This document shows, one piece after another, positions 1-64,000 of a stretch of DNA of 64,000 nt; the first letter of the stretch is position 1, and the number at the start of each line of letters is the position of its first letter. A program made the translations under genes and the position numbers. Below the pieces are notes generated by a model. It ran no database searches. It saw only the letters and a program-made list of their open reading frames with translations, and was not told the DNA's origin. The DNA comes from Sphaerisporangium album (lineage in GTDB: Bacteria > Actinomycetota > Actinomycetes > Streptosporangiales > Streptosporangiaceae), in the NCBI RefSeq assembly GCF_003323745.1, contig NZ_QOIL01000009.1:248001-312000 (forward strand). Direction: 5' to 3'.

Positions 1-81
1 GCGCAGCCACGCGCCCGTCGGCATGACCGGCACGCTCCGGTAGAAGTACGCGGGCGGTGGCACGTCGCTGGGCGTGCTCAC
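1..81 (-). CDS. N-terminal fragment of a hypothetical protein, cut by the window edge
   Basis: A minus-strand reading frame starts at a GTG (79-81) and stays open for 27 codons to the window edge. A GGAGG Shine-Dalgarno sequence lies at 87-91, five bases before the GTG. The visible residues begin MSTPSDVPPPAYFYRS and are Pro/Tyr-rich, like the disordered N-terminus of an actinobacterial membrane or secreted protein. No domain can be recognised in so short a piece. It would be divergently transcribed from the metalloprotease gene to its right. The call rests on the ribosome binding site and open frame only. Confidence 0.45.
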   Translation of the reverse strand, partial: MSTPSDVPPPAYFYRSVPVMPTGAWLR

Positions 82-382
82 GGTCACCTCCGTCCACCAC
101 CGGTGATCAGGCTGTGCGCCACAGTAATCAGCACTTCAGCGGCGCTCTCGGATACCGCGCCCCGGTTGGGCCGATCCCGGCCGAGCGTTGGCACGCGGCG
201 GTGCCGGCCTTGAACGAACGCCCCCGTGAATAGGCCTCCGTGGGGACGTTTCTGGCCGTGCGCATTCAACGGAGAGGTGGCTCCATCTGGCCATTCACCC
301 CCGTCATGCATGATCGTTTTACTCAGGGGAACTAGCAGGGTCGGATAAGACCCCTGAAAACAGAAGAAAAGAGAAGCAGCCG
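82..382. other. Intergenic region upstream of the metalloprotease gene
   Basis: About 300 bp lies between two divergent genes and I find no supported coding frame in it. An imperfect inverted repeat (CAGGGTC at 336-342, GACCCCTG at 349-356) sits just before the ypfJ start and could form a short leader hairpin. A short purine-rich stretch precedes the ATG at 383. I cannot name a specific promoter. Confidence 0.4.
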
Positions 383-1264
383 ATGGACTTCCGGGACGAT
401 GTCGACCTAGATGCCTCCCAGGTCGAGAACCGTGGAGGCGGCGGTGGATTCCGCGGTGGCGGGCTCGCCATCGGCGGGGGCGCGGCGGGCGTCATCGCCC
501 TGATCGTCGCACTCATATTCGGGATCAATCCGGGTGACGTCACCGGAGGGGGCGGCGGCGGGGACACGGCCGCACAGCCGTCCTCCGATCTCTCCGGCCA
601 GTGCAAGAAGGGCTCGGACGCCGACCAGTCGGAGGACTGCCGAGTCGTCGGCGTGGTCAACAGCATCCAGGCGTACTGGAAGGGCGCCTTCGACCAGTCG
701 GGCAAGGGCGCCTACACCGGGGCCCGCACCGTGCTGTTCTCCCAGGCCGTGGACACGGGCTGCGGGCAGGCGACCTCGCAGGTCGGGCCGTTCTACTGCC
801 CGAGCGACAAGCACGTCTACCTGGACCTGACGTTCTTCGACGAGCTGCAGAGCAAGTTCGGCGCCAGCGGCGGCCCGTTCGCGCAGGCGTACGTGATCGC
901 CCACGAGTACGGCCACCACGTGCAGGACCTGCTGGGCACCATGGAACAGGTCCGCGGCGACAGCCAGGGCCCCGAGAGCGCGTCCGTGCGGCTGGAGCTC
1001 CAGGCGGACTGCTACGCGGGCGTCTGGGCGAAGAACGCCGTGGACACCGGCTTCTACGAGAAGCCCTTCACCGACACCGACATCAAGGAGGCGCTCGACG
1101 CCGCGGCGGCCGTCGGGGACGACAGGATCCAGGAGAAGGCCCAGGGCCGGGTGGATCCCGAAGCCTTCACCCACGGGACGGCGGCCCAGCGCACCAAGTG
1201 GTTCAGCACCGGCTACAAGTCCGGTGAACCGGGTCGGTGCGACACCTTCTCCGGCGGCATCTAA
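383..1264 (+). CDS. ypfJ: YpfJ-family neutral zinc metallopeptidase, membrane anchored
   Basis: The 293-residue protein has a glycine-rich cytoplasmic N-terminus, one membrane segment at about residues 28-48, and an extracytoplasmic peptidase domain. The zinc motif HEYGHH is at residues 174-179, with His174 and His178 as ligands and Glu175 as catalytic base. A downstream ELQADCYAG segment is the usual third-ligand region of this family. The overall build matches the YpfJ (putative neutral zinc metallopeptidase) family, whose substrates are unknown. The ATG at 383 is chosen because the N-terminal Asp-rich opening and the Gly stretch are typical of the family. It stands as a single gene, with no partner visible on the same strand nearby. 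Confidence 0.9.
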   Translation: MDFRDDVDLDASQVENRGGGGGFRGGGLAIGGGAAGVIALIVALIFGINPGDVTGGGGGGDTAAQPSSDLSGQCKKGSDADQSEDCRVVGVVNSIQAYWKGAFDQSGKGAYTGARTVLFSQAVDTGCGQATSQVGPFYCPSDKHVYLDLTFFDELQSKFGASGGPFAQAYVIAHEYGHHVQDLLGTMEQVRGDSQGPESASVRLELQADCYAGVWAKNAVDTGFYEKPFTDTDIKEALDAAAAVGDDRIQEKAQGRVDPEAFTHGTAAQRTKWFSTGYKSGEPGRCDTFSGGI

Positions 1265-1333
1265 GCGCTTCCGCACATCAGCACCAGGACACTGAAGCAG
1301 GCGGCGCATGAAAACTCTCTTAAACTCAATAGG

Positions 1334-1684
1334 GTGATCTTCAAGTCAGTCGGTGACAGACGTCCGTACCCCGAGCACGGCCTTTCCCATCGCGAGTGGG
1401 CGCGCATCCCGCCCCGGCAGGTCAGGCTCGATTCCTTGATCACCACCAAGGCGGTGCTGGACCTGCACTCCCTGCTCGCCAAGGACTCCACGTTCTACGG
1501 CGACCTTTTTCCCCACGTCGTGCAGTGGCAGGGCGAGTACTACCTCGAAGACGGCCTGCACCGGGCGTTGCGGGCGGCGCTCCACCAGCGGTCGGTCCTG
1601 CACGCCCGCGTGCTCGACGTCGACGCCTCCGAGACCCCGGGCGGCCCCGAGGCCGTCCAGGAGGCCGAGCCGCCGAGGTCTTAG
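1334..1684 (+). CDS. Conserved actinobacterial hypothetical protein
   Basis: This is a 116-residue cytoplasmic protein with a GTG start. Its core contains the segments VRLDSLITTK, DSTFYGDLFPHVVQW and YYLEDGLHRALRAAL. I recall this pattern from a small family widespread in Streptomyces and relatives, sometimes labelled VapB-like antitoxin. No toxin gene is adjacent, so that label is doubtful. The DGLHRALRAAL end loosely resembles the DGxHR core of ParB-like nuclease folds, which is only an impression. The C-terminal 25 residues are acidic, Pro-rich and probably disordered. The start could also lie slightly downstream because no strong ribosome binding site is visible. Confidence 0.75.
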   Translation: MIFKSVGDRRPYPEHGLSHREWARIPPRQVRLDSLITTKAVLDLHSLLAKDSTFYGDLFPHVVQWQGEYYLEDGLHRALRAALHQRSVLHARVLDVDASETPGGPEAVQEAEPPRS

Positions 1685-1798
1685 GTAAAACACTTCCCGT
1701 ACGCGCCGCCCGCCGCCCGCGGTGTTCCTAAGCTGCGGACCGTCGCAGGGGCGACACGGCTACAGGCCGCGGGAACGCACGCGTCGGGCGGTTATCGA

Positions 1799-2629
1799 AT
1801 GCGAGATGTCACACAGATCGTGGCGCAGCTCCGGGAGGAGCTCGCCGCCGAGCTGCGCGAACGGGTGCGGCGCCGCCTGGGGGAGCAGTCCACCGAGTGG
1901 CTGGTCGACCAGTTGATGGCGCTGGTCCTGCCATCCGGCGAGGTGTCCTACGCGATCCCCCGGCAGGTGCCGCGGGGCCCCGAGGCGGGCGAGGGCGCGT
2001 ACGCGCCGCGTGTCCCCATCGGTGAGGACGTCCCGGGGCCCGTCCGGGTACAGGACGATCCGCACGCGGAGGCGGGCCGCGCGGACGCGCGGACGTGCGA
2101 CGACTGGGTGGCCGGTGTGGGCGACGAAGGCGGGCGCGCGGCGCGGATCCGGCGCCTCGGCCTCGACCCGGCGTCCCTGCCCGGCTACACCGCGCGGTAC
2201 CGGGCGCTGCGCCGCGAGGTGCTGGAGGCGGAGGGCTACCTTCTCGATGCTCCGCCGAGGGGCGGAGCGCTGATCTCGCCCGCCCACCGCTCCCCGAAGG
2301 CCGAAGCGCTCCTGCGGGAGGCCGGGGACGTGCTGCACGGGCTGCTCTTCGGCGGTGAGGGCGTACGGCTCGACCCTGTGGACCGCGGGTCGATCACGCT
2401 GGCGGTGCCTCGCGCCAAGGCGCACGCCATGGCCGCCCTCGTGGGGGTGCCCGGGGCGGGCCACGTCCCGGGCGACGGCGGGCCGTTCCGGGTCGAGTAC
2501 GGCGAGGTGGCGGGCGGGCTGGTGGGCGGTGCCCTGGCCGCGGCGCTGTGCCTGGTCAACGACCTGATGATCAACGAGCGGTCCCTGTGCGGCCGCGCGG
2601 AGGACGGCGGAGGCGCCCCAGGCCGTTAG
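1799..2629 (+). CDS. Hypothetical protein, unknown function
   Basis: A 276-residue soluble protein with no signal peptide or membrane segment. It opens with an amphipathic charged helix (residues 1-45, rich in Arg and Glu). The middle is acidic and of low complexity. The last 130 residues look folded and contain short motifs such as GALISPAHRSPKAEALLREA and FRVEYGEVAGG. I do not recognise a family. Codon use (strong GC third-position bias) and a stable frame support it as real. It is convergent with the small secreted-protein gene to the right, with a hairpin between them. Confidence 0.6.
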   Translation: MRDVTQIVAQLREELAAELRERVRRRLGEQSTEWLVDQLMALVLPSGEVSYAIPRQVPRGPEAGEGAYAPRVPIGEDVPGPVRVQDDPHAEAGRADARTCDDWVAGVGDEGGRAARIRRLGLDPASLPGYTARYRALRREVLEAEGYLLDAPPRGGALISPAHRSPKAEALLREAGDVLHGLLFGGEGVRLDPVDRGSITLAVPRAKAHAMAALVGVPGAGHVPGDGGPFRVEYGEVAGGLVGGALAAALCLVNDLMINERSLCGRAEDGGGAPGR

Positions 2630-2677
2630 CCGCGCCGCCGCCGGGACGCGCCGCCGCCGGGGCCCGGAGCCACAAAG

Positions 2678-2711
2678 GTCGCCCCGCGAGGAAGGTCCCT
2701 CCCGGGGCGAC
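2678..2711. terminator. Inverted repeat between convergent genes, probable bidirectional terminator
   Basis: GTCGCCCCG at 2678-2686 pairs with CGGGGCGAC at 2703-2711, a perfect 9-bp stem with a 16-base loop. It lies between two genes that point at each other. There is no clear T-tract, which is common in actinomycetes. Confidence 0.55.
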
Positions 2712-2766
2712 GGAGAGGCGGCCACGAGACGGCTCACCTCTCGCGGACGGGCCGGCGCGCCGACGG

Positions 2767-3060
2767 CTAGTGCCGCCTGGTCTGGCGCTTGGCGTGGTGC
2801 TTCTTCTTGTGGTGGCTCATGGCGTGCTTCTTGTGCTTGGCGTGCTTCTTCGTGTGGTGCCCGGAGGCACGCTTCTTCTTGTGATGGCCGCGCTTGGAAG
2901 AGCAACGCTTGCCCTTGCAGGTCGTCAGCGGGTCCGCGCTCGGAGCCGCGACCACGGACGTGGGAGCGGTGGCCGCGGCGGCGGAGTGCACCGCGAGCGC
3001 GCTCGGGACGACGAGCGCGGAGGCCACCAGGAAACCGGCGGCAAGTGCTTGTCTGAGCAT
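2767..3060 (-). CDS. Small secreted protein with a histidine/lysine-rich tail
   Basis: The 97-residue product has a clear Sec signal peptide (about residues 1-30, hydrophobic core then AAAA) and a short linker with two cysteines (C48, C53). The final 43 residues (55-97) are made almost entirely of His, Lys and Arg: I count 12 His and about 13 Lys, in HHKKK and HAKHKKH blocks. The exported tail is therefore very basic and could bind polyanions such as wall teichoic acid or nucleic acid, or chelate metals; this is inference from composition. No family is recognised. Upstream, 3061-3323 is non-coding. Confidence 0.7.
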   Translation of the reverse strand: MLRQALAAGFLVASALVVPSALAVHSAAAATAPTSVVAAPSADPLTTCKGKRCSSKRGHHKKKRASGHHTKKHAKHKKHAMSHHKKKHHAKRQTRRH

Positions 3061-3323
3061 AAGAAGATCACTCCGTTGTCGAGACGGTCTGAAGAACCCG
3101 AGCGATCGCCGGGCGGACGGAGCGTCGAATTGGCTTACTTGGGATAGCCCAAAACGCCCCGAAAACTACGAACCTCACGCTAACTGGGCGAAATTCTGCG
3201 ACCTGCCCATAAGAGGCAAAGCCTTGGTTCGAGCGTTCCGAGCGGTTCTGGGCCGTACCGGACGTGCCGCCGGGGAGGCGTTAATCGGTTGACGGGTGCC
3301 GCCGGTCCGGAAAGCCTGAGCGG

Positions 3324-3845
3324 ATGCTGATACGCCGCGAGCTCCCCGCCGACATCCCCCGCATCCGAGAGGTGCACGCCGCCGCGTTCGCCTCCGGGGC
3401 CACGTCCGGCCAGGTCGCCGTGGAGGCGGGCCTGGTAGACGCGCTGCGGGCGTGCGACGCCTGGATACCGGAGCTGTCGCTGGTGGCCACGGCCCCCGAC
3501 GGCACGATCGCCGGCCACGTGGTGTGCACCCGCGCGGCCGTGGGCGCCATCCCCGCGCTGGGTCTGGGCCCGCTCGGGGTGGTGCCCGCGTTCCAGCGCC
3601 AGGGCGTCGGCCACGCCCTCATGCACGCCGTGCTCGGCGCCGCGGACGCCCTCGGAGAGCCGCTCGTCGTCCTGCTGGGCCACACGGACTACTACCCGCG
3701 GTTCGGCTTCCGCCCGGCCGCGGAGTACGGGATCACCCCACCGGTCCCGGAATGGGCCTCCCACTTCCAGACGCGCACGCTGACCACGTACACACCGGAA
3801 ATACGGGGCAAATTCGAGTACGCCCAGCCTTTCTATGACATATAG
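3324..3845 (+). CDS. GNAT-family N-acetyltransferase (YhbS-like)
   Basis: The 173-residue protein begins MLIRRELPADIPRI, the standard beta1-alpha1 opening of GNAT enzymes. The acetyl-CoA pyrophosphate-binding signature is present as VVPAFQRQGVGHALM at about residues 86-100. The later segment LLGHTDYYPRFGFRPA is typical of the YhbS branch. The substrate is unknown. It is the last gene before the tRNA-Ser element and belongs to the host side of the insertion. A hairpin (3925-3951) follows it. Confidence 0.88.
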   Translation: MLIRRELPADIPRIREVHAAAFASGATSGQVAVEAGLVDALRACDAWIPELSLVATAPDGTIAGHVVCTRAAVGAIPALGLGPLGVVPAFQRQGVGHALMHAVLGAADALGEPLVVLLGHTDYYPRFGFRPAAEYGITPPVPEWASHFQTRTLTTYTPEIRGKFEYAQPFYDI

Positions 3846-3924
3846 CCACTAGCGGACATTAGGGCGGGTGCGAGGCAGGTGCCCCCCGTACCGGAGATGT
3901 CCGGCACGAGGCCCGGCAACAGGA

Positions 3925-3951
3925 AAGCCCGTTCCGCGATGGAACGGGCTT
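3925..3951. terminator. Strong hairpin, inferred original terminator of tRNA-Ser
   Basis: AAGCCCGTTCC (3925-3935) and GGAACGGGCTT (3941-3951) form a perfect 11-bp stem with a 5-base loop. On the minus strand it is followed by TTTCC. It sits 22 bp outside the displaced tRNA 3' copy at 3973. Removing the inserted element would place it just downstream of the tRNA-Ser gene, so I infer it was the tRNA terminator. It may now end transcription of the GNAT gene. Confidence 0.65.
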
Positions 3952-3972
3952 CTGTGTGCTGCCTGGACGGCC

Positions 3973-3998
3973 TGGCGGTGGAGGTGGGATTTGAACCC
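3973..3998 (-). repeat. Displaced attachment site: copy of the tRNA-Ser 3' end
   Basis: These 26 bases are identical to 10779-10804, which is the 3' end of the intact tRNA-Ser gene: CCA, discriminator, acceptor strand and most of the T-arm. Identity starts exactly at the CCA end. Past 3998 the tRNA sequence is not continued, so this is a displaced end-fragment and not a second tRNA. It marks the far boundary of the integrated element. Confidence 0.85.
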
Positions 3999-4426
3999 GC
4001 CATCCCTACCGCTGCAAGCTGCTGTGATTCGCACCGTAGCAGCTCAGGGGCGAACGAGGGTAGACGTAGGGAGACAGGACAGCACGAGGGTAGACGAAAT
4101 GTGCTGCCAATTTGCAGCACCGATGATCTTGAGAGAGGCGACGCACGGGCAGCACGATGTGCTCCACCTCGATGCCGCCCGTACCGACCCAACGCGTTCC
4201 CACGGGCGAGAGGGTAGGAAACCCCAGGTCAACGGACGGCCAAACGCCTGGCGGCACTACGGAGGGACCCCGCTCCGCCCCGCAGGCGCAGGGCTGTCCA
4301 TATCTGGACACGTCCGTGATATCCGGCCTTGATCGGGGAAAGGGCGTCTACGCCGTCGGCGGGGCGCACACCCCGGTCGGATGGCGGTGAAGTCCGGGAC
4401 AGAAAGAACAAGAAGAGAGGGTCGCC
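3999..4426. other. Element end region with repeats, no gene
   Basis: This 428-bp stretch has no convincing reading frame. It holds a stem-loop (AGCTGCT 4017-4023, AGCAGCT 4038-4044), a direct repeat (4054-4066 and 4084-4096), a second inverted repeat (GTGCTGC/GCAGCAC near 4101-4120), and three motifs also found at the other element end: TAGCAGCTCAG at 4037, AAATGTGCTG at 4097 and ATGATCTTGA at 4123. This is the pattern expected of integrase arm sites next to an attachment core. Confidence 0.6.
4054..4096. repeat. 13-bp direct repeat pair, candidate integrase arm-type sites
   Basis: ACGAGGGTAGACG occurs at 4054-4066 and again at 4084-4096, exactly 30 bp apart (about three helical turns). Spacing on the same DNA face next to an attachment core fits arm-type binding sites for a tyrosine integrase. 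Function is inferred. Confidence 0.55.
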
Positions 4427-4756
4427 ATGCGGACCGCATCCACACGCCGGAAGGCCGGGCTGTTACTCCTGGGAACAACGCTGGTGGGCGGGCTGTTAGC
4501 CACCGCCCCGCCGGCCAGTGCCGCCAACTGGAACTGCAGGGTCGTCACGGCGCAGGACGTGCGATGGTTCGCCTCCTCCACCGGGACCGCGACCAGCCCT
4601 CCGTACAGCCTGTCCAACGGCTCGGTGTTCAAGAGCTTCGGCGTGGCCAACGGCCGGTACAGCGCCCAGATCGTCAACCCGATCGCGGCCGCGGGCTGGG
4701 TGACCGCCGACAGCCGGTACGTATCGCTGGTGGCGGACGGCTACTGCAACTGGTGA
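4427..4756 (+). CDS. Secreted small SH3-like protein
   Basis: The 109-residue precursor has a twin-Arg-containing basic N-terminus, a hydrophobic core and a cleavage-like ASA site around residues 31-33. The mature part has two cysteines (in WNCR and GYCNW) that could form a disulfide. It also has alternating beta-type segments such as GRYSAQIVN and GWVTADSRYVSL, resembling bacterial SH3b domains that bind cell wall or glycans. A GAGAGGG sequence precedes the ATG. It lies inside the element as a single gene followed by its own strong hairpin, so it is probably element cargo. Function is not known. Confidence 0.7.
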   Translation: MRTASTRRKAGLLLLGTTLVGGLLATAPPASAANWNCRVVTAQDVRWFASSTGTATSPPYSLSNGSVFKSFGVANGRYSAQIVNPIAAAGWVTADSRYVSLVADGYCNW

Positions 4757-4827
4757 CCACGATCCACCTGCCGGGCCTGTCTGAGGGGCTCGCCGAGATG
4801 GACGTGGAGTAGGGCTGTAGATCGCAA

Positions 4828-4867
4828 ACGGCGCCCCGCATCCCCTCCTGGGAGGGCGGGGCGCCGT
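4828..4867 (+). terminator. Terminator hairpin after the secreted protein gene
   Basis: A perfect 12-bp stem runs from ACGGCGCCCCGC (4828-4839) to GCGGGGCGCCGT (4856-4867), with further partial pairing inside the loop. It follows the stop codon at 4756 by about 70 bp. Third-position T-tracts are absent, as is normal here. Confidence 0.7.
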
Positions 4868-5103
4868 CGTCGTGCCGGGGGCGCTTCGTAGGATCGGCCC
4901 GTACCGCGCGACCTCGGCGGAGCATCAAGGAGCCGAGCGGGCCAGAAATGGCGACGCCCCGCTACCCGGAGGGCGACGGGGCGGGAGGCTACCGGGAGCC
5001 CCTCTCCCGGTCGAGCTCGACGCGCCGCCCGTCCGGCGTCACGACCATCCGAAATCGATCCCGGCCCGGCCGCCCGGCGCTCAGCCACCCGAGGTAGGCC
5101 GCC

Positions 5104-5370
5104 CTACACCGAGGTCGAGATGCGCACCAGCACGCCGTCCCGGGTGAGGGCGAACCACGCGCGACCGTTGCACAGCTCGACCGGGATGCTCAGGGTGTCG
5201 GCCCACTGCTCGATGATCTGGACCTGCCGGGCGAGGTCCTGCGGGACCGGCACCGCGCGTACCCCTGGACCTTCCAGGTACCAGGTCAGCGACGGCAGGT
5301 CGGGGTGCTCGCGTTCGAGCTCGGCCATGACGTCGACCGGCGGCCGTGCCGGGCACGACGCACGGGTCAC
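5104..5370 (-). CDS. Small hypothetical protein, element-associated type
   Basis: An 88-residue soluble protein whose clearest segment is VMAELEREHPDLPSLTWYL, followed by a helix (ARQVQIIEQWADTL) and a short C-terminal strand pair. Similar small proteins occur, as I recall, in actinomycete integrative elements and plasmids without known function. It lies directly downstream of, and on the same strand as, a small zinc-ribbon gene, 53 bp away, so the two probably form one transcript. The start could be the internal GTG/ATG near the VMAEL segment, because the first 13 residues look unlike a folded start. Confidence 0.55.
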   Translation of the reverse strand: MTRASCPARPPVDVMAELEREHPDLPSLTWYLEGPGVRAVPVPQDLARQVQIIEQWADTLSIPVELCNGRAWFALTRDGVLVRISTSV

Positions 5371-5423
5371 CGCGTCCCGTAGCTCGGCGAAACGCCGCAG
5401 GTGGTTGGCTCAAGGTGGGGAGT

Positions 5424-5669
5424 TCAGCCCTCATCGCCGAAGCGTCGGCATCCGGTGCAGGAGAACACCGGCCACAGTCGGCCGTGCACTTGCACATGAC
5501 CAGCGGAGTGCAGGCGCTGCGTGACAGCACCGCAGCGGAGGCAGGCCAGGCCGTGCAGGCGGGCGATGCTGAGATGATCTCCTGCCGGTATCGGCGCCGA
5601 CGGCGGCGTTACCCCTGCCATGCCTTTCCCATCTGCTTGTGCCTCTTGGACAGTCAGATGGTGTGTCAC
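5424..5669 (-). CDS. Small zinc-ribbon protein, element-associated type
   Basis: The 81-residue protein contains two Cys-x2-Cys knuckles (ACLRCG and SCTGC) about 26 residues apart, the layout of a zinc ribbon. The segment LHGLACLRCGAV followed by SAGHVQV is a pattern I associate with small proteins carried on Streptomyces integrative elements. No enzymatic domain is present. The gene is upstream of the 88-residue gene on the same strand. The competing frame 5081-5530 lacks such motifs and is treated as a shadow. Confidence 0.6.
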   Translation of the reverse strand: MTHHLTVQEAQADGKGMAGVTPPSAPIPAGDHLSIARLHGLACLRCGAVTQRLHSAGHVQVHGRLWPVFSCTGCRRFGDEG

Positions 5670-5715
5670 CGCCCGCAGAACAAGTGACCCAACGTGGGTT
5701 AGCTGGGTTACCGCA

Positions 5716-6813
5716 TCAGGTTGCGTTGCACCATTCCGCGAAGTTGGTCAAGGACTCGGCATCGGCTCGCTTCAGCCTGCGCAGCGTAGCTGCGTCTTCC
5801 CGAACCCACCGATGATCGCGTGTGTGCTGAGGGGCAATCTTTCGGGCGACCTTGAGGGATTCGAAGGCGTCATCGGGAAGGCCAGCCCACAGTTGGGCGC
5901 GCCCGAGTTCGATGTAGAACCCGGAACGGCGCTCGGCAGGGAGATCGTGCGGCGGTGCCCATTTGCGAGCGACGTCCAGTGCTCGGGTCACGTGGTCGCT
6001 GCCGAGGCTGACGGCGACGGAGACCTCGTGGATTCGTACCGACGAAGGTCCGAACGCTGTGCCGTCGTATACGCCTTCGAGGATCTGATCGCCTAGCCTT
6101 CGGGCTTCGGCGAGGTGCGTTTCTGAGGCGGTCGCGTTCAACGCCCGACCTGCGATGACGGCAGCCCGCATGTGGAGTGCGCCGCGGCTTGCCAACGCCT
6201 CCACCTGGTCAGTTCGGGGTGCGACATCGATGGCTCGTTCAAGGGCGCGTAGGCCGGCGGCATGGGCCTGGGCGGCGAAGAAGGTCTCCGTTCGGACGTA
6301 GGCGACGGTCGCGTCCAGGACCTCGTCTTGAGCGTGGGGTGCGGCCCAGCGGATGAGGTCCACCAGGCGTGCTGAGAGGTCATAGGAACCGATCTTGTAC
6401 GCGACGGCGTCGGCCGATCGGCAGGCCGAGACAACAAGTCGGGCCATCTCCTGTCGGTTTCCGGGCGGAGCGGAATGGAAGGCCCGGAACAGCTCGGCGA
6501 GCAGGTCTGGCAGATGACGAATGATCTGCACGTATTGGGCCGCAAGGCGCCAGCCGACAGCATCGTCGACCATGGCACGAAGTTCCTGCATGGGACGGAC
6601 GGGACCGTCGTCGGGGATGTCGTAGGTGGCGATAGCGGCCGAGAGGGCGGGGATGGCCTGCTGGAGCTGAGATCGCGCCCGCTCGCGGTCTTCCAGGAGT
6701 ACCGAGGGGTCGATCCGCAAGGCTCCGGCTATGGCTTCAAGGACGTTCTCCCCAACGCCCCGTGCGCCGCGTTCGATCTTTCTGTGATCCTTCTGAGCTG
6801 CAGGAAGACCTCC
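5716..6813 (-). pseudogene. XRE-family regulator lacking most of its helix-turn-helix
   Basis: The C-terminal 334 residues are an all-helical TPR-like region (repeated A-x3-Y and LxxA patterns) usual in actinomycete XRE regulators with C-terminal helical repeats. Reading upstream in the same frame gives HRKIERGARGVGENV followed by LEAIAGALRIDPSVLL, the last two helices of an XRE HTH. The frame then meets the stop codon (6814-6816) of the imine-reductase gene, so the first ~45 residues of the HTH are missing. The longest start now available is TTG at 6720, which leaves out the DNA-binding domain. Third-position GC looks lower than in neighbours. Most likely a 5'-truncated gene. Confidence 0.6.
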
Positions 6814-7701
6814 TCACCGAGGGTTCAGGATCTCGGTGATCCGGAGGAACCCGTCTGTGCCGTGACCCCGTCCGATGGCGCGGCGCGCCAGGCCTTCGGC
6901 CGCACGCATCACGCCCGCATCGATGCCATGGGCCTCGGAGGTGTGGACTATGTGGGCCATGGACGATACCGCCGAGGTGATCGGGTTGCCCTCGCCGGAG
7001 AAGCTGCCGCTGTCCACTTCCTCCGCGGACTGCTCGAAGATCGGTGGGAGAATCGCGCCGATGCCCTTGGCGAACGGTGCCAGCTCCCGCGCGCTGACCC
7101 CCTCAGCCCTCGCCACGGCCAGTGCGTGCGCATAGCCCGCCATCGCGGTCCAGAAGATGTCGAGCAAGGCGATGTCGTAAGCGGCCGCCCGCCCGATTTC
7201 CTCACCGAGGTGGGTGTGGGTGCCACCCAGCGCGTCCAGCGCCAGCCGGTGCTGGCGGTAAAGCTCTTCGGGGCCGCTGTGGAGGAACACCGCGGCCGGT
7301 GTTCCGATGGTCGTGGTCGGCGTCATGATCGCACCGTCCAGGTACCCGATGCCTTGCTCGGCCGCCCAGGCCTCGGTGTCCCGGGCCCGGTCGGGGGTGT
7401 CGGCGGTCAAATTCACGACCGTGCGCCCCTTGAGCGCGTCGGTGACCGCACCGCGCCGGACAATGGCGTCCACCGCGTCGTAGTTCACCACGCAGACCAC
7501 AGTCAACCTGCTTGCGGCGACCGCCGCTTCGGGCGATCGGGCACCGACCGCGCCCCGCTCGACCAACTCACGATCCTTGCCCGGCGTCCGGTTCCAGACC
7601 GTGGTCCGCATGCCAGCATCCAGGAAGGCGCCGGTCAGGGCCCGGCCCATCGGCCCCAGGCCGAGCACGGTGACGGCAGACTGTTCGGTGTGCGAGGTCA
7701 T
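6814..7701 (-). CDS. NAD(P)-dependent oxidoreductase, imine reductase / beta-hydroxyacid dehydrogenase family
   Basis: The 295-residue enzyme opens with a Rossmann fold (TVLGLGPMGRALTGAF, GxGxMG motif at about residues 13-18) and VWNRT for NADP phosphate contact. The all-alpha second half (AAAYDIALLDIFWTAMAGYAHALA) is the dimerisation domain of 6PGDH-like imine reductases. These enzymes reduce cyclic imines or hydroxy acids; the physiological substrate cannot be told. It is divergent from an HxlR regulator only 31 bp away, the usual paired arrangement. Both are probably cargo of the tRNA-Ser element. Its stop codon abuts the remains of the XRE gene. Confidence 0.85.
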   Translation of the reverse strand: MTSHTEQSAVTVLGLGPMGRALTGAFLDAGMRTTVWNRTPGKDRELVERGAVGARSPEAAVAASRLTVVCVVNYDAVDAIVRRGAVTDALKGRTVVNLTADTPDRARDTEAWAAEQGIGYLDGAIMTPTTTIGTPAAVFLHSGPEELYRQHRLALDALGGTHTHLGEEIGRAAAYDIALLDIFWTAMAGYAHALAVARAEGVSARELAPFAKGIGAILPPIFEQSAEEVDSGSFSGEGNPITSAVSSMAHIVHTSEAHGIDAGVMRAAEGLARRAIGRGHGTDGFLRITEILNPR

Positions 7702-7732
7702 GCCTCAACTCCTCAATAAGAAATAGCAAACG

Positions 7733-8101
7733 GTGATGAATGGGATGAAGATGACGCGCAGCCGTGCCCAGGACCCGAATGTCTGCGGAGTGACCGCCGC
7801 GATCGCCGTGATCGACGGCAAATGGAAGACAATTTTGCTCTGGCTCCTGGAATCCGGTCCGCGCCGCCCCGGCGAGCTGCGTCGGCGACTGCCGGGCCTC
7901 ACCGAGAAGGTGCTGACTCAGACGCTCCGGGAGATGGAGGTCGACGGACTGGTCCACCGGGAGGTGCACGATGTTCGGCCACTGAAGACCGTGTACTCCC
8001 TGACCGCGTTCGGCCACGAACTCTCAGAAGCGCTGGCGCCTCTTTCCGACTGGGGCCACCGCCGTCTGGAGACGCTGGCCGAGGCCCAATCGGTCTCCTG
8101 A
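7733..8101 (+). CDS. HxlR-family winged-helix transcriptional regulator
   Basis: The 122-residue protein has the HxlR winged-helix domain. Signature segments are VIDGKWKTILLWLL, RPGELRRRLPGLTEKVLTQT and REMEVDGLVHREV, with a single Cys in NVCGVT as in redox- or aldehyde-sensing members. It is divergently transcribed from the imine reductase across a 31-bp gap, so one operator there would control both genes. Several in-frame starts (7733 GTG, 7736, 7745, 7751 ATG) exist and no ribosome binding site decides between them. Family members mostly act as repressors or activators of the adjacent oxidoreductase. Confidence 0.88.
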   Translation: MMNGMKMTRSRAQDPNVCGVTAAIAVIDGKWKTILLWLLESGPRRPGELRRRLPGLTEKVLTQTLREMEVDGLVHREVHDVRPLKTVYSLTAFGHELSEALAPLSDWGHRRLETLAEAQSVS

Positions 8102-8287
8102 TACACCGCGAACCTCCCCGTCTCATCTGGATCTGACGGCCCTCCGCAACCGCCCACGACCAAGCTTCAGGCCGCTCCCGGCCCGCCGACAAGTACCCAC
8201 AAAAAAGTGGCTACCGCAGGTAGCGCGGAGTACCGGAGAAGAGAAGGTCACCCGGTCGTGGTTCGATTTATCGCGTGTAATAATTAA

Positions 8288-8366
8288 TTATCTGCGATAT
8301 CGGCCAACGCGAGCAGGCGAAACACCACCCCGATCCGGGGTCGGTTCGCACTGCTTATCTGCGATA
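8288..8366. repeat. Exact 12-bp direct repeats upstream of a recombinase remnant
   Basis: TTATCTGCGATA occurs at 8288-8299 and 8355-8366, starts 67 bp apart, in an AT-rich island unlike its surroundings. A related inverted half (TATCGC near 8269) faces the first copy. They lie immediately before the broken recombinase starting at 8385 and may be recombinase or regulator binding sites. The intergenic stretch 8102-8384 holds nothing else recognisable. Confidence 0.6.
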
Positions 8367-8384
8367 GAACTGAGGGGGCGGATC

Positions 8385-9228
8385 ATGGGCGAACTGGCTC
8401 GCCTCGACCGCAGCGGATCACCCACCTTGCTCGCCGCGGTCGCCGCCTACCTCGCCACCCTCGCCGGTCCCGAACAGCACCAGACGCGCCGCGCCTACCG
8501 CTCCACCCTCCGGGCCCTGGCCGCCGAATTCGCACCCGCCGACCCCGCGACCGGCAAGCCGTCGCCGTTCGCCGTCGCCGAGTTCGACCGCGAGGCCAAC
8601 GTCGACCGCCTCACCACCTGGTTCGGCGATCAGTGGAACGACAGGGCGGCCGCGACGTTCAACCGGCACCTGGACGCGCTCCGCTCGGCGGTCGCCTTCT
8701 GGCAGGACCAGGCCGGATGGCTGTCGGCCGACCCGACCCGCCTGCTCCGGCGACGCGGCCGCGCCCCCGACCGGACCCGGGCAATGTCGATCTCCGAGAT
8801 CGAGGCGCTGTTCGACATGGAGGTGCCGATCCGGGAGAAGACACTGTGGCGGATGCTGTACGAATCCGCCGCCCGCTCCAGCGAAGTCCTCGCCCTGGAC
8901 GTCCCAGGACCTGGATCTGAAGAACCGGCGCGCCAAGGTCACCCGCAAGGGCTCGGCGGTGGATGTCATCGTCTGGCAGACCGGCACAGCCCGCCTGTTG
9001 CCCAAGCTGCTGAACGGGCGCAAGAAGGGGCCGGTGTTCCTCACCGAACGCAAAGCCCGCGTCGCCCTGGCCGCCGCAGACCTCGACCCCGTCACCGGGC
9101 GGGCCCGCCTGTCCTACCGGCGGGCCGAGGAACTGTTCACCGACCTCACCCGGCCGCTGGCCCACCCCGACATCACCGACCCCGTCCTGCTCGCCGCGGC
9201 CGAGCCATGGACGCTGCACGATCTCCGG
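8385..9228 (+). pseudogene. Tyrosine recombinase, frameshifted and truncated
   Basis: Residues 1-172 in the first frame form a SAM-like N-terminal domain and the start of the catalytic domain, including the first catalytic Arg in YESAARSSEVLALDV. At about 8905 one extra C in GTCCCAGG shifts the frame. Reading on in the +1 frame restores DLDLKNRRAK, VTRKGSAVDVIVWQTG and finally EPWTLHDLR, the HxLR catalytic box. Homology stops there at about 9228, and the sequence becomes antisense to the opposing integrase. The last His/Trp and nucleophilic Tyr boxes are missing, so the enzyme is dead. It is preceded by the 12-bp repeats. Confidence 0.75.
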
Positions 9229-10638
9229 GCCTGTGGCCATCAGGGCGCCGATGACCTCGGCCGCGTGCCGGGCGGCCTCGGGCGACAGCCTGCTGTAGAC
9301 CTCGGCCAGCGCCAGGACGTCCGCGGGCACGGCCAGCCCGAGGGCCGGGGTCGCGGGCGCCGGGTCAGGGTCGCGGGGGGCGGCCATCACGGTGTCGATG
9401 ACGTCGGCGGCCTGGCGGTCGGCCTCGGGCGACAGGTGGCCGTACACGTCGGCGGTGATCACGATCGACTCGTGGCCGAGCCGCTTGGACACGGTGTCCA
9501 GCGAGACGTTCTCCGCCAGGAGGCTCAGCGCGTGCGCGTGGCGGAACTTGTGCGGGGTCGCGGCCGTCTCGATCTGGCGTTCGCGTGCCTTCTCCACGAC
9601 CTTGGACCAGTGGGTCTGGTGCCAGCCGGAGGAGTTCAGGATCCCGCCGCGGGCGCCGGTGAAGATCAGGCCCTTGGCCGGCGCGTCCTTCATCCGGCGC
9701 TTGAGCATCAGCACGACGCTGTCGGGGATCCGGATCGTGCGCAGCCCGGCGTCGCTCTTGGCGTACGGCGCGAGGTAGTTGCGCCGGTGCTCGTCTTCCT
9801 TGACGACCTGGGCGACGGTGAGCAGCTTGCGCCTCAGGTCGATGTCGACCGGCCGCAGCGCGATCATCTCGCCCCAGCGCAGCCCGGTGCCCATCGCCAG
9901 GGTGACGATGTCGCCGGCGAGCTGGGACACCTGGTAGGCGATGGCGATCCAGTCGGCGATCTCCAGGCCTGTGGGCACCTGCTCCAGGGTCACCGTCCGC
10001 CCCGGCCGCTCGGGCAGGATCACCCCGACGCAGGGGTTGACCTCGATCGGGATGGTCTTCTGGCGGGCCGCCCACGACCGCGCGGGCGAGATGACGCCGC
10101 CGTGGACGTTGGAGATCGTCTTGGGCGAGTAGGGGATCCGCTCGCCCTTGCGCAGGTAGGTGCGCCCGCTCATCCAGAACACCCACGCCTGGATGACCTC
10201 GGTGACGACCTCGGTGACGGACAGCCCGCCGAGGGGGCCCAGGCGGGTCTTGTCCTCCAGGGTGACGATCGCGCCGCGGACGTGGGCGTCGTACAGGCGC
10301 CGGTACCCGGCGACCTGACGGGAATTGGCCTTGCCGGTCTTGCTGAGCCAGGCGAGGTAGGCGTAGACGACGGCGGTCAGGGTGACCGCCGCCGCGGTGT
10401 CGGCCGGCTCGACGGGTTCGGCCGGTTGGAGCATCAGCCCGCGGCAGCCCGGGGGGTAGCCCTCGGGGCGCCGGTCTCCCGCGGCCTCGACCTTGGCCTT
10501 GAACTTCCTGGCGACGGTGACGCTGTCGCAGGTCTCGCCGTCTTCGCGCCCGTCGCGTGTTCCGCCCTCGCGCCAGCAGACGCGGAAGGTGGTACGGCCG
10601 GTGCGGTTACTGATCCTCTTTCGGATCCATGCTGCCAT
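8659..10638 (-). CDS. Tyrosine site-specific integrase of the tRNA-Ser element
   Basis: The integrase occupies roughly 9230-10638. Its catalytic residues are all visible: Arg in MGTGLRWGEMIAL, HKFRH box, and LGHESIVITADVYGH with the nucleophile Tyr. The ATG at 10638 is preferred over the GTG at 10647 because AAGGGG lies eight bases upstream of it. The frame continues past the junction at about 9230 and only stops at 8659, adding about 190 residues that are antisense to the broken recombinase and have no protein-like features. The natural C-terminus has therefore been lost. A duplicated helical segment precedes the junction. The gene starts 140 bp from tRNA-Ser, as expected for the element's own integrase. 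Confidence 0.8.
   Translation of the reverse strand: MAAWIRKRISNRTGRTTFRVCWREGGTRDGREDGETCDSVTVARKFKAKVEAAGDRRPEGYPPGCRGLMLQPAEPVEPADTAAAVTLTAVVYAYLAWLSKTGKANSRQVAGYRRLYDAHVRGAIVTLEDKTRLGPLGGLSVTEVVTEVIQAWVFWMSGRTYLRKGERIPYSPKTISNVHGGVISPARSWAARQKTIPIEVNPCVGVILPERPGRTVTLEQVPTGLEIADWIAIAYQVSQLAGDIVTLAMGTGLRWGEMIALRPVDIDLRRKLLTVAQVVKEDEHRRNYLAPYAKSDAGLRTIRIPDSVVLMLKRRMKDAPAKGLIFTGARGGILNSSGWHQTHWSKVVEKARERQIETAATPHKFRHAHALSLLAENVSLDTVSKRLGHESIVITADVYGHLSPEADRQAADVIDTVMAAPRDPDPAPATPALGLAVPADVLALAEVYSRLSPEAARHAAEVIGALMATGPEIVQRPWLGRGEQDGVGDVGVGQRPGEVGEQFLGPPVGQAGPPGDGVEVCGGQGDAGFAFGEEHRPLLAPVQQLGQQAGCAGLPDDDIHRRALAGDLGAPVLQIQVLGRPGRGLRWSGRRIRTASATVSSPGSAPPCRTAPRSRRSTLPGSGRGRGRVAGAGGSGRPTAIRPGPARRRPPSGARPGAG
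9235..9453 (-). repeat. Internal duplication of the integrase C-terminal helix segment
   Basis: About 72 bp at 9382-9453 (encoding YGHLSPEADRQAADVIDTVM) recurs in diverged form at 9235-9306 (YSRLSPEAARHAAEVIGALM), offset by 147 bp, or 49 codons. The first copy carries the catalytic Tyr neighbourhood and the second sits just before the deletion junction. Confidence 0.65.
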
Positions 10639-10693
10639 GTCTGGCACCCCTTTTGATCAGGGGTAGGCACCACCGCCACAGGGACCCGCGTTA

Positions 10694-10727
10694 AAGATCA
10701 TGTCTGTAAATGTGCTGTCATGATCTT
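10694..10727. repeat. Inverted repeat between integrase and tRNA
   Basis: AAGATCATG (10694-10702) and CATGATCTT (10719-10727) form a perfect 9-bp inverted repeat with an AT-rich 16-base spacer. It lies between the integrase start and the attachment core and contains the motifs shared with the far end of the element. Likely an integrase or excisionase binding region, or an int operator. Confidence 0.5.
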
Positions 10728-10737
10728 GAACACGAAA

Positions 10738-10770
10738 GGCCTCCGAGCAAGTTCTAGCAGCTCAGAGGCC
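10738..10770 (-). terminator. Terminator downstream of tRNA-Ser
   Basis: On the minus strand GGCCTCTGAGC pairs with GCTCGGAGGCC (one G-U pair, 11-base loop) and is followed by TTTCGTG. It begins 9 bp after the tRNA 3' end and so serves as the present terminator of the tRNA. It is element DNA that replaced the original terminator now at 3925-3951. Confidence 0.7.
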
Positions 10771-10778
10771 CTATTTAG

Positions 10779-10804
10779 TGGCGGTGGAGGTGGGATTTGA
10801 ACCC
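10779..10804 (-). repeat. Attachment site in the tRNA-Ser 3' end
   Basis: This is the tRNA-side copy of the exact 26-bp direct repeat shared with 3973-3998. The repeat begins at the A of CCA and ends in the T-stem. The integrase gene lies just inside it. It defines an element of about 6.8 kb. Confidence 0.85.
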
Positions 10805-10868
10805 ACGGATGGGTTGCCCCATCACACGCTTTCGAGGCGTGCGCCCTCGGCCACTAGGCGACTCCACC
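10779..10868 (-). tRNA. tRNA-Ser (anticodon CGA)
   Basis: The minus strand folds as a class II tRNA. The acceptor GGTGGAG pairs with CTCCACC and is followed by discriminator G and encoded CCA. A D-arm with GCCTAGTGG, an anticodon stem CACGC/GCGTG with loop CTCGAAA (anticodon CGA, reading UCG), a long variable arm (GATGGG/CCCATC) and a T-arm GTGGGTTCAAATCCCAC complete it. The 3' 26 bases are duplicated at 3973-3998 by insertion of the element, and the gene stays functional. It is next to tadA. Confidence 0.93.
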
Positions 10869-10930
10869 GCCGAGCAGCTTACCGGATCCGGGACACTGCT
10901 CGCGCGTCGGTGGCCAGGGGCCAGGGGTGT

Positions 10931-11392
10931 TCAGCGACGGCGGCCGGCGAAGAAGTCCGTGAGGACGGACGCGCACTCGTCGGCGAGCACGCCGAGCATC
11001 ACCTCCGGGCGGTGGTTCAGCCGGCGGTCGCGGACGACGTCCCAGAGAGAACCGGCCGCGCCCGCCTTCTCGTCCACGGCGCCGTAGACGACGCGGTCCA
11101 CCCGGGCGAGCACCGCGGCCCCGGCGCACATCGTGCACGGCTCCAGGGTGACGACCAGAGTGCAGCCGGACAGGCGCCACTCGCCGCGCGCCCGGGCCGC
11201 CGCGCGCAGCGCGAGGATCTCGGCGTGTGCCGTGGGATCCGCGCCGGCCTCGCGGTCGTTGCCGGCGGCGGCCAGCACCTCGCCCCCGGACCCGAGGACG
11301 ACGGCCCCGACGGGCACCTCGCCCCGCCGCCCCGCCTCGACGGCCTCGGCCAGCGCGAGCCGCATGGGCTTCTCGAAGGATGGCACGCTCAC
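10931..11392 (-). CDS. tadA: tRNA-specific adenosine deaminase TadA
   Basis: The 153-residue enzyme converts A34 to inosine in the tRNA-Arg(ACG) anticodon. Zinc and catalytic residues are at His56-Ala57-Glu58 (HAE) and Cys86/Cys89 (PCTMC). The tRNA-binding helix follows the conserved RVVYGA segment. Start GTG/ATG at 11392 fits the family length of 150-160. It is near tRNA-Ser on the same strand and close to two TadA-associated protein genes, an arrangement common in actinobacteria. Confidence 0.96.
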   Translation of the reverse strand: MSVPSFEKPMRLALAEAVEAGRRGEVPVGAVVLGSGGEVLAAAGNDREAGADPTAHAEILALRAAARARGEWRLSGCTLVVTLEPCTMCAGAAVLARVDRVVYGAVDEKAGAAGSLWDVVRDRRLNHRPEVMLGVLADECASVLTDFFAGRRR

Positions 11393-11587
11393 AGAAGTGA
11401 TTCTCCGCCGCCACCACGCCCCGCGTCGAAACGCCGCACCAGTTGGCTGCCCACGGAGGTACGCCGGGCGCCCCGCCGTATGGCGGCGGCCCGGATTCGC
11501 CGTGCCTCCCCCGCCGACCCCTGGCGCCGTGTGAAGCGCCGGAGCGAGCGAAAGGAGGGGATCCGGCGGTTGTGACGAGACGCCGGG

Positions 11588-12079
11588 CTAGCGGAGGCGG
11601 TCGAACTCGTCGGCGAAGGAGAGCTTCTCGGCGATCACCGACAGGGTGTCGGCGGGCAGCACGCCTTCCTCCATGCTGAGCTCCAGCAGCTCCTCGGCGC
11701 TGACCCCGAGGTCGCGGAGCAGTTCGAAGTCCCCTGCCGGGCGGACGCCGACGTCGGCGTCCTTGTCGGGCACCACCACCCCGGCCAGCTCGTTGAAGAG
11801 CTCCCCGAGGGGGTCGCCCGCGGCGGCGTGGGCGTCGGAGAGGAACGCGCGGGGCTCGGCCTCGTCCTCGTAGCGGACGAGGGCGAACCACTCGTCCTCC
11901 ACCTCGACGCAGAGGAGGGCGAGTTCGTCGCCGCTCAGCCCCAGGGCCTCCTGGACGGCGTCACCCAGGTCGTCGGCGATCTCGACGCTCTCGAGATCGA
12001 CCTCGGAGCCGCTCCACCCGTCGGGCAGGCGGACGAAGGCCGCGGCGAACAGTGAGCTGCGGGATGGTCTCGAGGGCAT
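11588..12079 (-). CDS. tRNA adenosine deaminase-associated protein, copy 2
   Basis: The 163-residue acidic protein belongs to the actinobacterial family found beside tadA. Its recognisable parts are LFAAAFVRLPDGWSGSEVDL at the start, an Asp/Glu-rich middle, and a paired-helix end (LLRDLGVSAEELLELSMEEG). The biochemical role is unknown; association with TadA is by gene neighbourhood. It follows a shorter paralogue by 17 bp on the same strand and lies 195 bp before tadA, so the three may be co-transcribed. Confidence 0.82.
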   Translation of the reverse strand: MPSRPSRSSLFAAAFVRLPDGWSGSEVDLESVEIADDLGDAVQEALGLSGDELALLCVEVEDEWFALVRYEDEAEPRAFLSDAHAAAGDPLGELFNELAGVVVPDKDADVGVRPAGDFELLRDLGVSAEELLELSMEEGVLPADTLSVIAEKLSFADEFDRLR

Positions 12080-12096
12080 GTTCGCGGCTCCCGAGG

Positions 12097-12585
12097 TCAG
12101 CCAATGGCTGAGTCGACGGCACGTTCAAACGGCTGGGAGAACCCGAGCCGCGCGGCGATGCTGGAAAGCACCTCGTCAGGCAGCAGTTCGAGGTCTCCGG
12201 AGAGAGCGCCGAGCTCCATCTCGTCGAGCCCGAGATCGGCGAAGATCGACAGATCTCCCGCGGGAAGGACCATGTCCAGATCCTCCTCCTCGGGCACCGG
12301 GACGTCGAGGAACTCGAGGACCTGCTGGGCGAGGGGCCAGTCCCATGCCGCCGTGATGTCGGACAGGAAGACGTCGACGCGCTCACCGAACACCCGTAAT
12401 GCCACGAAGAAGTCATCCCCAACGGCGACGAGGCCAATCGTGGCGCCCATGCTCGGCTGCTGGCGCAGCGCGTGGATGAGACCGTGCAGGTCGGCCGTGA
12501 GGCCCACGGGCAGCATCTCGGCTTCCCAGCGGTCGTCCTCGCGGTAGACCACGATGGCGAAGTCAAGAGCATCTACGTCTGTCAT
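12097..12585 (-). CDS. tRNA adenosine deaminase-associated protein, copy 1
   Basis: The 162-residue protein aligns by eye with its downstream neighbour: [17 protein letters not shown] matches the opening of copy 2, and [20 protein letters not shown] matches the C-terminal paired helices. It is also strongly acidic. I chose ATG 12585 because GGTGGGG lies five bases upstream; ATG 12621 without a ribosome binding site is an alternative. The two genes look like an old tandem duplication. It is divergent from upp across about 180 bp. Confidence 0.8.
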
Positions 12586-12763
12586 CTTCACCCCACCGAC
12601 GCGGTTCTTACGGTTGGCCATGCTCGCAGAATCCCTGGGCCCCCGTACGGCCGTCGGGCAAATTGTGATCAAAAACGGGGGGCCACGGCCTGCTTCGGGT
12701 GCGATGGCCGGTACCGACCCGCTCGTACCGTTCACCGGGCCCCACGAGATACCGTTGGCACCC

Positions 12764-13402
12764 ATGAAGACCCTCGTCGTCGACCACCCGCTCGTCGCCC
12801 ACAAGCTGACCACGCTTCGCGACGAGCGCACGGACTCCCCGACGTTCCGTCGTCTCGCGGACGAACTCGTCACCCTGCTGGCCTACGAGGCGACGCGGGA
12901 CGTGCGGGTCACCGACGCGACGGTCACCACCCCGGTCGGCCCGGCCCAGGGCGTGCGGCTGACGCGCCCGGCGCCGCTGGTGGTGCCGATCCTGCGAGCG
13001 GGGCTCGGCATGCTCGACGGGATGACCCGTCTGCTGCCGACGGCCGAGGTCGGCTTCATCGGCATGATCCGGGACGAGGGCACGCTCAAGGCGCAGACGT
13101 ACGCGACGCGCTTGCCGGAGGACCTTTCCGGCCGCCAGTGCTTCGTACTCGACCCCATGCTGGCGACCGGCGGCACCCTCGCCGCGGCGATCCAGCTGCT
13201 GTTCGACCGGGGAGCGGACGACGTGACGGCCATCTGCCTGCTCGCCGCGCCCGAGGGCCTGGCGTACGTCGAGAGCCTCTTCGCCGACTACGGCAACCCG
13301 GTGCGCGTGGTGACGGCCGCTCTGGACGAGCGGCTGAACGAGCACGGCTACATCGTTCCCGGGCTGGGGGACGCCGGCGACCGTCTGTACGGGGTCGTCT
13401 AG
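12764..13402 (+). CDS. upp: Uracil phosphoribosyltransferase
   Basis: The 212-residue enzyme salvages uracil with PRPP to give UMP. It begins [20 protein letters not shown] and contains [13 protein letters not shown] and the PRPP-binding loop [13 protein letters not shown]. The C-terminal uracil pocket [15 protein letters not shown] is intact. Length and start agree with family members. The longer frame beginning at 12554 overlaps the divergent gene and is not used. Confidence 0.96.
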
Positions 13403-13502
13403 GTCTCTTGGGGCTTTCGAGGCCCTAGGCGCCCTTGGGTCATCGGAGTCGTCCGATTCCTTTTCCTTCGTCTTCCTCTGCTTGACACACGTCTCGTTAC
13501 AT

Positions 13503-13528
13503 ACTGTGTTTCAGTGGGTACACACAGT
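13503..13528. promoter_or_regulatory. Inverted repeat and TTGACA-like promoter before the three-helix gene
   Basis: TTGACA lies at about 13483, followed by an inverted repeat ACTGTGT (13503-13509) and ACACAGT (13522-13528). The repeat would overlap the -10 to +20 region of a promoter for the gene at 13588. A regulatory role is inferred. Confidence 0.35.
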
Positions 13529-13587
13529 GATGACGATGTCATTGTGTTCCCGGCATCTCCTGCCGTGGACGCGCACCTGGGAGAGCT

Positions 13588-13806
13588 ATGGACCAGCGGC
13601 CCGAGATTGACGCCTACACACAGGTCGAGACCGTGCTCAAGGTCGAGTTCGCCGGGGTGCATCCCGCCGCGACGGTGGCCCGCTGCATCGAGGCGGCTCA
13701 CCACGGCGCGATGGAAGTCACTGGTTACGCGTACCCGGGCTTGGTGGAGCGAATCGCACGCAAGCACCTCCAGGTGCTCGCCGTGGTCGCCGCCGAGCAG
13801 GAGTGA
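13588..13806 (+). CDS. Small three-helix-bundle type protein
   Basis: A 72-residue soluble protein predicted to be wholly helical, with VETVLKVEFAGVHPAATVAR and LVERIARKHLQVLAV as the clearest parts. This resembles short actinobacterial proteins named for a three-helix dimerisation domain, with no known function. A GGGAGAGCT sequence precedes the ATG. It stands alone between upp and the membrane-protein pair. Confidence 0.7.
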   Translation: MDQRPEIDAYTQVETVLKVEFAGVHPAATVARCIEAAHHGAMEVTGYAYPGLVERIARKHLQVLAVVAAEQE

Positions 13807-13922
13807 CGCAGGTCACATCCAGACCCCTGAAGACTGTGGGGTCAGGATGCGCTTTACCCGGCCCGTCCGCTGGGTAATGTATACGGTGGGTGCAGTGGGT
13901 GAGTGGTTAAACGGAGGCGGCA

Positions 13923-14081
13923 GTGCAGGTCAAGAAGGTTCTAACGTACGCAGCCATCGCGTTTGTGGCTTTCTACCTGTTCACCAGACCGGCTGACGCG
14001 GCCAGCGCGGTCCAGGGAGCAATGAACACTGTGGTGAATGCAGCGGATTCGCTGGCGCTATTCTTCACGAAGCTGACATGA
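13923..14081 (+). CDS. 52-residue membrane mini-protein, coupled to the PH-domain gene
   Basis: The GTG start at 13923 has GGAGG five bases upstream. The product opens MQVKKVLTYAAIAFVAFYLF, a single membrane segment, followed by a short amphipathic tail (NTVVNAADSLALFFTKLT). Its stop overlaps the start of the next gene (ATGA at 14078-14081), so the two are translationally coupled. The pair occurs together in many actinobacteria as far as I recall. A role in placing the PH-domain protein at the membrane is plausible but not shown. Confidence 0.8.
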   Translation: MQVKKVLTYAAIAFVAFYLFTRPADAASAVQGAMNTVVNAADSLALFFTKLT

Positions 14082-14605
14082 GGCTGGTGACCCACGGGGA
14101 CTCTGCTCCGTCGTCGGTCAACCGTTACCTTCTCCCCCAGGAACACCAAGTCATCATGGTGCGGCGCCACCCGGCCGTGCTGTTGCGGCCGGTCGCCGAG
14201 GTCTTCGGCGGCCTGGTCCTGGCAGGACTGCTGAGCAAGTGGCTCGGAGAGAACCAGGGCTCACAGGCGTTGGTCATCGTCTGGTGGGCCTGGCTCCTCT
14301 TACTGATCCGCTTCGTGTGGAAAGTGGCGGAGTGGTCGGTCGACTACTTCGTGGTGACCTCGAAACGCATGCTATTGACAAGAGGTCTGATAACCCGTCG
14401 AGTGGACATGATGCCCCTCGGCAAGGTCACGGACATGAGCTTCCAGCGCTCACTGCTGGGCCGCATGCTCGGCTACGGCGAGTTCGTCCTGGAGTCGGCC
14501 GGCCAAGATCAGGCCCTGTCGACGGTCCCCTTCATTCCGTATCCGGAGACCTTGTACCTGGAGGTCTGTCAGATGCTGTTTCCCGGCTCTGACGACGATG
14601 ATTAG
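14078..14605 (+). CDS. Membrane protein with bacterial PH (YdbS-type) domain
   Basis: The 175-residue protein has two membrane segments at about residues 45-62 and 66-84 and then a bPH2/YdbS domain. Diagnostic segments are DYFVVTSKRMLLTRGLITRR, MPLGKVTDMSFQRSLLGRML and GYGEFVLESAGQDQAL. It ends in an acidic SDDDD tail. Such proteins are widespread and poorly understood membrane proteins. The start overlaps the mini-protein gene upstream, and a terminator follows. Confidence 0.88.
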   Translation: MRLVTHGDSAPSSVNRYLLPQEHQVIMVRRHPAVLLRPVAEVFGGLVLAGLLSKWLGENQGSQALVIVWWAWLLLLIRFVWKVAEWSVDYFVVTSKRMLLTRGLITRRVDMMPLGKVTDMSFQRSLLGRMLGYGEFVLESAGQDQALSTVPFIPYPETLYLEVCQMLFPGSDDDD

Positions 14606-14620
14606 TCCGCTTTCGTCCTG

Positions 14621-14656
14621 AATCCCGAGGCGTGAGACAACTTCACCCTCGGGATT
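14621..14656 (+). terminator. Terminator hairpin after the PH-domain gene
   Basis: AATCCCGAGG (14621-14630) and CCTCGGGATT (14647-14656) form a perfect 10-bp stem 16 bp after the stop codon, followed by CTTGA. Confidence 0.7.
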
Positions 14657-14737
14657 CTTGACGTGGGTATACCCGATTCGGCTCCTTCGTGCCATCATGG
14701 CGGAACCATTGACCATATCCCCGCCCTAAGAGATCAC

Positions 14738-16075
14738 ATGCCGAGTCAGGGAACCATCGGTGATCGCGTCCGCGGACTGCGCCTGAGCAGGCGAATGTCT
14801 CAGGCTCAGCTGGCCGGACCCGACCTATCCGACAGTTATGTCTCTCTCATCGAGTCCGGCAAGCGCACGCCTACGCCCGTGGTGGCCCGCCTGCTCGCGG
14901 AACGCCTAGGCTGCACGACCGAGTTTCTGCTGCACGGCATCGAGCCGCGTCAGCGCATCGACACCGAGCTCGGCCTTCGCCACGCCGAGCTGGAGCTCTA
15001 CCACGGTGACGCGGCCCTCGCCGCCGATCGCTTCGGCGACATCGTCAAGGCCGCGGGTGAGGACAACGCGCTCCTCGCCGCACACGCCCGGCTCGGACGG
15101 GCGCGGGCCCTGGAGGCGCAGGGCAAGATCGGTCGCGCGGTGGAGGCGTACGAGCGCCTGCGCCGTGAGGCCGCCGCACACCCCGAGCGCCTGGCCGACG
15201 TCCCGCTCACGGTGGCGCTGTGCCGGTGCTACCAGAGGGCGGGCGACCTCATGCGGGCACGCGACCTCGGCGCCGAGGCACTGGCCCAGGTGATGGAATT
15301 GTCACTCTTCCACGGCGAGGTGGCGGTCGAGCTCGCGGCGGCGCTGGCCGAAGCCGAGATCGGCCTTCCGTACGTCGAGCAGGTGCTCGCCTCCACAGGC
15401 GTGCCCGTGCCCGACGACCGCACTACGGAGATCCTCTCGCTGTGGCAGGCGAGCGTCTCGGCGGCCGAGGGCGAGGACTCCGCGCTCGCGGTGCACTTCG
15501 CCGACGACGCTCTCTCCGCCGGGCGGCCGGCGCGGGTCGCGCTCCAGGCGGCGAGGATCGCCATGCGCTGGGCCGAGATCTCCGCCGCCAAGACCGTCGG
15601 CGACTCCGACCACGTGGACGAGCTGGTCTCGCGTGCCACTGAGGTCTTCTCCGTCCTGCCCGCCGAGTCGGCGGAGCACGCGCGCAGCCTGACCGTCCTG
15701 GCTCGCGTGCGGCTCAGGTCCGGCAACACCGGCAGCGCGGAGCTCCTCGCCAAGCAGGCCCTCGGCCTGCTGTCGGACGAGCCGGGGACCGTCGCCGCCC
15801 TGGTGCATCTGGTACTGGCCGATGTCGCTTTGGCACGGTCCGAAGGGGGGGCCGAAGCCAGCCTGGAACGCGCGGGCGCGCTCCTGGACCAGGCGCCGGG
15901 GGTGGGCCAGGCGCACGGCCGGGAGGTCGCCGCGGTGTGGCGTGAGCTGGGGGACCTTTGGGGAAGAGCCGGTAACCGGCAGCAGCAGACGACCGCGTAT
16001 CGCAAGGCACTGGAATCGGTCGGTGTGATGTCGACCGTCGCCGGGGCCGTGACGTCCACGGTGTTCGCACGATAG
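14738..16075 (+). CDS. XRE-family regulator with C-terminal TPR-like repeats
   Basis: The 445-residue protein starts with an HTH of the XRE type: IGDRVRGLRLSRRMSQAQLA, then SDSYVSLIESGKRTPTPVV. It is followed by about 350 residues of TPR-like helical repeats (ARLGRARALEAQGKIGRAVEAY, CRCYQRAGDLMRARDLG and others). TPR domains of such regulators often bind a peptide or protein partner. The ATG at 14738 is used since it gives the HTH in the usual place. It has no operon partner. Confidence 0.85.
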   Translation: MPSQGTIGDRVRGLRLSRRMSQAQLAGPDLSDSYVSLIESGKRTPTPVVARLLAERLGCTTEFLLHGIEPRQRIDTELGLRHAELELYHGDAALAADRFGDIVKAAGEDNALLAAHARLGRARALEAQGKIGRAVEAYERLRREAAAHPERLADVPLTVALCRCYQRAGDLMRARDLGAEALAQVMELSLFHGEVAVELAAALAEAEIGLPYVEQVLASTGVPVPDDRTTEILSLWQASVSAAEGEDSALAVHFADDALSAGRPARVALQAARIAMRWAEISAAKTVGDSDHVDELVSRATEVFSVLPAESAEHARSLTVLARVRLRSGNTGSAELLAKQALGLLSDEPGTVAALVHLVLADVALARSEGGAEASLERAGALLDQAPGVGQAHGREVAAVWRELGDLWGRAGNRQQQTTAYRKALESVGVMSTVAGAVTSTVFAR

Positions 16076-16129
16076 GCCTCCCCGCCCGGTCTCAGGATTT
16101 GGCGGGTAGACTCCGGAATAGTTAAGTTC

Positions 16130-16160
16130 AACCAATCATTGACTCGTAGGATGATTGGTT
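16130..16160. promoter_or_regulatory. Palindromic operator upstream of the GntR gene
   Basis: AACCAATCAT (16130-16139) and ATGATTGGTT (16151-16160) are perfect 10-bp inverted arms with an 11-base spacer, ending 18 bp before the GTG start at 16179. Position over the promoter suggests autoregulation by the encoded GntR protein. Two-helical-turn spacing suits a dimer. Confidence 0.65.
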
Positions 16161-16178
16161 TCCCGGAGGAGGCTGACT

Positions 16179-16868
16179 GTGAGTCTGCGTACGGCGCAGC
16201 GGGCTTCGCTCGTCGACCAGGTGATCGAGCAGCTGAAAGACCAGATCACCTCGGGTTCCTGGCACCTGCACGCCAAGATCCCGACGGAGACCGTGCTGGC
16301 GGAGCAACTCGGCGTAGGCCGTAACACCGTGCGTGAGGCCGTGCGGGCCCTCACGCACGCGGGCCTGCTCGAGTGCCGGCAGGGCGATGGCACGTACGTC
16401 CGCGCGACCAGCGAGCTCTCCGGAGCCATGGCGCGGCGGCTGCGCGCGGCCGAGCACCTTGAGATTCTGGAGGTGCGGCGGGCGCTGGAGGTCGAGGCCG
16501 CCAAGCTCGCCGCCGTCCGGCGCACCAAGGGCGACATCGAGTTGATCGAGGCGGCGCTGCTGCGCCGTGAGCAGGCGTGGGCCGAGGCCGAGGTCGACGC
16601 CTTCGTGGAGGCCGACCTGGCCTTCCACATCGCGGTGGTCGAGGCCACGCACAACCGCGTGCTGATCGATCTGTACAAGGACTTCTCGGCGGCGCTGCGG
16701 GCGAGCATCGCGGCGGCGGGCGCGCCGCTGGAGAACGGGCACATCCCCCACGACGCCATCGCCCGGGCCATCGCCGCGGGCGACGCGGCCGCCGCCGAGC
16801 GCGCCGGCCACGCCTGCATGGAGCACATCGCGATCGCGCTCAGCGACCCGGCCGAACTGCTGGACTGA
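16179..16868 (+). CDS. GntR-family regulator with FCD domain (FadR-like)
   Basis: The 229-residue protein has an N-terminal winged helix (VIEQLKDQITSGSWHLHAKI, then LGVGRNTVREAVRALTHAGL) and a C-terminal all-helical FCD ligand-binding domain. Metal or ligand contacts of the FCD type are visible as DLAFHIAVVEATHN and an H near the C-terminus (GHACMEH). GTG 16179 is selected because GGAGGAGG ends seven bases before it. No metabolic operon is adjacent, so the regulon is unknown. The large palindrome just upstream suggests autoregulation. Confidence 0.9.
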   Translation: MSLRTAQRASLVDQVIEQLKDQITSGSWHLHAKIPTETVLAEQLGVGRNTVREAVRALTHAGLLECRQGDGTYVRATSELSGAMARRLRAAEHLEILEVRRALEVEAAKLAAVRRTKGDIELIEAALLRREQAWAEAEVDAFVEADLAFHIAVVEATHNRVLIDLYKDFSAALRASIAAAGAPLENGHIPHDAIARAIAAGDAAAAERAGHACMEHIAIALSDPAELLD

Positions 16869-16918
16869 CCGAGCCGCTGGGCCTGCGCCCTCCGCGGCCG
16901 CCCTCCCGGGGCCGGGCG

Positions 16919-18013
16919 TCAGGTCAGCCGCAGGGACATCACGAGATAGCGGAACGCCGGGTCGTCCCCGTCGTCGGTGATCAGCACCGGCCGCGTCGGG
17001 GACGCGAGGTTGAGCCGGACGTTCTCGGTCTCGACGCCCGCGAGGCCGTCGAGCAGGAAGTGCGGCTGGAAGGCGATCTGGATGTCGTCGCCTTCCAGCT
17101 CGGCCGCCACCGCCTCGGCCCCCCGGCCGATGTCGCCGCCGCCCGCCTGCACCAGCACCTGCCCCTGGCTGAACGACAGGCGGATCGCGCTGCCCCGCTC
17201 GGCGACCAGCGCCACGCGCTTGATGGCCTCGACGAACGGCGCCACCGCGACGCTCGCCCTGATCGACCACTCGTCGGTGAGGCGCGACTGGTAGTCGATG
17301 AACTGGTCGTCCAGCAGGCGGACCGTGGTGATGCGCCCGGCGCACTCGAAGCCGGCGATGCCGTCCCCGAGACCGATGGACACCTCGCCCGCGCGCAGGG
17401 ACCGGCCCACCTCGGTCATCACCTTGGCGGGGATCATGACGCCCGCGCGCCGGCCGGGGCTCTGCGGATTCCACAGGAAGTCGCGCGCGGCGATGCGGTA
17501 GCGGTCGGTGGAGGCCAGGGAGACCTCCAGGCCGTCGATGTCGACGCGGATGCCGGTGAGCATGGGCAGCGTGTCGTCACGGCTGGCCGCGACGACCACC
17601 TGGCCGATCGCGGACGCCAGGACGCCGCCGCCGACCGCGCCCGCCTTCTCGGGCATCGGGGGAAGCGTCGGAAAGTCCTCGACGGGCATGGTGAGCAGGC
17701 CGAACTCGGCGCCGCCACAGGTCAGCACGGCCTCGGAACCCGACGTGACGATCTGCACCGGCTCGGCGGGCAGGCTCTTGGTGATCTCGGCGAGCAGCCG
17801 CCCGGGGATCAGCACCTTGCCGGGCTCCGCGACGTCGGCGTCGATCGAGGCACGCGCCGAGACGTCGTAGTCGAACACCGAGAGCATGAGGCCGTCGTCC
17901 CGCGCGTCGAGCAGGATGCCGGACAGCACGGGCACCGCGGGGCGCGCCGGCAGCGTGCGGGCGATCCATGCCACCGCGTCGGCCAGGACATCGCGGCCCA
18001 CCTGGAACTTCAC
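16919..18013 (-). CDS. DNA polymerase III beta subunit (sliding clamp) paralogue
   Basis: The 364-residue protein is a DnaN-type clamp with three clamp repeats. It starts MKFQVGRDVLADAVAWIART and contains VPVLSGILLDA, LLAEITKSLP, TDRYRIAARDF and ends YLVMSLRLT, the strand that forms the protein-binding pocket. The canonical dnaN in actinobacteria sits next to dnaA, beyond the parA/parB end of this window, more than 46 kb away. This is therefore probably a second clamp gene. It is monocistronic. Whether it is loaded on DNA or used in repair cannot be told. Confidence 0.85.
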   Translation of the reverse strand: MKFQVGRDVLADAVAWIARTLPARPAVPVLSGILLDARDDGLMLSVFDYDVSARASIDADVAEPGKVLIPGRLLAEITKSLPAEPVQIVTSGSEAVLTCGGAEFGLLTMPVEDFPTLPPMPEKAGAVGGGVLASAIGQVVVAASRDDTLPMLTGIRVDIDGLEVSLASTDRYRIAARDFLWNPQSPGRRAGVMIPAKVMTEVGRSLRAGEVSIGLGDGIAGFECAGRITTVRLLDDQFIDYQSRLTDEWSIRASVAVAPFVEAIKRVALVAERGSAIRLSFSQGQVLVQAGGGDIGRGAEAVAAELEGDDIQIAFQPHFLLDGLAGVETENVRLNLASPTRPVLITDDGDDPAFRYLVMSLRLT

Positions 18014-18086
18014 CCTGATCCACCCCCTTCGAAACGTCCGTCCCTCAAACGGTAGCGCCTGGGTGGGACATTTGACGGCGGGCGAC

Positions 18087-18740
18087 TCAGCCGCGGGTGC
18101 CGTTGAGGTAGGCGAGGACGGCCAGCACCCTGCGGTTGTCGTCGTCGGACGGCGCGAGGTCGAGCTTGGCGAAGATGCTCGCGGTGTGCTTGGCCACGGC
18201 GCTCTCGCTCAGGTACAGGCGCTGGGCGATGGCGGCGTTGGAGCGTCCCTCGGCCATGAGTTCGAGCACCTCGCGCTCGCGCGGGGTCAGCCGTCCGAGC
18301 GGCTCGTTCCTGGCGTTGCTGGCGAGCAGCCGGGCGATCATGTCGGGGTCCATCGCGGTGCCCCCGCCCGCGACCCGGCGCACGGCGTCCACGAACTGGC
18401 CGGCGTTGAAGACGCGGTCCTTCAGCAGGTAGCCCACGCCGCCGGTGCCGTCGGCGAGCAGTTCGCGCGCGTACAACTGTTCCACGTGCTGGGACAGGAC
18501 GAGCACCGGGAGCCCGGGAATCGACCGCCGGGCGGCGAGCGCCGCCTGCAGCCCCTCGTCGGTGAAGGTCGGCGGCAGCCGTACGTCCACGACCGCGACC
18601 TCGGGACGCTCGTCCAGCAGCGCCCTGAGCAGCTCGGGCCCGGACTCGACCGCCGCGACGATCTCGAACCCGTGCGCTTCGAGCAGGCGCACCAGGCCGT
18701 CGCGCAGCAGGTACAGGTCTTCGGCGAGGACGACTCTCAT
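18087..18740 (-). CDS. LuxR/NarL-type response regulator
   Basis: The 217-residue protein has a receiver domain with phosphoacceptor Asp52 in VVDVRLPP, conserved acidic residues near Glu7-Asp8, and the Lys in YLLKDRV. The C-terminal LuxR HTH reads LTPREREVLELMAEGRSNAA and LYLSESAVAKH. Its start overlaps the stop of the histidine kinase gene by 4 bp (18737-18740), so kinase and regulator are translationally coupled. A palindrome in front of the divergent ABC exporter is a likely target. Confidence 0.94.
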   Translation of the reverse strand: MRVVLAEDLYLLRDGLVRLLEAHGFEIVAAVESGPELLRALLDERPEVAVVDVRLPPTFTDEGLQAALAARRSIPGLPVLVLSQHVEQLYARELLADGTGGVGYLLKDRVFNAGQFVDAVRRVAGGGTAMDPDMIARLLASNARNEPLGRLTPREREVLELMAEGRSNAAIAQRLYLSESAVAKHTASIFAKLDLAPSDDDNRRVLAVLAYLNGTRG

Positions 18741-20236
18741 GCGCAGGCCCCATCGGCTGCCTTGAGCTGCCGGGCCATGCGCGTCCCGTAGGCGACCATA
18801 CCGCCGCCGAGGGCGATCATGGCGAAGATGACCGGGAGCTGGAGGACCTCGGGCAGGTAGAGCGCCAGGAACCAGCTCCGCTCATCGGCGCCGAAGATCT
18901 TCATCACCAGCGTGACGAGGCCCTGGGGGAACAGCGGCAGCCAGAACAGCCCCCAGCAGACCGTCATCAACCGCACCTTCCACCGCGGGATGATGCCGCC
19001 CCCGATGCCCGGGTACGCGCGCGGTATCTCCACGACGGCCGTGGTCGGCCCTCCCACCGGGCTGTTCACCGCGAGCACGCCGTCGAAGGCGGCCAGCCGG
19101 CGCTCGATGCCCTGGAGACCGCTGCCCTTGGACGGGTCGGCGCCGCCATGGCCGTCGTCGGTGACGGTCAGGCGCAGCGCGGCTCCCCGGTGGCTGATGT
19201 CCACCGCGACCGAGCGGGCGCCCGCGTGCCGGCCTGCGTTGGTGAGCAGCTCGCTGATCACGAAGTACGCGGCCGACTCGACCGGCGCCTCGGCGCGCGC
19301 CGGCAGGTCGACGCTCACCGTGACCTCCAGCGGGCTGTCCAGGGCGAGGGCCCGCACGGCGTCCCCGAGCCCGCGCTCGGCCAGGACCGGCGGGTGGATG
19401 CCGCGGACGAGCTGCCGCAGTTCCACCAGCGAGGCGGCCGACGCCTCGCGCACCTTGGCGATCAGCGCCTTCGCCGCCCGCGGGTCGGAGTCCACCAGCT
19501 CCTCGGCGGCCCCGAGGGTCATGCCGATCGCGACCAGACGGGCCTGCGCGCCGTCGTGGAGGTCGCGCTCGATGCGCCGCAGCTCGGCGGCCTGCGTGTC
19601 GACGGCCTCGGTGCGCGCCTGGGTGAGGTGGCGCACCTCGTTCAGTAGCCGGGCCCGCTGTGTGGGGGCGAGCAACACCTTCGTCCACAGGCCGTGCACG
19701 CGCGGCACGTGGGGGGCGATCAGCACGCCGCCTGCCACGAGGACCAGCCCGGCCAGCACCTCCACCGGCCGCCCGACAGCGGCGAGCAGCACGCCGTACC
19801 CCACCATGAGCAGGGGGGACGCGGCGATGAGGCCCCCCACCACCGGCTCGGCGATCAGCCAGGCGTAGTCGCGCCAGGTCGCCGGGTCCTTGCTCATCCA
19901 GTCGAAGGTCCGGTTGAAGTTGGGGATCAGGGAGGTGCGGTAGAGCTGCCGGCCCTCGCGGTACCACCCGTCGCGCTGCGGCACGGGCGGCGGCGGCGTG
20001 GGACGGTACGGCGCGTCGATCTTCACACCGGCCCACGACCCCGCGATCCGGCGCGCCTGGCGGGTGCGCCCGCGGACCATCCGCACGCTCCACGGGAACA
20101 GGAAGACCAGGCCGAGGCCGAAGGTCAGCGTGAACGCCACAAGGGCCAGGCCGAGGATCACCACCTGCGTGGCGGCCAGCGCCAACAGCGCGAGCCCTCG
20201 GGCGAAGCCGGTCAGCGTCCTCACAATCATGCGCAC
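18737..20236 (-). CDS. Sensor histidine kinase (HisKA_3 type) with extra C-terminal membrane segments
   Basis: The 499-residue protein has two N-terminal hydrophobic segments (about 15-50), a cytoplasmic loop with Pro-rich stretch, two more membrane segments (about 132-178) and a dimerisation helix with the phospho-His227 in RRIERDLHDGAQARL. The ATPase follows (ISELLTNAGRHAG, DDGHGGAD, GSGLQGIERRL). Unusually, two further membrane segments follow the ATPase domain. Start is the GTG at 20236 or the ATG at 20230. It pairs with the response regulator and is divergent from the ABC exporter. Confidence 0.92.
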   Translation of the reverse strand: MRMIVRTLTGFARGLALLALAATQVVILGLALVAFTLTFGLGLVFLFPWSVRMVRGRTRQARRIAGSWAGVKIDAPYRPTPPPPVPQRDGWYREGRQLYRTSLIPNFNRTFDWMSKDPATWRDYAWLIAEPVVGGLIAASPLLMVGYGVLLAAVGRPVEVLAGLVLVAGGVLIAPHVPRVHGLWTKVLLAPTQRARLLNEVRHLTQARTEAVDTQAAELRRIERDLHDGAQARLVAIGMTLGAAEELVDSDPRAAKALIAKVREASAASLVELRQLVRGIHPPVLAERGLGDAVRALALDSPLEVTVSVDLPARAEAPVESAAYFVISELLTNAGRHAGARSVAVDISHRGAALRLTVTDDGHGGADPSKGSGLQGIERRLAAFDGVLAVNSPVGGPTTAVVEIPRAYPGIGGGIIPRWKVRLMTVCWGLFWLPLFPQGLVTLVMKIFGADERSWFLALYLPEVLQLPVIFAMIALGGGMVAYGTRMARQLKAADGACA

Positions 20237-20286
20237 CAGTCTGCGTCACCAGGGGCTTGGTTCGTAGTGGCGGTGAATGCCCGGAT

Positions 20287-20308
20287 GGGGTGTACCTGGG
20301 TACACCCC
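20287..20308. promoter_or_regulatory. Palindrome between two-component system and ABC exporter
   Basis: GGGGTGTACC (20287-20296) and GGTACACCCC (20299-20308) form a perfect 10-bp inverted repeat with a 2-bp centre. It lies in the 127-bp divergent intergenic region, 55 bp before the ABC start. A response-regulator binding site is the simplest reading. Confidence 0.6.
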
Positions 20309-20363
20309 CGCTCGGGCCGTAACCGCATTCCGGGCGGGCCGCGCGATTCCTAGCTTCGATGGC

Positions 20364-21275
20364 ATGGCAATCATCGAGGTCACCAACCTGCGCAAGATGT
20401 ACGGATCTCAGGTGGCGGTGGACGACGTGTCGTTCGCCGTCGAGGAGGGAGAGATCTTCGGCGTCGTCGGCCGCAACGGCGCGGGGAAGACGACGACGGT
20501 CGAATGCCTCTCGGGCCTGCGCGCGGCGGACGGCGGGACCATCGGCGTCACCGGTCTCGACCCCCGCCGCGACCGCGCCGAGCTGCGGCGGCGGGTCGGC
20601 GTCCAGCTCCAGGACTGCTCGCTGCCCGACAAGTTGCGGGTGCGGGAGGCGCTGCGGCTGTACGCCTCGTTCTACGACCGGCCGGCGCCCTGGGAGGGCC
20701 TGCTGGAGGAGGTCGGCCTCGGGCCCAAACGGGACACGGCGTTCGCGAAGCTGTCCGGTGGCCAGCGGCAGCGCCTGTCGATCGCGCTGGCGCTGGTCGG
20801 CGACCCGCGCGTGGCGATCCTGGACGAGCTGACCACCGGCCTCGACCCGCACGCGCGCCGCGAGACCTGGGAGCTCATCGAGGCGGTCAGGGCACGGGGC
20901 GTCACGATCGTGCTGGTCACGCACTTCATGGAGGAGGCCGAGCGGCTCTGCGACCGGATCGCGGTGATCCACCGGGGCCGCGTCGCCGCGGTGGACACGC
21001 CCGCGGGCCTGATCGGCGCGGTGGACGGCATGCTGCGTGTCACCTTCCGCTGCCCGCCCGGGTCCGAGGGGGTGCTGCGGTCGGCCCCCGAGATCGCGCG
21101 GGTCGTCCGGGACGGCGACGAGGTGACGGTGACCGGGGGCGATGACGTGCTGCTCGCGCTCACCGCCGCGCTCTCCGCCCATCGGATCGTCCCCATGGGG
21201 CTGCGTGTGGAACGGGCCACGCTCGACGACGCCTTCCTCGCCATCACCGGCCACGCGGCCACCGACGAAGCCTAG
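20364..21275 (+). CDS. ABC exporter ATP-binding protein
   Basis: The 303-residue ATPase has Walker A GRNGAGKTT, Q-loop VGVQLQD, signature LSGGQRQRLS, Walker B VAILDEL, and switch His in VTHFMEEAE. The Walker B is followed by LTTGLDP where most relatives have PTTGLDP, a mild deviation. A C-terminal domain of about 70 residues is typical of drug or antibiotic ABC-2 exporters. The ATG at 20364 is chosen since it starts the canonical MAIIEVTNL strand. It forms an operon with the permease 11 bp downstream and is divergent from the two-component genes, which probably control it. Confidence 0.94.
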   Translation: MAIIEVTNLRKMYGSQVAVDDVSFAVEEGEIFGVVGRNGAGKTTTVECLSGLRAADGGTIGVTGLDPRRDRAELRRRVGVQLQDCSLPDKLRVREALRLYASFYDRPAPWEGLLEEVGLGPKRDTAFAKLSGGQRQRLSIALALVGDPRVAILDELTTGLDPHARRETWELIEAVRARGVTIVLVTHFMEEAERLCDRIAVIHRGRVAAVDTPAGLIGAVDGMLRVTFRCPPGSEGVLRSAPEIARVVRDGDEVTVTGGDDVLLALTAALSAHRIVPMGLRVERATLDDAFLAITGHAATDEA

Positions 21276-21286
21276 GAGATCCTGAC

Positions 21287-22081
21287 ATGTCGCCCAACAC
21301 GCTGACGAGGCCCTCCCACGACACGCTGGCCGGCCGCGCGGCCCTGCGGACGCTCCTGCGTACCGAGACCAGGCTCTACCTGCGGGAACCGCTGACGGCG
21401 TTCTTCACGCTGCTGCTTCCGCTCGGGCTGCTGCTGATCCTCGGCAGCGCCATCCCCGGCTTCCGCGACCCGGACCCGAACCTCGGCGGGGAACGGGTCG
21501 TGGACACCCAGCTCCCCGTGATGATGATCGTGCTGTCCATCATGGTCTCCGCCTTCTCGATCATCCCTTCGGTGCTGGCCGTGTACCGGGAACGCGGTGT
21601 CCTGCGCAGGATGTCCGTCACTCCCGTCTCGCCCGGGGCGCTGCTGCTGACCCAGCTCGTGATCAACCTGGTCACGACGGTCGTCGCCGCGCTCCTGATG
21701 ATCATGTGCGGCAGCCTGGTCTTCGGCACGCGCATGCCCACGCAGCTCCCGGTGTTCGCGCTCGCGTTCGTGCTCGGGGTGTGCGGGCTGTTCGCGCTCG
21801 GCCTGTGCCTGGCGGCCGTCGTCCCGAACAGCCGCGTCGCCGGGGGCCTCGGGTCGGTCGTGATGTTCCCGCTCATGTTCCTGGCGGGCATGTGGGTGCC
21901 GCGCGAGCTCATGCCCGAGATCCTGCGCGAGATCGGCGACTTCACGCCCACCGGCGCCTTCGGCCAGGCCCTGCGCGACGCCTGGGCCGGGACGACGCCC
22001 GAAACGCTCCACCTCGCCGTCCTCGCCGCCTGGGCCGTGGCCGCGACGCTGCTCGCCGCGCGCACGTTCCGCTGGGAGTGA
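21287..22081 (+). CDS. ABC-2 type exporter permease
   Basis: The 264-residue membrane protein has six hydrophobic segments and the ABC-2 features: a long first loop (residues ~58-85), YRERGVLRRMSVTPVSPGAL after the second helix, and LMFLAGMWVPRELMPEILR before the last helix. It works with the ATPase encoded 11 bp upstream, exporting an unknown lipid, drug or peptide. Full length for the family. Confidence 0.93.
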   Translation: MSPNTLTRPSHDTLAGRAALRTLLRTETRLYLREPLTAFFTLLLPLGLLLILGSAIPGFRDPDPNLGGERVVDTQLPVMMIVLSIMVSAFSIIPSVLAVYRERGVLRRMSVTPVSPGALLLTQLVINLVTTVVAALLMIMCGSLVFGTRMPTQLPVFALAFVLGVCGLFALGLCLAAVVPNSRVAGGLGSVVMFPLMFLAGMWVPRELMPEILREIGDFTPTGAFGQALRDAWAGTTPETLHLAVLAAWAVAATLLAARTFRWE

Positions 22082-22204
22082 CCTCGATCGTCCGGGTGGG
22101 AACATGAGCCGCCGTGAGACAGCCGCACGCGCGCCGTCCGGGGAACGCCGCCGGTTACCTCCGGCGTAATCGTCATCGGGCACGTCACCACATAGCCTCG
22201 CGTC

Positions 22205-23053
22205 ATGACGACCACGGCGCTCTCCCAGCGGCCCGTAGGCGAGCTCCTGCGCCAGTGGCGCGAGCACCGCAGGCTCAGCCAGCTCGACCTCGCCATCCAG
22301 GCCGACATCTCGACCCGGCACCTCAGCTTCCTGGAGACCGGGCGGTCCAAGCCGAGCCGCGAGATGGTCCTGCACCTGTCCGAGGAGCTGGACCTGTCGC
22401 TGCGCGAGCGCAACCGCCTGCTGCTCGCCGCCGGATTCGCCCCGGTCTTCTCCGAGACGACGCTCGACGCGCCCCGCATGGCGGCGGTGCGCGAGGCACT
22501 CCGGCAGATCCTCACCGGCCACGACCCCTACCCCGCGGTCGTCGTGGACGGGCGCTGGAACCTCGTCGAGGGCAACGCCAGCCTCGGGCTGCTCACCGCA
22601 CTGGTCGACCCGGAGCTGCTGGCCGCGCCCGCCAACGTCGTGCGGGCGAGCCTGCACCCACGGGGGCTGGCCCCGCACATCGTCAACCACGGCGAGTGGC
22701 GGGGCCACCTGCTCGGCCGGCTGCGCCGTCAGATCGCGCTCACCGCCGACCCCGGGCTGGAGGCCCTTTACGCGGAGGTGCGCGCCTACCCGTGCGACCA
22801 GCCGGAGCCGGAGGTCGAGCTGCCCGGCCCCGGCGAGATCGTCGTCCCGCTGCGCCTGCGCCACGACGGCGGCGAGCTGGCGTTCTTCAGCACGATCGCC
22901 ACGTTCGGCACACCGCTCGACATCACCGTGGCCGAGCTCGCCATCGAGTCGTTCTTCCCCGCCGACCGCCGCACCACCGAAATCCTCATGGCCGCCACCC
23001 GGCACGAGGACAGGGACGGGGAGGAGGTCCCTGTGGCATCCTCGAAGGTATGA
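22205..23053 (+). CDS. XRE-family regulator with MmyB-like ligand domain
   Basis: The 282-residue protein has an XRE HTH (VGELLRQWREHRRLSQLDLA, then ISTRHLSFLETGRSKPSREM) and a C-terminal MmyB-like PAS-type domain (YPAVVVDGRWNLVEGNASLG, and LAIESFFPADRRT). These domains are thought to bind small lipophilic ligands. Its stop overlaps the start of the following phosphodiesterase gene by 4 bp (ATGA, 23050-23053), so the two are coupled. The pairing suggests that the regulator acts on its own operon. Confidence 0.9.
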   Translation: MTTTALSQRPVGELLRQWREHRRLSQLDLAIQADISTRHLSFLETGRSKPSREMVLHLSEELDLSLRERNRLLLAAGFAPVFSETTLDAPRMAAVREALRQILTGHDPYPAVVVDGRWNLVEGNASLGLLTALVDPELLAAPANVVRASLHPRGLAPHIVNHGEWRGHLLGRLRRQIALTADPGLEALYAEVRAYPCDQPEPEVELPGPGEIVVPLRLRHDGGELAFFSTIATFGTPLDITVAELAIESFFPADRRTTEILMAATRHEDRDGEEVPVASSKV

Positions 23054-23793
23054 TCACCCTCGCCCACATCAGCGACGTCCACATCGACGGCGCGCCCAGG
23101 AGCGCCGAGCGGGTCGAGCGGGTCGTCCGCCATCTGTCCGGGCTCGCGGGCCCCATCGACGCCGTGCTGGTCACCGGCGACATCGCCGACCACGGCGCCG
23201 CGGAAGAGTACGAGCTCGCCCGCGAGCTGCTGCGCTTCCCCTACCCCTCCATCGTCTGCCCCGGCAACCACGACAGCCGCCCCGAGTTCCGCAAGGCGTT
23301 CCTCGGCGAGGCCGACGGCGGGGCCGAGCCCATCAACCAGGTGCTGGAGGCCGGCGGCGCCACGATCGCGCTGTGCGACTCCAGCATTCCGGGCAAGAAC
23401 GAGGGGCACCTCGACGACGGGACGCTGCGGTGGCTCGCCGGCGTCGTCGAGTCCGCCCCCGGGCCCGTGCTGGTGGGCATGCACCACCAGCCGGTGCCGA
23501 TCCAGATCCCCTACGTCGACGAGATCGGCCTGCTGGAGCCCGAGCGGCTGGAGGAGGTGGTCAGGGCCTACCCCCAGATCGTCGGCATTCTGGTAGGCCA
23601 CGCCCACACGGCGACCGCCACGATGTTCGCCGGGCGTCCGGTCTACGTCGCGCCCGGAGTGGTCTCGCAGGCGTTGCTGCCGCAGGAGTCGCCGGCCATC
23701 CCACCGGTCGACTTCGACGCGCCGCCGGGGTTCGCGCTGCACGTCATCTCCGACGACGGCAGGCTGACGACGCACGCGCGCGTGGTGCCCTGA
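23050..23793 (+). CDS. Calcineurin-like metallophosphoesterase (cyclic-nucleotide phosphodiesterase type)
   Basis: The 247-residue enzyme carries the five metal-binding blocks of the class III cyclic-nucleotide phosphodiesterase group: DVHID near the start, GDIADHG, GNHDSR, GMHHQPV and GHAHTAT. The start ATG overlaps the stop of the XRE gene. The true substrate could be a cyclic nucleotide or another phosphodiester. Its 3' end overlaps the oppositely oriented soxR frame by about 150 bp. Confidence 0.92.
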   Translation: MITLAHISDVHIDGAPRSAERVERVVRHLSGLAGPIDAVLVTGDIADHGAAEEYELARELLRFPYPSIVCPGNHDSRPEFRKAFLGEADGGAEPINQVLEAGGATIALCDSSIPGKNEGHLDDGTLRWLAGVVESAPGPVLVGMHHQPVPIQIPYVDEIGLLEPERLEEVVRAYPQIVGILVGHAHTATATMFAGRPVYVAPGVVSQALLPQESPAIPPVDFDAPPGFALHVISDDGRLTTHARVVP

Positions 23794-24248
23794 CCCGCCC
23801 TGAGCAGCCTGCGGGGCCCCGGACCCTGCCTGCCCATCTCGTCATTGGGGTTGATCAGCGGGCAGCGGTCGATCGACAGGCAGCCGCAGCCGATGCAGTC
23901 GGTGAACTCGTCGCGCAGCTGCCGCAGCCTGCGCATGCGCTCGTCCAGTTCCTCCCTCCAGCACTCCGACATGCGCTGCCAGTCGGCGCGGGTCGGAATG
24001 TGGTCCGGCGGGAACAGCGCGAGGATCGCGGCGATCTCCGCCAAGGGGATGCCCACGCGCTGCGCCATGCGGATCAACGCCACGCGGCGCAGCATGTCGC
24101 GCCGGTACCGCCGCTGGTTGCCGGTGGTACGGCGGCTGCTGATCAGCCCCTGCTTCTCGTAGAAGTGCAGCGCCGACACGCTCACACCGCTGCGCTCGGC
24201 GAGCTCGCCCACGCTGAGCTCCATGCCCCGGGGTGGGGAATCGGTCAT
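23643..24248 (-). CDS. soxR: Redox-sensing MerR-family activator SoxR
   Basis: The protein has a MerR winged helix (LSVGELAERSGVSVSALHFY, GNQRRYRRDMLRR) and the [2Fe-2S] ligand cluster C-x2-C-x-C-x5-C at residues 118, 121, 123 and 129 (CIGCGCLSIDRCP), the same spacing as in E. coli SoxR. The iron-sulphur cluster senses redox-active compounds. SoxR proteins normally end about 20-25 residues after this cluster. Here the frame runs on to 23643, about 40 further residues over the 3' end of the phosphodiesterase gene. ATG 24248 is preferred; GTG 24257 and ATG 24224 are alternatives. A sox box lies 30 bp upstream. Confidence 0.93.
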   Translation of the reverse strand: MTDSPPRGMELSVGELAERSGVSVSALHFYEKQGLISSRRTTGNQRRYRRDMLRRVALIRMAQRVGIPLAEIAAILALFPPDHIPTRADWQRMSECWREELDERMRRLRQLRDEFTDCIGCGCLSIDRCPLINPNDEMGRQGPGPRRLLRAGQGTTRACVVSLPSSEMTCSANPGGASKSTGGMAGDSCGSNACETTPGAT

Positions 24249-24277
24249 GGCCGGCACACTCCGCTCCGCTCACTTGA

Positions 24278-24295
24278 CCTCAAGATTACTTGAGG
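24278..24295. promoter_or_regulatory. SoxR operator (sox box)
   Basis: CCTCAAGATTACTTGAGG consists of perfect 7-bp arms around 4 bases. It differs only at the centre from the E. coli soxS operator. It lies 30 bp upstream of the soxR start. The only gene it can control directly is soxR itself, because the neighbour on the other side ends there. Confidence 0.88.
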
Positions 24296-24334
24296 TTTCG
24301 AGCGTGCCGCCTCCATGCCGCTGTTTCCGCCGGT

Positions 24335-25171
24335 TCAGGGGCGAACGGCGCTCACCACCCAGACGGCGCCCGGGATCATCACCCCCTCCGCGGTCTCGTA
24401 CGACAGGAGCCCCGCCCGCAGCCCCGCGCGGGTACGGGTGAGGACGTCCTCGCCGGCGTCCTGGAGGTTGAACCGCACCGGCCCCATGCCGAGGATGAAG
24501 TCGGCCGCGTCGGCGGCGTCGCTTCCGTAGTTCATCAACGCGTCGACGGGGGTGATCTCGACCCCCGTGAAGCCGGACGCGTCGAGCACCTCCCTGATGC
24601 GCGCCGGGTCGACCAGCGAGCCCATTCCCCGCGCGGCGGGTGACGGCCCGCGCATCAGCGGGGCCAGCGCCGCCGTGGCGCGGGAGTAGTGAGCGTCGGG
24701 ATCACCGCCGCGCGGCCCGAGGAACGCCATGCGCCCGCCCGGCCGCAGGGCCCGGCGGATGTTGGCGAACGCGGCCACCGGGTCGGCGAAGAACATGACC
24801 CCGCCCCGGCTGATGACGACGTCGAACGCGCCGTCCGGGAACGGGTGGACCTGGGCGTCGCCCCGCTCGAACCGCACGTTGCCCACGCCCTCGCCGGCGG
24901 CGTCGGCGCGGGCGCGTTCCAGCATCGGGGCCGACAGGTCGACGCCGACGACGTGCCCGCGCGAGGCCCTGCGGGCTGCCACCAAGGTCGCGTACCCCGT
25001 CCCGCAGCCGACGTCCAGCACGCTGTCCCGCTCGCCGATGGCGGCGGCCTCGAACAGCCGGTCGTCGAACCCGGACATGATCCCGTTGTAGCGGCTCGGA
25101 TTGCGGGCCCAGTGCTCGCCTTCCCAGCCGTTCCACGCCTCGGCGTGGTGGGTGTTCGCGATGGTTTCCAT
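24335..25171 (-). CDS. Class I SAM-dependent methyltransferase (UbiE-like)
   Basis: The 278-residue enzyme has the Rossmann methyltransferase motifs: VLDVGCGTGYATLVAARRA for motif I, GVDLSAPMLERAR, RGDAQVHPFPDGAFDVVISR, and LRPGGRMAFLGPRG. The substrate is unknown; the family methylates quinones, antibiotics and other small molecules. It is divergent from a TetR regulator across 57 bp that contain a palindromic operator, so it is likely repressed by that TetR. Its 3' end faces the sox box. Confidence 0.9.
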   Translation of the reverse strand: METIANTHHAEAWNGWEGEHWARNPSRYNGIMSGFDDRLFEAAAIGERDSVLDVGCGTGYATLVAARRASRGHVVGVDLSAPMLERARADAAGEGVGNVRFERGDAQVHPFPDGAFDVVISRGGVMFFADPVAAFANIRRALRPGGRMAFLGPRGGDPDAHYSRATAALAPLMRGPSPAARGMGSLVDPARIREVLDASGFTGVEITPVDALMNYGSDAADAADFILGMGPVRFNLQDAGEDVLTRTRAGLRAGLLSYETAEGVMIPGAVWVVSAVRP

Positions 25172-25183
25172 GCCTCTCCCTCG

Positions 25184-25215
25184 CTAGAGTTAAACTCTAG
25201 AGTCGACATCTAGAG
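25184..25215. promoter_or_regulatory. TetR operator between methyltransferase and tetR
   Basis: CTAGAGTT-A-AACTCTAG (25184-25200) is a perfect palindrome with 8-bp arms, followed by a partial half-site TCTAGAG at 25209-25215. It lies centrally in the 57-bp divergent gap, where a repressor dimer would block both promoters. Confidence 0.7.
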
Positions 25216-25228
25216 ATAGACTACAGCC

Positions 25229-25861
25229 GTGAGTCAGGTCAAGAGCGGTGCCAAACGGACGTTGAAGGCCAACGAGACACGCGGCCGCATGCTGGACGCC
25301 GCTCGCGAGCTGTTCGTCGAGCGCGGCTACGGCGCGACGTCGCTCCAGCAGATCGCCGAACGCGCGGGTGTCGCCGTCCAGACGATCTACTTCACCTTCG
25401 GCAACAAAAGAGCGCTGCTCAAGGAGCTGATCGACGGCACGATCGCCGGCGACCACGAACCGCTCGCGACGATGGACCGCCCCTGGTTCCAGGACGCGCT
25501 CGCCGCCCCGGACGCCGGCGCCCACCTGCGCCTGCACGTCGCCGGCACCTGCCGCATCCTGGAGCGCGTCGCGCCGGTCATCGACATGCTGCGCGCCGCC
25601 GCCCAGGCCGACGCCGAGATCACCACACTCTGGGACCAGGACGTCGACCCGCGCCTCACCGTCCACGCCGCCGCCGCCAAGGCGCTGGTCGCCAAGCCGG
25701 GCGCCCGGCCCGGGGTGACGGCCGAGGACGCGGCCGACCTGCTGTTCGGCCTGCTCAGCCCCGAGCTGTACCTCCTGCTGGTGCGCGGGCGCGGCTGGAC
25801 GCCCGAGCGGTGGGAGGGCTGGGCGTACGCCACCCTGCGCGCCCAGCTCTGCGCGGACTGA
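25229..25861 (+). CDS. TetR-family transcriptional regulator
   Basis: The 210-residue protein has the TetR HTH ([40 protein letters not shown]) and a helical ligand domain with a TetR_C-like end ([20 protein letters not shown]). It is divergent from the methyltransferase and shares a palindromic operator with it. A GC hairpin (25862-25879) follows the stop codon directly. Confidence 0.92.
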
Positions 25862-25879
25862 CCCGCGCGGACGCGCGGG
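25862..25879 (+). terminator. Short GC hairpin after tetR
   Basis: CCCGCGC (25862-25868) pairs with GCGCGGG (25873-25879) with a GGAC loop, beginning at the base after the stop codon and followed by an AT-rich stretch. Confidence 0.55.
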
Positions 25880-25962
25880 AATATACCGGCGACGCTCGGT
25901 GCTATTGGCGGCGGTTATCGAAACCAACAAGGGCTTCGATGGCCGGAATGACGGGAATCGCC

Positions 25963-26208
25963 ATGAAGAAGCAGACCCACCCCGAGTACCGCCCGGTCGT
26001 CTTCCGCGACCCGAGCGCGGACTTCGCGATCCTGACCCGGTCCACGGTGACGAGCCGCAAGACCGTCGAGTGGGAGGACGGCAACGTCTACCCCCTGGTC
26101 GACGTCGACGTCTCGTCGGCGAGCCACCCGTTCTACACGGGCCGCAGCCGCGTCCTCGACACGACCGGCCGCGTCGAACGCTTCCGCCGCCGCTACGCCA
26201 AAGCCTGA
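25963..26208 (+). CDS. rpmE2: 50S ribosomal protein L31, type B (zinc-independent)
   Basis: The 81-residue protein begins [20 protein letters not shown], the hallmark of the type B L31 family, and has [20 protein letters not shown] and [10 protein letters not shown]. It has no Cys-x2-Cys, so it is the zinc-free form that replaces the zinc-binding L31 when zinc is scarce. Such genes are usually Zur-regulated, but I do not see a canonical Zur palindrome in the 100 bp upstream. The start follows homologues; no strong ribosome binding site is visible. Confidence 0.92.
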
Positions 26209-26255
26209 CCCAAGCCGCGACGCGGCCCCGTACCAGCCCGCGCCACCGGCGAGCG

Positions 26256-27611
26256 CTAGTGCGGGGCCATGTCCACGAACCGGCTGTAGTGCCCCTGGAA
26301 GGCGACCGTCACCGTGGCGGTCGGCCCGTTACGGTGCTTGGCCACGATCAGGTCGGCCTCCCCCGCCCGCGGCGACTCCCGCTCGTAGGCGTCCTCCCGA
26401 TGGAGCAGGATCACGACGTCCGCATCCTGCTCGATGCTGCCCGATTCGCGAAGATCGGACACCTGTGGGCGCTTGTCGGTGCGCTGTTCCGGACCGCGGT
26501 TGAGCTGGGAGATCGCGATCACCGGCACCTCCAGCTCCTTGGCGAGCAGCTTGAGCGCACGCGAGATCTCGGAGACCTCCTGCTGCCGGCTCTCGGTCTT
26601 CTTCGGCGAGCTCATGAGCTGCAGGTAGTCGACGATGACGAACCGCAGGTCGTGCCGCTGCTTCAGCCGACGGCACTTGGCACGGATCTCCATCATCGAC
26701 ATGTTCGGTGAGTCGTCGATGAACAAGGGCGCCTCGGCGACCTCGCTCATCCTGCGCGCCAGCCGCTGCCAGTCGTCGTCGTTCATCGTCCCCGCCCGCA
26801 TGGCATGCAACGCCACCCGCGCCTCGGCTGACAACAACCGCATGGTGATCTCGTTACGCGACATTTCCAGCGAGAACACCACGGTGGTCATGTGGTGCCG
26901 AATCGCCGCAGACCTAGCGAAATCTAGACCAAGGGTGCTTTTCCCGATGGCCGGGCGTGCGGCCACCACGATCATCTGGCCGGGGTGGAGGCCGTTCATG
27001 AGGGCGTCGAGGTCCTGGAAGCCGGTGGGGACGCCGACCATCTGGCCGCTGCGGCTGCCGATGGCCTCGATCTCGTCGAGGGCGCCCGGCATGATCTCCG
27101 ACAGCGGGCGGTAGTCCTCGCTGGTGCGGCGCTCGGTGACGGCGTAGATCTCGGCCTGGGCGCGGTCGACCAGCTCGTCGACCTCTTCGTTCTGCCCGCC
27201 GTAGCCGTAGGAGACGATGCGGGTGCCGGCCTCGATGAGCCGCCGGAGGATGGCCTGCTCACGGACGATCTTGGCGTAGTAGCCGGCGTTGGCGGCCGTG
27301 GGGACGACGGCGGTGAGGGTGTGGACGTACGCGCCGCCGCCGACGCGGGCGATCTCGCCGCGCCGGGACAGCTCGTTGAAGACGGTGACGGCGTCGGCGG
27401 GGTCGCCGCGCCCGTACAGGTCGAGGACGGCGTCGTAGATGATCTGGTGCGCGGGCCGGTAGAAGTCGTCGGAGCGCAGGATCTCGACGACGTCGGCGAT
27501 GGCGTCCTTGGACAGGAGCATGCCGCCCAGCACCGACTGCTCGGCCTCGATGTTGCTGGGAGGAGTGCGTTCGAACGGAGCGTCGAAGGCCGGTGCCACC
27601 TCACTGCTCAC
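26256..27611 (-). CDS. dnaB: Replicative DNA helicase DnaB
   Basis: The 451-residue helicase has the N-terminal DnaB domain (PPSNIEAEQSVLGGMLLSKD) and RecA-like ATPase domain with Walker A AARPAIGKSTLGLDFARS (about residues 217-234) and Walker B FVIVDYLQLMS. The C-terminal arginine-finger region AKHRNGPTATV is intact. The GTG start at 27611 has GGGAGGG six bases upstream; the longer frame reaching 27803 is rejected. There is no intein, unlike in some mycobacterial DnaB proteins. DnaA-box-like sequences lie upstream. Confidence 0.96.
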   Translation of the reverse strand: MSSEVAPAFDAPFERTPPSNIEAEQSVLGGMLLSKDAIADVVEILRSDDFYRPAHQIIYDAVLDLYGRGDPADAVTVFNELSRRGEIARVGGGAYVHTLTAVVPTAANAGYYAKIVREQAILRRLIEAGTRIVSYGYGGQNEEVDELVDRAQAEIYAVTERRTSEDYRPLSEIMPGALDEIEAIGSRSGQMVGVPTGFQDLDALMNGLHPGQMIVVAARPAIGKSTLGLDFARSAAIRHHMTTVVFSLEMSRNEITMRLLSAEARVALHAMRAGTMNDDDWQRLARRMSEVAEAPLFIDDSPNMSMMEIRAKCRRLKQRHDLRFVIVDYLQLMSSPKKTESRQQEVSEISRALKLLAKELEVPVIAISQLNRGPEQRTDKRPQVSDLRESGSIEQDADVVILLHREDAYERESPRAGEADLIVAKHRNGPTATVTVAFQGHYSRFVDMAPH

Positions 27612-27710
27612 CTGGCGCCCTCCCCTCGTGCTTCCCGGCACCCCCGAAGTAGCCGGGGTGACAGTTTCGCCGGTATCGAACGAACCGGCAACGCGTCCTG
27701 TAGACAACGA

Positions 27711-27849
27711 TGTGGAAGAGCTGTGGATAAGGTGTGCAGTTCCGCCCGCGGCATGTGGGAACACTGGGGACAACCCTGTGGATAACCGGGAAGGCTTCTC
27801 CACAACCCCTTACTGAGCAGCGAAAACGCTGTCCACGAGCTGTGGAAGA
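27711..27849. promoter_or_regulatory. Cluster of DnaA-box-like sequences upstream of dnaB
   Basis: TGTGGATAA (reverse of TTATCCACA) occurs exactly at 27722-27730 and 27777-27785. Close variants are TGTGGAAGA at 27711 and 27841, TTCTCCACA at 27796 and CTGTCCACG at 27829. The cluster fills the 314-bp divergent region between dnaB and the MATE gene. No AT-rich unwinding element is evident, so a role in dnaB control or DnaA titration is more likely than an origin. Confidence 0.6.
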
Positions 27850-27925
27850 AAGAAAGTCGCCGTGACACGCGGGCCACGCGGGGACCCGGTGCGGAACGGA
27901 ACGACGTAAGGGGCAAAATAGACGG

Positions 27926-29236
27926 GTGGCCCTTACCTCCCGCGTCGGCAGCCGAGAGATCCTGCGACTCGCCGTCCCGGCCTTCGGCGCCCTGGTGGCC
28001 GAGCCTCTCTTCATTCTCGCCGACTACGCCATCGTCGGACGCCTCGGCACGGTCGCCCTCGGCGCGCTCGGCATCGCCGGCACGGCCCTCACGTCCCTGG
28101 TCAACGTCTGCGTGTTCCTCGCGTACGGCACGACCGCGGCCGTGGCCCGGCAGGTCGGAGCGGGTGACCTGCCGCGGGCCGTCAAGCAGGGCGTGGACGG
28201 GCTGTGGCTCGCCGCCGCGATCGGTGTCGCGCTGATCGCCGCGGGCTGGCCGCTCGCCCCCTGGATCGTCGAGCTGTTCGGCGCCTCCCCTGGCGTCGCG
28301 GGCCAGGCGGTGACCTACCTGCGGATCAGCCTGCTGGGCACGCCCGCCATGCTCGTCATCCTGGCGGGGACGGGAATCCTGCGCGGATTGCAGAACACGG
28401 TGGCCCCGCTGGTCGTCTCGATCGGCTCCTTCGCGCTGAACGCCGCGCTCAACGCCCTCTTCGTGCTGGTCCTGCACTGGGGCATCGCGGGGTCGGCCTG
28501 GGGGACCGTACTGGCCCAGTGCCTCGGGGCGGTCGTCTACGTGCTCGTCGTCGTCAGGGCCGCCCGCGAGCACCACGTGCCGGTGCGGCCGGACCTCGCG
28601 GGGGTCCGCGACGCGGGCACGGCCGGGATCGCCCTGCTGATCCGCACCGTCTGCATGCGGGTCGTGCTGATCGTCGCGACGACGGTCGCCACGCGCATGG
28701 GCGACGCGCCGCTCGCCGCTCACGCGATCGCCACCCAGATCTGGACCCTGCTGGCCTTCGCCCTCGACGCGATCGCCATCGCCGGTCAGGCCATCACCGG
28801 GCGGACGCTCGGCGCCGGGAACGTCCACCTCACGCGTTCGGCGACCCGGACGATGGTGATCTGGGGCGTGGGCTGCAGCGTGGTGCTGGGGGTGGCGCTC
28901 GTGCTGCTGCGCCCGGTCCTGCCCGGCCTGTTCGGCGCCGACCCGGAGGTGAGCGCCGAGCTCGTCTCGGTGCTGTGGATCGTCGCGATCCTCCAGCCGG
29001 TCGCGGGCGTGGTCTTCGTCCTGGACGGGGTGCTCATCGGCGCGGGCGACCGGCGCTTCCTGGCCTGGGCGTCCGCGCTGACCACGCTCGCCTACCTGCC
29101 CGCCGCGTACGCGGTCGTCCACACGGGCGGCGGGCTGGTGGCGCTGTGGCTCGCCCTCGGGGTGTGGATGGCGGCGCGCCTGGCCACGCTGGGATGGCGC
29201 GCGTACGGCCGCGCATGGCTCGTCACCGGCGCCTGA
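27926..29236 (+). CDS. MATE-family efflux protein (DinF-like)
   Basis: The 436-residue membrane protein has twelve hydrophobic segments and MATE features such as LRLAVPAFGALVAEPLFILA, VARQVGAGDLPRAVKQG and QAITGRTLGAGN. DinF-type MATE proteins export drugs in exchange for protons or sodium. A MATE gene near rplI and dnaB is common in actinobacteria. Start is GTG 27926. It stands as a single gene. Confidence 0.92.
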   Translation: MALTSRVGSREILRLAVPAFGALVAEPLFILADYAIVGRLGTVALGALGIAGTALTSLVNVCVFLAYGTTAAVARQVGAGDLPRAVKQGVDGLWLAAAIGVALIAAGWPLAPWIVELFGASPGVAGQAVTYLRISLLGTPAMLVILAGTGILRGLQNTVAPLVVSIGSFALNAALNALFVLVLHWGIAGSAWGTVLAQCLGAVVYVLVVVRAAREHHVPVRPDLAGVRDAGTAGIALLIRTVCMRVVLIVATTVATRMGDAPLAAHAIATQIWTLLAFALDAIAIAGQAITGRTLGAGNVHLTRSATRTMVIWGVGCSVVLGVALVLLRPVLPGLFGADPEVSAELVSVLWIVAILQPVAGVVFVLDGVLIGAGDRRFLAWASALTTLAYLPAAYAVVHTGGGLVALWLALGVWMAARLATLGWRAYGRAWLVTGA

Positions 29237-29275
29237 CCCGCCCCCGAGCGGAGCGAGGCCATATGCGGGTACAAC

Positions 29276-30049
29276 TCAGACGCGTCTGGCCTCCAGGACT
29301 CGCCGGAGGAACTCGCGGGTGCGGGGTAGCCGGGGCTCGGTGAAGATCTGCTCGGGCGGGCCCTGCTCCAGCAGGACCCCTCCGTCCAGGAAGCACACCT
29401 TGTCGGCGATGTCGCGGGCCAGGCCCATCTCGTGCGTGGCCAGGACCATCGTCATGCCCGTCGCCTTGAGCTCGCGGATGATCTCCAGCACCTCGCCGAC
29501 CAGCGCCGGGTCCAGCGCCGAGGTGACCTCGTCCAGCAGGAGCAGCCGGGGGCGGGTGGCCAGGGCCCTGATGATCGCCACGCGCTGCTGCTGGCCTCCC
29601 GACAGCCGGTCGGGGTAGGCGCCGGCCTTGTCCGCCAGGCCGAAGCGCTCCAGCAGCTCGCGGGCCTCCTCCTCGGCCCGCGCCCTGCCCACCCCGTGCA
29701 CCTTCCTCGGTGCCAGCGTGATGTTGCCCAGCACGGTCATGGACGGGAAGAGGTTGTAGGACTGGAACACCATGCCGATGCGCTTGCGCACGTCGTCCGG
29801 GTCCGCCCGCACGTCGGTGATCTCCTCGCCGTCGAGGTGGATGACGCCGTCGTCCACGAACTCCAGGAGGTTGACGCAGCGCAGCAGCGTCGACTTCCCC
29901 GACCCGGAGGCGCCGATCAGGCAGACCACCTCGTGGGAGTCCACCGACAGGTCGATGCCGCGCAGCACGTGGTGCCCGTGGTAGTTCTTCCAGACGTTCT
30001 CGACGCGCAGGACGACGTCCCGCCCCTCCGTCTCCCGCGGTCCGCTCAC
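29276..30049 (-). CDS. Polar amino-acid ABC importer ATP-binding protein
   Basis: The 257-residue ATPase has Walker A GASGSGKSTLLRCVNLLE, the Q-loop MVFQSYNLFPSMTV characteristic of the polar amino-acid (GlnQ) family, signature LSGGQQQRVAIIRAL, Walker B LLLLDEVTSALDP and the switch His in ATHEMGLARD. Start GTG 30049 overlaps the stop of the permease gene (GTGA). It completes a binding protein-permease-ATPase operon read from right to left. The specific amino acid is unknown. Confidence 0.95.
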   Translation of the reverse strand: MSGPRETEGRDVVLRVENVWKNYHGHHVLRGIDLSVDSHEVVCLIGASGSGKSTLLRCVNLLEFVDDGVIHLDGEEITDVRADPDDVRKRIGMVFQSYNLFPSMTVLGNITLAPRKVHGVGRARAEEEARELLERFGLADKAGAYPDRLSGGQQQRVAIIRALATRPRLLLLDEVTSALDPALVGEVLEIIRELKATGMTMVLATHEMGLARDIADKVCFLDGGVLLEQGPPEQIFTEPRLPRTREFLRRVLEARRV

Positions 30050-30999
30050 GCGCCTCGCCGCCTCTGGGACCTGGCCGCCAGGTAGTCGGTGAACCGGGCC
30101 ATCGGGATCGTCAGCGCGATGAACAGCAGCGCCGCCACCAGGTAGGGGGTGTAGTTGAACGTGTCGGCCGCGTGGATCTGCGCCTGGCGCAGCGCCTCCA
30201 GCGGCCCGATCGTGGCGACCAGGGCGGTGTCCTTCTGCAGGGAGACGAAGTCGTTGAGCAGCGGCGGGACGACCCGGCGCACGGCCTGGGGCAGCACCAC
30301 GAAGCGCATCGCCTGGCCCTGCGTGAGCCCGAGGGAGCGGGCCGCGGCACGCTGGCTGGGGTGCACGGAGTCGATGCCCGCCCGGAACACCTCGGCGACG
30401 TACGCCCCGTACGACAGCGTCAGCGCGATCACGCCCAGGGTGGCGAGGTCGGACGGCACGCCCTGGATCTCCAGCGCGGGGAGGCCGAACCCGACGAGGT
30501 AGATGACCAGGATCGTCGGCACGCCGCGGAAGACGTCGGTGTAGAGGACGGCGAGGGCGCGCAGGGGGAAGAACACCGGCGCGTGCAGCGTGCGCACCAG
30601 CGCCACGAGCAGCCCCACGACCAGGATCAGCGGCTCGGCGATCAGGAAGATCTTGATGTTGAGCAGGAACCCCGCCAGGACGTCGGGGAACGCACCGGTG
30701 AACTGGCCGAGGTCGAAGAAGGTCTCCTTGACCCTCGGCCAGCCCGGGGACGCGGTGACCACCGAGACGACCAGGACGACGAACACGACCGTGGAGACGG
30801 TCGCCACCGAACTGGAGCGCAGGTCCCTGCGGCGGCGCAGGCGCTCGCGTTCGCGCTGGCGGTCGCTCTTGACCCACCCGCCCTCGGAGTAGTCCCCGGG
30901 CGCGTCCGCCAGGGCGCCGTACGCGTCCGCCAGGGCGCCGTACGCGTCCGCCGGGGAGCCGGGCGCGTCCGCCGTCCCCCCGCCGGACGGGTGCGTCAC
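30046..30999 (-). CDS. Polar amino-acid ABC importer permease
   Basis: The 317-residue protein has a long hydrophilic N-terminus of about 60 residues and then five or six membrane segments. The His/Glu/Gln permease motif is clear: YGAYVAEVFRAGIDSVHPSQ, followed by AAARSLGLTQGQAMRFVVLP. The N-terminal stretch contains an ADAYGAL repeat encoded by a 21-bp tandem DNA repeat. GTG 30999 overlaps the stop of the binding-protein gene, and its own stop overlaps the ATPase gene, so the three genes are translationally coupled. Confidence 0.93.
   Translation of the reverse strand: MTHPSGGGTADAPGSPADAYGALADAYGALADAPGDYSEGGWVKSDRQRERERLRRRRDLRSSSVATVSTVVFVVLVVSVVTASPGWPRVKETFFDLGQFTGAFPDVLAGFLLNIKIFLIAEPLILVVGLLVALVRTLHAPVFFPLRALAVLYTDVFRGVPTILVIYLVGFGLPALEIQGVPSDLATLGVIALTLSYGAYVAEVFRAGIDSVHPSQRAAARSLGLTQGQAMRFVVLPQAVRRVVPPLLNDFVSLQKDTALVATIGPLEALRQAQIHAADTFNYTPYLVAALLFIALTIPMARFTDYLAARSQRRRGA
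30902..30964 (-). repeat. 21-bp tandem repeat in the permease N-terminus
   Basis: Two exact 21-bp units (30902-30922 and 30923-30943) and a third degenerate unit (30944-30964) encode ADAYGAL repeats in the cytoplasmic N-terminus. Being a multiple of three, copy-number change keeps the frame. Confidence 0.8.
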
Positions 31000-31874
31000 T
31001 TCAGTTCCGGCGCACCGGCCGCGGAGCCGAGCCACCGGGTCTCGATGTTCGCCAGCTCGCCGGAGGACCGCAGCGCGCCGATCGCCGCGTTGACGCAGCT
31101 CACCAGCGGGCTGCCCTTCTGGAAGACGAGGCCGAACTGCTCCGCCGTGCCGTCCGCACTGCCGAACTGGCCGACGATCTTCGACCCGTCCACCTGGGCG
31201 GCGGTGACGTAGAAGGCGGTCGGCAGGTCCACCACCAGGACGTCGACCTGCTTGTTCTTCAGGGCGTTCACGGCGTCGATCTGCTCGTTGTAGACGTTCG
31301 GCTGGGCGCTCGGCGCGATGGAGTTCTTCACGGCCGTGAGGGACGTCGTGCCGACCTGGACGCCGATCTTGGCGTCCTTGAGGTCGGCGAGGGAGGCGGC
31401 GGAGGCGAACTTGGACCCGTTGAGCGCGACCGCCGCCTGCTTGACCGTGTAGTACCCCTCGCTGAAGTCGACGGCCTTCTGCCGCGCCGGGGTGATCGAC
31501 ACCTGGTTGATGTCGAAGTCGAACTGCTTCTGGCCGGGCGCGAACGCCGAGTTGAAGGGGGCGACCGTCCAGGTGACCTCGTTCTGCGCGAAGCCGAGCT
31601 TGCCGGCCACCGCGGCGGCGACGGCGCCCTCGAACCCCTCGCCGTTGGACGGCTTGTCGTCCTTGAACCACGGCTCGTAGGCCGGCTTGTCGGTGCCGAT
31701 GGTCAGCGTGCCGGGCTTGAGCAGCTTGAGCTGGTCCTTCCCGCAGGTCGCCGACGCGGAGGGCGCGGCGGTCGTGGGGGCGCCGGAGGCGGAGGTGGTG
31801 TCGGAGGCCGGAGCGCACGCCACCACCACCATCGCGAGGGCGCCGAGCGCCGGCGGCATCCAGGGACGGAGCAT
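30996..31874 (-). CDS. Polar amino-acid ABC importer solute-binding lipoprotein
   Basis: The 292-residue precursor has a lipoprotein signal with Cys20 (MVVVAC) and a Ser/Thr/Ala linker. The mature part is a family 3 binding protein: GTLTIGTDKPAYEPWF near the start, FDFDINQVSITPARQKAVDF and VLVVDLPTAFY. It captures an amino acid outside the membrane for the permease and ATPase encoded downstream. Start ATG 31874. The 282 bp upstream hold a terminator of the ribosomal operon but no gene. Confidence 0.93.
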   Translation of the reverse strand: MLRPWMPPALGALAMVVVACAPASDTTSASGAPTTAAPSASATCGKDQLKLLKPGTLTIGTDKPAYEPWFKDDKPSNGEGFEGAVAAAVAGKLGFAQNEVTWTVAPFNSAFAPGQKQFDFDINQVSITPARQKAVDFSEGYYTVKQAAVALNGSKFASAASLADLKDAKIGVQVGTTSLTAVKNSIAPSAQPNVYNEQIDAVNALKNKQVDVLVVDLPTAFYVTAAQVDGSKIVGQFGSADGTAEQFGLVFQKGSPLVSCVNAAIGALRSSGELANIETRWLGSAAGAPELK

Positions 31875-32105
31875 TCAAGCCTCCAGAGGGGGTTCTACCA
31901 GGGGAATTCGTCGCTCAGGATATCGGCTGCCACGGATTCCGCCCATACACATCTATGAGGGCTGAAATCATAGCTTTTAGGGCGAGCCACCCCTGCGGCT
32001 CCCCGGCGACCGGCCGCCGTGAACCGGGCACCCCCGCGATCGTACGCCCCGCCCGCCCCCCGTCCACGGCCTCCCGCCCGCGGCGAGGCTCAACCGAAAC
32101 GTCGA

Positions 32106-32134
32106 AGGGCCCCTCCCGTATCGGGAAGGGCCCT
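32106..32134 (-). terminator. Terminator of the rpsF-ssb-rpsR-rplI operon
   Basis: AGGGCCCCTCCCG (32106-32118) and CGGGAAGGGCCCT (32122-32134) form a 13-bp stem with one mismatch and a 3-base loop, beginning 23 bp after the rplI stop codon. Confidence 0.75.
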
Positions 32135-32156
32135 CGTGAATCGACGATCACACCGC

Positions 32157-32603
32157 TCAGGTGCCGAGAACCTCGACGTCGATGTTGGCGGCCACCTCGG
32201 GGTGCAGCCGGACCGAGATGCGGTGCGAACCGACGCTCTTGATCGGGCTGGTGATCTCGATGCGGCGGCGGTCGAGCTGCGGACCACCGGCGGCCTTCAC
32301 CGCGTCGGCGATGTCGGTGGTGGTCACCGAGCCGAACAGGCGTCCGGACTCGCCCGCGCGCGTCTTCAGCTTCACCCGCAGGGCGCCGAGCCGGCCGGCG
32401 ACCTCCTTGGCGGTGCCGAGGTCGCGGATCTCGCGGGCGTCGCGCGCCTTCTTGATCGAATCGATCTGCTTCTCGCCGCCGCGCGTCCAGCGCAGGGCGA
32501 AACCGCGGGGAATGAGGTAGTTACGGCCGTAGCCGTCCTTGACCTCGACGATGTCACCGGGGGCGCCGAGGCCCGAGACCTCGGTCGTGAGAATGAGCTT
32601 CAT
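32157..32603 (-). CDS. rplI: 50S ribosomal protein L9
   Basis: The 148-residue protein has the L9 N-terminal signature [20 protein letters not shown], a long linker helix and the C-terminal rRNA-binding domain ending [15 protein letters not shown]. It is the last gene of the rpsF-ssb-rpsR-rplI operon, 17 bp after rpsR, and a terminator follows. Confidence 0.97.
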
Positions 32604-32620
32604 ATCTCGCAGGCCTCCTG

Positions 32621-32857
32621 TCAGCGCGCGGTGCTCGTGTACGGCAGCAGGGCCATCTCACGAGCGTTCTTGATCGCGGTGGCCACGTCGCGCTGGTGCT
32701 GGGTGCAGTTGCCCGTCACCCGGCGGGCACGGATCTTGCCGCGGTCGGAGATGAACTTCCGCAGCAGCGCCGTGTCCTTGTAGTCGACGTAAGAGATCTT
32801 GTCATGGCAGAACAGGCAAACCTTCTTCTTCGGCTTGCGCAGTGCCGGCTTCGCCAT
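32621..32857 (-). CDS. rpsR: 30S ribosomal protein S18
   Basis: The 78-residue protein has [37 protein letters not shown] and ends [11 protein letters not shown], the standard S18 pattern. The CxxC plus later Cys marks the cysteine-containing form, often paired with zinc-independent paralogues elsewhere. It binds S6 in the 30S platform; S6 is encoded two genes upstream. Confidence 0.97.
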
Positions 32858-32929
32858 CGTGGTGCTCCTCCTAAGAGAGCCCCGCGTGATGCGGGAATGG
32901 TCGATCGGTTACTGGATGAAACGTGGTGT

Positions 32930-33502
32930 TCAGAAAGGCGGTTCGTCGCTGAGGTCGCCGCCGCCACCACCGGAGCCGCCGTAGCCGCCCTGGTTGTAGC
33001 CGCCGCCCCCACCGCCGCCGTAGTTGCCGCCGCCGCCACCACCGCCGAAGCCGCCACCGGGCGGCGCCGGAGTGGCCGAGGCCCACGGGTCGTCACCGCC
33101 GCCGAAGCCGCCGCCCCCACCGCCGCCGCCCTGCCGTGCGGTCTTGTTGACCTTGCACGTGGCGTTGCGCAGGGACGGGCCGACCTCGTCGACCTCGACC
33201 TCGTAGACGGTGCGCTTCTCGCCTTCCTTGGTCTCGTACGACCGCTGCTTGAGCCGCCCCTGGACGATGACCCGCATGCCGCGCTGGAGGCTCTCGGCGA
33301 CGTTCTCGGCCGCCTGGCGCCAGACGTTGCAGGTCAGGAAGAGGCTCTCGCCGTCCTTCCACTCGTTGGTCTGACGGTCCATGAACCGCGGAGTGGACGC
33401 GATGCGGAACCGCGCCACGGCCTGCCCCGAAGGGGTGAAACGCAGCTCGGGGTCGTCGACAAGGTTGCCGACGATGGTGATCGTGGTGTCGCCTGCTGCC
33501 AT
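32930..33502 (-). CDS. ssb: Single-stranded DNA-binding protein
   Basis: The 190-residue protein has an OB-fold with [20 protein letters not shown] and [16 protein letters not shown], a long glycine-rich linker (about residues 125-180) and an acidic C-terminal tip DLSDEPPF that recruits partner proteins. It lies between rpsF and rpsR as in most actinobacteria. The glycine tract is encoded by GCC/CCG-rich repeats on the plus strand. Confidence 0.97.
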
Positions 33503-33600
33503 GGTCGCTCTCGCCTTCCTGCGTGAATCTGCGCAGCCTGTTGGGCCTCAGAGTACGGCTACCGCCCGACAAAAAGCCGGGCTTCGGCATGACCCGAAGC

Positions 33601-33891
33601 TCAGTGCATGTCGGGGCGCAGCACCTTGGTCCGCAGGATGCCTTCGTTCAGGTTGAGCTGGCGGTCCAGCTCCTTGACCGTGGCCGGCTCGGCCGTCAGG
33701 TCGATGACGGCGTAGATGCCCTCACCCTTCTTGGCGATGTCGTAGGACAGCCGGCGGCGGCCCCACACGTCGACCTTCTCCACCGTGCCGCCGTCGTTGC
33801 GGACGACCGTGAGGAACTGGTCGAGCGACGGAGTCACCGTGCGCTCATCGAGGGACGGGTCGAGGATGACCATCAGTTCGTAACGACGCAT
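33601..33891 (-). CDS. rpsF: 30S ribosomal protein S6
   Basis: The 96-residue protein begins [19 protein letters not shown] and has [20 protein letters not shown], the S6 signature. It is the first gene of the operon with ssb, rpsR and rplI. GGAGG lies 10 bases before ATG 33891. A hairpin about 35 bp upstream may be a leader structure. Confidence 0.97.
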
Positions 33892-33922
33892 GTGGACTTC
33901 CAACCTCCTCTGGACTCTTGCG

Positions 33923-33943
33923 GTCACGACACCATGCCGTGAC
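33923..33943 (-). promoter_or_regulatory. Hairpin in the rpsF leader, candidate S6:S18 feedback element
   Basis: On the minus strand GTCACG and CGTGAC form a 6-bp stem with the loop GCATGGTGT, 32-52 bases before the rpsF start. Leaders of rpsF operons in many bacteria contain a hairpin bound by the S6-S18 pair. The match here is positional; I cannot confirm the conserved bulge. Confidence 0.3.
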
Positions 33944-34112
33944 AGGAGGACGCCGACGCTCTCGCACCCGCTTTCGGAAGGGGGAGCGGCCACGCGGGTG
34001 ATGACACGCGTAGCAAGCGCAGCCCAAGAAGTCTACCAGGGTCACCGACCGTGCCCGAGCGATTGTCGGCGCGCCGTAAGGGGAACGTCACGAAGAGAAG
34101 AAAGGAGGAGCA

Positions 34113-34430
34113 GTGGACACCATGTCACAGCCCCCTGGCCGGTCCGCGGGCCGGTACCACGTCACGCTCAACACCGACGGCAAGAGGCATCCCCTGGAGA
34201 ATGCCCTGACGCTGGCCGCGCTGTCCTGCGGCCTGATCGCGTTCATGAGCGGGCTGTTCGTCCCCGTCCACGTCGTCGCCTCGTGGGCCGGGGTGCTGGG
34301 GTTCGTCGGAGGCTTGTACGCGCAGTACGTCTCGGCGACGACCGCCGAGCGCTCGCTGAACATCGTCGCCATCGTCGCGTCGTTCGTCGGCACGGCGCTG
34401 GGCATCTATCACGGCGGGTTCATTCCCTGA
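34113..34430 (+). CDS. Small conserved membrane protein
   Basis: The 105-residue protein has a polar N-terminus and three hydrophobic segments (about 35-52, 56-72 and 82-102), with LNTDGKRHPLENALTLAAL before the first. It has no recognisable enzyme motif. AAAGGAGG precedes the GTG at 34113. It is divergent from rpsF and on its own. Confidence 0.72.
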   Translation: MDTMSQPPGRSAGRYHVTLNTDGKRHPLENALTLAALSCGLIAFMSGLFVPVHVVASWAGVLGFVGGLYAQYVSATTAERSLNIVAIVASFVGTALGIYHGGFIP

Positions 34431-34507
34431 CCCGCCGCGTTGTGACGGCGAGTCGACGGGGCGCCCCCGAGACGCCCACGCCGGTTCGAAGGTGCGCGCG
34501 TCCGCTG

Positions 34508-34693
34508 TCACAAGCCTCCGATGTGGAGGTCGACGCCGAGCAGGATGAGGAACCAGAGCAAGATCGCGAGCAGGGCCTGGGCGACCCTTTTGAGGAGGTC
34601 GGGGGTGATGTAGTGGTGGACCCAGGCCACGTAAAGCCCGATGAGGATGTAGATCAGGCCTAAGAGGCTGATCCCGCGGCGACGGTAGGCCAC
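34508..34693 (-). CDS. 61-residue membrane protein
   Basis: The product starts [20 protein letters not shown] and has two hydrophobic helices (about 8-27 and 38-58) separated by a short loop with [13 protein letters not shown] basic N-terminus would stay inside. The family is unknown; similar tiny proteins are common near this locus in actinobacteria. It is divergent from the endonuclease gene. Confidence 0.68.
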
Positions 34694-34793
34694 TGTCTTC
34701 TCCTATATGTCACGGTACGCGGGTTTCCGGGCGTACCAACTCGGCGCCTCTACTGCCCCTGGTCAAGTGCTCGAAACGACTACGCTCGTCCCC

Positions 34794-35549
34794 ATGGTTC
34801 GCATCGGAGCTCACGTCGACCGGGACGACCCACTGGCCCACGCCGCGGTGCGTGAGGCGGAGGTCGTGCAGTTCTTCCTCGGTGATCCGCAGGGGTGGAA
34901 GGGGCCGGAGCTGCCCGCCTCCGCCGACGCCCTGAAGGCCTCGGACGTCGACGTCTACGTCCACGCCCCGTACGTGATCAACGTCGCCACGGCGAACAAC
35001 CGCATCCGCATCCCTAGCCGCAAGCTGCTGGCGGGCCAGCTGGAGGCGGCGGCCTCGATCGGCGCCAAGGGCCTGATCGTGCACGGCGGGCACGTGGGCA
35101 AGGACGACGACGCCCAGATCGGCTTCGACAACTGGCGCAAGGTGTTCGAGCGGCTGGAGACGCCGATCCCCGTCCTGATCGAGAACACCGCGGGCGGCGG
35201 CAACGCGATGGCGCGCCGGCTGGAGCGCATCGCCCGGCTGTGGGAGGCGCTGGACGGCTTCGACGTCGGCTTCTGCCTGGACACCTGCCACGCGCACGCG
35301 GGCGGCGAGGAGCTCGTGGACGTGGTCGACCGCGTGAAGGCGATCACGGGACGCATCGACCTGGTCCACTGCAACGACTCGCGCGACGCATTCGACTCCG
35401 GCGCGGACCGGCACGCCAACCTCGGCAAGGGCCAGATCGACCCCCAGCTCATCCTGGCGGTGTGCCGGGCGGCCGGGGCGCCGATCGTCGTGGAGACCCC
35501 CGCCGACGGGCAGACGGCCGACATCGCGTTCCTGCGCGAACACCTTTGA
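34794..35549 (+). CDS. nfo: Deoxyribonuclease IV (AP endonuclease, Nfo family)
   Basis: The 251-residue protein is a TIM-barrel endonuclease IV. Metal-binding residues are visible in [27 protein letters not shown] (His), [11 protein letters not shown] (Glu), [13 protein letters not shown] (Asp, His), LVHCNDSRD (His), DRHANLGKG (His) and IVVETPAD (Glu). It cleaves DNA at abasic sites in base excision repair. Start ATG 34794 gives the proper first strand. It is slightly shorter than E. coli Nfo, as in other actinobacteria. Confidence 0.92.
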
Positions 35550-35567
35550 TCCACAGCCTGTGGATAA
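35549..35567. promoter_or_regulatory. Facing pair of DnaA-box-like sites after nfo
   Basis: ATCCACAGCCTGTGGATAA contains an exact TGTGGATAA (35559-35567) facing a partial box TGATCCACA, giving a perfect 7-bp palindrome around GCC. It lies in the short convergent gap after nfo. It may instead act as a terminator-like palindrome. Confidence 0.45.
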
Positions 35568-35615
35568 ATCCCCTGGATTACGGAAGTGGGAAAGCGGGTA
35601 AGACGCCGCGGCGCC

Positions 35616-36740
35616 TCAGCCCGCCCAGGCTCCTTCGATGAACGTCATGGTGTTCAGCACCATCAACGGCCCGGCCACCAGGGCGTACACCAGCAGGACG
35701 GAGCGGCGCCGCACGCCGGCGCGCCCGAGCATCACCCACAACGGCCACCACAGCAGCGCCGCCCGCGGGATCGACAGGTAGTACGCCGAGAACATCAGCG
35801 CGCCGACCTGGAGCCCGACGTACACGAACTCGCTCCACCGGCGCGCCACCAGCAGCCACCCCACCACGGCGACCCCGGCGACCGCGCCCGCGAGCTCCAT
35901 GCGGAACGCCCAGGCGAACTGCCCGTCCCCGGTCGCCATCTGCCAGGTCGTCCAGAAGGACTGCCAGGGCCAGACCATCTGGCGGCCCCAGCCCGCCTCC
36001 TGGGCGTGCTGCCAGGCGAGCCAGTCCCCCGTGCGCGCGTGCTGGTAAAGCGAGTACAGCACCAACGGGACGAAGGGAACGAACAGCCAGGGGACGGCAC
36101 CCGTCCTGCCCCGCCGCATCACGAACTCCACGATCAGCGCCAGAGCCAGGAACAGCCCGGTGATCCGCACACAGGACGCCCCCGCGGCCAGCAGGCCCGC
36201 GGCCACCCAGTTCTGCCGCCGCGCGTGCAGCCAGGCGGGGATCGCGAAGGCCAGGAACAGCGACTCGGTGTACCCGGCGAACAGGAACACCGCCGTGGGG
36301 CACAGCACCAGCGCCAGGACGGCGCGCCGCCCCGCGCCTTCTGGCCCCTCGAAGTCGGCGAGCCGGGCGAGCGCCACCATGGCGATCATGCCGGCGACCA
36401 GCGAGATCAGCAGCCCGGCCAGCGACCAGTCGGGCACGATCACGTGGACGAGGCGCAGCGCGAGGGGCATCCCCGGGAAGAACGCGGGCAGCCCCTGGTC
36501 GGGGTCGGCCGCGGGATCGCCGTCATAGCCGTGCTTCGCGATGTCCACCAGGAGCTTGGCGTCCCAGTGCTGCCAGCGCTCCAGGAACGACGGCAGCCGG
36601 TCGTCCCTCGCGAGCACGCCCGCCCCCACCGTGGCCGCCAGGACGATCCCCGCCCGCGACCCCAGCCAGAGCGCCAGGACATCGCCCATCGCGCCGCGCA
36701 CCCGCACGGGCGAAACGGTCTCCGGGGGGATCGTTTGCAC
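35616..36740 (-). CDS. PIG-V-like integral membrane mannosyltransferase
   Basis: The 374-residue protein has about nine hydrophobic helices and the first-loop motif HWDAKLLVDIAKHGYD followed by LPAFFPGMPLALRLVH, where HWDxxxxxxIAxxGY matches the PIG-V/GPI-mannosyltransferase 2-like family. These GT-C enzymes use polyprenyl-phosphate sugars; actinobacterial members glycosylate lipids or proteins. It lies 52 bp after a GT87 gene on the same strand and probably belongs with it. Confidence 0.85.
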   Translation of the reverse strand: MQTIPPETVSPVRVRGAMGDVLALWLGSRAGIVLAATVGAGVLARDDRLPSFLERWQHWDAKLLVDIAKHGYDGDPAADPDQGLPAFFPGMPLALRLVHVIVPDWSLAGLLISLVAGMIAMVALARLADFEGPEGAGRRAVLALVLCPTAVFLFAGYTESLFLAFAIPAWLHARRQNWVAAGLLAAGASCVRITGLFLALALIVEFVMRRGRTGAVPWLFVPFVPLVLYSLYQHARTGDWLAWQHAQEAGWGRQMVWPWQSFWTTWQMATGDGQFAWAFRMELAGAVAGVAVVGWLLVARRWSEFVYVGLQVGALMFSAYYLSIPRAALLWWPLWVMLGRAGVRRRSVLLVYALVAGPLMVLNTMTFIEGAWAG

Positions 36741-36792
36741 ACAGTGGAGAATAAAGGGTCATCTGGGGCCTTAGATGAGCCGCCGCAGGTGT

Positions 36793-38133
36793 CTAGGCGG
36801 ACCTCGGCGCGGGCTCGGGGGCGGACGGTACGCGCAGGACGAAGTGATCGGGGGCCTGGTCGAAGACGCCGCCGGCGGGGTCGTCCAGGCCGCCCTGTCT
36901 GATCACGTCGTGCTCGGGCCGCAGGATGTCCCTGACCACGAAGGCCGCCATGATCGCGATCGTCAGCACCCGGCCCCAGACGGCCGTGTAGTACGCGCCG
37001 TCGCCGATGCCGAACGCCTCGTTGCCCGGCTGCTGGGCGACCAGGTAGAGCCAGATCGCGAAGAAGTACCAGCATTCGGCCACCTGCCACAGCACCAGCG
37101 GCTTCCAGTTCGGCCGCGCCAGCACCGCGAACGGCACGAGCCACAGCACGTACTGCGGAGACCACACCTTGTTGGTGACCATGAACGCGGCCAGCACCAG
37201 GAAGACCAGCTGCATCAGCCTCGGCCTGGTCGGGGCGGTGAAGGTCAGCACGGCGACGGCCAGGCAGAGCACCGCGAACGACGCGATTCCCAGCATGTCC
37301 AGCCTTTCGCCGTCCCCGAGGAAGGGCCACTGCTCCCGCTGGAAGAAGAACCACACCGATCCCCAGTCGGCGCCGCGCTCGCTGCTGAAGACGTAGAACC
37401 TCTTCCAGCCGTCGAACGCGAGCACCATGATCGGCAGGTTGACGACCACCCACGTCACCACGGTGCCGCCGAGCGCCCACAGGAACGCGGGGAACCTGCG
37501 GGTGCGCAGGGCGAGCAGGAACAACGGGCCGAAGAAGACGACCGGGTAGAACTTGGTGGCGATGGCGAGCCCGAGGAGCACGCCGGTCAGGACGTGTCGG
37601 CGCCGCGACCAGGCGAGGAAGGCGCCGAGGCTCAGCGCGCCGCACAGCAGGTCCCAGTTGATGAACGCCGTGAGGATCACCGCGGGAGCGATCGCGTACC
37701 AGGCGGCGTCCCACGGCCGTCCCTGGACGCCCGCCAGCATCGCCATGATGACGACGCCGGCGACCAGGGACAGCCCCATGACCAGCACGGTGAGGTCGAA
37801 GAACCACACCCCCGGCTCGTTCAGCCCGGACACGAGCTTCTGGATGACCCACATCAGGCCGCCGATGCCGACCGGATACTCGACGGGATGCCCGAAGTAC
37901 GGGGCCATGCCCTGGTCGAGCTTCTCGTTCCACCACAGCGGATAGATGTCGGTGTAGCAGAACCTCAGGAACTGCTGCGTGCCGTCGTTCCACGCGCCGC
38001 CGAACCGGCACGGCGCCTTCCAGGCGTAGGCCAGCACCGCGCCGAGGGCCGCGAACAGCCCCACCGGCACCAGGGGCAGCATCGCGCGGGCCGCGGGCAC
38101 GGCGGAGTCGGGGACGTAGGTCGGTCGGCTCAT
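36793..38133 (-). CDS. GT87-family membrane mannosyltransferase
   Basis: The 446-residue protein has ten or more hydrophobic helices and family 87 features: CYTDIYPLWWNEKLDQGMAP, with an acidic first loop, and LAIATKFYPVVFFGPLFLLA. GT-C family 87 enzymes use polyprenyl-phosphate mannose to extend lipoglycans such as phosphatidylinositol mannosides. It starts 13 bp after the PBP gene stop and is followed by the PIG-V gene, so the three form a probable operon. The upstream extension of the frame to 38307 overlaps the PBP coding region and is not used. Confidence 0.88.
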   Translation of the reverse strand: MSRPTYVPDSAVPAARAMLPLVPVGLFAALGAVLAYAWKAPCRFGGAWNDGTQQFLRFCYTDIYPLWWNEKLDQGMAPYFGHPVEYPVGIGGLMWVIQKLVSGLNEPGVWFFDLTVLVMGLSLVAGVVIMAMLAGVQGRPWDAAWYAIAPAVILTAFINWDLLCGALSLGAFLAWSRRRHVLTGVLLGLAIATKFYPVVFFGPLFLLALRTRRFPAFLWALGGTVVTWVVVNLPIMVLAFDGWKRFYVFSSERGADWGSVWFFFQREQWPFLGDGERLDMLGIASFAVLCLAVAVLTFTAPTRPRLMQLVFLVLAAFMVTNKVWSPQYVLWLVPFAVLARPNWKPLVLWQVAECWYFFAIWLYLVAQQPGNEAFGIGDGAYYTAVWGRVLTIAIMAAFVVRDILRPEHDVIRQGGLDDPAGGVFDQAPDHFVLRVPSAPEPAPRSA

Positions 38134-38146
38134 GGGGCGTCTCTCG

Positions 38147-40957
38147 TTACCGGGAGGACGGGGTGGGCGCCGGCCGGCGTCCTCCCGAGGGTGTCGGGGT
38201 CGGCGTGGCCGAGTTCGCCGGCGCCTCCCCCGTGTTGAACGGGTCGGCGCCGTGGTTGCCGTTGTTGCACGAATCGTCCCATGGCAGGCAGCCGCCGTCG
38301 CCGCCACCGCCCTGGTCCCCTTCGCCGTTGTCGGCGGGCGGCCAGTTGTCGTCGGTGGGGAACCCGGGGTCGCCGCTCGGAGTCGGTGTCGGGGTGGGCA
38401 CCGGCTTGGGCGCGAGGTCGAGCGGTGAGCCGATGTTGGACGGCGGCGGGAACTCCTCGGCCTTCTGGCCCTTCATCGCCTCCGCCATGAACGCCCGCCA
38501 GACGCGCGCCGGGACGGTGCCGCCGTCGAAGTTGTTGCCCAGCGACAGCTCGGCCCCGGTCTTGCGGTCCTCTTTGTACATCCCGACCGCGGCGGAGAGT
38601 TGCGGGGTGAAGCCGACGAACCACGCTTCCTTGTTGTCGTTGTTCGTCCCGGTCTTGCCGGCGACCGGACGGTCGGACAGCGCCGCCGCCGTACCCGTGC
38701 CGCCCTTCACCACCGACCGCAGCGCCACGATGGCGTCGGCCGCGACCTCCTCGGAGATGACCTGCTTCGGCGTCTTGTCCTCGGCGATGATCTGCACGCC
38801 CTTGGGATTGACGACGCGGATCACCGTGTGGGTCTGGTAGTGCTTGCCGTGGTTGGCGAAGATCGAGTAGCCGCCCGCCTGCTCGACGGGCGTCACGCCG
38901 GCGCTGCCGATGGAGAACAGGAACTTGTGCTCCTCGACGTCCTTGTCCAGGCTGTCCTTGCTGAGCCCGGCCTCCTCGGCTATGCGCTTGACCGCGTCCA
39001 GCCCGACCTCGGCGCCCATCTGGCCGTAGGCCGTGTTGATGGAGTGCTGGGTCGCGTAGATGATGTCCATGGCCGACGGCGCCGAGTGGCCGTTGGAGAT
39101 CGGGGTCGTCCCCTCCAGCTTGAGCGGCTGCTTGCCGGTCACGTAGCTCTTGAGGCTGTGCCCGGCCTCCAGCCACGCGGCGAGCACGTACGGCTTGAAC
39201 GCCGACGCCGCCTGCTTGCGCGCCTGGAACGCCTCGTTGAACTGGTCGGGGTGCTTGCCCAGGTAGTCGTTGCCGCCGTAGAACGCGATGACGCGGCCGT
39301 TGGTCGGGTCGACGGCGGCCAGGCCGGTGTGAACCTCCTTGGGCAGCCCGGACGTCGTCTGGACCACCGCCGTCCTCGCGGCCTTCATGAGGTTCTTGTC
39401 GAACGTGGTGTAGATCTTGTACCCGCCGGTCTCGATCTCCGAGCGCGGCAGACCCTTGGCCTCCAGCTCCTTGAGCGCCTCGGTCAGCATGTAGCCGCGC
39501 AGCCCGCCGAACGACTCGTTGTCCCTGCGGGGCTTGGGCTTGGGGAACTTCAGCGTGGAGGGGTAGTTCCCGTACTCCTGCGGGTTGATCTCGGCCATCT
39601 GCTTCAGCACGTAGGTGAAGCGGAACTGCGTGCCGGAGTAGTTCTTCTTCTCCTCGGCGATGTCGAACTGGCCCGGCTGCTGGATGCGGCCCGCGAGGTA
39701 GGCGCCCTCGGCCGGCGTGAGCTTCTTGGCGCCGTGGCCGAAGAACTCCACCGCCGCCGCCTCGATGCCGTAGGTGTTGCGGCCGAAGGAGACGGTGTTC
39801 AGGTAGTACTCGAGGACCTTGTCCTTCGACCACTCCTTGTCGAGCTTGACGGCGATGAAGATCTCTTTGATCTTCCGCTTGATCGCCCGCTCGTTGCTGA
39901 GGCCCTTGAAGTAGTTCCTGGCCATCTGCTGGGTGATCGTGGACGCGCCCTGGACCTGCGCGCCGGTGGCGGTGCTCCATGCCGAGCGCACGATGCCGGA
40001 CAGCGAGATGCCCGCGTCGCTGTAGAAGGTCTTGTTCTCGGCGGCGATCACGGCGTCGCGGACGTACTTCGGCACGGTGTCGAGCGCGACGGCGCGGCGC
40101 TCGGTGCCGAGCCTGGCCATGAGGCTGTTGTCGCCGTAGTAGAAGGTGCTGCCCTGGGCGGTCGCCTGGTCCTGGGCGTCCTGCTCGGTGGGCAGCACCG
40201 TGTTGGCGTACGCGACGGCGATCATGCCGAAGACGCCGGCGGCCAGCACGGCGAAGCCGACCATCACGATCTTCCAGTTGGGGAGGAACCGCCTCCAGCC
40301 CCTGCGACGGCCCGGGGGCTCGCCGCCGCCCTTCGCACGCCGCCGGCCGGGGCCGCCGCCATCCCCGTCACCGGGACCGCGTCCGCCGGGACCGGGAGGA
40401 GGACCGCCGCGGCCCCTGCGGCCACGGCCGTCCAGATCGCGGCTGACCACGGTGTCCGAATTGGTGACGCCCGGAGCTTCCCGCCGGGGAGTGCCCTGGG
40501 GACGCGGCGCCCCTACCTGGCCCATCGACTGGGTGTCCTCAAAGGCGGCCTCCGGGCGTCGCTGCCGGGGCTCGCCGGGACCGCCCGGGCCGCCCCGCGG
40601 GTCGGCCGGGCGCTGCCTCGGCCTCCCCTGGCCGCCGGAACGCGGGTCTCCGGCGCCGGCGAGCGCGTCGCCCATGCCTGATCGTTGGCGCGGATCACCC
40701 GCATTGGGCCGGGCCGGGCCGGTACGGCCGGACGGCGCGCCCCGATCACCGTCCTGCGGCGGCGCGGAACGCCGGGGCGCGGGCTGCGGAGTCGGTGCGG
40801 AATGCGATGCCGGGTATCCACCGGCGGGCGCGCCCCCCTCGGGCGAGCGACGGCGCCGCCCGGGACGTGCCGATCCGCCGGGGCCCTCGGAAGGGTCCGG
40901 GCGTCCGGTCGGCTCGGGGCCATAGCTGCTGTAACTCACGCGTCCTCGTTGGGTCAT
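38147..40957 (-). CDS. Bifunctional class A penicillin-binding protein
   Basis: The 936-residue protein polymerises and crosslinks peptidoglycan. A disordered cytoplasmic N-terminus of about 230 residues, rich in Gly, Pro and Arg, precedes one membrane helix (IVMVGFAVLAAGVFGMIAVA). The GT51 domain shows AVIAAENKTFYSDAGI and GASTITQQMARNYF. The transpeptidase domain shows SAFKPY (SxxK), HSINTA (SxN) and KTGTNN. The C-terminus is a Pro/Thr-rich tail. ATG 40957 is preferred, with 41005 as an alternative. It heads the operon with the two mannosyltransferase genes. Confidence 0.93.
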   Translation of the reverse strand: MTQRGRVSYSSYGPEPTGRPDPSEGPGGSARPGRRRRSPEGGAPAGGYPASHSAPTPQPAPRRSAPPQDGDRGAPSGRTGPARPNAGDPRQRSGMGDALAGAGDPRSGGQGRPRQRPADPRGGPGGPGEPRQRRPEAAFEDTQSMGQVGAPRPQGTPRREAPGVTNSDTVVSRDLDGRGRRGRGGPPPGPGGRGPGDGDGGGPGRRRAKGGGEPPGRRRGWRRFLPNWKIVMVGFAVLAAGVFGMIAVAYANTVLPTEQDAQDQATAQGSTFYYGDNSLMARLGTERRAVALDTVPKYVRDAVIAAENKTFYSDAGISLSGIVRSAWSTATGAQVQGASTITQQMARNYFKGLSNERAIKRKIKEIFIAVKLDKEWSKDKVLEYYLNTVSFGRNTYGIEAAAVEFFGHGAKKLTPAEGAYLAGRIQQPGQFDIAEEKKNYSGTQFRFTYVLKQMAEINPQEYGNYPSTLKFPKPKPRRDNESFGGLRGYMLTEALKELEAKGLPRSEIETGGYKIYTTFDKNLMKAARTAVVQTTSGLPKEVHTGLAAVDPTNGRVIAFYGGNDYLGKHPDQFNEAFQARKQAASAFKPYVLAAWLEAGHSLKSYVTGKQPLKLEGTTPISNGHSAPSAMDIIYATQHSINTAYGQMGAEVGLDAVKRIAEEAGLSKDSLDKDVEEHKFLFSIGSAGVTPVEQAGGYSIFANHGKHYQTHTVIRVVNPKGVQIIAEDKTPKQVISEEVAADAIVALRSVVKGGTGTAAALSDRPVAGKTGTNNDNKEAWFVGFTPQLSAAVGMYKEDRKTGAELSLGNNFDGGTVPARVWRAFMAEAMKGQKAEEFPPPSNIGSPLDLAPKPVPTPTPTPSGDPGFPTDDNWPPADNGEGDQGGGGDGGCLPWDDSCNNGNHGADPFNTGEAPANSATPTPTPSGGRRPAPTPSSR

Positions 40958-41038
40958 CTGGCGATCGGAGGGTCTTCGACGTCTACACGGTGGGCGGGAG
41001 GGCATGCCTTCCCGGACGGGAATCTCGGCCGCGACGGG

Positions 41039-41446
41039 CTAGGTCTCGGCGATCCGCCCGTCCGTGCCGGAGCCGCTCGGAGGCCCGCCGTTGCCCAGGA
41101 CGAAGGAAACCGTCAGGTGATTCCATGAACAACCTTGGCAGACCTCGACCACGTAGACCCGGAATTCCTCGTATTCACGGGCCATCTGAACAAGGTCTGA
41201 CGTGGCCTTTACACGTCCTGCGCTGCGACCTAACTGGTCGCCGTACACATATGTGACATGGGTCACGTTCCGGTGCTCGCAGATCGGGCAGACGCGCTGC
41301 GTGGCCTCCCCGTGGAACCGAGCCGCACGGAGGAGGTACGGATGAGCATCACACACGTCACGCCTGGTCATGCGACCGGAGCGGAGCGACTGGAGGGTCG
41401 CCCGCTTCGCGAGGCCGTAGTCCACGACCCCTCGCTGTGACCACAT
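41039..41446 (-). CDS. DUF5318-type zinc-ribbon protein
   Basis: The 135-residue protein begins MWSQRGVVDYGLAKRATLQS, then has DVCDAHPYLLRAARFHGEAT and two CxxC knuckles (VCPICEH and EVCQGCSW), consistent with the DUF5318 family of actinobacteria. The function is unknown. It sits upstream of the PBP gene on the same strand and is divergent from padR. A role in envelope or transcription control is only suggested by location. Confidence 0.82.
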   Translation of the reverse strand: MWSQRGVVDYGLAKRATLQSLRSGRMTRRDVCDAHPYLLRAARFHGEATQRVCPICEHRNVTHVTYVYGDQLGRSAGRVKATSDLVQMAREYEEFRVYVVEVCQGCSWNHLTVSFVLGNGGPPSGSGTDGRIAET

Positions 41447-41536
41447 GAGCGTCAGACTACGACTTTTTTATCTATTCCGCCCATCCGCTTGACGGTTTCA
41501 CCGATTGCAGACTATGCCGAGCGGACGTATCCTCAG

Positions 41537-41557
41537 GATGTATCGACTCGATACATC
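41537..41557. promoter_or_regulatory. PadR operator
   Basis: GATGTATCG-ACT-CGATACATC has perfect 9-bp inverted arms and ends 36 bp before the padR GTG at 41593. ATGT/ACAT arms are typical of PadR sites. Autoregulation of padR-ino1 is the likely role. Confidence 0.72.
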
Positions 41558-41592
41558 GTCAGGACACATCGGTGCGAGAGGGGGCGGTTCCA

Positions 41593-42249
41593 GTGGCTGT
41601 CGGCAGAGGCGGGGTCCTGGAACTCGCCGTGCTCGGCTCGCTTCACGAGACACCCCTGCACGGCTACGAGCTGCGCAAACGGCTCAACGCCCTGCTCGGC
41701 ATGTTCCGGGCGTTCTCCTACGGCTCGCTCTACCCGTGCCTGCGGCAGTTGCTGGCCGCGGGGCTCATCGCGGAGGAGCCGCCGGACGAGCACGCCCCCG
41801 GCTCGGCGGCGCAGAACGCGCGGGACGTCACCCCGCCGCTCGCCGGCCGTCGATCGAAGATCGTGTACAAGCTCACCGCCGAGGGCAAGGAGCGCCTGCA
41901 GGAGCTGCTCACCCAGGCGGGCCCCTCCTCATGGGAGGACGAGAGTTTCGGAGTCCACTTCGCCTTCTTCCGCCACACAGAGGCGGAAGTACGGCTGCGC
42001 ATCCTCGAAGGGCGCAGGAGCCGCCTCGAAGAACGCCTGGACGGCGTTCGCACGGCTCTGGCGCGCACACGTGAGCGACTGGACAGCTACACCCTGGAAT
42101 TGCAGCGCCACGGCTTGGAGTCGGTCGAACGCGAGGTCCGCTGGCTCAACGAGCTGATCGATACCGAACGGGCGCAGGCCGTCCGGGCGAAAGAGGACAG
42201 GTCGCAGGCGAAGGACGCCGGGCCCGTTCCCGATAAGACGAATGAGTAA
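41593..42249 (+). CDS. PadR-family transcriptional regulator
   Basis: The protein has the PadR winged helix ([54 protein letters not shown]) and a long C-terminal coiled coil (about residues 115-200: [16 protein letters not shown] and [20 protein letters not shown]). GTG 41593 has GAGGGGGCGG upstream; GTG 41572 is possible. It is next to ino1, overlapping none of its coding sequence (13-bp gap), and the pair is conserved in actinobacteria. It probably controls inositol synthesis. Confidence 0.9.
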
Positions 42250-42262
42250 AGGAGCGAGTGCG

Positions 42263-43342
42263 ATGGGTTCCGTGCGCGTAGCCATCGTCGGTGTCGGTAA
42301 TTGTGCCGCGGCGCTGGTGCAGGGCGTGCATTTCTACAGGGACGCCGACCCCGCCAGCCGGGTGCCGGGCCTGATGCACGTCCGGTTCGGCGACTACCAC
42401 GTCGGCGACGTGGAGTTCGTGGCGGCGTTCGACGTCGACGCCAAGAAGGTCGGCCGCGACCTCTCCGAGGCGATCGTCGCCTCCGAGAACAACACGATCA
42501 AGATCTGCGACGTGCCGCCCACGGGCGTCACCGTCCAGCGTGGTCCCACCTATGACGGCCTCGGGGAGTACTACCTCGAGATGATCGAGGAGTCGGACGA
42601 GTCGCCGGTCGACGTGGTCGCGGCGCTCAAGGCCGCCAAGGTCGACGTCCTGGTGTCCTACCTCCCCGTGGGCTCGGAGGAGGCCGACCGCTACTACGCG
42701 CAGTGCGCCATCGACGCCGGCGTGGCCTTCGTCAACGCGCTGCCCGTCTTCATCGCCTCCGACCCGGTCTGGGCGCAGAAGTTCACCGACGCGGGCGTCC
42801 CGATCATCGGCGACGACATCAAGTCCCAGGTCGGCGCCACCATCACCCACCGCGTCATGGCCAAGCTCTTCGAGGACCGCGGGGTCGAGCTGCTGCGCAC
42901 GTACCAGCTCAACTTCGGCGGCAACATGGACTTCATGAACATGCTGGAGCGCAAGCGCCTCCAGTCCAAGAAGATCTCCAAGACGCAGTCGGTCACCTCG
43001 CAGATCCCGCACGAGATGGGCAAGGCCGACGTCCACATCGGCCCCTCCGACCATGTGCCGTGGCTCGACGACCGCAAGTGGGCCTACGTCCGCCTGGAGG
43101 GCAAGTCCTTCGGCGACACCCCGCTGAACCTGGAGTACAAGCTCGAGGTGTGGGACTCGCCCAACTCCGCCGGCGTCATCATCGACGCGGTCCGCGCCGC
43201 CAAGATCGCGCTCGACCGCGGCATCGGCGGCCCGATCCTGTCGGCGTCGTCCTACTTCATGAAGTCGCCGCCGGAGCAGTACTCCGACGACGAGGCCCGC
43301 GAGGCCGTGGAGAAGTTCATCCGCGGCGAGGTCGAGCGCTGA
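42263..43342 (+). CDS. ino1: Inositol-1-phosphate synthase
   Basis: The 359-residue enzyme converts glucose 6-phosphate to inositol 1-phosphate using NAD, feeding phosphatidylinositol and mycothiol synthesis. It has [19 protein letters not shown] for NAD binding, [20 protein letters not shown] and [12 protein letters not shown] at the active site. The start ATG 42263 is preceded by AAAGGAG. It follows padR by 13 bp, and a terminator with an embedded parS-like sequence follows. Confidence 0.96.
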
Positions 43343-43380
43343 CCGCTCCTTCGCGGCTCCCGCGGTAGGCGGAGACGCAG

Positions 43381-43408
43381 GCGCCCGGTTCCACGTGAAA
43401 CCGGGCGC
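43381..43408 (+). terminator. Terminator of ino1 containing a parS-like palindrome
   Basis: GCGCCCGGTT (43381-43390) and AACCGGGCGC (43399-43408) form a perfect 10-bp stem followed by TTTCG. The centre GTTCCACGTGAAAC differs from the parS core GTTTCACGTGAAAC by one base, so the hairpin may also be a weak ParB site. Confidence 0.75.
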
Positions 43409-43431
43409 TTTCGCGTCTGCGGGTTCTCGGG

Positions 43432-44022
43432 CTAGCGAGGCCCGCGGGCCGCCGGGGGAAGGCCCGCCGGGTCGGCCACAGGCCAGGCGAAGGGGTCGGG
43501 GCCGAGGGCGGTGAGCAGCGGCACCTGCTGGGCGCACCACGGCGAGATCGCCAGCAGGCCGCTCATGACGTCGTCGGCGAACTCCTTCCACGGCATCCAC
43601 CGCGTCGCGCCGACCTCGTCGGGGTTGGGGCTCGGGTCGCCGGAGACGACGGCCCGGTAGACGGGGCACATCTCGTGCTCCACCGTCCCGTCGCTCATCA
43701 CGGCGCGGTAGGCGAAGCCCGGCACCATCAGCTCGACGGTGGCGGCGGTGATGCCGAGCTCGTAGGCCAGCCTGCGCGCCACCGCGTCCGCGGGCTTCTC
43801 GCCGGGCAGGGGATGGCCGCAGCAGCTGTTGGTCCACACCCCCGGCCAGGTGCGTTTGTGGGACGCGCGCCGGGTCAGCAGCACCCGCCCCTCGGCGTCG
43901 AACACATAGCTCGAGAACGCCAGATGCAGGGGGGTGTCGGCACCGTGCACGATGCTCTTGGGCGCTGTGCCGATCGCTTCGCCCTCGGCGTCCACGAGCA
44001 CGACATGTTCGTCATGGGTCAC
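43432..44022 (-). CDS. idi: Isopentenyl-diphosphate delta-isomerase, type I
   Basis: The 196-residue Nudix-fold enzyme interconverts IPP and DMAPP. It has the active-site Cys in [11 protein letters not shown], metal-binding His/Glu residues in [10 protein letters not shown] and MCPVYRAVV, and [10 protein letters not shown]. It is convergent with ino1. No other isoprenoid genes are adjacent. Confidence 0.95.
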
Positions 44023-44388
44023 GCGACCGAGATTACGTGATCATGTCGATACGCTCAGCCCCCGCCCCTGGCCGCGACCGGCAAACGTCGCAGAAGCATC
44101 AGTCACGGGCGGGCAAACCTCATCCCGGGTACACCAACCGTCTACCTGGTGAAACTTCGGAGAACCACAGAACCGTCACTCCTGGTACACCGACCTCCCC
44201 TGTCACGGCCCGCCACCCGGGCGGTCCTCGTCTTGGTAAACAAACGGAAGAAATCGCCGGGGTCGCGCGAGCGGGCTTCCGGCCCGGCATAGCGTGAGGC
44301 ATGACCACATCCGGATCTCCTATCCCCGAGGGGACATCGGGGATGTTCCCGATGTTGGCCTTCGGACCCGGCCACTAGGCTGACCCGC
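44023..44388. other. Intergenic region upstream of the MFS gene
   Basis: This 366-bp divergent region holds no supported gene. Two copies of GGTACACC(A/G)ACC occur at 44128-44139 and 44184-44195. An inverted repeat ATCCCCGA (44322-44329) and TCGGGGAT (44337-44344) sits about 45 bp before the MFS start. These could be regulatory sites for idi and the transporter. Confidence 0.45.
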
Positions 44389-45687
44389 GTGTCCTTCGTC
44401 TCCGACCTCCGCGCCGTCCTTCGAGTCCGGGACTTCAGACGTCTTTTCTCCACGCGTTTGGTCTCGCAGTTCTCCGACGGCATCTTCCAGTTCGCCGTGG
44501 TCGGGTACGCCTTCTTCACCCCGGAGAAGCAGACCAGCGCCACCGAGGCCGCCGTGGCGTTCGCCGTCCTGCTGCTGCCGTACTCCATCCTCGGGCCGTT
44601 CGCCGGGGTGTTCATCGACCGCTGGTCGCGCCGCCAGATCCTGGTGATCGCGCCGCTGGTCCGGGGGTCGCTGCTGACCGTCGCCGCGCTGCTCGTCGCG
44701 CTGGGCGCGCCCGACTGGTGCTTCTACACCGCGGCGCTCGCCGTGCTCGGCGTGAACCGCTTCTTCCTGTCCGCGCTCAGCGCCTCACTGCCCCACGTGG
44801 TGGAGCCCGAGCGCCTGATGCTCGCCAACGCGGTCACCCCGACCTCCGGAACGGTCGCGACGTTCATCGGGGCGGGGGTCGGCTACCTGTTGCGGCTGGC
44901 CTTCGGCTCCGGCCACGGCGGCACGGCGCTGCTGCTCGTGGCCTCGGGCCTCATCTTCGGGGGCAGCGCGCTGATCGCCCTGACGATGCGGCGCGGCCTG
45001 CTCGGCCCCTCGTACGACCCCGGCCTGCCGCAGGCGCGCGAGGCCCTGCGCAACGTCGTCACAGGCCTTGCCGACGGCGCGCGGCACATCGTCCACCTGC
45101 GGTCGCCCGCGGCCGCGCTCGGGGGCATGGCCGCCCACCGGTTCCTGTACGGCATGACCTTCGTGATGACCGTGATGCTGTACCGCTTCTACTTCACCAC
45201 CGACGCCGAGGCGGGCCTGAACCACATCACCGGCGTGCTCGCGACCTCCGGGGTCGGGTTCTTCACCGCCGCGCTGATCACGCCGTGGGCGACCGAGCGC
45301 TTCCGCCCGGAGGCGTGGATTCCGATCATGCTGGCCACGTCCGGGGTGCTCGGGCTGCTGCTCTGCCTGCCGTTCCGCCAGCCCGGCTTCCTGGCGGCGG
45401 GCTTCGTGCTCGGCGTCACGGGGCAGAGCGTGAAGATCTGCACCGACACGATCGTGCAGCGCGACGTCGAGGACGCCTACCTCGGCCGGGTCTTCTCCAT
45501 CTACGACATGCTCTTCAACGGCACGTTGGTGCTGGCCGCGGCCGTCGCGGCGCTGATCCTGCCGGCCAACGGCAAGTCGTACACCGTGCTGACGATCGCC
45601 GCCGCCGGCTACCTGCTCAGCGCCCTCGGCTACCGCCTGCTGACGACCGACGCCAAGCCCCGTACCCCCCAAGAAGTCACCCGCTGA
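44389..45687 (+). CDS. MFS transporter
   Basis: The 432-residue membrane protein has twelve hydrophobic segments and the MFS loop motif GVFIDRWSRRQILVIAPLVR between helices 2 and 3. It resembles the actinobacterial drug:proton-type MFS proteins of unknown substrate (start MSFVSDLRAVLRVRDFRRLF). GTG start at 44389. Single gene, divergent from idi. Confidence 0.9.
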   Translation: MSFVSDLRAVLRVRDFRRLFSTRLVSQFSDGIFQFAVVGYAFFTPEKQTSATEAAVAFAVLLLPYSILGPFAGVFIDRWSRRQILVIAPLVRGSLLTVAALLVALGAPDWCFYTAALAVLGVNRFFLSALSASLPHVVEPERLMLANAVTPTSGTVATFIGAGVGYLLRLAFGSGHGGTALLLVASGLIFGGSALIALTMRRGLLGPSYDPGLPQAREALRNVVTGLADGARHIVHLRSPAAALGGMAAHRFLYGMTFVMTVMLYRFYFTTDAEAGLNHITGVLATSGVGFFTAALITPWATERFRPEAWIPIMLATSGVLGLLLCLPFRQPGFLAAGFVLGVTGQSVKICTDTIVQRDVEDAYLGRVFSIYDMLFNGTLVLAAAVAALILPANGKSYTVLTIAAAGYLLSALGYRLLTTDAKPRTPQEVTR

Positions 45688-45852
45688 TCAGGCCACACCG
45701 TCCGCGGACGAACGCTCCGCGAACCTGCCGATTCCGAGCGCCGAATCCCGCCCCGGGTGGCCGGCTTTCCCGTCCGTGAGGCACGGCATGGCACGGCCGC
45801 TCCTGCCGGTGGCCGGTCTCACCGGAGATCGGCCCGCCGGGGGGCGAGGCGG

Positions 45853-47235
45853 TCAGGCGGGCAGGGCGTTCGCGGCGGCGACCATCGCGCGGGTGATCAT
45901 GCCGAGTTCCTCGGAGCCGGTCACGTACGGCGGCATCGTATAGACAAGGTGCCCGAACGGGCGCAGCCAGACGCCGTGCTCCATCACGATGTCCTGGATC
46001 TTCGGGACGTCCACCGGCGCGTTGGTCTCGATGACGCCGATCGCGCCGAGCACCCGTACGTCCTTCACCCCCGGGGCGCGGGCGGCCTCGGCGAGCCCGT
46101 CGACCAGGCCCCGTTCGATGCGCGCGACCTCCTGCCGCCACGGGCGCTCGCCGAGGAGGGTGAGCGAGGCGTCGGCCACCGCCGCGGCGAGGGGGTTGCC
46201 CATGAACGTCGGCCCGTGCATCAGCACGCCGACGCGCTCGGCCACCTCGCGCGTGCACAGCGTGGCCGCCATGGTGAGGTAACCGCCGGTCAGCGCCTTG
46301 CCCACGCACATGATGTCGGGCCTGACGCCCGCGTGGTCGCAGCCGAACAGCTCGCCCGTGCGGCCGAAGCCGGTCGCGATCTCGTCCGCGATGAGCAGCA
46401 GCCCGTGCTCGTCGGCCAGCTCACGAAGCCGGGCCAGGTAGGCCGGATGGTAGAATCGCATGCCGCCCGCCCCCTGGACGACGGGCTCGACGATGATCGC
46501 CGCCAGCTCGCCGGCGTGCCGCGCGACCACTTCGGCCAGATGATCCATGTACGCCTCGTCCGGCGGCCCACCGGCCACCGCCGCGGACGTGGCCGACGGC
46601 TCCCTCGGCACGAACGTCCCGTCGTGCGTGCCGAGCGGCTCGGCGGGCGCTCCAGGCCGCGAGGGTCGTGCACCGCCGGCCCTGCCTGGGTGGTGGCCGT
46701 AGCCGCCGGGGGGTCTGTCGGCGAAGACGTGCTGGGGCAGGACGCCGGTGAACATGTGGTGCATGCCGTTGACGGGGTCGCACACCGCCATGGCGCCGAA
46801 GGTGTCGCCGTGGTAGCCCCCCCGCACGGTCAGCAGGCGGCTCTTCCCCGTGCACTGGATCGCGATCTTGATGGCGACCTCGACCGCGACCGACCCGGAG
46901 TCGGCCAGGAACACCCGCTCAAGCCCGGTCATCTCGGCCAGGCGCCGCGCGACCCGCACGGCCGGCTCGTGGGTCAGGCCGCCGAACATGACGTGCGCCA
47001 TGACGCCGACCTGGTCGCGGGCGGCGGCGTTCAGCGCCGGGTGGTTGTGGCCGTGGATGGCGGCCCACCATGAGGACATGCCGTCGACCAGCTCACGGCC
47101 GTCCGCCAGCCTCAGCCGCACGCCCTCGGCGCCGGCCACGGGATGGGCGGCCGTGGCCGGGTAGGCGGGGGCGTAGGGGTGCCACAGGTGCCTGCGGTCC
47201 AGTTCACGAAGCGTTTCGGCGTCCACGCGGGCCAC
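45853..47235 (-). CDS. bioA: Adenosylmethionine-8-amino-7-oxononanoate aminotransferase
   Basis: The 460-residue PLP enzyme makes 7,8-diaminopelargonic acid for biotin. It has [38 protein letters not shown], the Asp in [16 protein letters not shown] and the PLP Lys in [10 protein letters not shown]. An insertion of about 40 low-complexity residues ([20 protein letters not shown] and beyond) interrupts the segment before [20 protein letters not shown]. Other bio genes are not adjacent. Confidence 0.93.
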
Positions 47236-47331
47236 ATTAGCCCCGGCGCCCGCCGCGCACGGCGACCTCGGCCCCGCCTGTGGAAAAGTCCCGGAACCCG
47301 GCCCCGGCCTGTGGACGACCGCCCGTCGACC

Positions 47332-48768
47332 TCAGCCGGCGAGCCCCTGACCGCGCGCCCACTCCATCAGCGCCTCCCGGGCGGCGTCCTTGCCGAGCAC
47401 GCCCTTGTCGAGGCGCAGGTCGAGCAGGAACTTCCACGCCCTGCCCACCACGGGACCCGGCCCGACCCCGAGCGCCTCCTGGATCTCGTTGCCGTCGAGC
47501 TCGGGCCGCATCTTGGCCAGCTCCTCCTCGTCGGCGAGGCGGGCGATGCGCACTTCCAGCTCGTCGTAGGTGCGCGAGAGGGCCTGCGCCTTGCGCCTGT
47601 TGCGGGTCGTGCAGTCGGCTCGGGTGAGCTTGTGCAGCCGTTCGAGCAGGTGGCCGCCGTCGCGGACGTAGCGGCGCACCGCCGAGTCGGTCCACTCGCC
47701 GGTGCCGTAGCCGTGGAAGCGCAGGTGTAGCTCGACCAGGCGGGCGACGTCCGCCACGACGTCCTTGGGGAACCGCAGCTCGGTCAGGCGCTTCTTGGTC
47801 ATCTGCGCGCCCACCACCTCGTGGTGGTGGAACGAGACGCGGCCGCCCTCTTCGTACCGCCGCGTCTTCGGCTTACCGATGTCGTGCAGCAGCGCCGCCC
47901 AGCGCAGCACGCGGTCCGGCCCCGCGGCCTCCAGGGCGATCGCCTGCTCCAGCACGATGAGCGTGTGCTCGTAGACGTCCTTGTGCCGGTGGTGCTCGTC
48001 GATCTCCAGCCGGAGCTTGGGCAGCTCGGGCAGGACGTGCGCCGCGAGGCCCGTGTCCACCAGCAGGCCGAGGCCCTCGCGCGGCCCCGCCCCGCAGATC
48101 AGCTTGTCCAGCTCGTCGCGGATGCGCTCGGCGGAGACGATCTCGACGCGCTCGGCCATCGACGTCATGGCCGCCACCACGGCAGGATCGACGGTGAAGC
48201 CCAGCTGGGAGGCGAAACGGGCCGCGCGCAGCATGCGGAGCGGGTCGTCGTCGAACGACCGCTCGGGCGTCCCGGGGGTGCGCAGCACCTTCTCGCCGAG
48301 GTCGCGCAGGCCGCCGTACGGGTCGACGAACTCGTGCCCGGGCAGCCGGACGGCCATCGCGTTGACCGCGAAGTCGCGCCGCTCCAGGTCGGCCTCCAGC
48401 GTCTCGCCGTAGGCGACCTCGGGCTTCCTGGACTTCGGGTCGTAGGACTCGCTGCGGTAGGTGGTGATCTCCAGCACCCAGCCGCCCTTGCGGACGCCGA
48501 CGGTGCCGAAGTCGATGCCGATCGTCCACACGGAGTCGGCCCAGCCGGTGACGATCTCCAGCACCCGCTCGGGACGCGCGTCGGTGGTCAGGTCGAGGTC
48601 GTTGCCGATGCGGCCGAGGAAGACGTCGCGAACCGACCCGCCGACCACGGCGAGTTCGTGCCCCTGCGCGGCGAACAGCTCGCCGAGTTCGTCGGCGACC
48701 GGAGCGATCCGCCGGAATAGGTCGATCACGGCCCTCTGCTGACTAACGCTCAGATTTGAGACGGACAA
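47332..48768 (-). CDS. cca: CCA-adding tRNA nucleotidyltransferase
   Basis: The 478-residue enzyme adds or repairs the CCA end of tRNAs. The class II nucleotidyltransferase head has VVGGSVRDVFLGRIGNDLDL with metal-binding Asp residues and RRDFAVNAMAVRL. A central HD domain has LLHDIGKPKT. Actinobacterial CCA enzymes have this size. It is divergent from the YbaK-like gene. Two DnaA-box-like TGTGGA motifs lie just after its 3' end. Confidence 0.95.
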   Translation of the reverse strand: MSVSNLSVSQQRAVIDLFRRIAPVADELGELFAAQGHELAVVGGSVRDVFLGRIGNDLDLTTDARPERVLEIVTGWADSVWTIGIDFGTVGVRKGGWVLEITTYRSESYDPKSRKPEVAYGETLEADLERRDFAVNAMAVRLPGHEFVDPYGGLRDLGEKVLRTPGTPERSFDDDPLRMLRAARFASQLGFTVDPAVVAAMTSMAERVEIVSAERIRDELDKLICGAGPREGLGLLVDTGLAAHVLPELPKLRLEIDEHHRHKDVYEHTLIVLEQAIALEAAGPDRVLRWAALLHDIGKPKTRRYEEGGRVSFHHHEVVGAQMTKKRLTELRFPKDVVADVARLVELHLRFHGYGTGEWTDSAVRRYVRDGGHLLERLHKLTRADCTTRNRRKAQALSRTYDELEVRIARLADEEELAKMRPELDGNEIQEALGVGPGPVVGRAWKFLLDLRLDKGVLGKDAAREALMEWARGQGLAG

Positions 48769-48845
48769 GCTGGGTAGGTCCTTCGGTCACGGAACAGAAT
48801 CTCCGCGTCAGCCCTGGTGTAACCCGCCGGGGCGAAACCCAAGCG

Positions 48846-48858
48846 GTCACTAGGTGAC
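48846..48858. promoter_or_regulatory. Palindrome before the YbaK-like gene
   Basis: GTCAC-TAG-GTGAC is a perfect 13-bp palindrome 53 bp upstream of the start codon. It fits the loose form of a BldD-type site, but one short palindrome is weak evidence. Confidence 0.3.
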
Positions 48859-48910
48859 GGTCAGTCGCAGATCTGTCGGGGGCACCCGTACAAGACAAGG
48901 AGCACGAGAG

Positions 48911-49489
48911 ATGAAAGACGCCCTCGCGATCCACCGCTGGCTCCTGTCCCACCAGACCCACCATGAGATCGTACGGCTTCCGCGGGCCTTGACGTGCGCC
49001 GACGATCTTCCCGAGATCCTCGGCGTGGAGCCCGCCCGGTGCATCCGGGTCACGGTGTTCGAGGTCACGACCCGCAACGGCCGGGCGCCGGTCGCCGTCG
49101 TCACCACGGTCGCGGACCCACCGCGGCCCGGCGCCGTGGGAGCCCTCCTCTGCGCCCGCAGGGTGCGGCCCGCGTCCGCGTTCCTGGTGAACTCGGCCAC
49201 GGACTACGCCGCCACATCAGTGTCACCCCTCCTGCTCCCCGATGAGCTCACCGTCCTCATCGACGACCGCCTGACCGAGCCCTCCGCCGCCGACGCCGAC
49301 GTCTATATCGCCACCGGCGAACGCCATACGGCGGTGCGCCTGCGCACCCTCGACCTGCTCGGACTCACCCGCGGCCGATACGTCGACCTCCAGGCGTCGC
49401 GCCACAAGACCGTGCGCCTCCCCGGCTCCCGCGAGGTGCGCCCGGTGGTTGGGCTCCCCCGGCGCGAATCGCCGTCCGCCCTGCTTTAG
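48911..49489 (+). CDS. YbaK/EbsC-type aminoacyl-tRNA editing-like protein
   Basis: The 192-residue protein has the YbaK fold (LLSHQTHHEIVRLPRALTCA, then RCIRVTVFEV and LLLPDELTVLIDDRL). Editing enzymes of this fold hydrolyse mischarged tRNAs such as Cys-tRNA-Pro or Ala-tRNA-Pro. Here the usual lysine position is unclear, so activity is not certain. AAGGAG precedes ATG 48911. It lies next to cca, which also acts on tRNA, and is followed by the DUF6049-type gene. Confidence 0.82.
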   Translation: MKDALAIHRWLLSHQTHHEIVRLPRALTCADDLPEILGVEPARCIRVTVFEVTTRNGRAPVAVVTTVADPPRPGAVGALLCARRVRPASAFLVNSATDYAATSVSPLLLPDELTVLIDDRLTEPSAADADVYIATGERHTAVRLRTLDLLGLTRGRYVDLQASRHKTVRLPGSREVRPVVGLPRRESPSALL

Positions 49490-49535
49490 GCCATACCATT
49501 CTGGGCGTGCGCCGAACTCCACCCCTGGCCGGCAC

Positions 49536-51665
49536 GTGACCCGCGGAGCCGCCCTGATCTCTGTGCTGACCGCCGCCTTCCTCCTCGTCCCGGCGGCGGT
49601 CGCCGGTGCCGCGCGCGCGACCGTCGCTCCGGCCGGGCAGGTGCAGGCCGCCTCCGCGACCAGCCGTCAGGACGCCCAGATCGTGGTGAGCTCCATCGCC
49701 CCGGCGGTGCCGCGCGACTCCTCCACTCCAGTGAAGATCACCGGCGCCGTGGCGAACACCGGCGCGGCGACCATGTCGTGGGTGTCGGTCCGGCTCCGCT
49801 TCTCCCGCCAGCCGTTCGCGACCCGCGCCGAGATGCAGGCCTTCGCCGACGGCGGCCAGATCCTCGACTCGACGCGGTTCACCGTCCCGGTGAGCCAGCT
49901 CCCGGCGTCGGGCAAGGTGCCCTGGGAGTTCACCTTCACCCCCGCCGAGCTGCAGATGTTCCGCTTCGGCGTCTACCCCATGACCATCGAGCTGGTGAAC
50001 ACCGCCGGGCAGCAGCTCGCCGCCCAGCGCACCCTCATGCCCTACGCGCCGGCGAACCAGCCCGTCGCCCGCACCAAGATCGCCTGGGCGCTGCCTCTCG
50101 TCGACCAGCCGCGCAGGGGTGACGACTCCACCTTCGTGGACGACGGCCTGAAGCAGTCCCTCGCCGACGACGGCCGGCTCGGGAAGATCCTGAAGATCGC
50201 CGAGACGCCGTCCAAGGGCGTCACCTGGTTCGTCGACCCGTCCCTGCTCGACGACGCGCGCGCCATGTCGCAGGGATACTCCGTCGGAGCCGCCAAGAAG
50301 CCCGCCGACCAGGCCGCGGGCCAGTGGCTGCAGAGGGTGCGCACGGCGCTGGCCGACGTCCCCGTCTCCGCCACCCCCTACGGCGACCCCGACGTCGCGG
50401 CGGTCAGCCACCAGGGGCTCGACTCCGCCGCGCGCACCGCGCTGGACATGGGCGGGTCCGTCGCCACCGACCTCCTCGGCAAGGAGGTCACCACCAGCGT
50501 GAACTGGCCGGTCGGCGGGGTGATCGACAACGACGCCCTCGACGCGCTGGCCGTCGGCGATGTCAAGACCGTCCTGCTGTCCGCGACGGCCCTGCCCCCG
50601 AACCCTCCGGTGACCTACACCCCCGACGCCGGGGCGAAGCTGGAGACGGTCAAGGGGACGGTCGGCGTGGTGCTCGTCGACCCCGTGCTGAGCCAGCTCC
50701 TCACGTCCGGCGCCTCGGCCCCCGGCGGCCCCACGCTGGCCACCCAGCGCTTCCTCGCCGAGACGGTCATGATCGGCGCCGAGCGTCCCCAGGAGGCCCG
50801 CACGGTCGTGGCCGCGCCTCCCCGGCGCTGGAACCCCGACCCCGCCTTCGTCACGGCGTTGCTGAAGGCCACCGCGTCCGCGCCCTGGCTCAAGCCGGTC
50901 ACCCTCGGCTCCGTCAAGCCGTCCAAGCCGGCGACTCCGCGCACCGGCCTGCTCTACACCGACAAGGACCGGCAGGCCGAGCTCGGCAAGTCCTACCTCT
51001 CGGGCGTCAAGAAGCTCGGCCGCCGCGCCGACCTCACCGCCGTCGTCACCCAGGACCGCCGGCGGGTCTTCGACACCGCCCTGCTCCGGCTCACCTCCTC
51101 GGCGTGGCGCGGCCGCACCGGCGAGGCGTCCCCCCTGGTCAAGCAGATCGACGCGGCGGTGACGACGCGCACCGACGCCATCTCGGTGAGCACCGGCGAG
51201 CAGGAACGCATGCTGGCGGGCAACAACGGCGTGATCCCGATCAGCATCCGCAACGACCTCCCCGACCAGGAGGTCACCGTCGGCGTCAAGATCACGTCCG
51301 GGGACCGCAAGCTGCTCACGATCGGCTCCTACGAGTCCCCGGTCACGATCAGCCCCGGCAAGACCCGGCCCATCGACATCCCGATGACCGCCAGCGGCGG
51401 CGGCCAGGCGACGGTCAAGGTGCAGCTCACCAGCGCGACCGGGGCTCGGTACGGCCCCCCTGTCGAGATCACCGTGCGCACCACCGGGTACACCGGCATC
51501 GCGCTGGTGATCGTCGGCGCGGCCCTGGCCGTCATGCTGGCCGCGGTGACGCTGCGCATCCTGCGCCGCCACTCGCGGCGCCCCACCGGCCGGCGCAGGC
51601 CGGCGCCGCCGCCCGCCCCCGCCGTCGTCCCCGAACCCGCCCAGCACCGAGAGGGGCCCTCATGA
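49536..51665 (+). CDS. DUF6049-type secreted/membrane protein upstream of murJ
   Basis: The 709-residue protein has a signal peptide (TRGAALISVLTAAFLLVPAA), a large extracytoplasmic region of beta-sandwich-like repeats and a final membrane helix (GIALVIVGAALAVMLAAVTL) with a Pro-rich cytoplasmic tail. Such proteins occur directly before murJ in many actinobacteria. Its stop overlaps the murJ start (ATGA at 51662), so the two are translationally coupled. Function is unknown, possibly in lipid II export or cell wall assembly. GTG 49536 is chosen as the start of the signal peptide. Confidence 0.85.
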   Translation: MTRGAALISVLTAAFLLVPAAVAGAARATVAPAGQVQAASATSRQDAQIVVSSIAPAVPRDSSTPVKITGAVANTGAATMSWVSVRLRFSRQPFATRAEMQAFADGGQILDSTRFTVPVSQLPASGKVPWEFTFTPAELQMFRFGVYPMTIELVNTAGQQLAAQRTLMPYAPANQPVARTKIAWALPLVDQPRRGDDSTFVDDGLKQSLADDGRLGKILKIAETPSKGVTWFVDPSLLDDARAMSQGYSVGAAKKPADQAAGQWLQRVRTALADVPVSATPYGDPDVAAVSHQGLDSAARTALDMGGSVATDLLGKEVTTSVNWPVGGVIDNDALDALAVGDVKTVLLSATALPPNPPVTYTPDAGAKLETVKGTVGVVLVDPVLSQLLTSGASAPGGPTLATQRFLAETVMIGAERPQEARTVVAAPPRRWNPDPAFVTALLKATASAPWLKPVTLGSVKPSKPATPRTGLLYTDKDRQAELGKSYLSGVKKLGRRADLTAVVTQDRRRVFDTALLRLTSSAWRGRTGEASPLVKQIDAAVTTRTDAISVSTGEQERMLAGNNGVIPISIRNDLPDQEVTVGVKITSGDRKLLTIGSYESPVTISPGKTRPIDIPMTASGGGQATVKVQLTSATGARYGPPVEITVRTTGYTGIALVIVGAALAVMLAAVTLRILRRHSRRPTGRRRPAPPPAPAVVPEPAQHREGPS

Positions 51666-53275
51666 GCCGGGTCTTGCGCGCCAGCGCGATCATGGCCGCC
51701 GGCACGATGGTCTCCCGCGTGACGGGCTTCTTCCGGACCGCGGTGCTCGCCTCGGCCATCGGCGTCGCGGCCCTGGGCGACGCGTACAACGTCGCGTACA
51801 TGATCCCGATGATGCTGTTCGACTTCCTCATCGGAGGCGTGCTCAGCAGCGTCGTCGTCCCCATGATCGTGAAGGCGCAGAAGACCGACCCCGACGGTGG
51901 CCGGGCGTACGAGCAGCGGCTGATGACCGTGGCGACACTGGCGCTGCTCACCATCGCCGTGCTCGGCGTGATCTTCGCCCCGGTGCTGGTCAGCGTGATG
52001 ACGACGAACCTCGACGAGGTCGAGTTCCAGGTGACCGTCACGCTGACCCGCTACATCCTGCCCCAGATCGCGTTCTTCGGGATCGGCGCGGTCGCGGGCG
52101 CCATCCTCAATACCCGCGACCGGTTCGCGGCGCCCATGTGGGCTCCGGTGCTCAACAACATCGTCGTCATCGCGGTCGGCCTGATGTATCACGTCGTGAG
52201 CCACGCGGGCGGTGACGTCAAGGCGGTGACCTCCTCGGACCTGGCGCTGCTCGGCATCGGCACCACGGCGGGCATCGTCGCGCAGGGGATCATCCTCGTC
52301 ATCGCCGTGCACCGGGTGGGGTTCCGTTTCGTGCCCCGGTTCGACCTGCGCAACGCCCGGCTCGGCGAGATGGGCAAGATGGGCGCGTGGACGCTGGGCT
52401 TCGTCGTGGTCAACCAGATCGGCCTGATCATCACCACGAACCTCGCGACCGGCGCCACCGCCAAGGCCGGCTCCGAGCACGTCGCCGGCTTCACGTCGTA
52501 CACCCTCTCGTACCAGTTCTTCCAGCTGCCGTACGGCATCATCGCCGTCTCGGTGATCACGGCGATGCTGCCCCGTATGAGCCGTTACGCCCACGAGGGG
52601 CAGTTCGACGCGATCCGCCAGGAGTTCACCTCCGGCGTGCGGCTCGTCTCGGCGGTCATCGTGCCCGCCGGGCTCATGCTCATGGTGCTCGGCCCGGCGA
52701 TCGCCGTGTTGATCTTCGCGCACGGCAACACGTCGGTGGACGACGCCGTGAACATCGGAAACGTGCTCCAGGTGTTCGGGCTCGCGCTGGTGCCCTTCTC
52801 GATCTACCAGCTGCTGCTGCGGGTGTTCTACAGCTTCGGCGACACCCGCACCCCGGCACTGATCGCCGTCGGCAACGTCGTGCTCAACGCCACCTCGGGG
52901 TTCCTCCTCTACCTGGTCCTGCCGCCCCATCTCATCGTCATGGGGCTCGCCCTGGCCTTCACGCTGGCGTACGTCCTCGGCGGGGCGGTCGCGTGGCGGC
53001 TCGCCGCCACGAAGGTCGAGGGCGGCCTCGGTGGCCGGGCCGTCGCGTCGGGACTGTCGCGCATGTACATCGCGTCGATTCCGGCGGCCGCGATCGCGCT
53101 GGCCGCGCTGTGGGGCACCAAGCAGATCGCGGGCGTCACGCCCCTCAGCTCGGCGATCATGCTGATCGCGGGCGGCGGCGCCGGCGGGCTGATCTACTTG
53201 GTCGCGTCCCACAGAATGCGCATCACCGAGATCACTTCGATCATTGGACTTGTTGCCGGACGGGTAGGCCGCTAG
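51662..53275 (+). CDS. murJ: Lipid II flippase MurJ
   Basis: The 537-residue protein has about 14 hydrophobic segments of the MOP/MVF family. It begins with ASAIMAAGTMVSRVTGFFRT (the MurJ GTxxSRxxGxxR motif) and has RMSRYAHEGQF and LLRVFYSFGDTRTPALIAVG. It flips lipid II to the outside for peptidoglycan synthesis. It does not carry the cytoplasmic pseudokinase tail seen in mycobacterial MviN; that domain is in the next gene. Confidence 0.96.
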   Translation: MSRVLRASAIMAAGTMVSRVTGFFRTAVLASAIGVAALGDAYNVAYMIPMMLFDFLIGGVLSSVVVPMIVKAQKTDPDGGRAYEQRLMTVATLALLTIAVLGVIFAPVLVSVMTTNLDEVEFQVTVTLTRYILPQIAFFGIGAVAGAILNTRDRFAAPMWAPVLNNIVVIAVGLMYHVVSHAGGDVKAVTSSDLALLGIGTTAGIVAQGIILVIAVHRVGFRFVPRFDLRNARLGEMGKMGAWTLGFVVVNQIGLIITTNLATGATAKAGSEHVAGFTSYTLSYQFFQLPYGIIAVSVITAMLPRMSRYAHEGQFDAIRQEFTSGVRLVSAVIVPAGLMLMVLGPAIAVLIFAHGNTSVDDAVNIGNVLQVFGLALVPFSIYQLLLRVFYSFGDTRTPALIAVGNVVLNATSGFLLYLVLPPHLIVMGLALAFTLAYVLGGAVAWRLAATKVEGGLGGRAVASGLSRMYIASIPAAAIALAALWGTKQIAGVTPLSSAIMLIAGGGAGGLIYLVASHRMRITEITSIIGLVAGRVGR

Positions 53276-53455
53276 GCATAGGGAACCGCGAAGTCCGGTT
53301 CGCCCGTGTTCCAAGGGCAACACGGGCGGCACCCGCTCCGGACTACCATGGTGCCGGTGCACGGTGGAGGCCGGGCACTGCCGGCTGACAAGGAGCAGGA
53401 GGGGCGTGGGGGTATTCGCACGGACATCGCCCACGACCAGGGAGAGGAACGCCTC

Positions 53456-54958
53456 ATGAGCGCCCCTGCCGTGGAGCCCGGCGGCCGGCTGGCCGACCGG
53501 TTCCGCCTGGAAGACCGTGTCAGCGAGTCAGGTGGCGCCACCTTGTGGAAGGCCATCGACGAGGTGCTGGCGCGGCCCGTCGCCGTCCTCACGCTGTCCC
53601 CGGAGTTCGAGCGCGTCGCCGAGGTCGTGACCGCGGCCCGCGGCGCGAGCCGTCTCACCGACCCCCGCCTCACGCAGGTCTTCGACGCCGCCGAAGAGGA
53701 CGGCCAGGCCTACGTCGTGAGCGAGTGGGTCACCGGCGAGACGCTCACCGACATGGTCTCCTCGGGGCCGATGGCGCCCGAGCGCGCGGCGGCGCTGGTC
53801 GCGGAGGCCGCCGAGGCGGTCGCCCACGCCCACCAGGCCGGGCTCGCCCACCTGTGCCTCACCCCCGACCGGCTGATCTGGACGGCCGGGAACACCGTCA
53901 AGCTGCTCGGCCTGGCGGTGGACGCCTCCCTGTGCGCGGTCGAGAGCGACGATGCGGCCCGGGAGGACGCGCAGGGTCTCGGACGCCTGCTCTACACGGC
54001 CCTGACCGGCCACTGGCCCGGCGACGGCGATGTCGGCCTCCCCGCCGCCCCGCTCGACGACGGCAAGATCTGCACGCCCCGCCAGGTCACGGCGGGCGTC
54101 CCCGGCTTCCTGGACGCGATCACGTGCCGGGCGCTGCTCCAGGAGCCGCGCCGCGGGCTTCCCCCGCTCGCCACCCCCGCCGACGTCGCCGAGGCGCTGG
54201 CCGAGGTGCCGAGGCCCGCGCCCGTGCCCGTGTCGGCGATCCCGCCGGCCCTCGGCTTCCGCTCCGAGGCGCCCGACGCCCTCGACCACACGATGCCGCC
54301 CCGGCAGCAGGAATCCTCCCATCCGCCCGTGCAGCCGAGACCTCCCCGCTCCGGCGGCGTGGCCGGCCGTGTCATGGTGACCGTGGTCGTCCTGCTGATC
54401 ATCGCCGCGGTGGGCATCGGCGCGTGGACTCTGGGGCAGAACCTCGGCAAGCGCGACACGGCGGCCAGCCCGTCCGCGTCCGCCTCCAAGCCTCCGCCAC
54501 CGAAGATCGTCACCGTGAAGCCGGCGAGCGCCACGGGCTTCGACCCGCTCGGCGACGACCTCGCCGAGCACCCCGAGACCGCCCACCTGGCCATCGACGG
54601 CAAGGCGTCCACCGAGTGGCACACCCTGAGCTACCAGACCGCCGACCTGGGCGGACTGAAGGAAGGCGTCGGGCTGCTGCTCGACATGGGCAAGGCGACC
54701 GCGGTGTCGGACGTGGTGGTGTCGCTGGGCGACAGGCCCGGGGCCACCATCCAGCTCAAGGTGGGTGACAGCCCTGATCTGAAGGCGCTCAAGACGGCCG
54801 CGAAGCAGGAGAACGTCTCCGGCACGGTGACCCTCACACCGGCGAAGGCGACGACAGGTCAGTACGTTTTGATCTGGTTTACGCGCCTTCCAGCGTTTGA
54901 CGCGAAGTTTCGTGGCACCATCTATGAGGTAGTGGTGAACTCTCCCGGATCGGCCTAA
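53456..54958 (+). CDS. Membrane pseudokinase downstream of murJ
   Basis: The 500-residue protein has a kinase-like fold (about residues 10-250), a disordered Pro-rich linker, one membrane helix (about 304-326) and an extracytoplasmic domain (about 370-500) with beta-sandwich features. Catalytic residues are absent: the beta3 Lys position reads VAVLTL, the HRD loop reads HLCLTPDRLIW (residues 132-142) and the DFG loop reads LLGLAVD. So it is a pseudokinase. In mycobacteria a similar domain is fused to MviN and is bound by FhaA. Here it is a separate gene after murJ. Start ATG 53456 has GGAGAGG upstream. Confidence 0.88.
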   Translation: MSAPAVEPGGRLADRFRLEDRVSESGGATLWKAIDEVLARPVAVLTLSPEFERVAEVVTAARGASRLTDPRLTQVFDAAEEDGQAYVVSEWVTGETLTDMVSSGPMAPERAAALVAEAAEAVAHAHQAGLAHLCLTPDRLIWTAGNTVKLLGLAVDASLCAVESDDAAREDAQGLGRLLYTALTGHWPGDGDVGLPAAPLDDGKICTPRQVTAGVPGFLDAITCRALLQEPRRGLPPLATPADVAEALAEVPRPAPVPVSAIPPALGFRSEAPDALDHTMPPRQQESSHPPVQPRPPRSGGVAGRVMVTVVVLLIIAAVGIGAWTLGQNLGKRDTAASPSASASKPPPPKIVTVKPASATGFDPLGDDLAEHPETAHLAIDGKASTEWHTLSYQTADLGGLKEGVGLLLDMGKATAVSDVVVSLGDRPGATIQLKVGDSPDLKALKTAAKQENVSGTVTLTPAKATTGQYVLIWFTRLPAFDAKFRGTIYEVVVNSPGSA

Positions 54959-54971
54959 CAGGACACGCGTT

Positions 54972-55616
54972 GTGAACCTTCCCCCCGATAGCCCACCGGC
55001 GGCACAGCAGGCCGCAGGGTCCGCGTCGACCGACGCCGACCTGCTGACCCGCCATATCGGCGGTGATCCACACGCATTCAGCGAGATCGTCCGCCGACAC
55101 CGAGATCGCATGTGGGCCGTGGCCCTGCGCACTCTCGGTGACCCGGACGAAGCGGCCGACGCCGTGCAGGACGCCTTCGTCTCCGCCTACCGCAAGGCCG
55201 ACAGCTTTCGCGGCGAGGCGGCGGTCACCACGTGGCTGCACCGCATCGTCGTCAACGCCTGCCTCGACCGCATGCGCCGCAAGTCGATCCGCCCTGTCGC
55301 CGACGACGAGCTCGTCGAGGCGGCCGAGCGGGACACGCCGATTCCCGACCACACGGGCGATCGGGACGTGTCCATGGAGGTCTCGGCCGCGCTCAAGCTC
55401 CTGCCGGCCGACCAGCGGGCCGCGTTGGTCCTGGTCGACATGATGGGCTACTCCGTGGAGGACGCCGCCCAGGTGCTCGGCGTGCCGACCGGCACGATCA
55501 AGAGCCGCTGCGCCCGGGGCCGTGCGAAACTCGCCCCGATTCTTGCGCATCTGCGGAACCGATCGGACCTAACCCGCGTCTCATCCGCGAAGGGAGCAGA
55601 ACTTCGTGACGGGTGA
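54972..55616 (+). CDS. sigM: ECF sigma factor SigM
   Basis: The 214-residue protein has sigma region 2 (FSEIVRRHRDRMWAVALRTL, GDPDEAADAVQDAFVSAYRK) and region 4 (LLPADQRAALVLVDMMGYSV, GTIKSRCARGRAKL). Position before a zinc-finger anti-sigma gene and trxBA matches actinobacterial SigM. It probably directs envelope-stress genes. GTG start at 54972. Its 3' end overlaps the anti-sigma gene by 11 bp. Confidence 0.93.
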   Translation: MNLPPDSPPAAQQAAGSASTDADLLTRHIGGDPHAFSEIVRRHRDRMWAVALRTLGDPDEAADAVQDAFVSAYRKADSFRGEAAVTTWLHRIVVNACLDRMRRKSIRPVADDELVEAAERDTPIPDHTGDRDVSMEVSAALKLLPADQRAALVLVDMMGYSVEDAAQVLGVPTGTIKSRCARGRAKLAPILAHLRNRSDLTRVSSAKGAELRDG

Positions 55617-56583
55617 TACGCACTACGACCTCGAGGTCCTGGCCGAACTGGCCGAGGGTCTCCTCGACGTCGCAACTGCCGCACGGGTCCGCGAGCATCT
55701 CGCGATATGCGACCCCTGCGGTGAGAGCCTCGCCGAGCTGGCGGCGGTCCGCGAGCTGCTCGCGGCCGTGCCGGTGCCGGCGATGCCCATGGGTGTCGCG
55801 CTTCGCATCGACAAGGCGCTGGCAGCGGAGGCGGAGTCCAGGCGCGAAGGGGGCCTCAAGCTCGACGAGGCGCCCGACTGGGACCGCATCATGGCGAACT
55901 CCCCCTGGGAGACCCCCGCGCCTCTTCCCGAGCTGCCCGCGGAGCCCCCACCGGCCGTCGAGCGGCCCGAGGAGGTCGTCCCCCTCGGCATCGTCGCCGA
56001 CGACGGTTCCATCGTCCCGGCCAGGCGCACGCGCAGGACGTCCCGGCGGCGCAGCTGGGCGATGCCCGTGGCGGCGAGCGTCGCGGCGGCCGTCGTCATC
56101 GGCGGGGCGGGCGTGACCGCGAGCATGCTGACGGCGTCCGGCCCCGGCACGGGGACGGCGCCGCCCATCGCCATAGACCAGCCGAAGCCGAGCGCCAAGC
56201 CGACCAAGCACTATGAGATCGGCACAGGCTCGGCCCCGCAGGCCGCCGACTACATCGTCGGCAAGAGCGGTTACAACTACTCCAGCAGCGTCCTGGACGG
56301 CCCTCTGGCCACCTACGTCGGCGCGACCGGCCCCGGTACCGACAGCTCGGCGACGGCCGACGCCGCCGTCACGCGCTGCGTGGCGAAGCTCTCCGCGCGC
56401 GTGGGCAAGAAGCTCGGCGTCAAGGCTCCGAAGCCCATCGGCGTCGACCAGGGCTTCTACGAGGGCAACGAGGCCACCGTCGTGGCCTTCTGGAAGGACC
56501 GCTTCCGCAACGCCGTCTTCGTGTACGTCGTCAACGACGGCTGCGCCAACGTGCGGCCGCCCGCCGTGAGCCGCTGGCAGTAG
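55606..56583 (+). CDS. rsmA: Membrane anti-sigma factor for SigM
   Basis: The 325-residue protein has a zinc-binding anti-sigma domain H31-x3-C35-x2-C38 (REHLAICDPCGE), a Pro-rich linker, one membrane helix (about 153-174) and an extracytoplasmic domain with two Cys residues. It would hold SigM at the membrane. In Streptomyces the matching protein RsmA is reported to bind an iron-sulphur cluster; I cannot tell here. It overlaps sigM by 11 bp, so the pair is coupled. Confidence 0.9.
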   Translation: MTGDTHYDLEVLAELAEGLLDVATAARVREHLAICDPCGESLAELAAVRELLAAVPVPAMPMGVALRIDKALAAEAESRREGGLKLDEAPDWDRIMANSPWETPAPLPELPAEPPPAVERPEEVVPLGIVADDGSIVPARRTRRTSRRRSWAMPVAASVAAAVVIGGAGVTASMLTASGPGTGTAPPIAIDQPKPSAKPTKHYEIGTGSAPQAADYIVGKSGYNYSSSVLDGPLATYVGATGPGTDSSATADAAVTRCVAKLSARVGKKLGVKAPKPIGVDQGFYEGNEATVVAFWKDRFRNAVFVYVVNDGCANVRPPAVSRWQ

Positions 56584-56627
56584 TCGTCCCTCACGGGCGG
56601 TCACCACGACCGCCCCGCACGCGCCGC

Positions 56628-56662
56628 CGAAGTCCCCCGGGGAGTACCCTCGGGGGACTTCG
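56628..56662 (+). terminator. Terminator after the sigM-anti-sigma pair
   Basis: CGAAGTCCCCC (56628-56638) and GGGGGACTTCG (56652-56662) form a perfect 11-bp stem 45 bp after the stop codon. It separates the sigM operon from trxBA. Confidence 0.78.
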
Positions 56663-56691
56663 CCGTGTCAGGGCCGCGCATGGGCGGGGCG

Positions 56692-56717
56692 GGAATCTCC
56701 GACGCCTAGGATCTGTT
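56692..56717 (+). promoter_or_regulatory. SigR-type promoter of trxBA
   Basis: GGAAT (56692-56696) and GTT (56715-56717) are separated by exactly 18 bases, matching the consensus for the disulphide-stress sigma factor SigR/SigH (GGAAT-N18-GTT). It lies about 120 bp upstream of trxB. In Streptomyces and mycobacteria trxBA is a known member of that regulon. Confidence 0.78.
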
Positions 56718-56836
56718 GAGGCGACTGGCATCGATGAACAGGCAGGAAAGGCCGGGGCCGGTGCGGCGACGCGTCCCCGGCGGTCCCACCAGGCAGTCGA
56801 GCGAGTGACCACCCACGGGCATGAGAGGCCAAGAGC

Positions 56837-57772
56837 GTGAGCGACGTCCGGAATGTCATCATCATCGGGTCGGGGCCGGCCGGGTATACGGCCGCGGTCT
56901 ACGCCGCGCGCGCGGACCTGAATCCGCTGGTGTTCGAGGGCTCCGTCACGGCGGGCGGCGCGCTCATGAACACCACCGACGTCGAGAACTACCCCGGCTT
57001 CCCCGACGGCATCCTCGGCCCCGAGCTGATGGACAACTTCCGCAAGCAGGCGGAGCGGTTCGGCGCCGAACTCCTGGCCGACGACGTGATCGAGGTCGAC
57101 CTCACCCAGACCCCCAAGGTGGTCAAGACCCACACCGAGACCTACTACGCGAAGACCGTGATCGTCGCGACCGGTTCCGGCTACCGCCAGCTCGGCCTGC
57201 CGAGCGAGAAGCGGCTGTCGGGCCGCGGTGTGTCGTGGTGCGCGACCTGTGACGGCTTCTTCTTCCGCGACCAGGACATCGTGGTGGTCGGCGGTGGCGA
57301 CACCGCCATGGAGGAGGCCACGTTCCTCAGCCGGTTCGCCCGGTCGGTGACGGTGATCCACCGGCGCGACACGCTCCGGGCGAGCAAGATCATGCAGGAT
57401 CGCGCCTTCGCCAACGAGAAGATCAGCTTCGTGTGGGACAGCGTGGTGACCGACATCGTCGGCGACACCCGCGTCAGCGCCGTCAAGGTCCAGAACCTCA
57501 AGACCGGCGAGGAGACCGAGCTGCCGGTGACGGGCGTGTTCATCGCGATCGGCCACGACCCGCGCAGCGAGCTCTTCAAGGGCCAGCTCGACGTGGACGA
57601 CGAGGGTTACGTCGTGGTCGACGCGCCGACCACCAGGACGAACATCGACGGCGTCTTCGCCGCCGGCGACGTCGTCGACCACACCTACCGCCAGGCGATC
57701 ACCGCCGCGGGCACCGGCTGTTCGGCGTCGATCGACGCCGAGCGCTGGCTCGCGGACCACGCCACCGCCTAA
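56837..57772 (+). CDS. trxB: Thioredoxin reductase
   Basis: The 311-residue flavoenzyme reduces thioredoxin with NADPH. FAD motif [19 protein letters not shown] (GSGPAG at 11-16), redox Cys135 and Cys138 (WCATCDG), NADPH motif [13 protein letters not shown], and the C-terminal FAD contact [15 protein letters not shown] are all intact. GTG 56837 is preceded by AGAGGCCAAGA. It forms an operon with trxA 18 bp downstream. Confidence 0.97.
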
Positions 57773-57790
57773 CAGTTAAGGGAGAGAACC

Positions 57791-58114
57791 TTGGGCGAGA
57801 TCAAGTCAGTGACCGACGCCACGTTCGACGCCGAAGTCCTCAAGAGCGACAAGCCCGTGCTCGTGGACTTCTGGGCCGAGTGGTGCGGTCCGTGCCGCCA
57901 GGTCGCGCCGATCCTCCAGGAGATCGCGACCGAGCACGCCGACAAGCTCAGCATCGTCAAGATCAATATTGACGAGAATCCCGTGACTCCGCGGGACTAC
58001 GGCGTACTCCAGATTCCGACCCTGAACGTCTATAAGGGTGGAGAGGTCGTTAAGCAGATCATCGGCGCCAAGCCGAAGGCCATGCTGCTGCGCGAGCTCG
58101 ACGGCGTCATCTGA
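57791..58114 (+). CDS. trxA: Thioredoxin
   Basis: The 107-residue protein has the active site WCGPC (Cys32, Cys35) in [16 protein letters not shown] and the cis-Pro loop [13 protein letters not shown]. The start is TTG at 57791, with AAGGGAGAG upstream. It is co-transcribed with trxB from the SigR-type promoter. A strong terminator follows. Confidence 0.97.
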
Positions 58115-58172
58115 CGCCCCTGCGGCTCCGACGAGCCGTACCACCGCTTCCGAGCGGCACACCCCACCCAGG

Positions 58173-58201
58173 AGCCCCTCACGCCGTTGGCGTGAGGGGC
58201 T
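58173..58201 (+). terminator. Terminator of trxBA
   Basis: AGCCCCTCACGCC (58173-58185) and GGCGTGAGGGGCT (58189-58201) form a perfect 13-bp stem with a GTT loop, 58 bp after trxA. Confidence 0.85.
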
Positions 58202-58264
58202 CTGTGGCGTTCTGGACCGGTTGGCGGTGCCGGGTGATCGCGGGTTCGGGCGGCTGAGAGGGCC

Positions 58265-58921
58265 TCAGACGGGACGCAGGGCCCGTTCGGGGGTCATGGA
58301 GCCCAGCAGGCGTTCGAGGGCCACCTCGACGTCCTCACGCCATGAGGCGGCGGTCTTCAGCTCCAGCCGGAGCCGCGGGAAGCGCAGATGCGGGCGAACC
58401 GTCTTGAACCCGACCGCGAGCAGGTACTCGGCGGGCAGGACGCACCCGGGCTCCTCCCATTTCAGGTCGCCGAACGCCTCGATCGCCCGGACGCCGCGCC
58501 GCGTGAGGTCCTTCGCGACGCCCTGGATGAGCATGCGCCCCAGGCCGCCGCCGGAGAACTCCGACACGATGTGCGCGGTCATCAGCAGGACGGCGTCCGC
58601 GCTCACCGGCGAAGTGGGGAAGGCGACCGAGCGCGGGACGTACAGCGGGGGTGCGTACAGGACGAAACCGGCGGGCACCCCGTCCACGTAGCAGATCTTC
58701 CCGCAACTGCCCCATTCCAGGAGCGTCGCGGAGATCCAGGCCTCCTTTTCCAGCCCCGGATCGCCCGCCATCTGGGCGCGTTCTCCGCTCACCGGGTCGA
58801 GTTCCCAGAAAACGCACCGCCTGCAGCGGCGCGGCAGATCATCAAGATTGTCGAGCGTGACGTTCACGAGCCGGCGCGACACCTCAGGGCCCCCAATCCT
58901 TGCGAGACGAGCGCGGGTCAT
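58265..58921 (-). CDS. GNAT-family N-acetyltransferase near parB
   Basis: The protein has a Cys-containing N-terminus (RRCRRCVFWELDPVSGE), the central VPAGFVLYAPPLYVP and the acetyl-CoA loop FSGGGLGRMLIQGVAK where Q/R-x-x-G-x-G/A is partly changed (SGGGLGR). It ends with a helical tail (REDVEVALERLLGS). Genes of this family are found near parB in other actinobacteria. ATG 58921 is used; GTG 58882 would match shorter homologues. The substrate is unknown. Confidence 0.85.
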   Translation of the reverse strand: MTRARLARIGGPEVSRRLVNVTLDNLDDLPRRCRRCVFWELDPVSGERAQMAGDPGLEKEAWISATLLEWGSCGKICYVDGVPAGFVLYAPPLYVPRSVAFPTSPVSADAVLLMTAHIVSEFSGGGLGRMLIQGVAKDLTRRGVRAIEAFGDLKWEEPGCVLPAEYLLAVGFKTVRPHLRFPRLRLELKTAASWREDVEVALERLLGSMTPERALRPV

Positions 58922-59170
58922 GGCGAGATAGCGCACGAATTACGGGCGTCTCCAGACTGGCATGGTAGCCGAGTGAAAGCGGAGTACGGCGGTCCTGGTC
59001 GTCCGACCCGCACGAGGTTCCCCACCCGGAACCCCCGATGTCACGCGCATTTTGTTCGCTTTGCCCGTGATAAGCGCCCTAAGTGAAGTAATTACCAGGG
59101 GCCCGGCCATTCACTGCCGTACCCTGGTGTCTTCGCAAGGACCTAGTCGGCTACGACGAGGAGGTGGACC

Positions 59171-60496
59171 GTGACGCAGGAGCGGGATCACGGTCGGAGC
59201 ACGGCGGCCCACGGGTCGCGCATCGACGCCTACATCGACCGGTACGCGGCACGCGCGGCCGGCATGGTGGCCTCCGAGGTCCGAGCTCTCTTCGCCGTCG
59301 CGTCGAGGCCCGAGGTGGTCTCGCTGGCCGGCGGCATGCCGTACGTCACGGCCCTCCCCCTCGACAGCGTGGGCGAGCTCGTCGCCGACCTGGTCGCCCG
59401 GCGTGGCACGGTGGCGCTCCAGTACGGCTCCGGCCAGGGCGACCCCGCCCTGCGTGAGCAGATCTGCGAGGTCATGCGCCTGGAGGGCATCGAGGCGAAC
59501 GCCGACGACGTCGTCGTCACCGTCGGCTCGCAGCAGGCCCTCGACCTGGTCACCCGCATCTTCATCGACCCCGGCGACGTCGTGCTCGCCGAGGGGCCGT
59601 CCTACGTCGGCGCGCTCGGCACGTTCGCGGCCTACGAGGCGTCCGTCGTGCACGTCGCCATGGACGACCACGGGCTCGTCCCCGAGGCCCTGGCCGAGAC
59701 GATCGCGTCGGTGGCGCGCCAGGGCCGCCGCATCAAGTTCCTCTACACCATCCCGAGCTTCCAGAACCCCGCGGGCGTCACGCTCAGCGCCGCCCGCCGG
59801 CGCCAGGTGATGGAGATCTGCCGCCGCGCCGACGTCCTGGTCGTGGAGGACAACCCCTACGGGCTGCTCGGCTTCGAGGGCGACCCCATGCGGGCGTTAA
59901 GGGCGGACGACCCGGACGGCGTCGTCTACCTGGGGTCGTTCTCCAAGACCCTGGCCCCGGGCTTCCGCGTCGGCTGGGCGCTCGCGCCGCACGCCGTCCG
60001 CGACAAGCTGGTGCTCGCGATGGAGTCGGCCGTGCTGTCCCATTCGAGCTTCGCCCAGCTCGCGGTCGGGCAGTACCTCGCCACCCAGCCGTGGCGCGAG
60101 CAGATCAAGTCGTTCCGCGAGCTCTACCGCGAGCGGCGCGACACCATGCTCGCCGCGCTGGAGGCGCTCATGCCGCCCGGCTGCGTCTGGACGCGGCCCG
60201 CGGGCGGCTTCTTCGTGTGGATGACGCTGCCCGAGGGGCTGGACTCCAAGGCGATCCTGCCGCGCGCCGTCGCCGAGCGGGTGGCTTTCGTCCCCGGCAC
60301 CGGCTTCTACGCCGACGGCTCCGGCGCGCGCAACATGCGCCTGTCGTACTGCTACCCCGAGCCGGACCGCATCCGCGAGGGGGTCCGGCGCCTGGCGGGC
60401 GTGGTGCAGCAGGAGCTGCTGACCCGCGACACGTTCGGCACGGGCTCGGCGCCGGCCCACACCGGGGTGGACACCCCCGGGCCCGACCTAGCCTGA
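59171..60496 (+). CDS. PLP-dependent aminotransferase (class I/II, MocR-catalytic type without HTH)
   Basis: The 441-residue enzyme has fold-type I features: VSLAGGMPYVTALPLDSV, YGSGQGDPALREQICEVM, Asp/Tyr in VVEDNPYGLL and the PLP Lys in LGSFSKTLAPGFRVGW. It resembles 2-aminoadipate or similar aminotransferases often found next to parB in actinobacteria. The GTG start has GAGGAGG at a good distance. Substrate not assigned. Confidence 0.9.
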   Translation: MTQERDHGRSTAAHGSRIDAYIDRYAARAAGMVASEVRALFAVASRPEVVSLAGGMPYVTALPLDSVGELVADLVARRGTVALQYGSGQGDPALREQICEVMRLEGIEANADDVVVTVGSQQALDLVTRIFIDPGDVVLAEGPSYVGALGTFAAYEASVVHVAMDDHGLVPEALAETIASVARQGRRIKFLYTIPSFQNPAGVTLSAARRRQVMEICRRADVLVVEDNPYGLLGFEGDPMRALRADDPDGVVYLGSFSKTLAPGFRVGWALAPHAVRDKLVLAMESAVLSHSSFAQLAVGQYLATQPWREQIKSFRELYRERRDTMLAALEALMPPGCVWTRPAGGFFVWMTLPEGLDSKAILPRAVAERVAFVPGTGFYADGSGARNMRLSYCYPEPDRIREGVRRLAGVVQQELLTRDTFGTGSAPAHTGVDTPGPDLA

Positions 60497-60510
60497 AGAC
60501 ATCACCTGGT

Positions 60511-60541
60511 GGCGCCCCCGTCCCGGCCGGGCGGGGGCGCC
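60511..60541 (+). terminator. Terminator between aminotransferase and Ddl-like gene
   Basis: GGCGCCCCCG (60511-60520) and CGGGGGCGCC (60532-60541) form a perfect 10-bp stem followed by the T-rich TCTCTCTAT, the most classical terminator in this window. Confidence 0.8.
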
Positions 60542-60574
60542 TCTCTCTATCCACCGAAGTAAGAAGGGTCCTCG

Positions 60575-61534
60575 ATGAGCGATCTCGGCCATGTGCTGGT
60601 GCTGGCGGGCGGTTTGTCGTACGAGCGCGAGGTTTCCCTCCGCTCGGGCCGCCGGGTGAGCGAGGTGCTACGTGCGGCCGGGATCGACGTCGAGACGCGT
60701 GACACCGACGCGAGCCTGGTACCTGCCGTCCTCGCCGACCCCCCGGAGGCGGTGTTCGTGACGCTGCACGGCGGAAGCGGGGAGGACGGCGCGATCCGCT
60801 CGGTGCTGGAGCTGCTCTCGGTGCCGTACGTCGGGGCGGCACCCGACGCGTGCCGCATCGCCTACGACAAGCCGACCGCAAAGACCGTCGTGCGCTCGGT
60901 CGGCGTGCGCACCCCGGAGGCCGTCGTGCTTCCCAAGGAGACGTTCCACGACCTCGGCGCGTCCGCCGTGCTGGCCCGCATCATCGACCGGCTCGGGCTG
61001 CCACTGTTCGTCAAGCCGTCGCGCGGCGGCTCGGCCCTCGGGGCCTCCATCGTCCGCAAGGCCGACGAGCTGCCCGCCGCCATGGTGGGCTGCTTCGCGT
61101 ACGGCGACACCGCGCTCGTCGAGCGGTACATCGAGGGCGTGGAGGTCGCCGTGTCGGTCGTCGACCTCGGCGAGGGTCCGGTGGCGCTGCCGCCCGTCGA
61201 GATCGTCGCGAACGAGGGCGTGTACGACTACTCCGCCCGCTACACCGCCGGGCACACCGAGTTCTTCGCCCCGGCGCGGCTGCGCCCCGAGGTGGCCGAC
61301 GCCTGCGCCCAGATGGCCATCACCGCGCACACCGCGCTCGGCCTCCGCGACCTCTCGCGGACCGACCTGATCGTCGACGCCGAGGGCCTCCCGCACTTCC
61401 TGGAGGTCAACGTGGCGCCCGGCATGACCGAGACCTCCCTCCTCCCCATGGCGGTCGAGGCCGCAGGCGAGGATCTGTCCGTGATCTGCGCGTCGCTGCT
61501 GCGCGCCGCCGTCCGCCGCGCCTCCGCCGAATAG
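60575..61534 (+). CDS. D-alanine--D-alanine ligase-like ATP-grasp protein
   Basis: The 319-residue protein has VLVLAGGLSYEREVSLRSGR, TLHGGSGEDGAIRSVLELL and ATP-grasp parts LPLFVKPSRGGSALGASIVR and HFLEVNVAPGMTETSLLPMA. These agree with D-Ala-D-Ala ligases. Whether it is the housekeeping Ddl or a paralogue with another dipeptide product cannot be told. It follows the aminotransferase gene, separated by a terminator, and is conserved next to parB in actinobacteria. Confidence 0.88.
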   Translation: MSDLGHVLVLAGGLSYEREVSLRSGRRVSEVLRAAGIDVETRDTDASLVPAVLADPPEAVFVTLHGGSGEDGAIRSVLELLSVPYVGAAPDACRIAYDKPTAKTVVRSVGVRTPEAVVLPKETFHDLGASAVLARIIDRLGLPLFVKPSRGGSALGASIVRKADELPAAMVGCFAYGDTALVERYIEGVEVAVSVVDLGEGPVALPPVEIVANEGVYDYSARYTAGHTEFFAPARLRPEVADACAQMAITAHTALGLRDLSRTDLIVDAEGLPHFLEVNVAPGMTETSLLPMAVEAAGEDLSVICASLLRAAVRRASAE

Positions 61535-61621
61535 ACCCCTCGCGGCGTCGTGCCACCGCGCGGCGCCGCTACCGGCCATCCGTCCCGATCGAGACCAGAG
61601 CCGCCGCGTAGCCTTGCGGAC

Positions 61622-62659
61622 GTGATCGAGACCTTTTACTCCAAGAGCTTCGCCAGTGACAACCACGCGGGCGCCCACCCGTCCGTGATCGCCGCCGCGG
61701 GTGCCGCCAACGACGGTGACGCGGTCCCGTACGGCGGTGACCCGTGGACGGACGCCCTCGACGTCCGGATCCGCGCCGAGTTCGGCGACGCGGCCACGAA
61801 CCTGGTCGTCCTGAACGGCACCGGCGCCAACATGGTGGGCCTCAGCCTCATGCTGGGGCGGCGCTACGAAGCGGTCATCTGCCCGGAGACCGCGCACATC
61901 GCCGGCCACGAGGGCGGCGCGAGCGAGCGCGTCCTCGGCGTCAAGCTCCTCACCGTCCCGACGCCCGACGGGAAGCTGACACCCGGCGACGTGACTGCCC
62001 GGCTCGCCGACCCTGAGGACTTCAACGCGGTCCAGCCGAAGGTCGTCTCCATCTCCCAGGTGACCGAAATCGGAACCTGCTACACGCTGGAGGAGGTCAC
62101 CGCGCTGGCGGAGACGGTGCACGCCAACGGCATGCTGCTCCACATGGACGGCGCCCGGCTCGCCAACGCCGCCGCCTACCTCGGGTGCTCGCTGCGCGCG
62201 CTGACGACCGACGCCGGGGTGGACGTGCTGAGCTTCGGCGCCAGCAAGAACGGCGCGATGATCGGGGAGGCGGTGGTCGTGCTGCGGCCCGAGCTGGCGG
62301 AGGGCGGCTCGATCCTGCGGCGCCAGACGCTCCAGCTCGCGTCCAAGATGCGGTTCGTCTCGGCGCAGATCTCCGCGCTGCTCACCGACGAGCTCTGGCG
62401 CCGGAACGCCGCCCACGCGAACGCCATGGCCCGCAGGCTCGCGGACGCGGTCGAGGACCTTCCCGGGCTGACGATCCGCTGGCCGGTGCAGTCCAACGCC
62501 GTCTTCGCGTCCATCCCGGCGGAGGCGGCCGCCGTGTTGCAGGCGCGGTTCCGCTTCCACGTCATGGACGGCGCCGCCCGCTGGATGACCGCGTTCGACA
62601 CCACACCGGAGGACGTCGACACGTTCGCGACGGCGATCCGCCAGGCCCTCAAGGGCTGA
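61622..62659 (+). CDS. Low-specificity L-threonine aldolase family protein
   Basis: The 345-residue PLP enzyme has SKSFASDNHAGAHPSVIAAA, GGDPWTDALDVRIRAEFGD, the PLP Asp in LLHMDGARLANAAAYLG and Lys in VLSFGASKNGAMIGEAVV. It cleaves threonine or similar beta-hydroxy amino acids to glycine and an aldehyde. GTG start at 61622. It lies between the Ddl-like gene and parB. Confidence 0.92.
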   Translation: MIETFYSKSFASDNHAGAHPSVIAAAGAANDGDAVPYGGDPWTDALDVRIRAEFGDAATNLVVLNGTGANMVGLSLMLGRRYEAVICPETAHIAGHEGGASERVLGVKLLTVPTPDGKLTPGDVTARLADPEDFNAVQPKVVSISQVTEIGTCYTLEEVTALAETVHANGMLLHMDGARLANAAAYLGCSLRALTTDAGVDVLSFGASKNGAMIGEAVVVLRPELAEGGSILRRQTLQLASKMRFVSAQISALLTDELWRRNAAHANAMARRLADAVEDLPGLTIRWPVQSNAVFASIPAEAAAVLQARFRFHVMDGAARWMTAFDTTPEDVDTFATAIRQALKG

Positions 62660-62754
62660 CCCAAGTTAGGGGGGAGGCCACAGGCCCTACTGACCCGCCT
62701 CTGGAACTCCCCGCCGAGCCGGAGGCTCGGCCACAGGCACAGACGGGCGCGCGG

Positions 62755-62770
62755 TGTTTCACGTGAAACG
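62755..62770. promoter_or_regulatory. parS centromere site
   Basis: TGTTTCACGTGAAACG matches the bacterial parS consensus TGTTTCACGTGAAACA in 15 of 16 positions, with a perfect 14-bp palindromic core (62756-62769). It is 46 bp from the 3' end of parB, in the position expected for an origin-proximal ParB nucleation site. Confidence 0.93.
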
Positions 62771-62815
62771 GTGCGGGGATCGCCCGGCCGGGCCTCCCCG
62801 CCCCACGAGGAGCGT

Positions 62816-63802
62816 TCAGTCTTCCAGGCCGTTCACGGAGCTCGCCGCTCCCGGGGCCATGGCGCTGATGATGCGTTCGAGATCGTCCATGGTGGCGAAC
62901 TCGACGACGATACGGCCCTTGTGCCGGCCGAGATCGACCTTCACCCGGGTTTCGAAGTGGTCGGAAAGACGGTGGGCCAGGTGCGCCAGCGTTGGGTCGG
63001 CGGCCTCCTTGGCACGGCGGGCGCGGGGCGCCGGGGCCGCGGTGGCCTCCCCCATCGAGACGATCTCCTCGACGGTGCGGACGGACAGGCCCTCGGCGAC
63101 GATGCGGGCGGCGAGGTGGTCCTGTGCCGCCGGGTCGTTCAGCGTGAGCAGCGCCCGGGCGTGCCCCGCGCTGATCATGCCGGCCGCCACCCGGAGCTGG
63201 ACGTTGCCGGGCAGGTTGAGCAGCCGCAGCGTGTTGGTGATGTGCGAGCGGGAGCGGCCGATGCGCTGGGCGAGCTGCTCGTGCGTGGCGCCGAAGTCGT
63301 CCAGGAGCTGACGGTAGGCCGCGGCCTCTTCCAGCGCGTTGAGCTGTTCCCGCTGGAGGTTCTCGATGAGGGCGTCGCGGAGCATCTCGTCGTCCTGGGT
63401 GTTCCGGACGATGGCGGGGATCTCGTTGAGGCCGAGGAGCTTGGACGCCCGCCAGCGCCGCTCCCCCATGACGAGCTCGTACGCCCCGTCGCCCAAGGAC
63501 CGCACGACGATCGGCTGGAGAAGGCCGACCTCGCGGATGGAATCGGCGAGCTCACCGAGGGCGTCGTCGTCGAAGATCTCGCGGGGTTGCCTCGGGTTCC
63601 TGGTGATCGCCTCGATGGGGATCTCCATGAAATAGGCGCCCGCGACGGGCTTGAGCCCGCCGTCCACCGGGGCGGTCTCCGGGACCGCGCCCACCCCGGC
63701 GCCCGTACCCGTACCCGCGCCCGCCGGCGCCTCGACGATCGGCCCGGTGGGGATCAGGGCTCCGAGTCCCTTCCCCAATCCACCACGCCTCTGCTGGCCC
63801 AC
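62816..63802 (-). CDS. parB: Chromosome partitioning protein ParB
   Basis: The 328-residue protein has the ParB N-terminal CTPase domain ([28 protein letters not shown]), the HTH ([20 protein letters not shown]) that binds parS, and a C-terminal dimerisation region ([20 protein letters not shown]). It begins [18 protein letters not shown], a ParA-contact motif. A parS site lies just past its 3' end. ParB condenses the origin region for segregation. Confidence 0.97.
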
Positions 63803-63946
63803 GACTCCTCCTTGCCCAACGGCCCGCTCACGCGGAGACGGCCACCGTCATCGCCGCCTCTGCCGCCGCGTCCTCGACTTGATCCTGACGTACCGGTCGG
63901 GCCCGGCGCGTGACCCTCCGGGGGAGGGCGCCGCCGCCGGGCCGGG

Positions 63947-64000
63947 TCAGCTTCCCGCCACCGTGGCCCCCCGGAAGGCGAGCTCACGCGCGGCGTCCAT
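63947..64000 (-). CDS. parA: C-terminal end of ParA, cut by the window edge
   Basis: The last 17 codons of a minus-strand gene (DAARELAFRGATVAGS then TGA) run off the window at 64000. The segment AARELAFRG matches the C-terminal helix typical of actinobacterial ParA (xxAAREIAxRG). Position directly upstream of parB supports parA. The start and most of the gene lie outside. The 144-bp gap before parB is non-coding and GC-rich. Confidence 0.72.
   Translation of the reverse strand: MDAARELAFRGATVAGS

Follow-up and report, generated by a model that had tools for sequence, protein, structure and literature searches.

An exact 26-bp direct repeat encloses 6.8 kb of DNA in a 64,000-nucleotide stretch of the genome of Sphaerisporangium album (the whole of this stretch is hereafter referred to as the window), and one copy of the repeat belongs to a tRNA-Ser gene. 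The question raised by this locus is how the enclosed segment came to lie there, and what kind of element it is. In the original prediction, the segment was assigned as a decayed element left by integrase insertion into the tRNA gene, either a remnant or a satellite-like element. The features identified are summarised in Table 1.

Insertion into the tRNA-Ser gene

The sole tRNA found in the window by ARAGORN was tRNA-Ser(CGA), and its 3' end, with CCA included, forms the right copy of the repeat, while the left copy is a displaced fragment of the same tRNA end. The integrase gene starts 140 bp inside the element, directly behind the tRNA and on the same strand. The repeat, the tRNA end and the integrase start given in the original prediction are confirmed. 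The locus combines the features by which a tRNA-integrated genomic island is recognised, that is, a regenerated tRNA with a displaced tRNA fragment as a direct repeat, an integrase gene within the segment (PF00589; the ORF is fused at its 3' end), and an empty site in relatives that rejoins at the repeat (9/9).

The empty site was identified by comparison of 11 genomes of the genus, that of the host included, with the integrase threshold set at E<=1e-20. The integrase was detected in only two of them, the host itself and G006. The nine congeners without integrase all carry an intact tRNA-Ser(CGA) without insert, in the gene order GNAT gene, hairpin, tRNA-Ser and tadA, and in every case the hairpin is located, as judged by eye, no more than about 25 nt from the 3' end of the tRNA. 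The window flanks were then joined at the 26-mer and aligned to the nine congeneric loci. For L023 of G003, the joined flanks aligned without a break across the junction. For the other eight, the homology of the right flank set in exactly with the 26-mer (seven loci) or one base earlier (one locus), and the GNAT homology stopped about 80 to 890 bp away; at the empty site of G008, the GNAT gene is reduced to pieces. The empty arrangement expected for the relatives, rejoined at the 26-mer, was found in all nine, and agrees together with the paired end motifs (see below) with integrase insertion into the tRNA.

Since tRNA fragments can also arise by duplication, the repeat might be a chance repeat or a duplicated tRNA fragment that involved no integration event. 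This explanation is refuted by the nine empty sites, and the paired end motifs and the presence of an integrase family at the same tRNA also argue against it; we consider it practically impossible, and keep to insertion by the integrase. The crossover would have taken place within the 26 bp common to attP and the tRNA. Insertion would then have rebuilt the tRNA 3' end and shifted the original end and hairpin by 6.8 kb, and such displacement is shown by the empty sites: the former hairpin of the tRNA is now located beyond attL.

Outside the genus, the two best-scoring named relatives of tadA came from Microbispora (79%) and Nonomuraea (82%), followed by Actinomadura and many Streptomyces, in a collection that may lack records close to the host; this places the host in Streptosporangiaceae in a wide sense. 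A total of 80 named tadA loci were kept out of 587 confirmed, and tRNA-Ser was present in 72 of these 80. The integrase had no close relative within these 80 loci, and a distant match was detected in two.

Table 1. Positions of the features in and around the element, in coordinates of the window.
Feature	Position	Strand	Observation
Displaced host terminator-like hairpin	3923..3952	.	Folding energy -26.2 kcal/mol (z -4.7) for 3921-3972, minus strand
attL, displaced 26-bp copy of tRNA-Ser 3' end	3973..3998	-	26/26 identity to 10779-10804
GTCTACCCTCGT, two copies (4054-4065, 4084-4095), candidate arm sites	4054..4095	-	Left end only
CAGCACATTT, left copy of arm-type motif	4097..4106	-	2 copies in 64 kb
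TCAAGATCAT, left copy of arm-type motif	4123..4132	-	2 copies in 64 kb
Small cargo protein, 109 aa, signal-peptide-like start (by eye)	4427..4756	+	ORF; no match in Pfam, PHROGs, NCBIfam
88-aa ORF	5104..5370	-	No family in Pfam, PHROGs, NCBIfam
81-aa ORF, two C-x2-C pairs (zinc-ribbon-like, by eye)	5424..5669	-	Pfam match sub-threshold only
HTH-TPR-type regulator (named by eye and PHROG), first part missing	5716..6801	-	First start codon in open frame at 6720
Imine reductase / reductive aminase-like dehydrogenase	6814..7701	-	PF21761, E 2.6e-50; PF03446, E 8e-22
HxlR regulator, divergent from reductase	7733..8101	+	PF01638, E 1.3e-26
Inverted-repeat site of second recombinase, 12-bp arms, 7-bp spacer	8269..8299	+	Same layout upstream of chromosomal and plasmid relatives
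Third half-site, 67 bp from 8288	8355..8366	+	Spacing 66-67 bp in relatives
Second tyrosine recombinase, broken	8385..9229	+	Frameshift near 8905; 3' part with catalytic end missing
tRNA-Ser integrase, catalytic region present (residues by eye)	9232..10638	-	PF00589; 84% to G006 integrase
Right arm-type sites: AAGATCAT 10694-10701 (+), CAGCACATTT 10708-10717 (-), TCAAGATCAT 10720-10729 (-)	10694..10729		
Element-borne terminator-like hairpin between tRNA-Ser and integrase	10736..10772	-	-24.1 kcal/mol, z -4.3
tRNA-Ser(CGA), 3' 26 bp = attR	10779..10868	-	ARAGORN

Arm-type motifs and hairpins at the element ends

The two 10-mers TCAAGATCAT and CAGCACATTT are each present in the 64 kb only as one left and one right copy, the expected numbers being 0.01 and 0.02, respectively; two copies were found in none of 100 shuffles. 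The motifs were picked after inspection of the ends, and the shuffle values include no correction for this. From the pairing, we infer that these are arm sites of the integrase, which would have bound the core and the arm sites on both sides. Comparable pairing in other letters (GGGGGAAC type) exists at both ends of two related elements described below, G135 and G199; the pattern is clear in these two, weaker in G307, and unseen at the left end of G155. Since the paired motifs are located on both sides, they support that both original ends of the window element are still present.

Behind the tRNA, the element carries a terminator-like hairpin of its own, for which none of 200 shuffles was equally good, and a hairpin of GGGCCTC type was found at the matching place in all six other family members inspected. 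A consensus scan of 10600-10960 for promoters and terminators gave nothing, and did not call this hairpin a terminator. Located 6 nt behind the tRNA, the hairpin would end tRNA transcription and damp the tRNA-driven reading of the integrase, and may in this way gate the integrase gene. As a separate observation, a GGGCCTC-type hairpin is also present at the locus L053 of Nonomuraea aurantiaca, where the 5.2 kb contain no integrase.

The integrase and its family

The C-terminal part of the integrase matches Phage_integrase of Pfam (PF00589, E 1.1e-18). The protein can be matched to its G006 homologue to about 9232, but the last residues and its own stop are gone, and the open frame runs on to 8659 as the antisense of a second recombinase gene. 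Among 297 genomes of the bacterial family, nine contained members of the integrase family at E<=1e-60, of which seven are located at tRNA-Ser(CGA) (the window, L031, L035, L036, L038, L039 and L041), the remaining two being near a contig end (L037) and near tmRNA (L040, 41%). A second run on 341 family genomes at E<=1e-80 again gave nine matches, seven of which are common to the first set; the integrases of G351 and G323 are at 44% and 42%, respectively.

The best 20 of 1515 phage records showed 32.5-34.5% identity over 60-61% of the integrase. Relatives were present in 252 records of the plasmid collection, none reaching 60% identity, and scans of genome contigs and viral contigs yielded 48 and 6 pattern matches, respectively, with none confirmed. 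The only complete element recognised in the family, that of G135, is a phage, and the integrase is, as judged from its relatives, a member of a phage-type family behind tRNA-Ser(CGA).

Related elements at the same tRNA

The nearest relative was found in G006, which carries at the same tRNA an integrase 84% identical to that of the window. The similarity of the right ends extends over 1586 bp (85% identity) and then stops, and about 11.3 kb beyond holds ORFs different from those of the window element. In the 40 kb searched of G006, no second att copy was found at up to 8 mismatches, and neither a second GCAGCACATTT nor a left TCAAGATCAT was detected (up to 1 mismatch). In comparison with G008, the sequence from position 430 to 668 of L027 has no counterpart in G006, which fits the loss of its left end by deletion. 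Rough estimates by NG86 between the window and G006 gave dN 0.12 and dS 0.34 for the integrase, and dS 0.47 and 0.59 for two host genes. Based on this integrase dS and the nine empty sites, separate arrivals of the element in the window and in G006 are more likely than one ancestral insertion.

A complete element was recognised in G135, a bacterium of the same family, in which a segment of 36.4 kb is delimited by an integrase 63% identical to that of the window and by an att repeat of 27 bp without mismatch. Of ten proteins compared with PHROGs, seven could be assigned to phage functions (large terminase, portal, major head, tape measure, two major tail proteins and endolysin). An eighth is for replication initiation, another has its best match to a family of unknown function, and the last was unmatched. 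This siphovirus-type prophage uses the same tRNA end as att core as the window element does, and likewise contains a hairpin followed by a CAAGATCAT motif between the tRNA and the integrase. It differs in carrying head, tail, lysis and replication genes, and in the second arm motif, which is of GGGGGAAC type there but CAGCACATTT in the window.

Second att copies were also identified in the smaller elements of G199 (3.75 kb, 1 mismatch), G155 (3.9 kb, 2 mismatches) and G307 (12.2 kb, 50-bp repeat). G199 is similar to G135 at both ends (1452 bp at 77%; left 445 bp at 88%), and G155 shares with G135 pieces of 532, 398, 301 and 240 bp at 93-96%, with a match of 80% over 84 bp only at its left end. 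By these similarities G199 and G155 seem to have arisen from G135-type prophages by deletion, although the origin of the G155 left end is less clear. In G199 and G307, the sequence outside the left att resembles another right end, with a hairpin and then a CAAGATC motif, and may reflect successive insertions. In G163, a second att was absent within 39.9 kb; two stretches of G163 are similar to the far part of G135 at 68-69%, and 813 bp are common to G307 and G163 at 93%.

The elements of 3.7, 3.9, 6.8 and 12.2 kb, with two att copies, the same integrase family and tRNA, and differing contents, could represent satellite-like or cargo islands that keep the ends and the integrase, move with the help of related prophages, and exchange their cargo; the presence of HxlR regulators in the window element and in that of G307, 37% identical to each other, is in favour of this explanation. 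The integrases of G155, G199 and G307 are, however, interrupted, as expected of decay but not of maintenance, whereas the G135 prophage has an integrase with a single uninterrupted reading frame (435 aa, ending in TGA). In addition, no packaging or interference gene of phage satellites was recognised among the proteins scanned, and nucleotide comparison (pieces of at least 60 bp) indicated that the small elements have only the ends and the integrase region in common. Maintenance as such an island is considered unlikely, and decay is preferred. With a 36-kb prophage, islands of 3.7 to 12 kb and empty sites, this one tRNA locus offers a testable case of element erosion.

Cargo genes

The interior now contains unrelated cargo, including an imine reductase/HxlR pair, a regulator of HTH-TPR type and small ORFs, together with the relic of a plasmid-type recombinase. 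The imine reductase/HxlR pair of the original prediction is supported by matches to PF21761, PF03446 and PF01638. Relatives of the reductase (82-90%) are present in G014, G010, G013, G001 and G002, and an HxlR gene (86-94%) adjoins it in all three relatives fetched. The similarity of the regulator to PHROG 5823 'transcriptional regulator' (E 2e-63) begins only at position 37 of the 404 in the profile, and Pfam gave no match. The frame of the regulator is of 365 aa, compared with 547 and 396 aa in the two closest relatives, but the lengths among the relatives listed extend down to 329 aa. Relatives of this regulator were found in 19 of 60 genomes, its own included.

The assignments of the small ORFs were less well supported. 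The SH3-like fold proposed for the secreted protein at the left end found no support in Pfam, PHROGs or NCBIfam. As to the proposed pair of zinc-ribbon proteins, only the 81-aa ORF contains two C-x2-C pairs by eye, and neither ORF was above the Pfam cut-off or matched in PHROGs or NCBIfam. No relatives of the three small ORFs were detected at E<=1e-4 in the compared loci, from which the host loci of the element were left out.

A second, broken recombinase

Several intact relatives of the second tyrosine recombinase exist, with lengths of about 306-333 aa. Matches were obtained in 50 of 297 family genomes at E<=1e-15, its own included, and in 36 plasmid records at E<=1e-20; no phage record matched at E<=1e-10. 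In a comparison of the recombinase site with 15 relatives besides the window (L133-L147), a TTATCTGCGATA-like half-site with up to 2 mismatches was present near the start in 13, and the upstream half-site, 66-67 bp further off, was also present in nine. The three plasmid relatives read all carry three half-sites with the spacing of 66-67 bp. The half-sites of pFAJ2600 have 1-2 mismatches, those of an Amycolatopsis plasmid 0-1, where a small ORF lies between them and the recombinase gene, and those of pREC1 3 mismatches each, with one change common to all three. For the pFAJ2600-type recombinase and its upstream site, a role in plasmid multimer resolution was reportedly described by De Mot in 1997.

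Among the matches listed, the DNA similarity between 12 relatives covers mostly about -120 to +935, two pairs extending to -184 and -223, and the neighbours are mostly different, with a few distant protein matches. The unit is present in many chromosomes with mostly different surroundings. A one-gene transposable unit was considered and set aside, because the plasmid relatives make a plasmid cassette the simpler reading. In an empty-site comparison with the other copy of this recombinase in the host, the region was found to be rearranged. Judged from its sequence, the gene is a relic of a plasmid-type recombinase, and it points to a plasmid contribution to the element.

The presence of this relic with three half-sites also raises the possibility that the whole element is the remnant of an integrative plasmid or an actinomycete integrative and conjugative element (AICE), and not of a prophage; Frankia ICEs likewise use tRNA 3' ends (PMC3218068). 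Against this origin, none of the eight element proteins scanned matched Rep, TraB/FtsK-like or relaxase proteins, and hence the combination of replication initiator and TraB/FtsK-like translocase that marks an AICE was not found among them. Furthermore, the sole member of the integrase family found with a complete body is the G135 prophage, and the recombinase unit occurs in many chromosomes, so that it need not mark the parent element. Descent from a plasmid or AICE is a possibility of rather low probability, and a phage-type origin of the integrating machinery is preferred.

Nature of the element

Three genes of the element are broken, the integrase at its C-terminus, the second recombinase and the HTH-TPR-type regulator. 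The frameshifts could be sequence errors, but such an error is a less likely cause of the gene fusion at 9232. Structural, replication and transfer genes were not found among the eight element proteins scanned against Pfam, PHROGs and NCBIfam; the predicted absence of replication and transfer genes is borne out for these proteins, and without a structural match among them the element differs from an intact or recognisable prophage, defined as an integrase with at least one structural gene. As for its assignment as a remnant or satellite-like, the three broken genes agree with the former, but nothing tested supports the latter, and the data are better accounted for by a prophage remnant or cargo island than by a satellite-like element.

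These observations altogether make it highly probable that a mobile element with a phage-type integrase was inserted into the 3' end of tRNA-Ser(CGA), and that it is now most likely a decayed, non-transmissible island. Descent from a prophage is suggested by two features only, the integrase and the right end, no phage structural gene being found in the window element. The cargo could derive from other routes. The extent of decay may also be overstated, since the catalytic region of the integrase, both att copies and the arm motifs are still present. A bolder and distinctly improbable proposal would be that the small tRNA-Ser(CGA) elements form a stripped-down prophage lineage, which keeps attP, the arm sites, its own tRNA terminator and the integrase, reloads cargo, and is moved in trans by full-size prophages with the same type of integrase, the terminator protecting tRNA-Ser and quieting the integrase while integrated.

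Comparison with known systems

Decayed tRNA islands with a phage-type integrase are a known kind of element, to which the one described here belongs. Prophage remnants are common among Actinobacteria; according to PMC10023795, 984 of 2106 predicted prophages of Actinobacteria are remnants, and at least 15% of prophage loci are near tRNA genes. A limited search of the literature on tRNA-Ser islands with Streptosporangium/Nonomuraea and on ICEs of Actinobacteria gave no report of this element. The tRNA-integrated genomic islands mapped by Islander (PMC4383910) are similar to it in the intact regenerated tRNA, the displaced fragment and the integrase inside, but differ in that the window element is small, carries cargo of mixed origin, and has several genes broken. 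Plasmid pFAJ2600 (NC_003846) and related actinomycete plasmids share with it the recombinase family, the inverted-repeat site and the third half-site 66-67 bp on, but the window copy is broken and chromosomal.

With respect to the control of the integrase, a parallel is offered by ICEKp1 of Klebsiella pneumoniae (PMC13023037), with an integrase behind a tRNA gene, displacement of the tRNA terminator on integration, and stem-loops between the tRNA and the integrase. In ICEKp1, int was shown to be transcribed from the tRNA promoter, with damping by the stem-loops. ICEKp1 is an ICE and not of phage type, and the window element is known from its layout alone; by analogy, however, its integrase could be driven from the tRNA promoter and damped by the stem-loop in a similar way. 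The layout thus yields the hypothesis that elements located behind a tRNA replace its terminator and regulate the integrase that they carry.

Recombinase genes of the element

Upstream of the second recombinase, a broken gene, lies a module that consists of an inverted repeat with a 7-bp spacer and a third half-site located 67 bp further. The family of this recombinase is present on plasmids and in many actinomycete chromosomes, and the DNA common to its relatives is mostly confined to about -120 to +935. The C-terminus of the tyrosine integrase includes a repeated unit of 72 nt (81% identical, 147 nt apart), which is also found in the congener G006.

Features of the element (window coordinates)
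Feature	Position	Location	Remarks
Three-half-site module	8269-8366	upstream of second recombinase 8385-9229	conserved among relatives
Repeated unit	9235-9306 and 9382-9453	integrase C-terminus	

Sequences at tRNA-Ser loci

In L053 (Nonomuraea aurantiaca), the element-type hairpin and CAAGATCATGGGGGAAC are located behind tRNA-Ser from 10537 onward, and an integrase match was absent from the 5.2 kb of the locus searched; this site is possibly an end-only remnant. A tRNA-Ser(GGA) gene (G000:C62:244924-245010), 79% similar to tRNA-Ser(CGA), lies outside the window, about 14 kb from the latter. A distantly related integrase (31%) adjoins tRNA-Ser(CGA) beside tadA in Mycobacterium colombiense (L124, 10492-11182), indicating that other integrase types probably use this tRNA too. 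In two loci of integrase-family elements, L045 (from 13471) and L042 (from 4918), right-end-like sequence with a hairpin and CAAGATC motif appears again past the left att copy, a pattern that suggests successive insertions at one tRNA.
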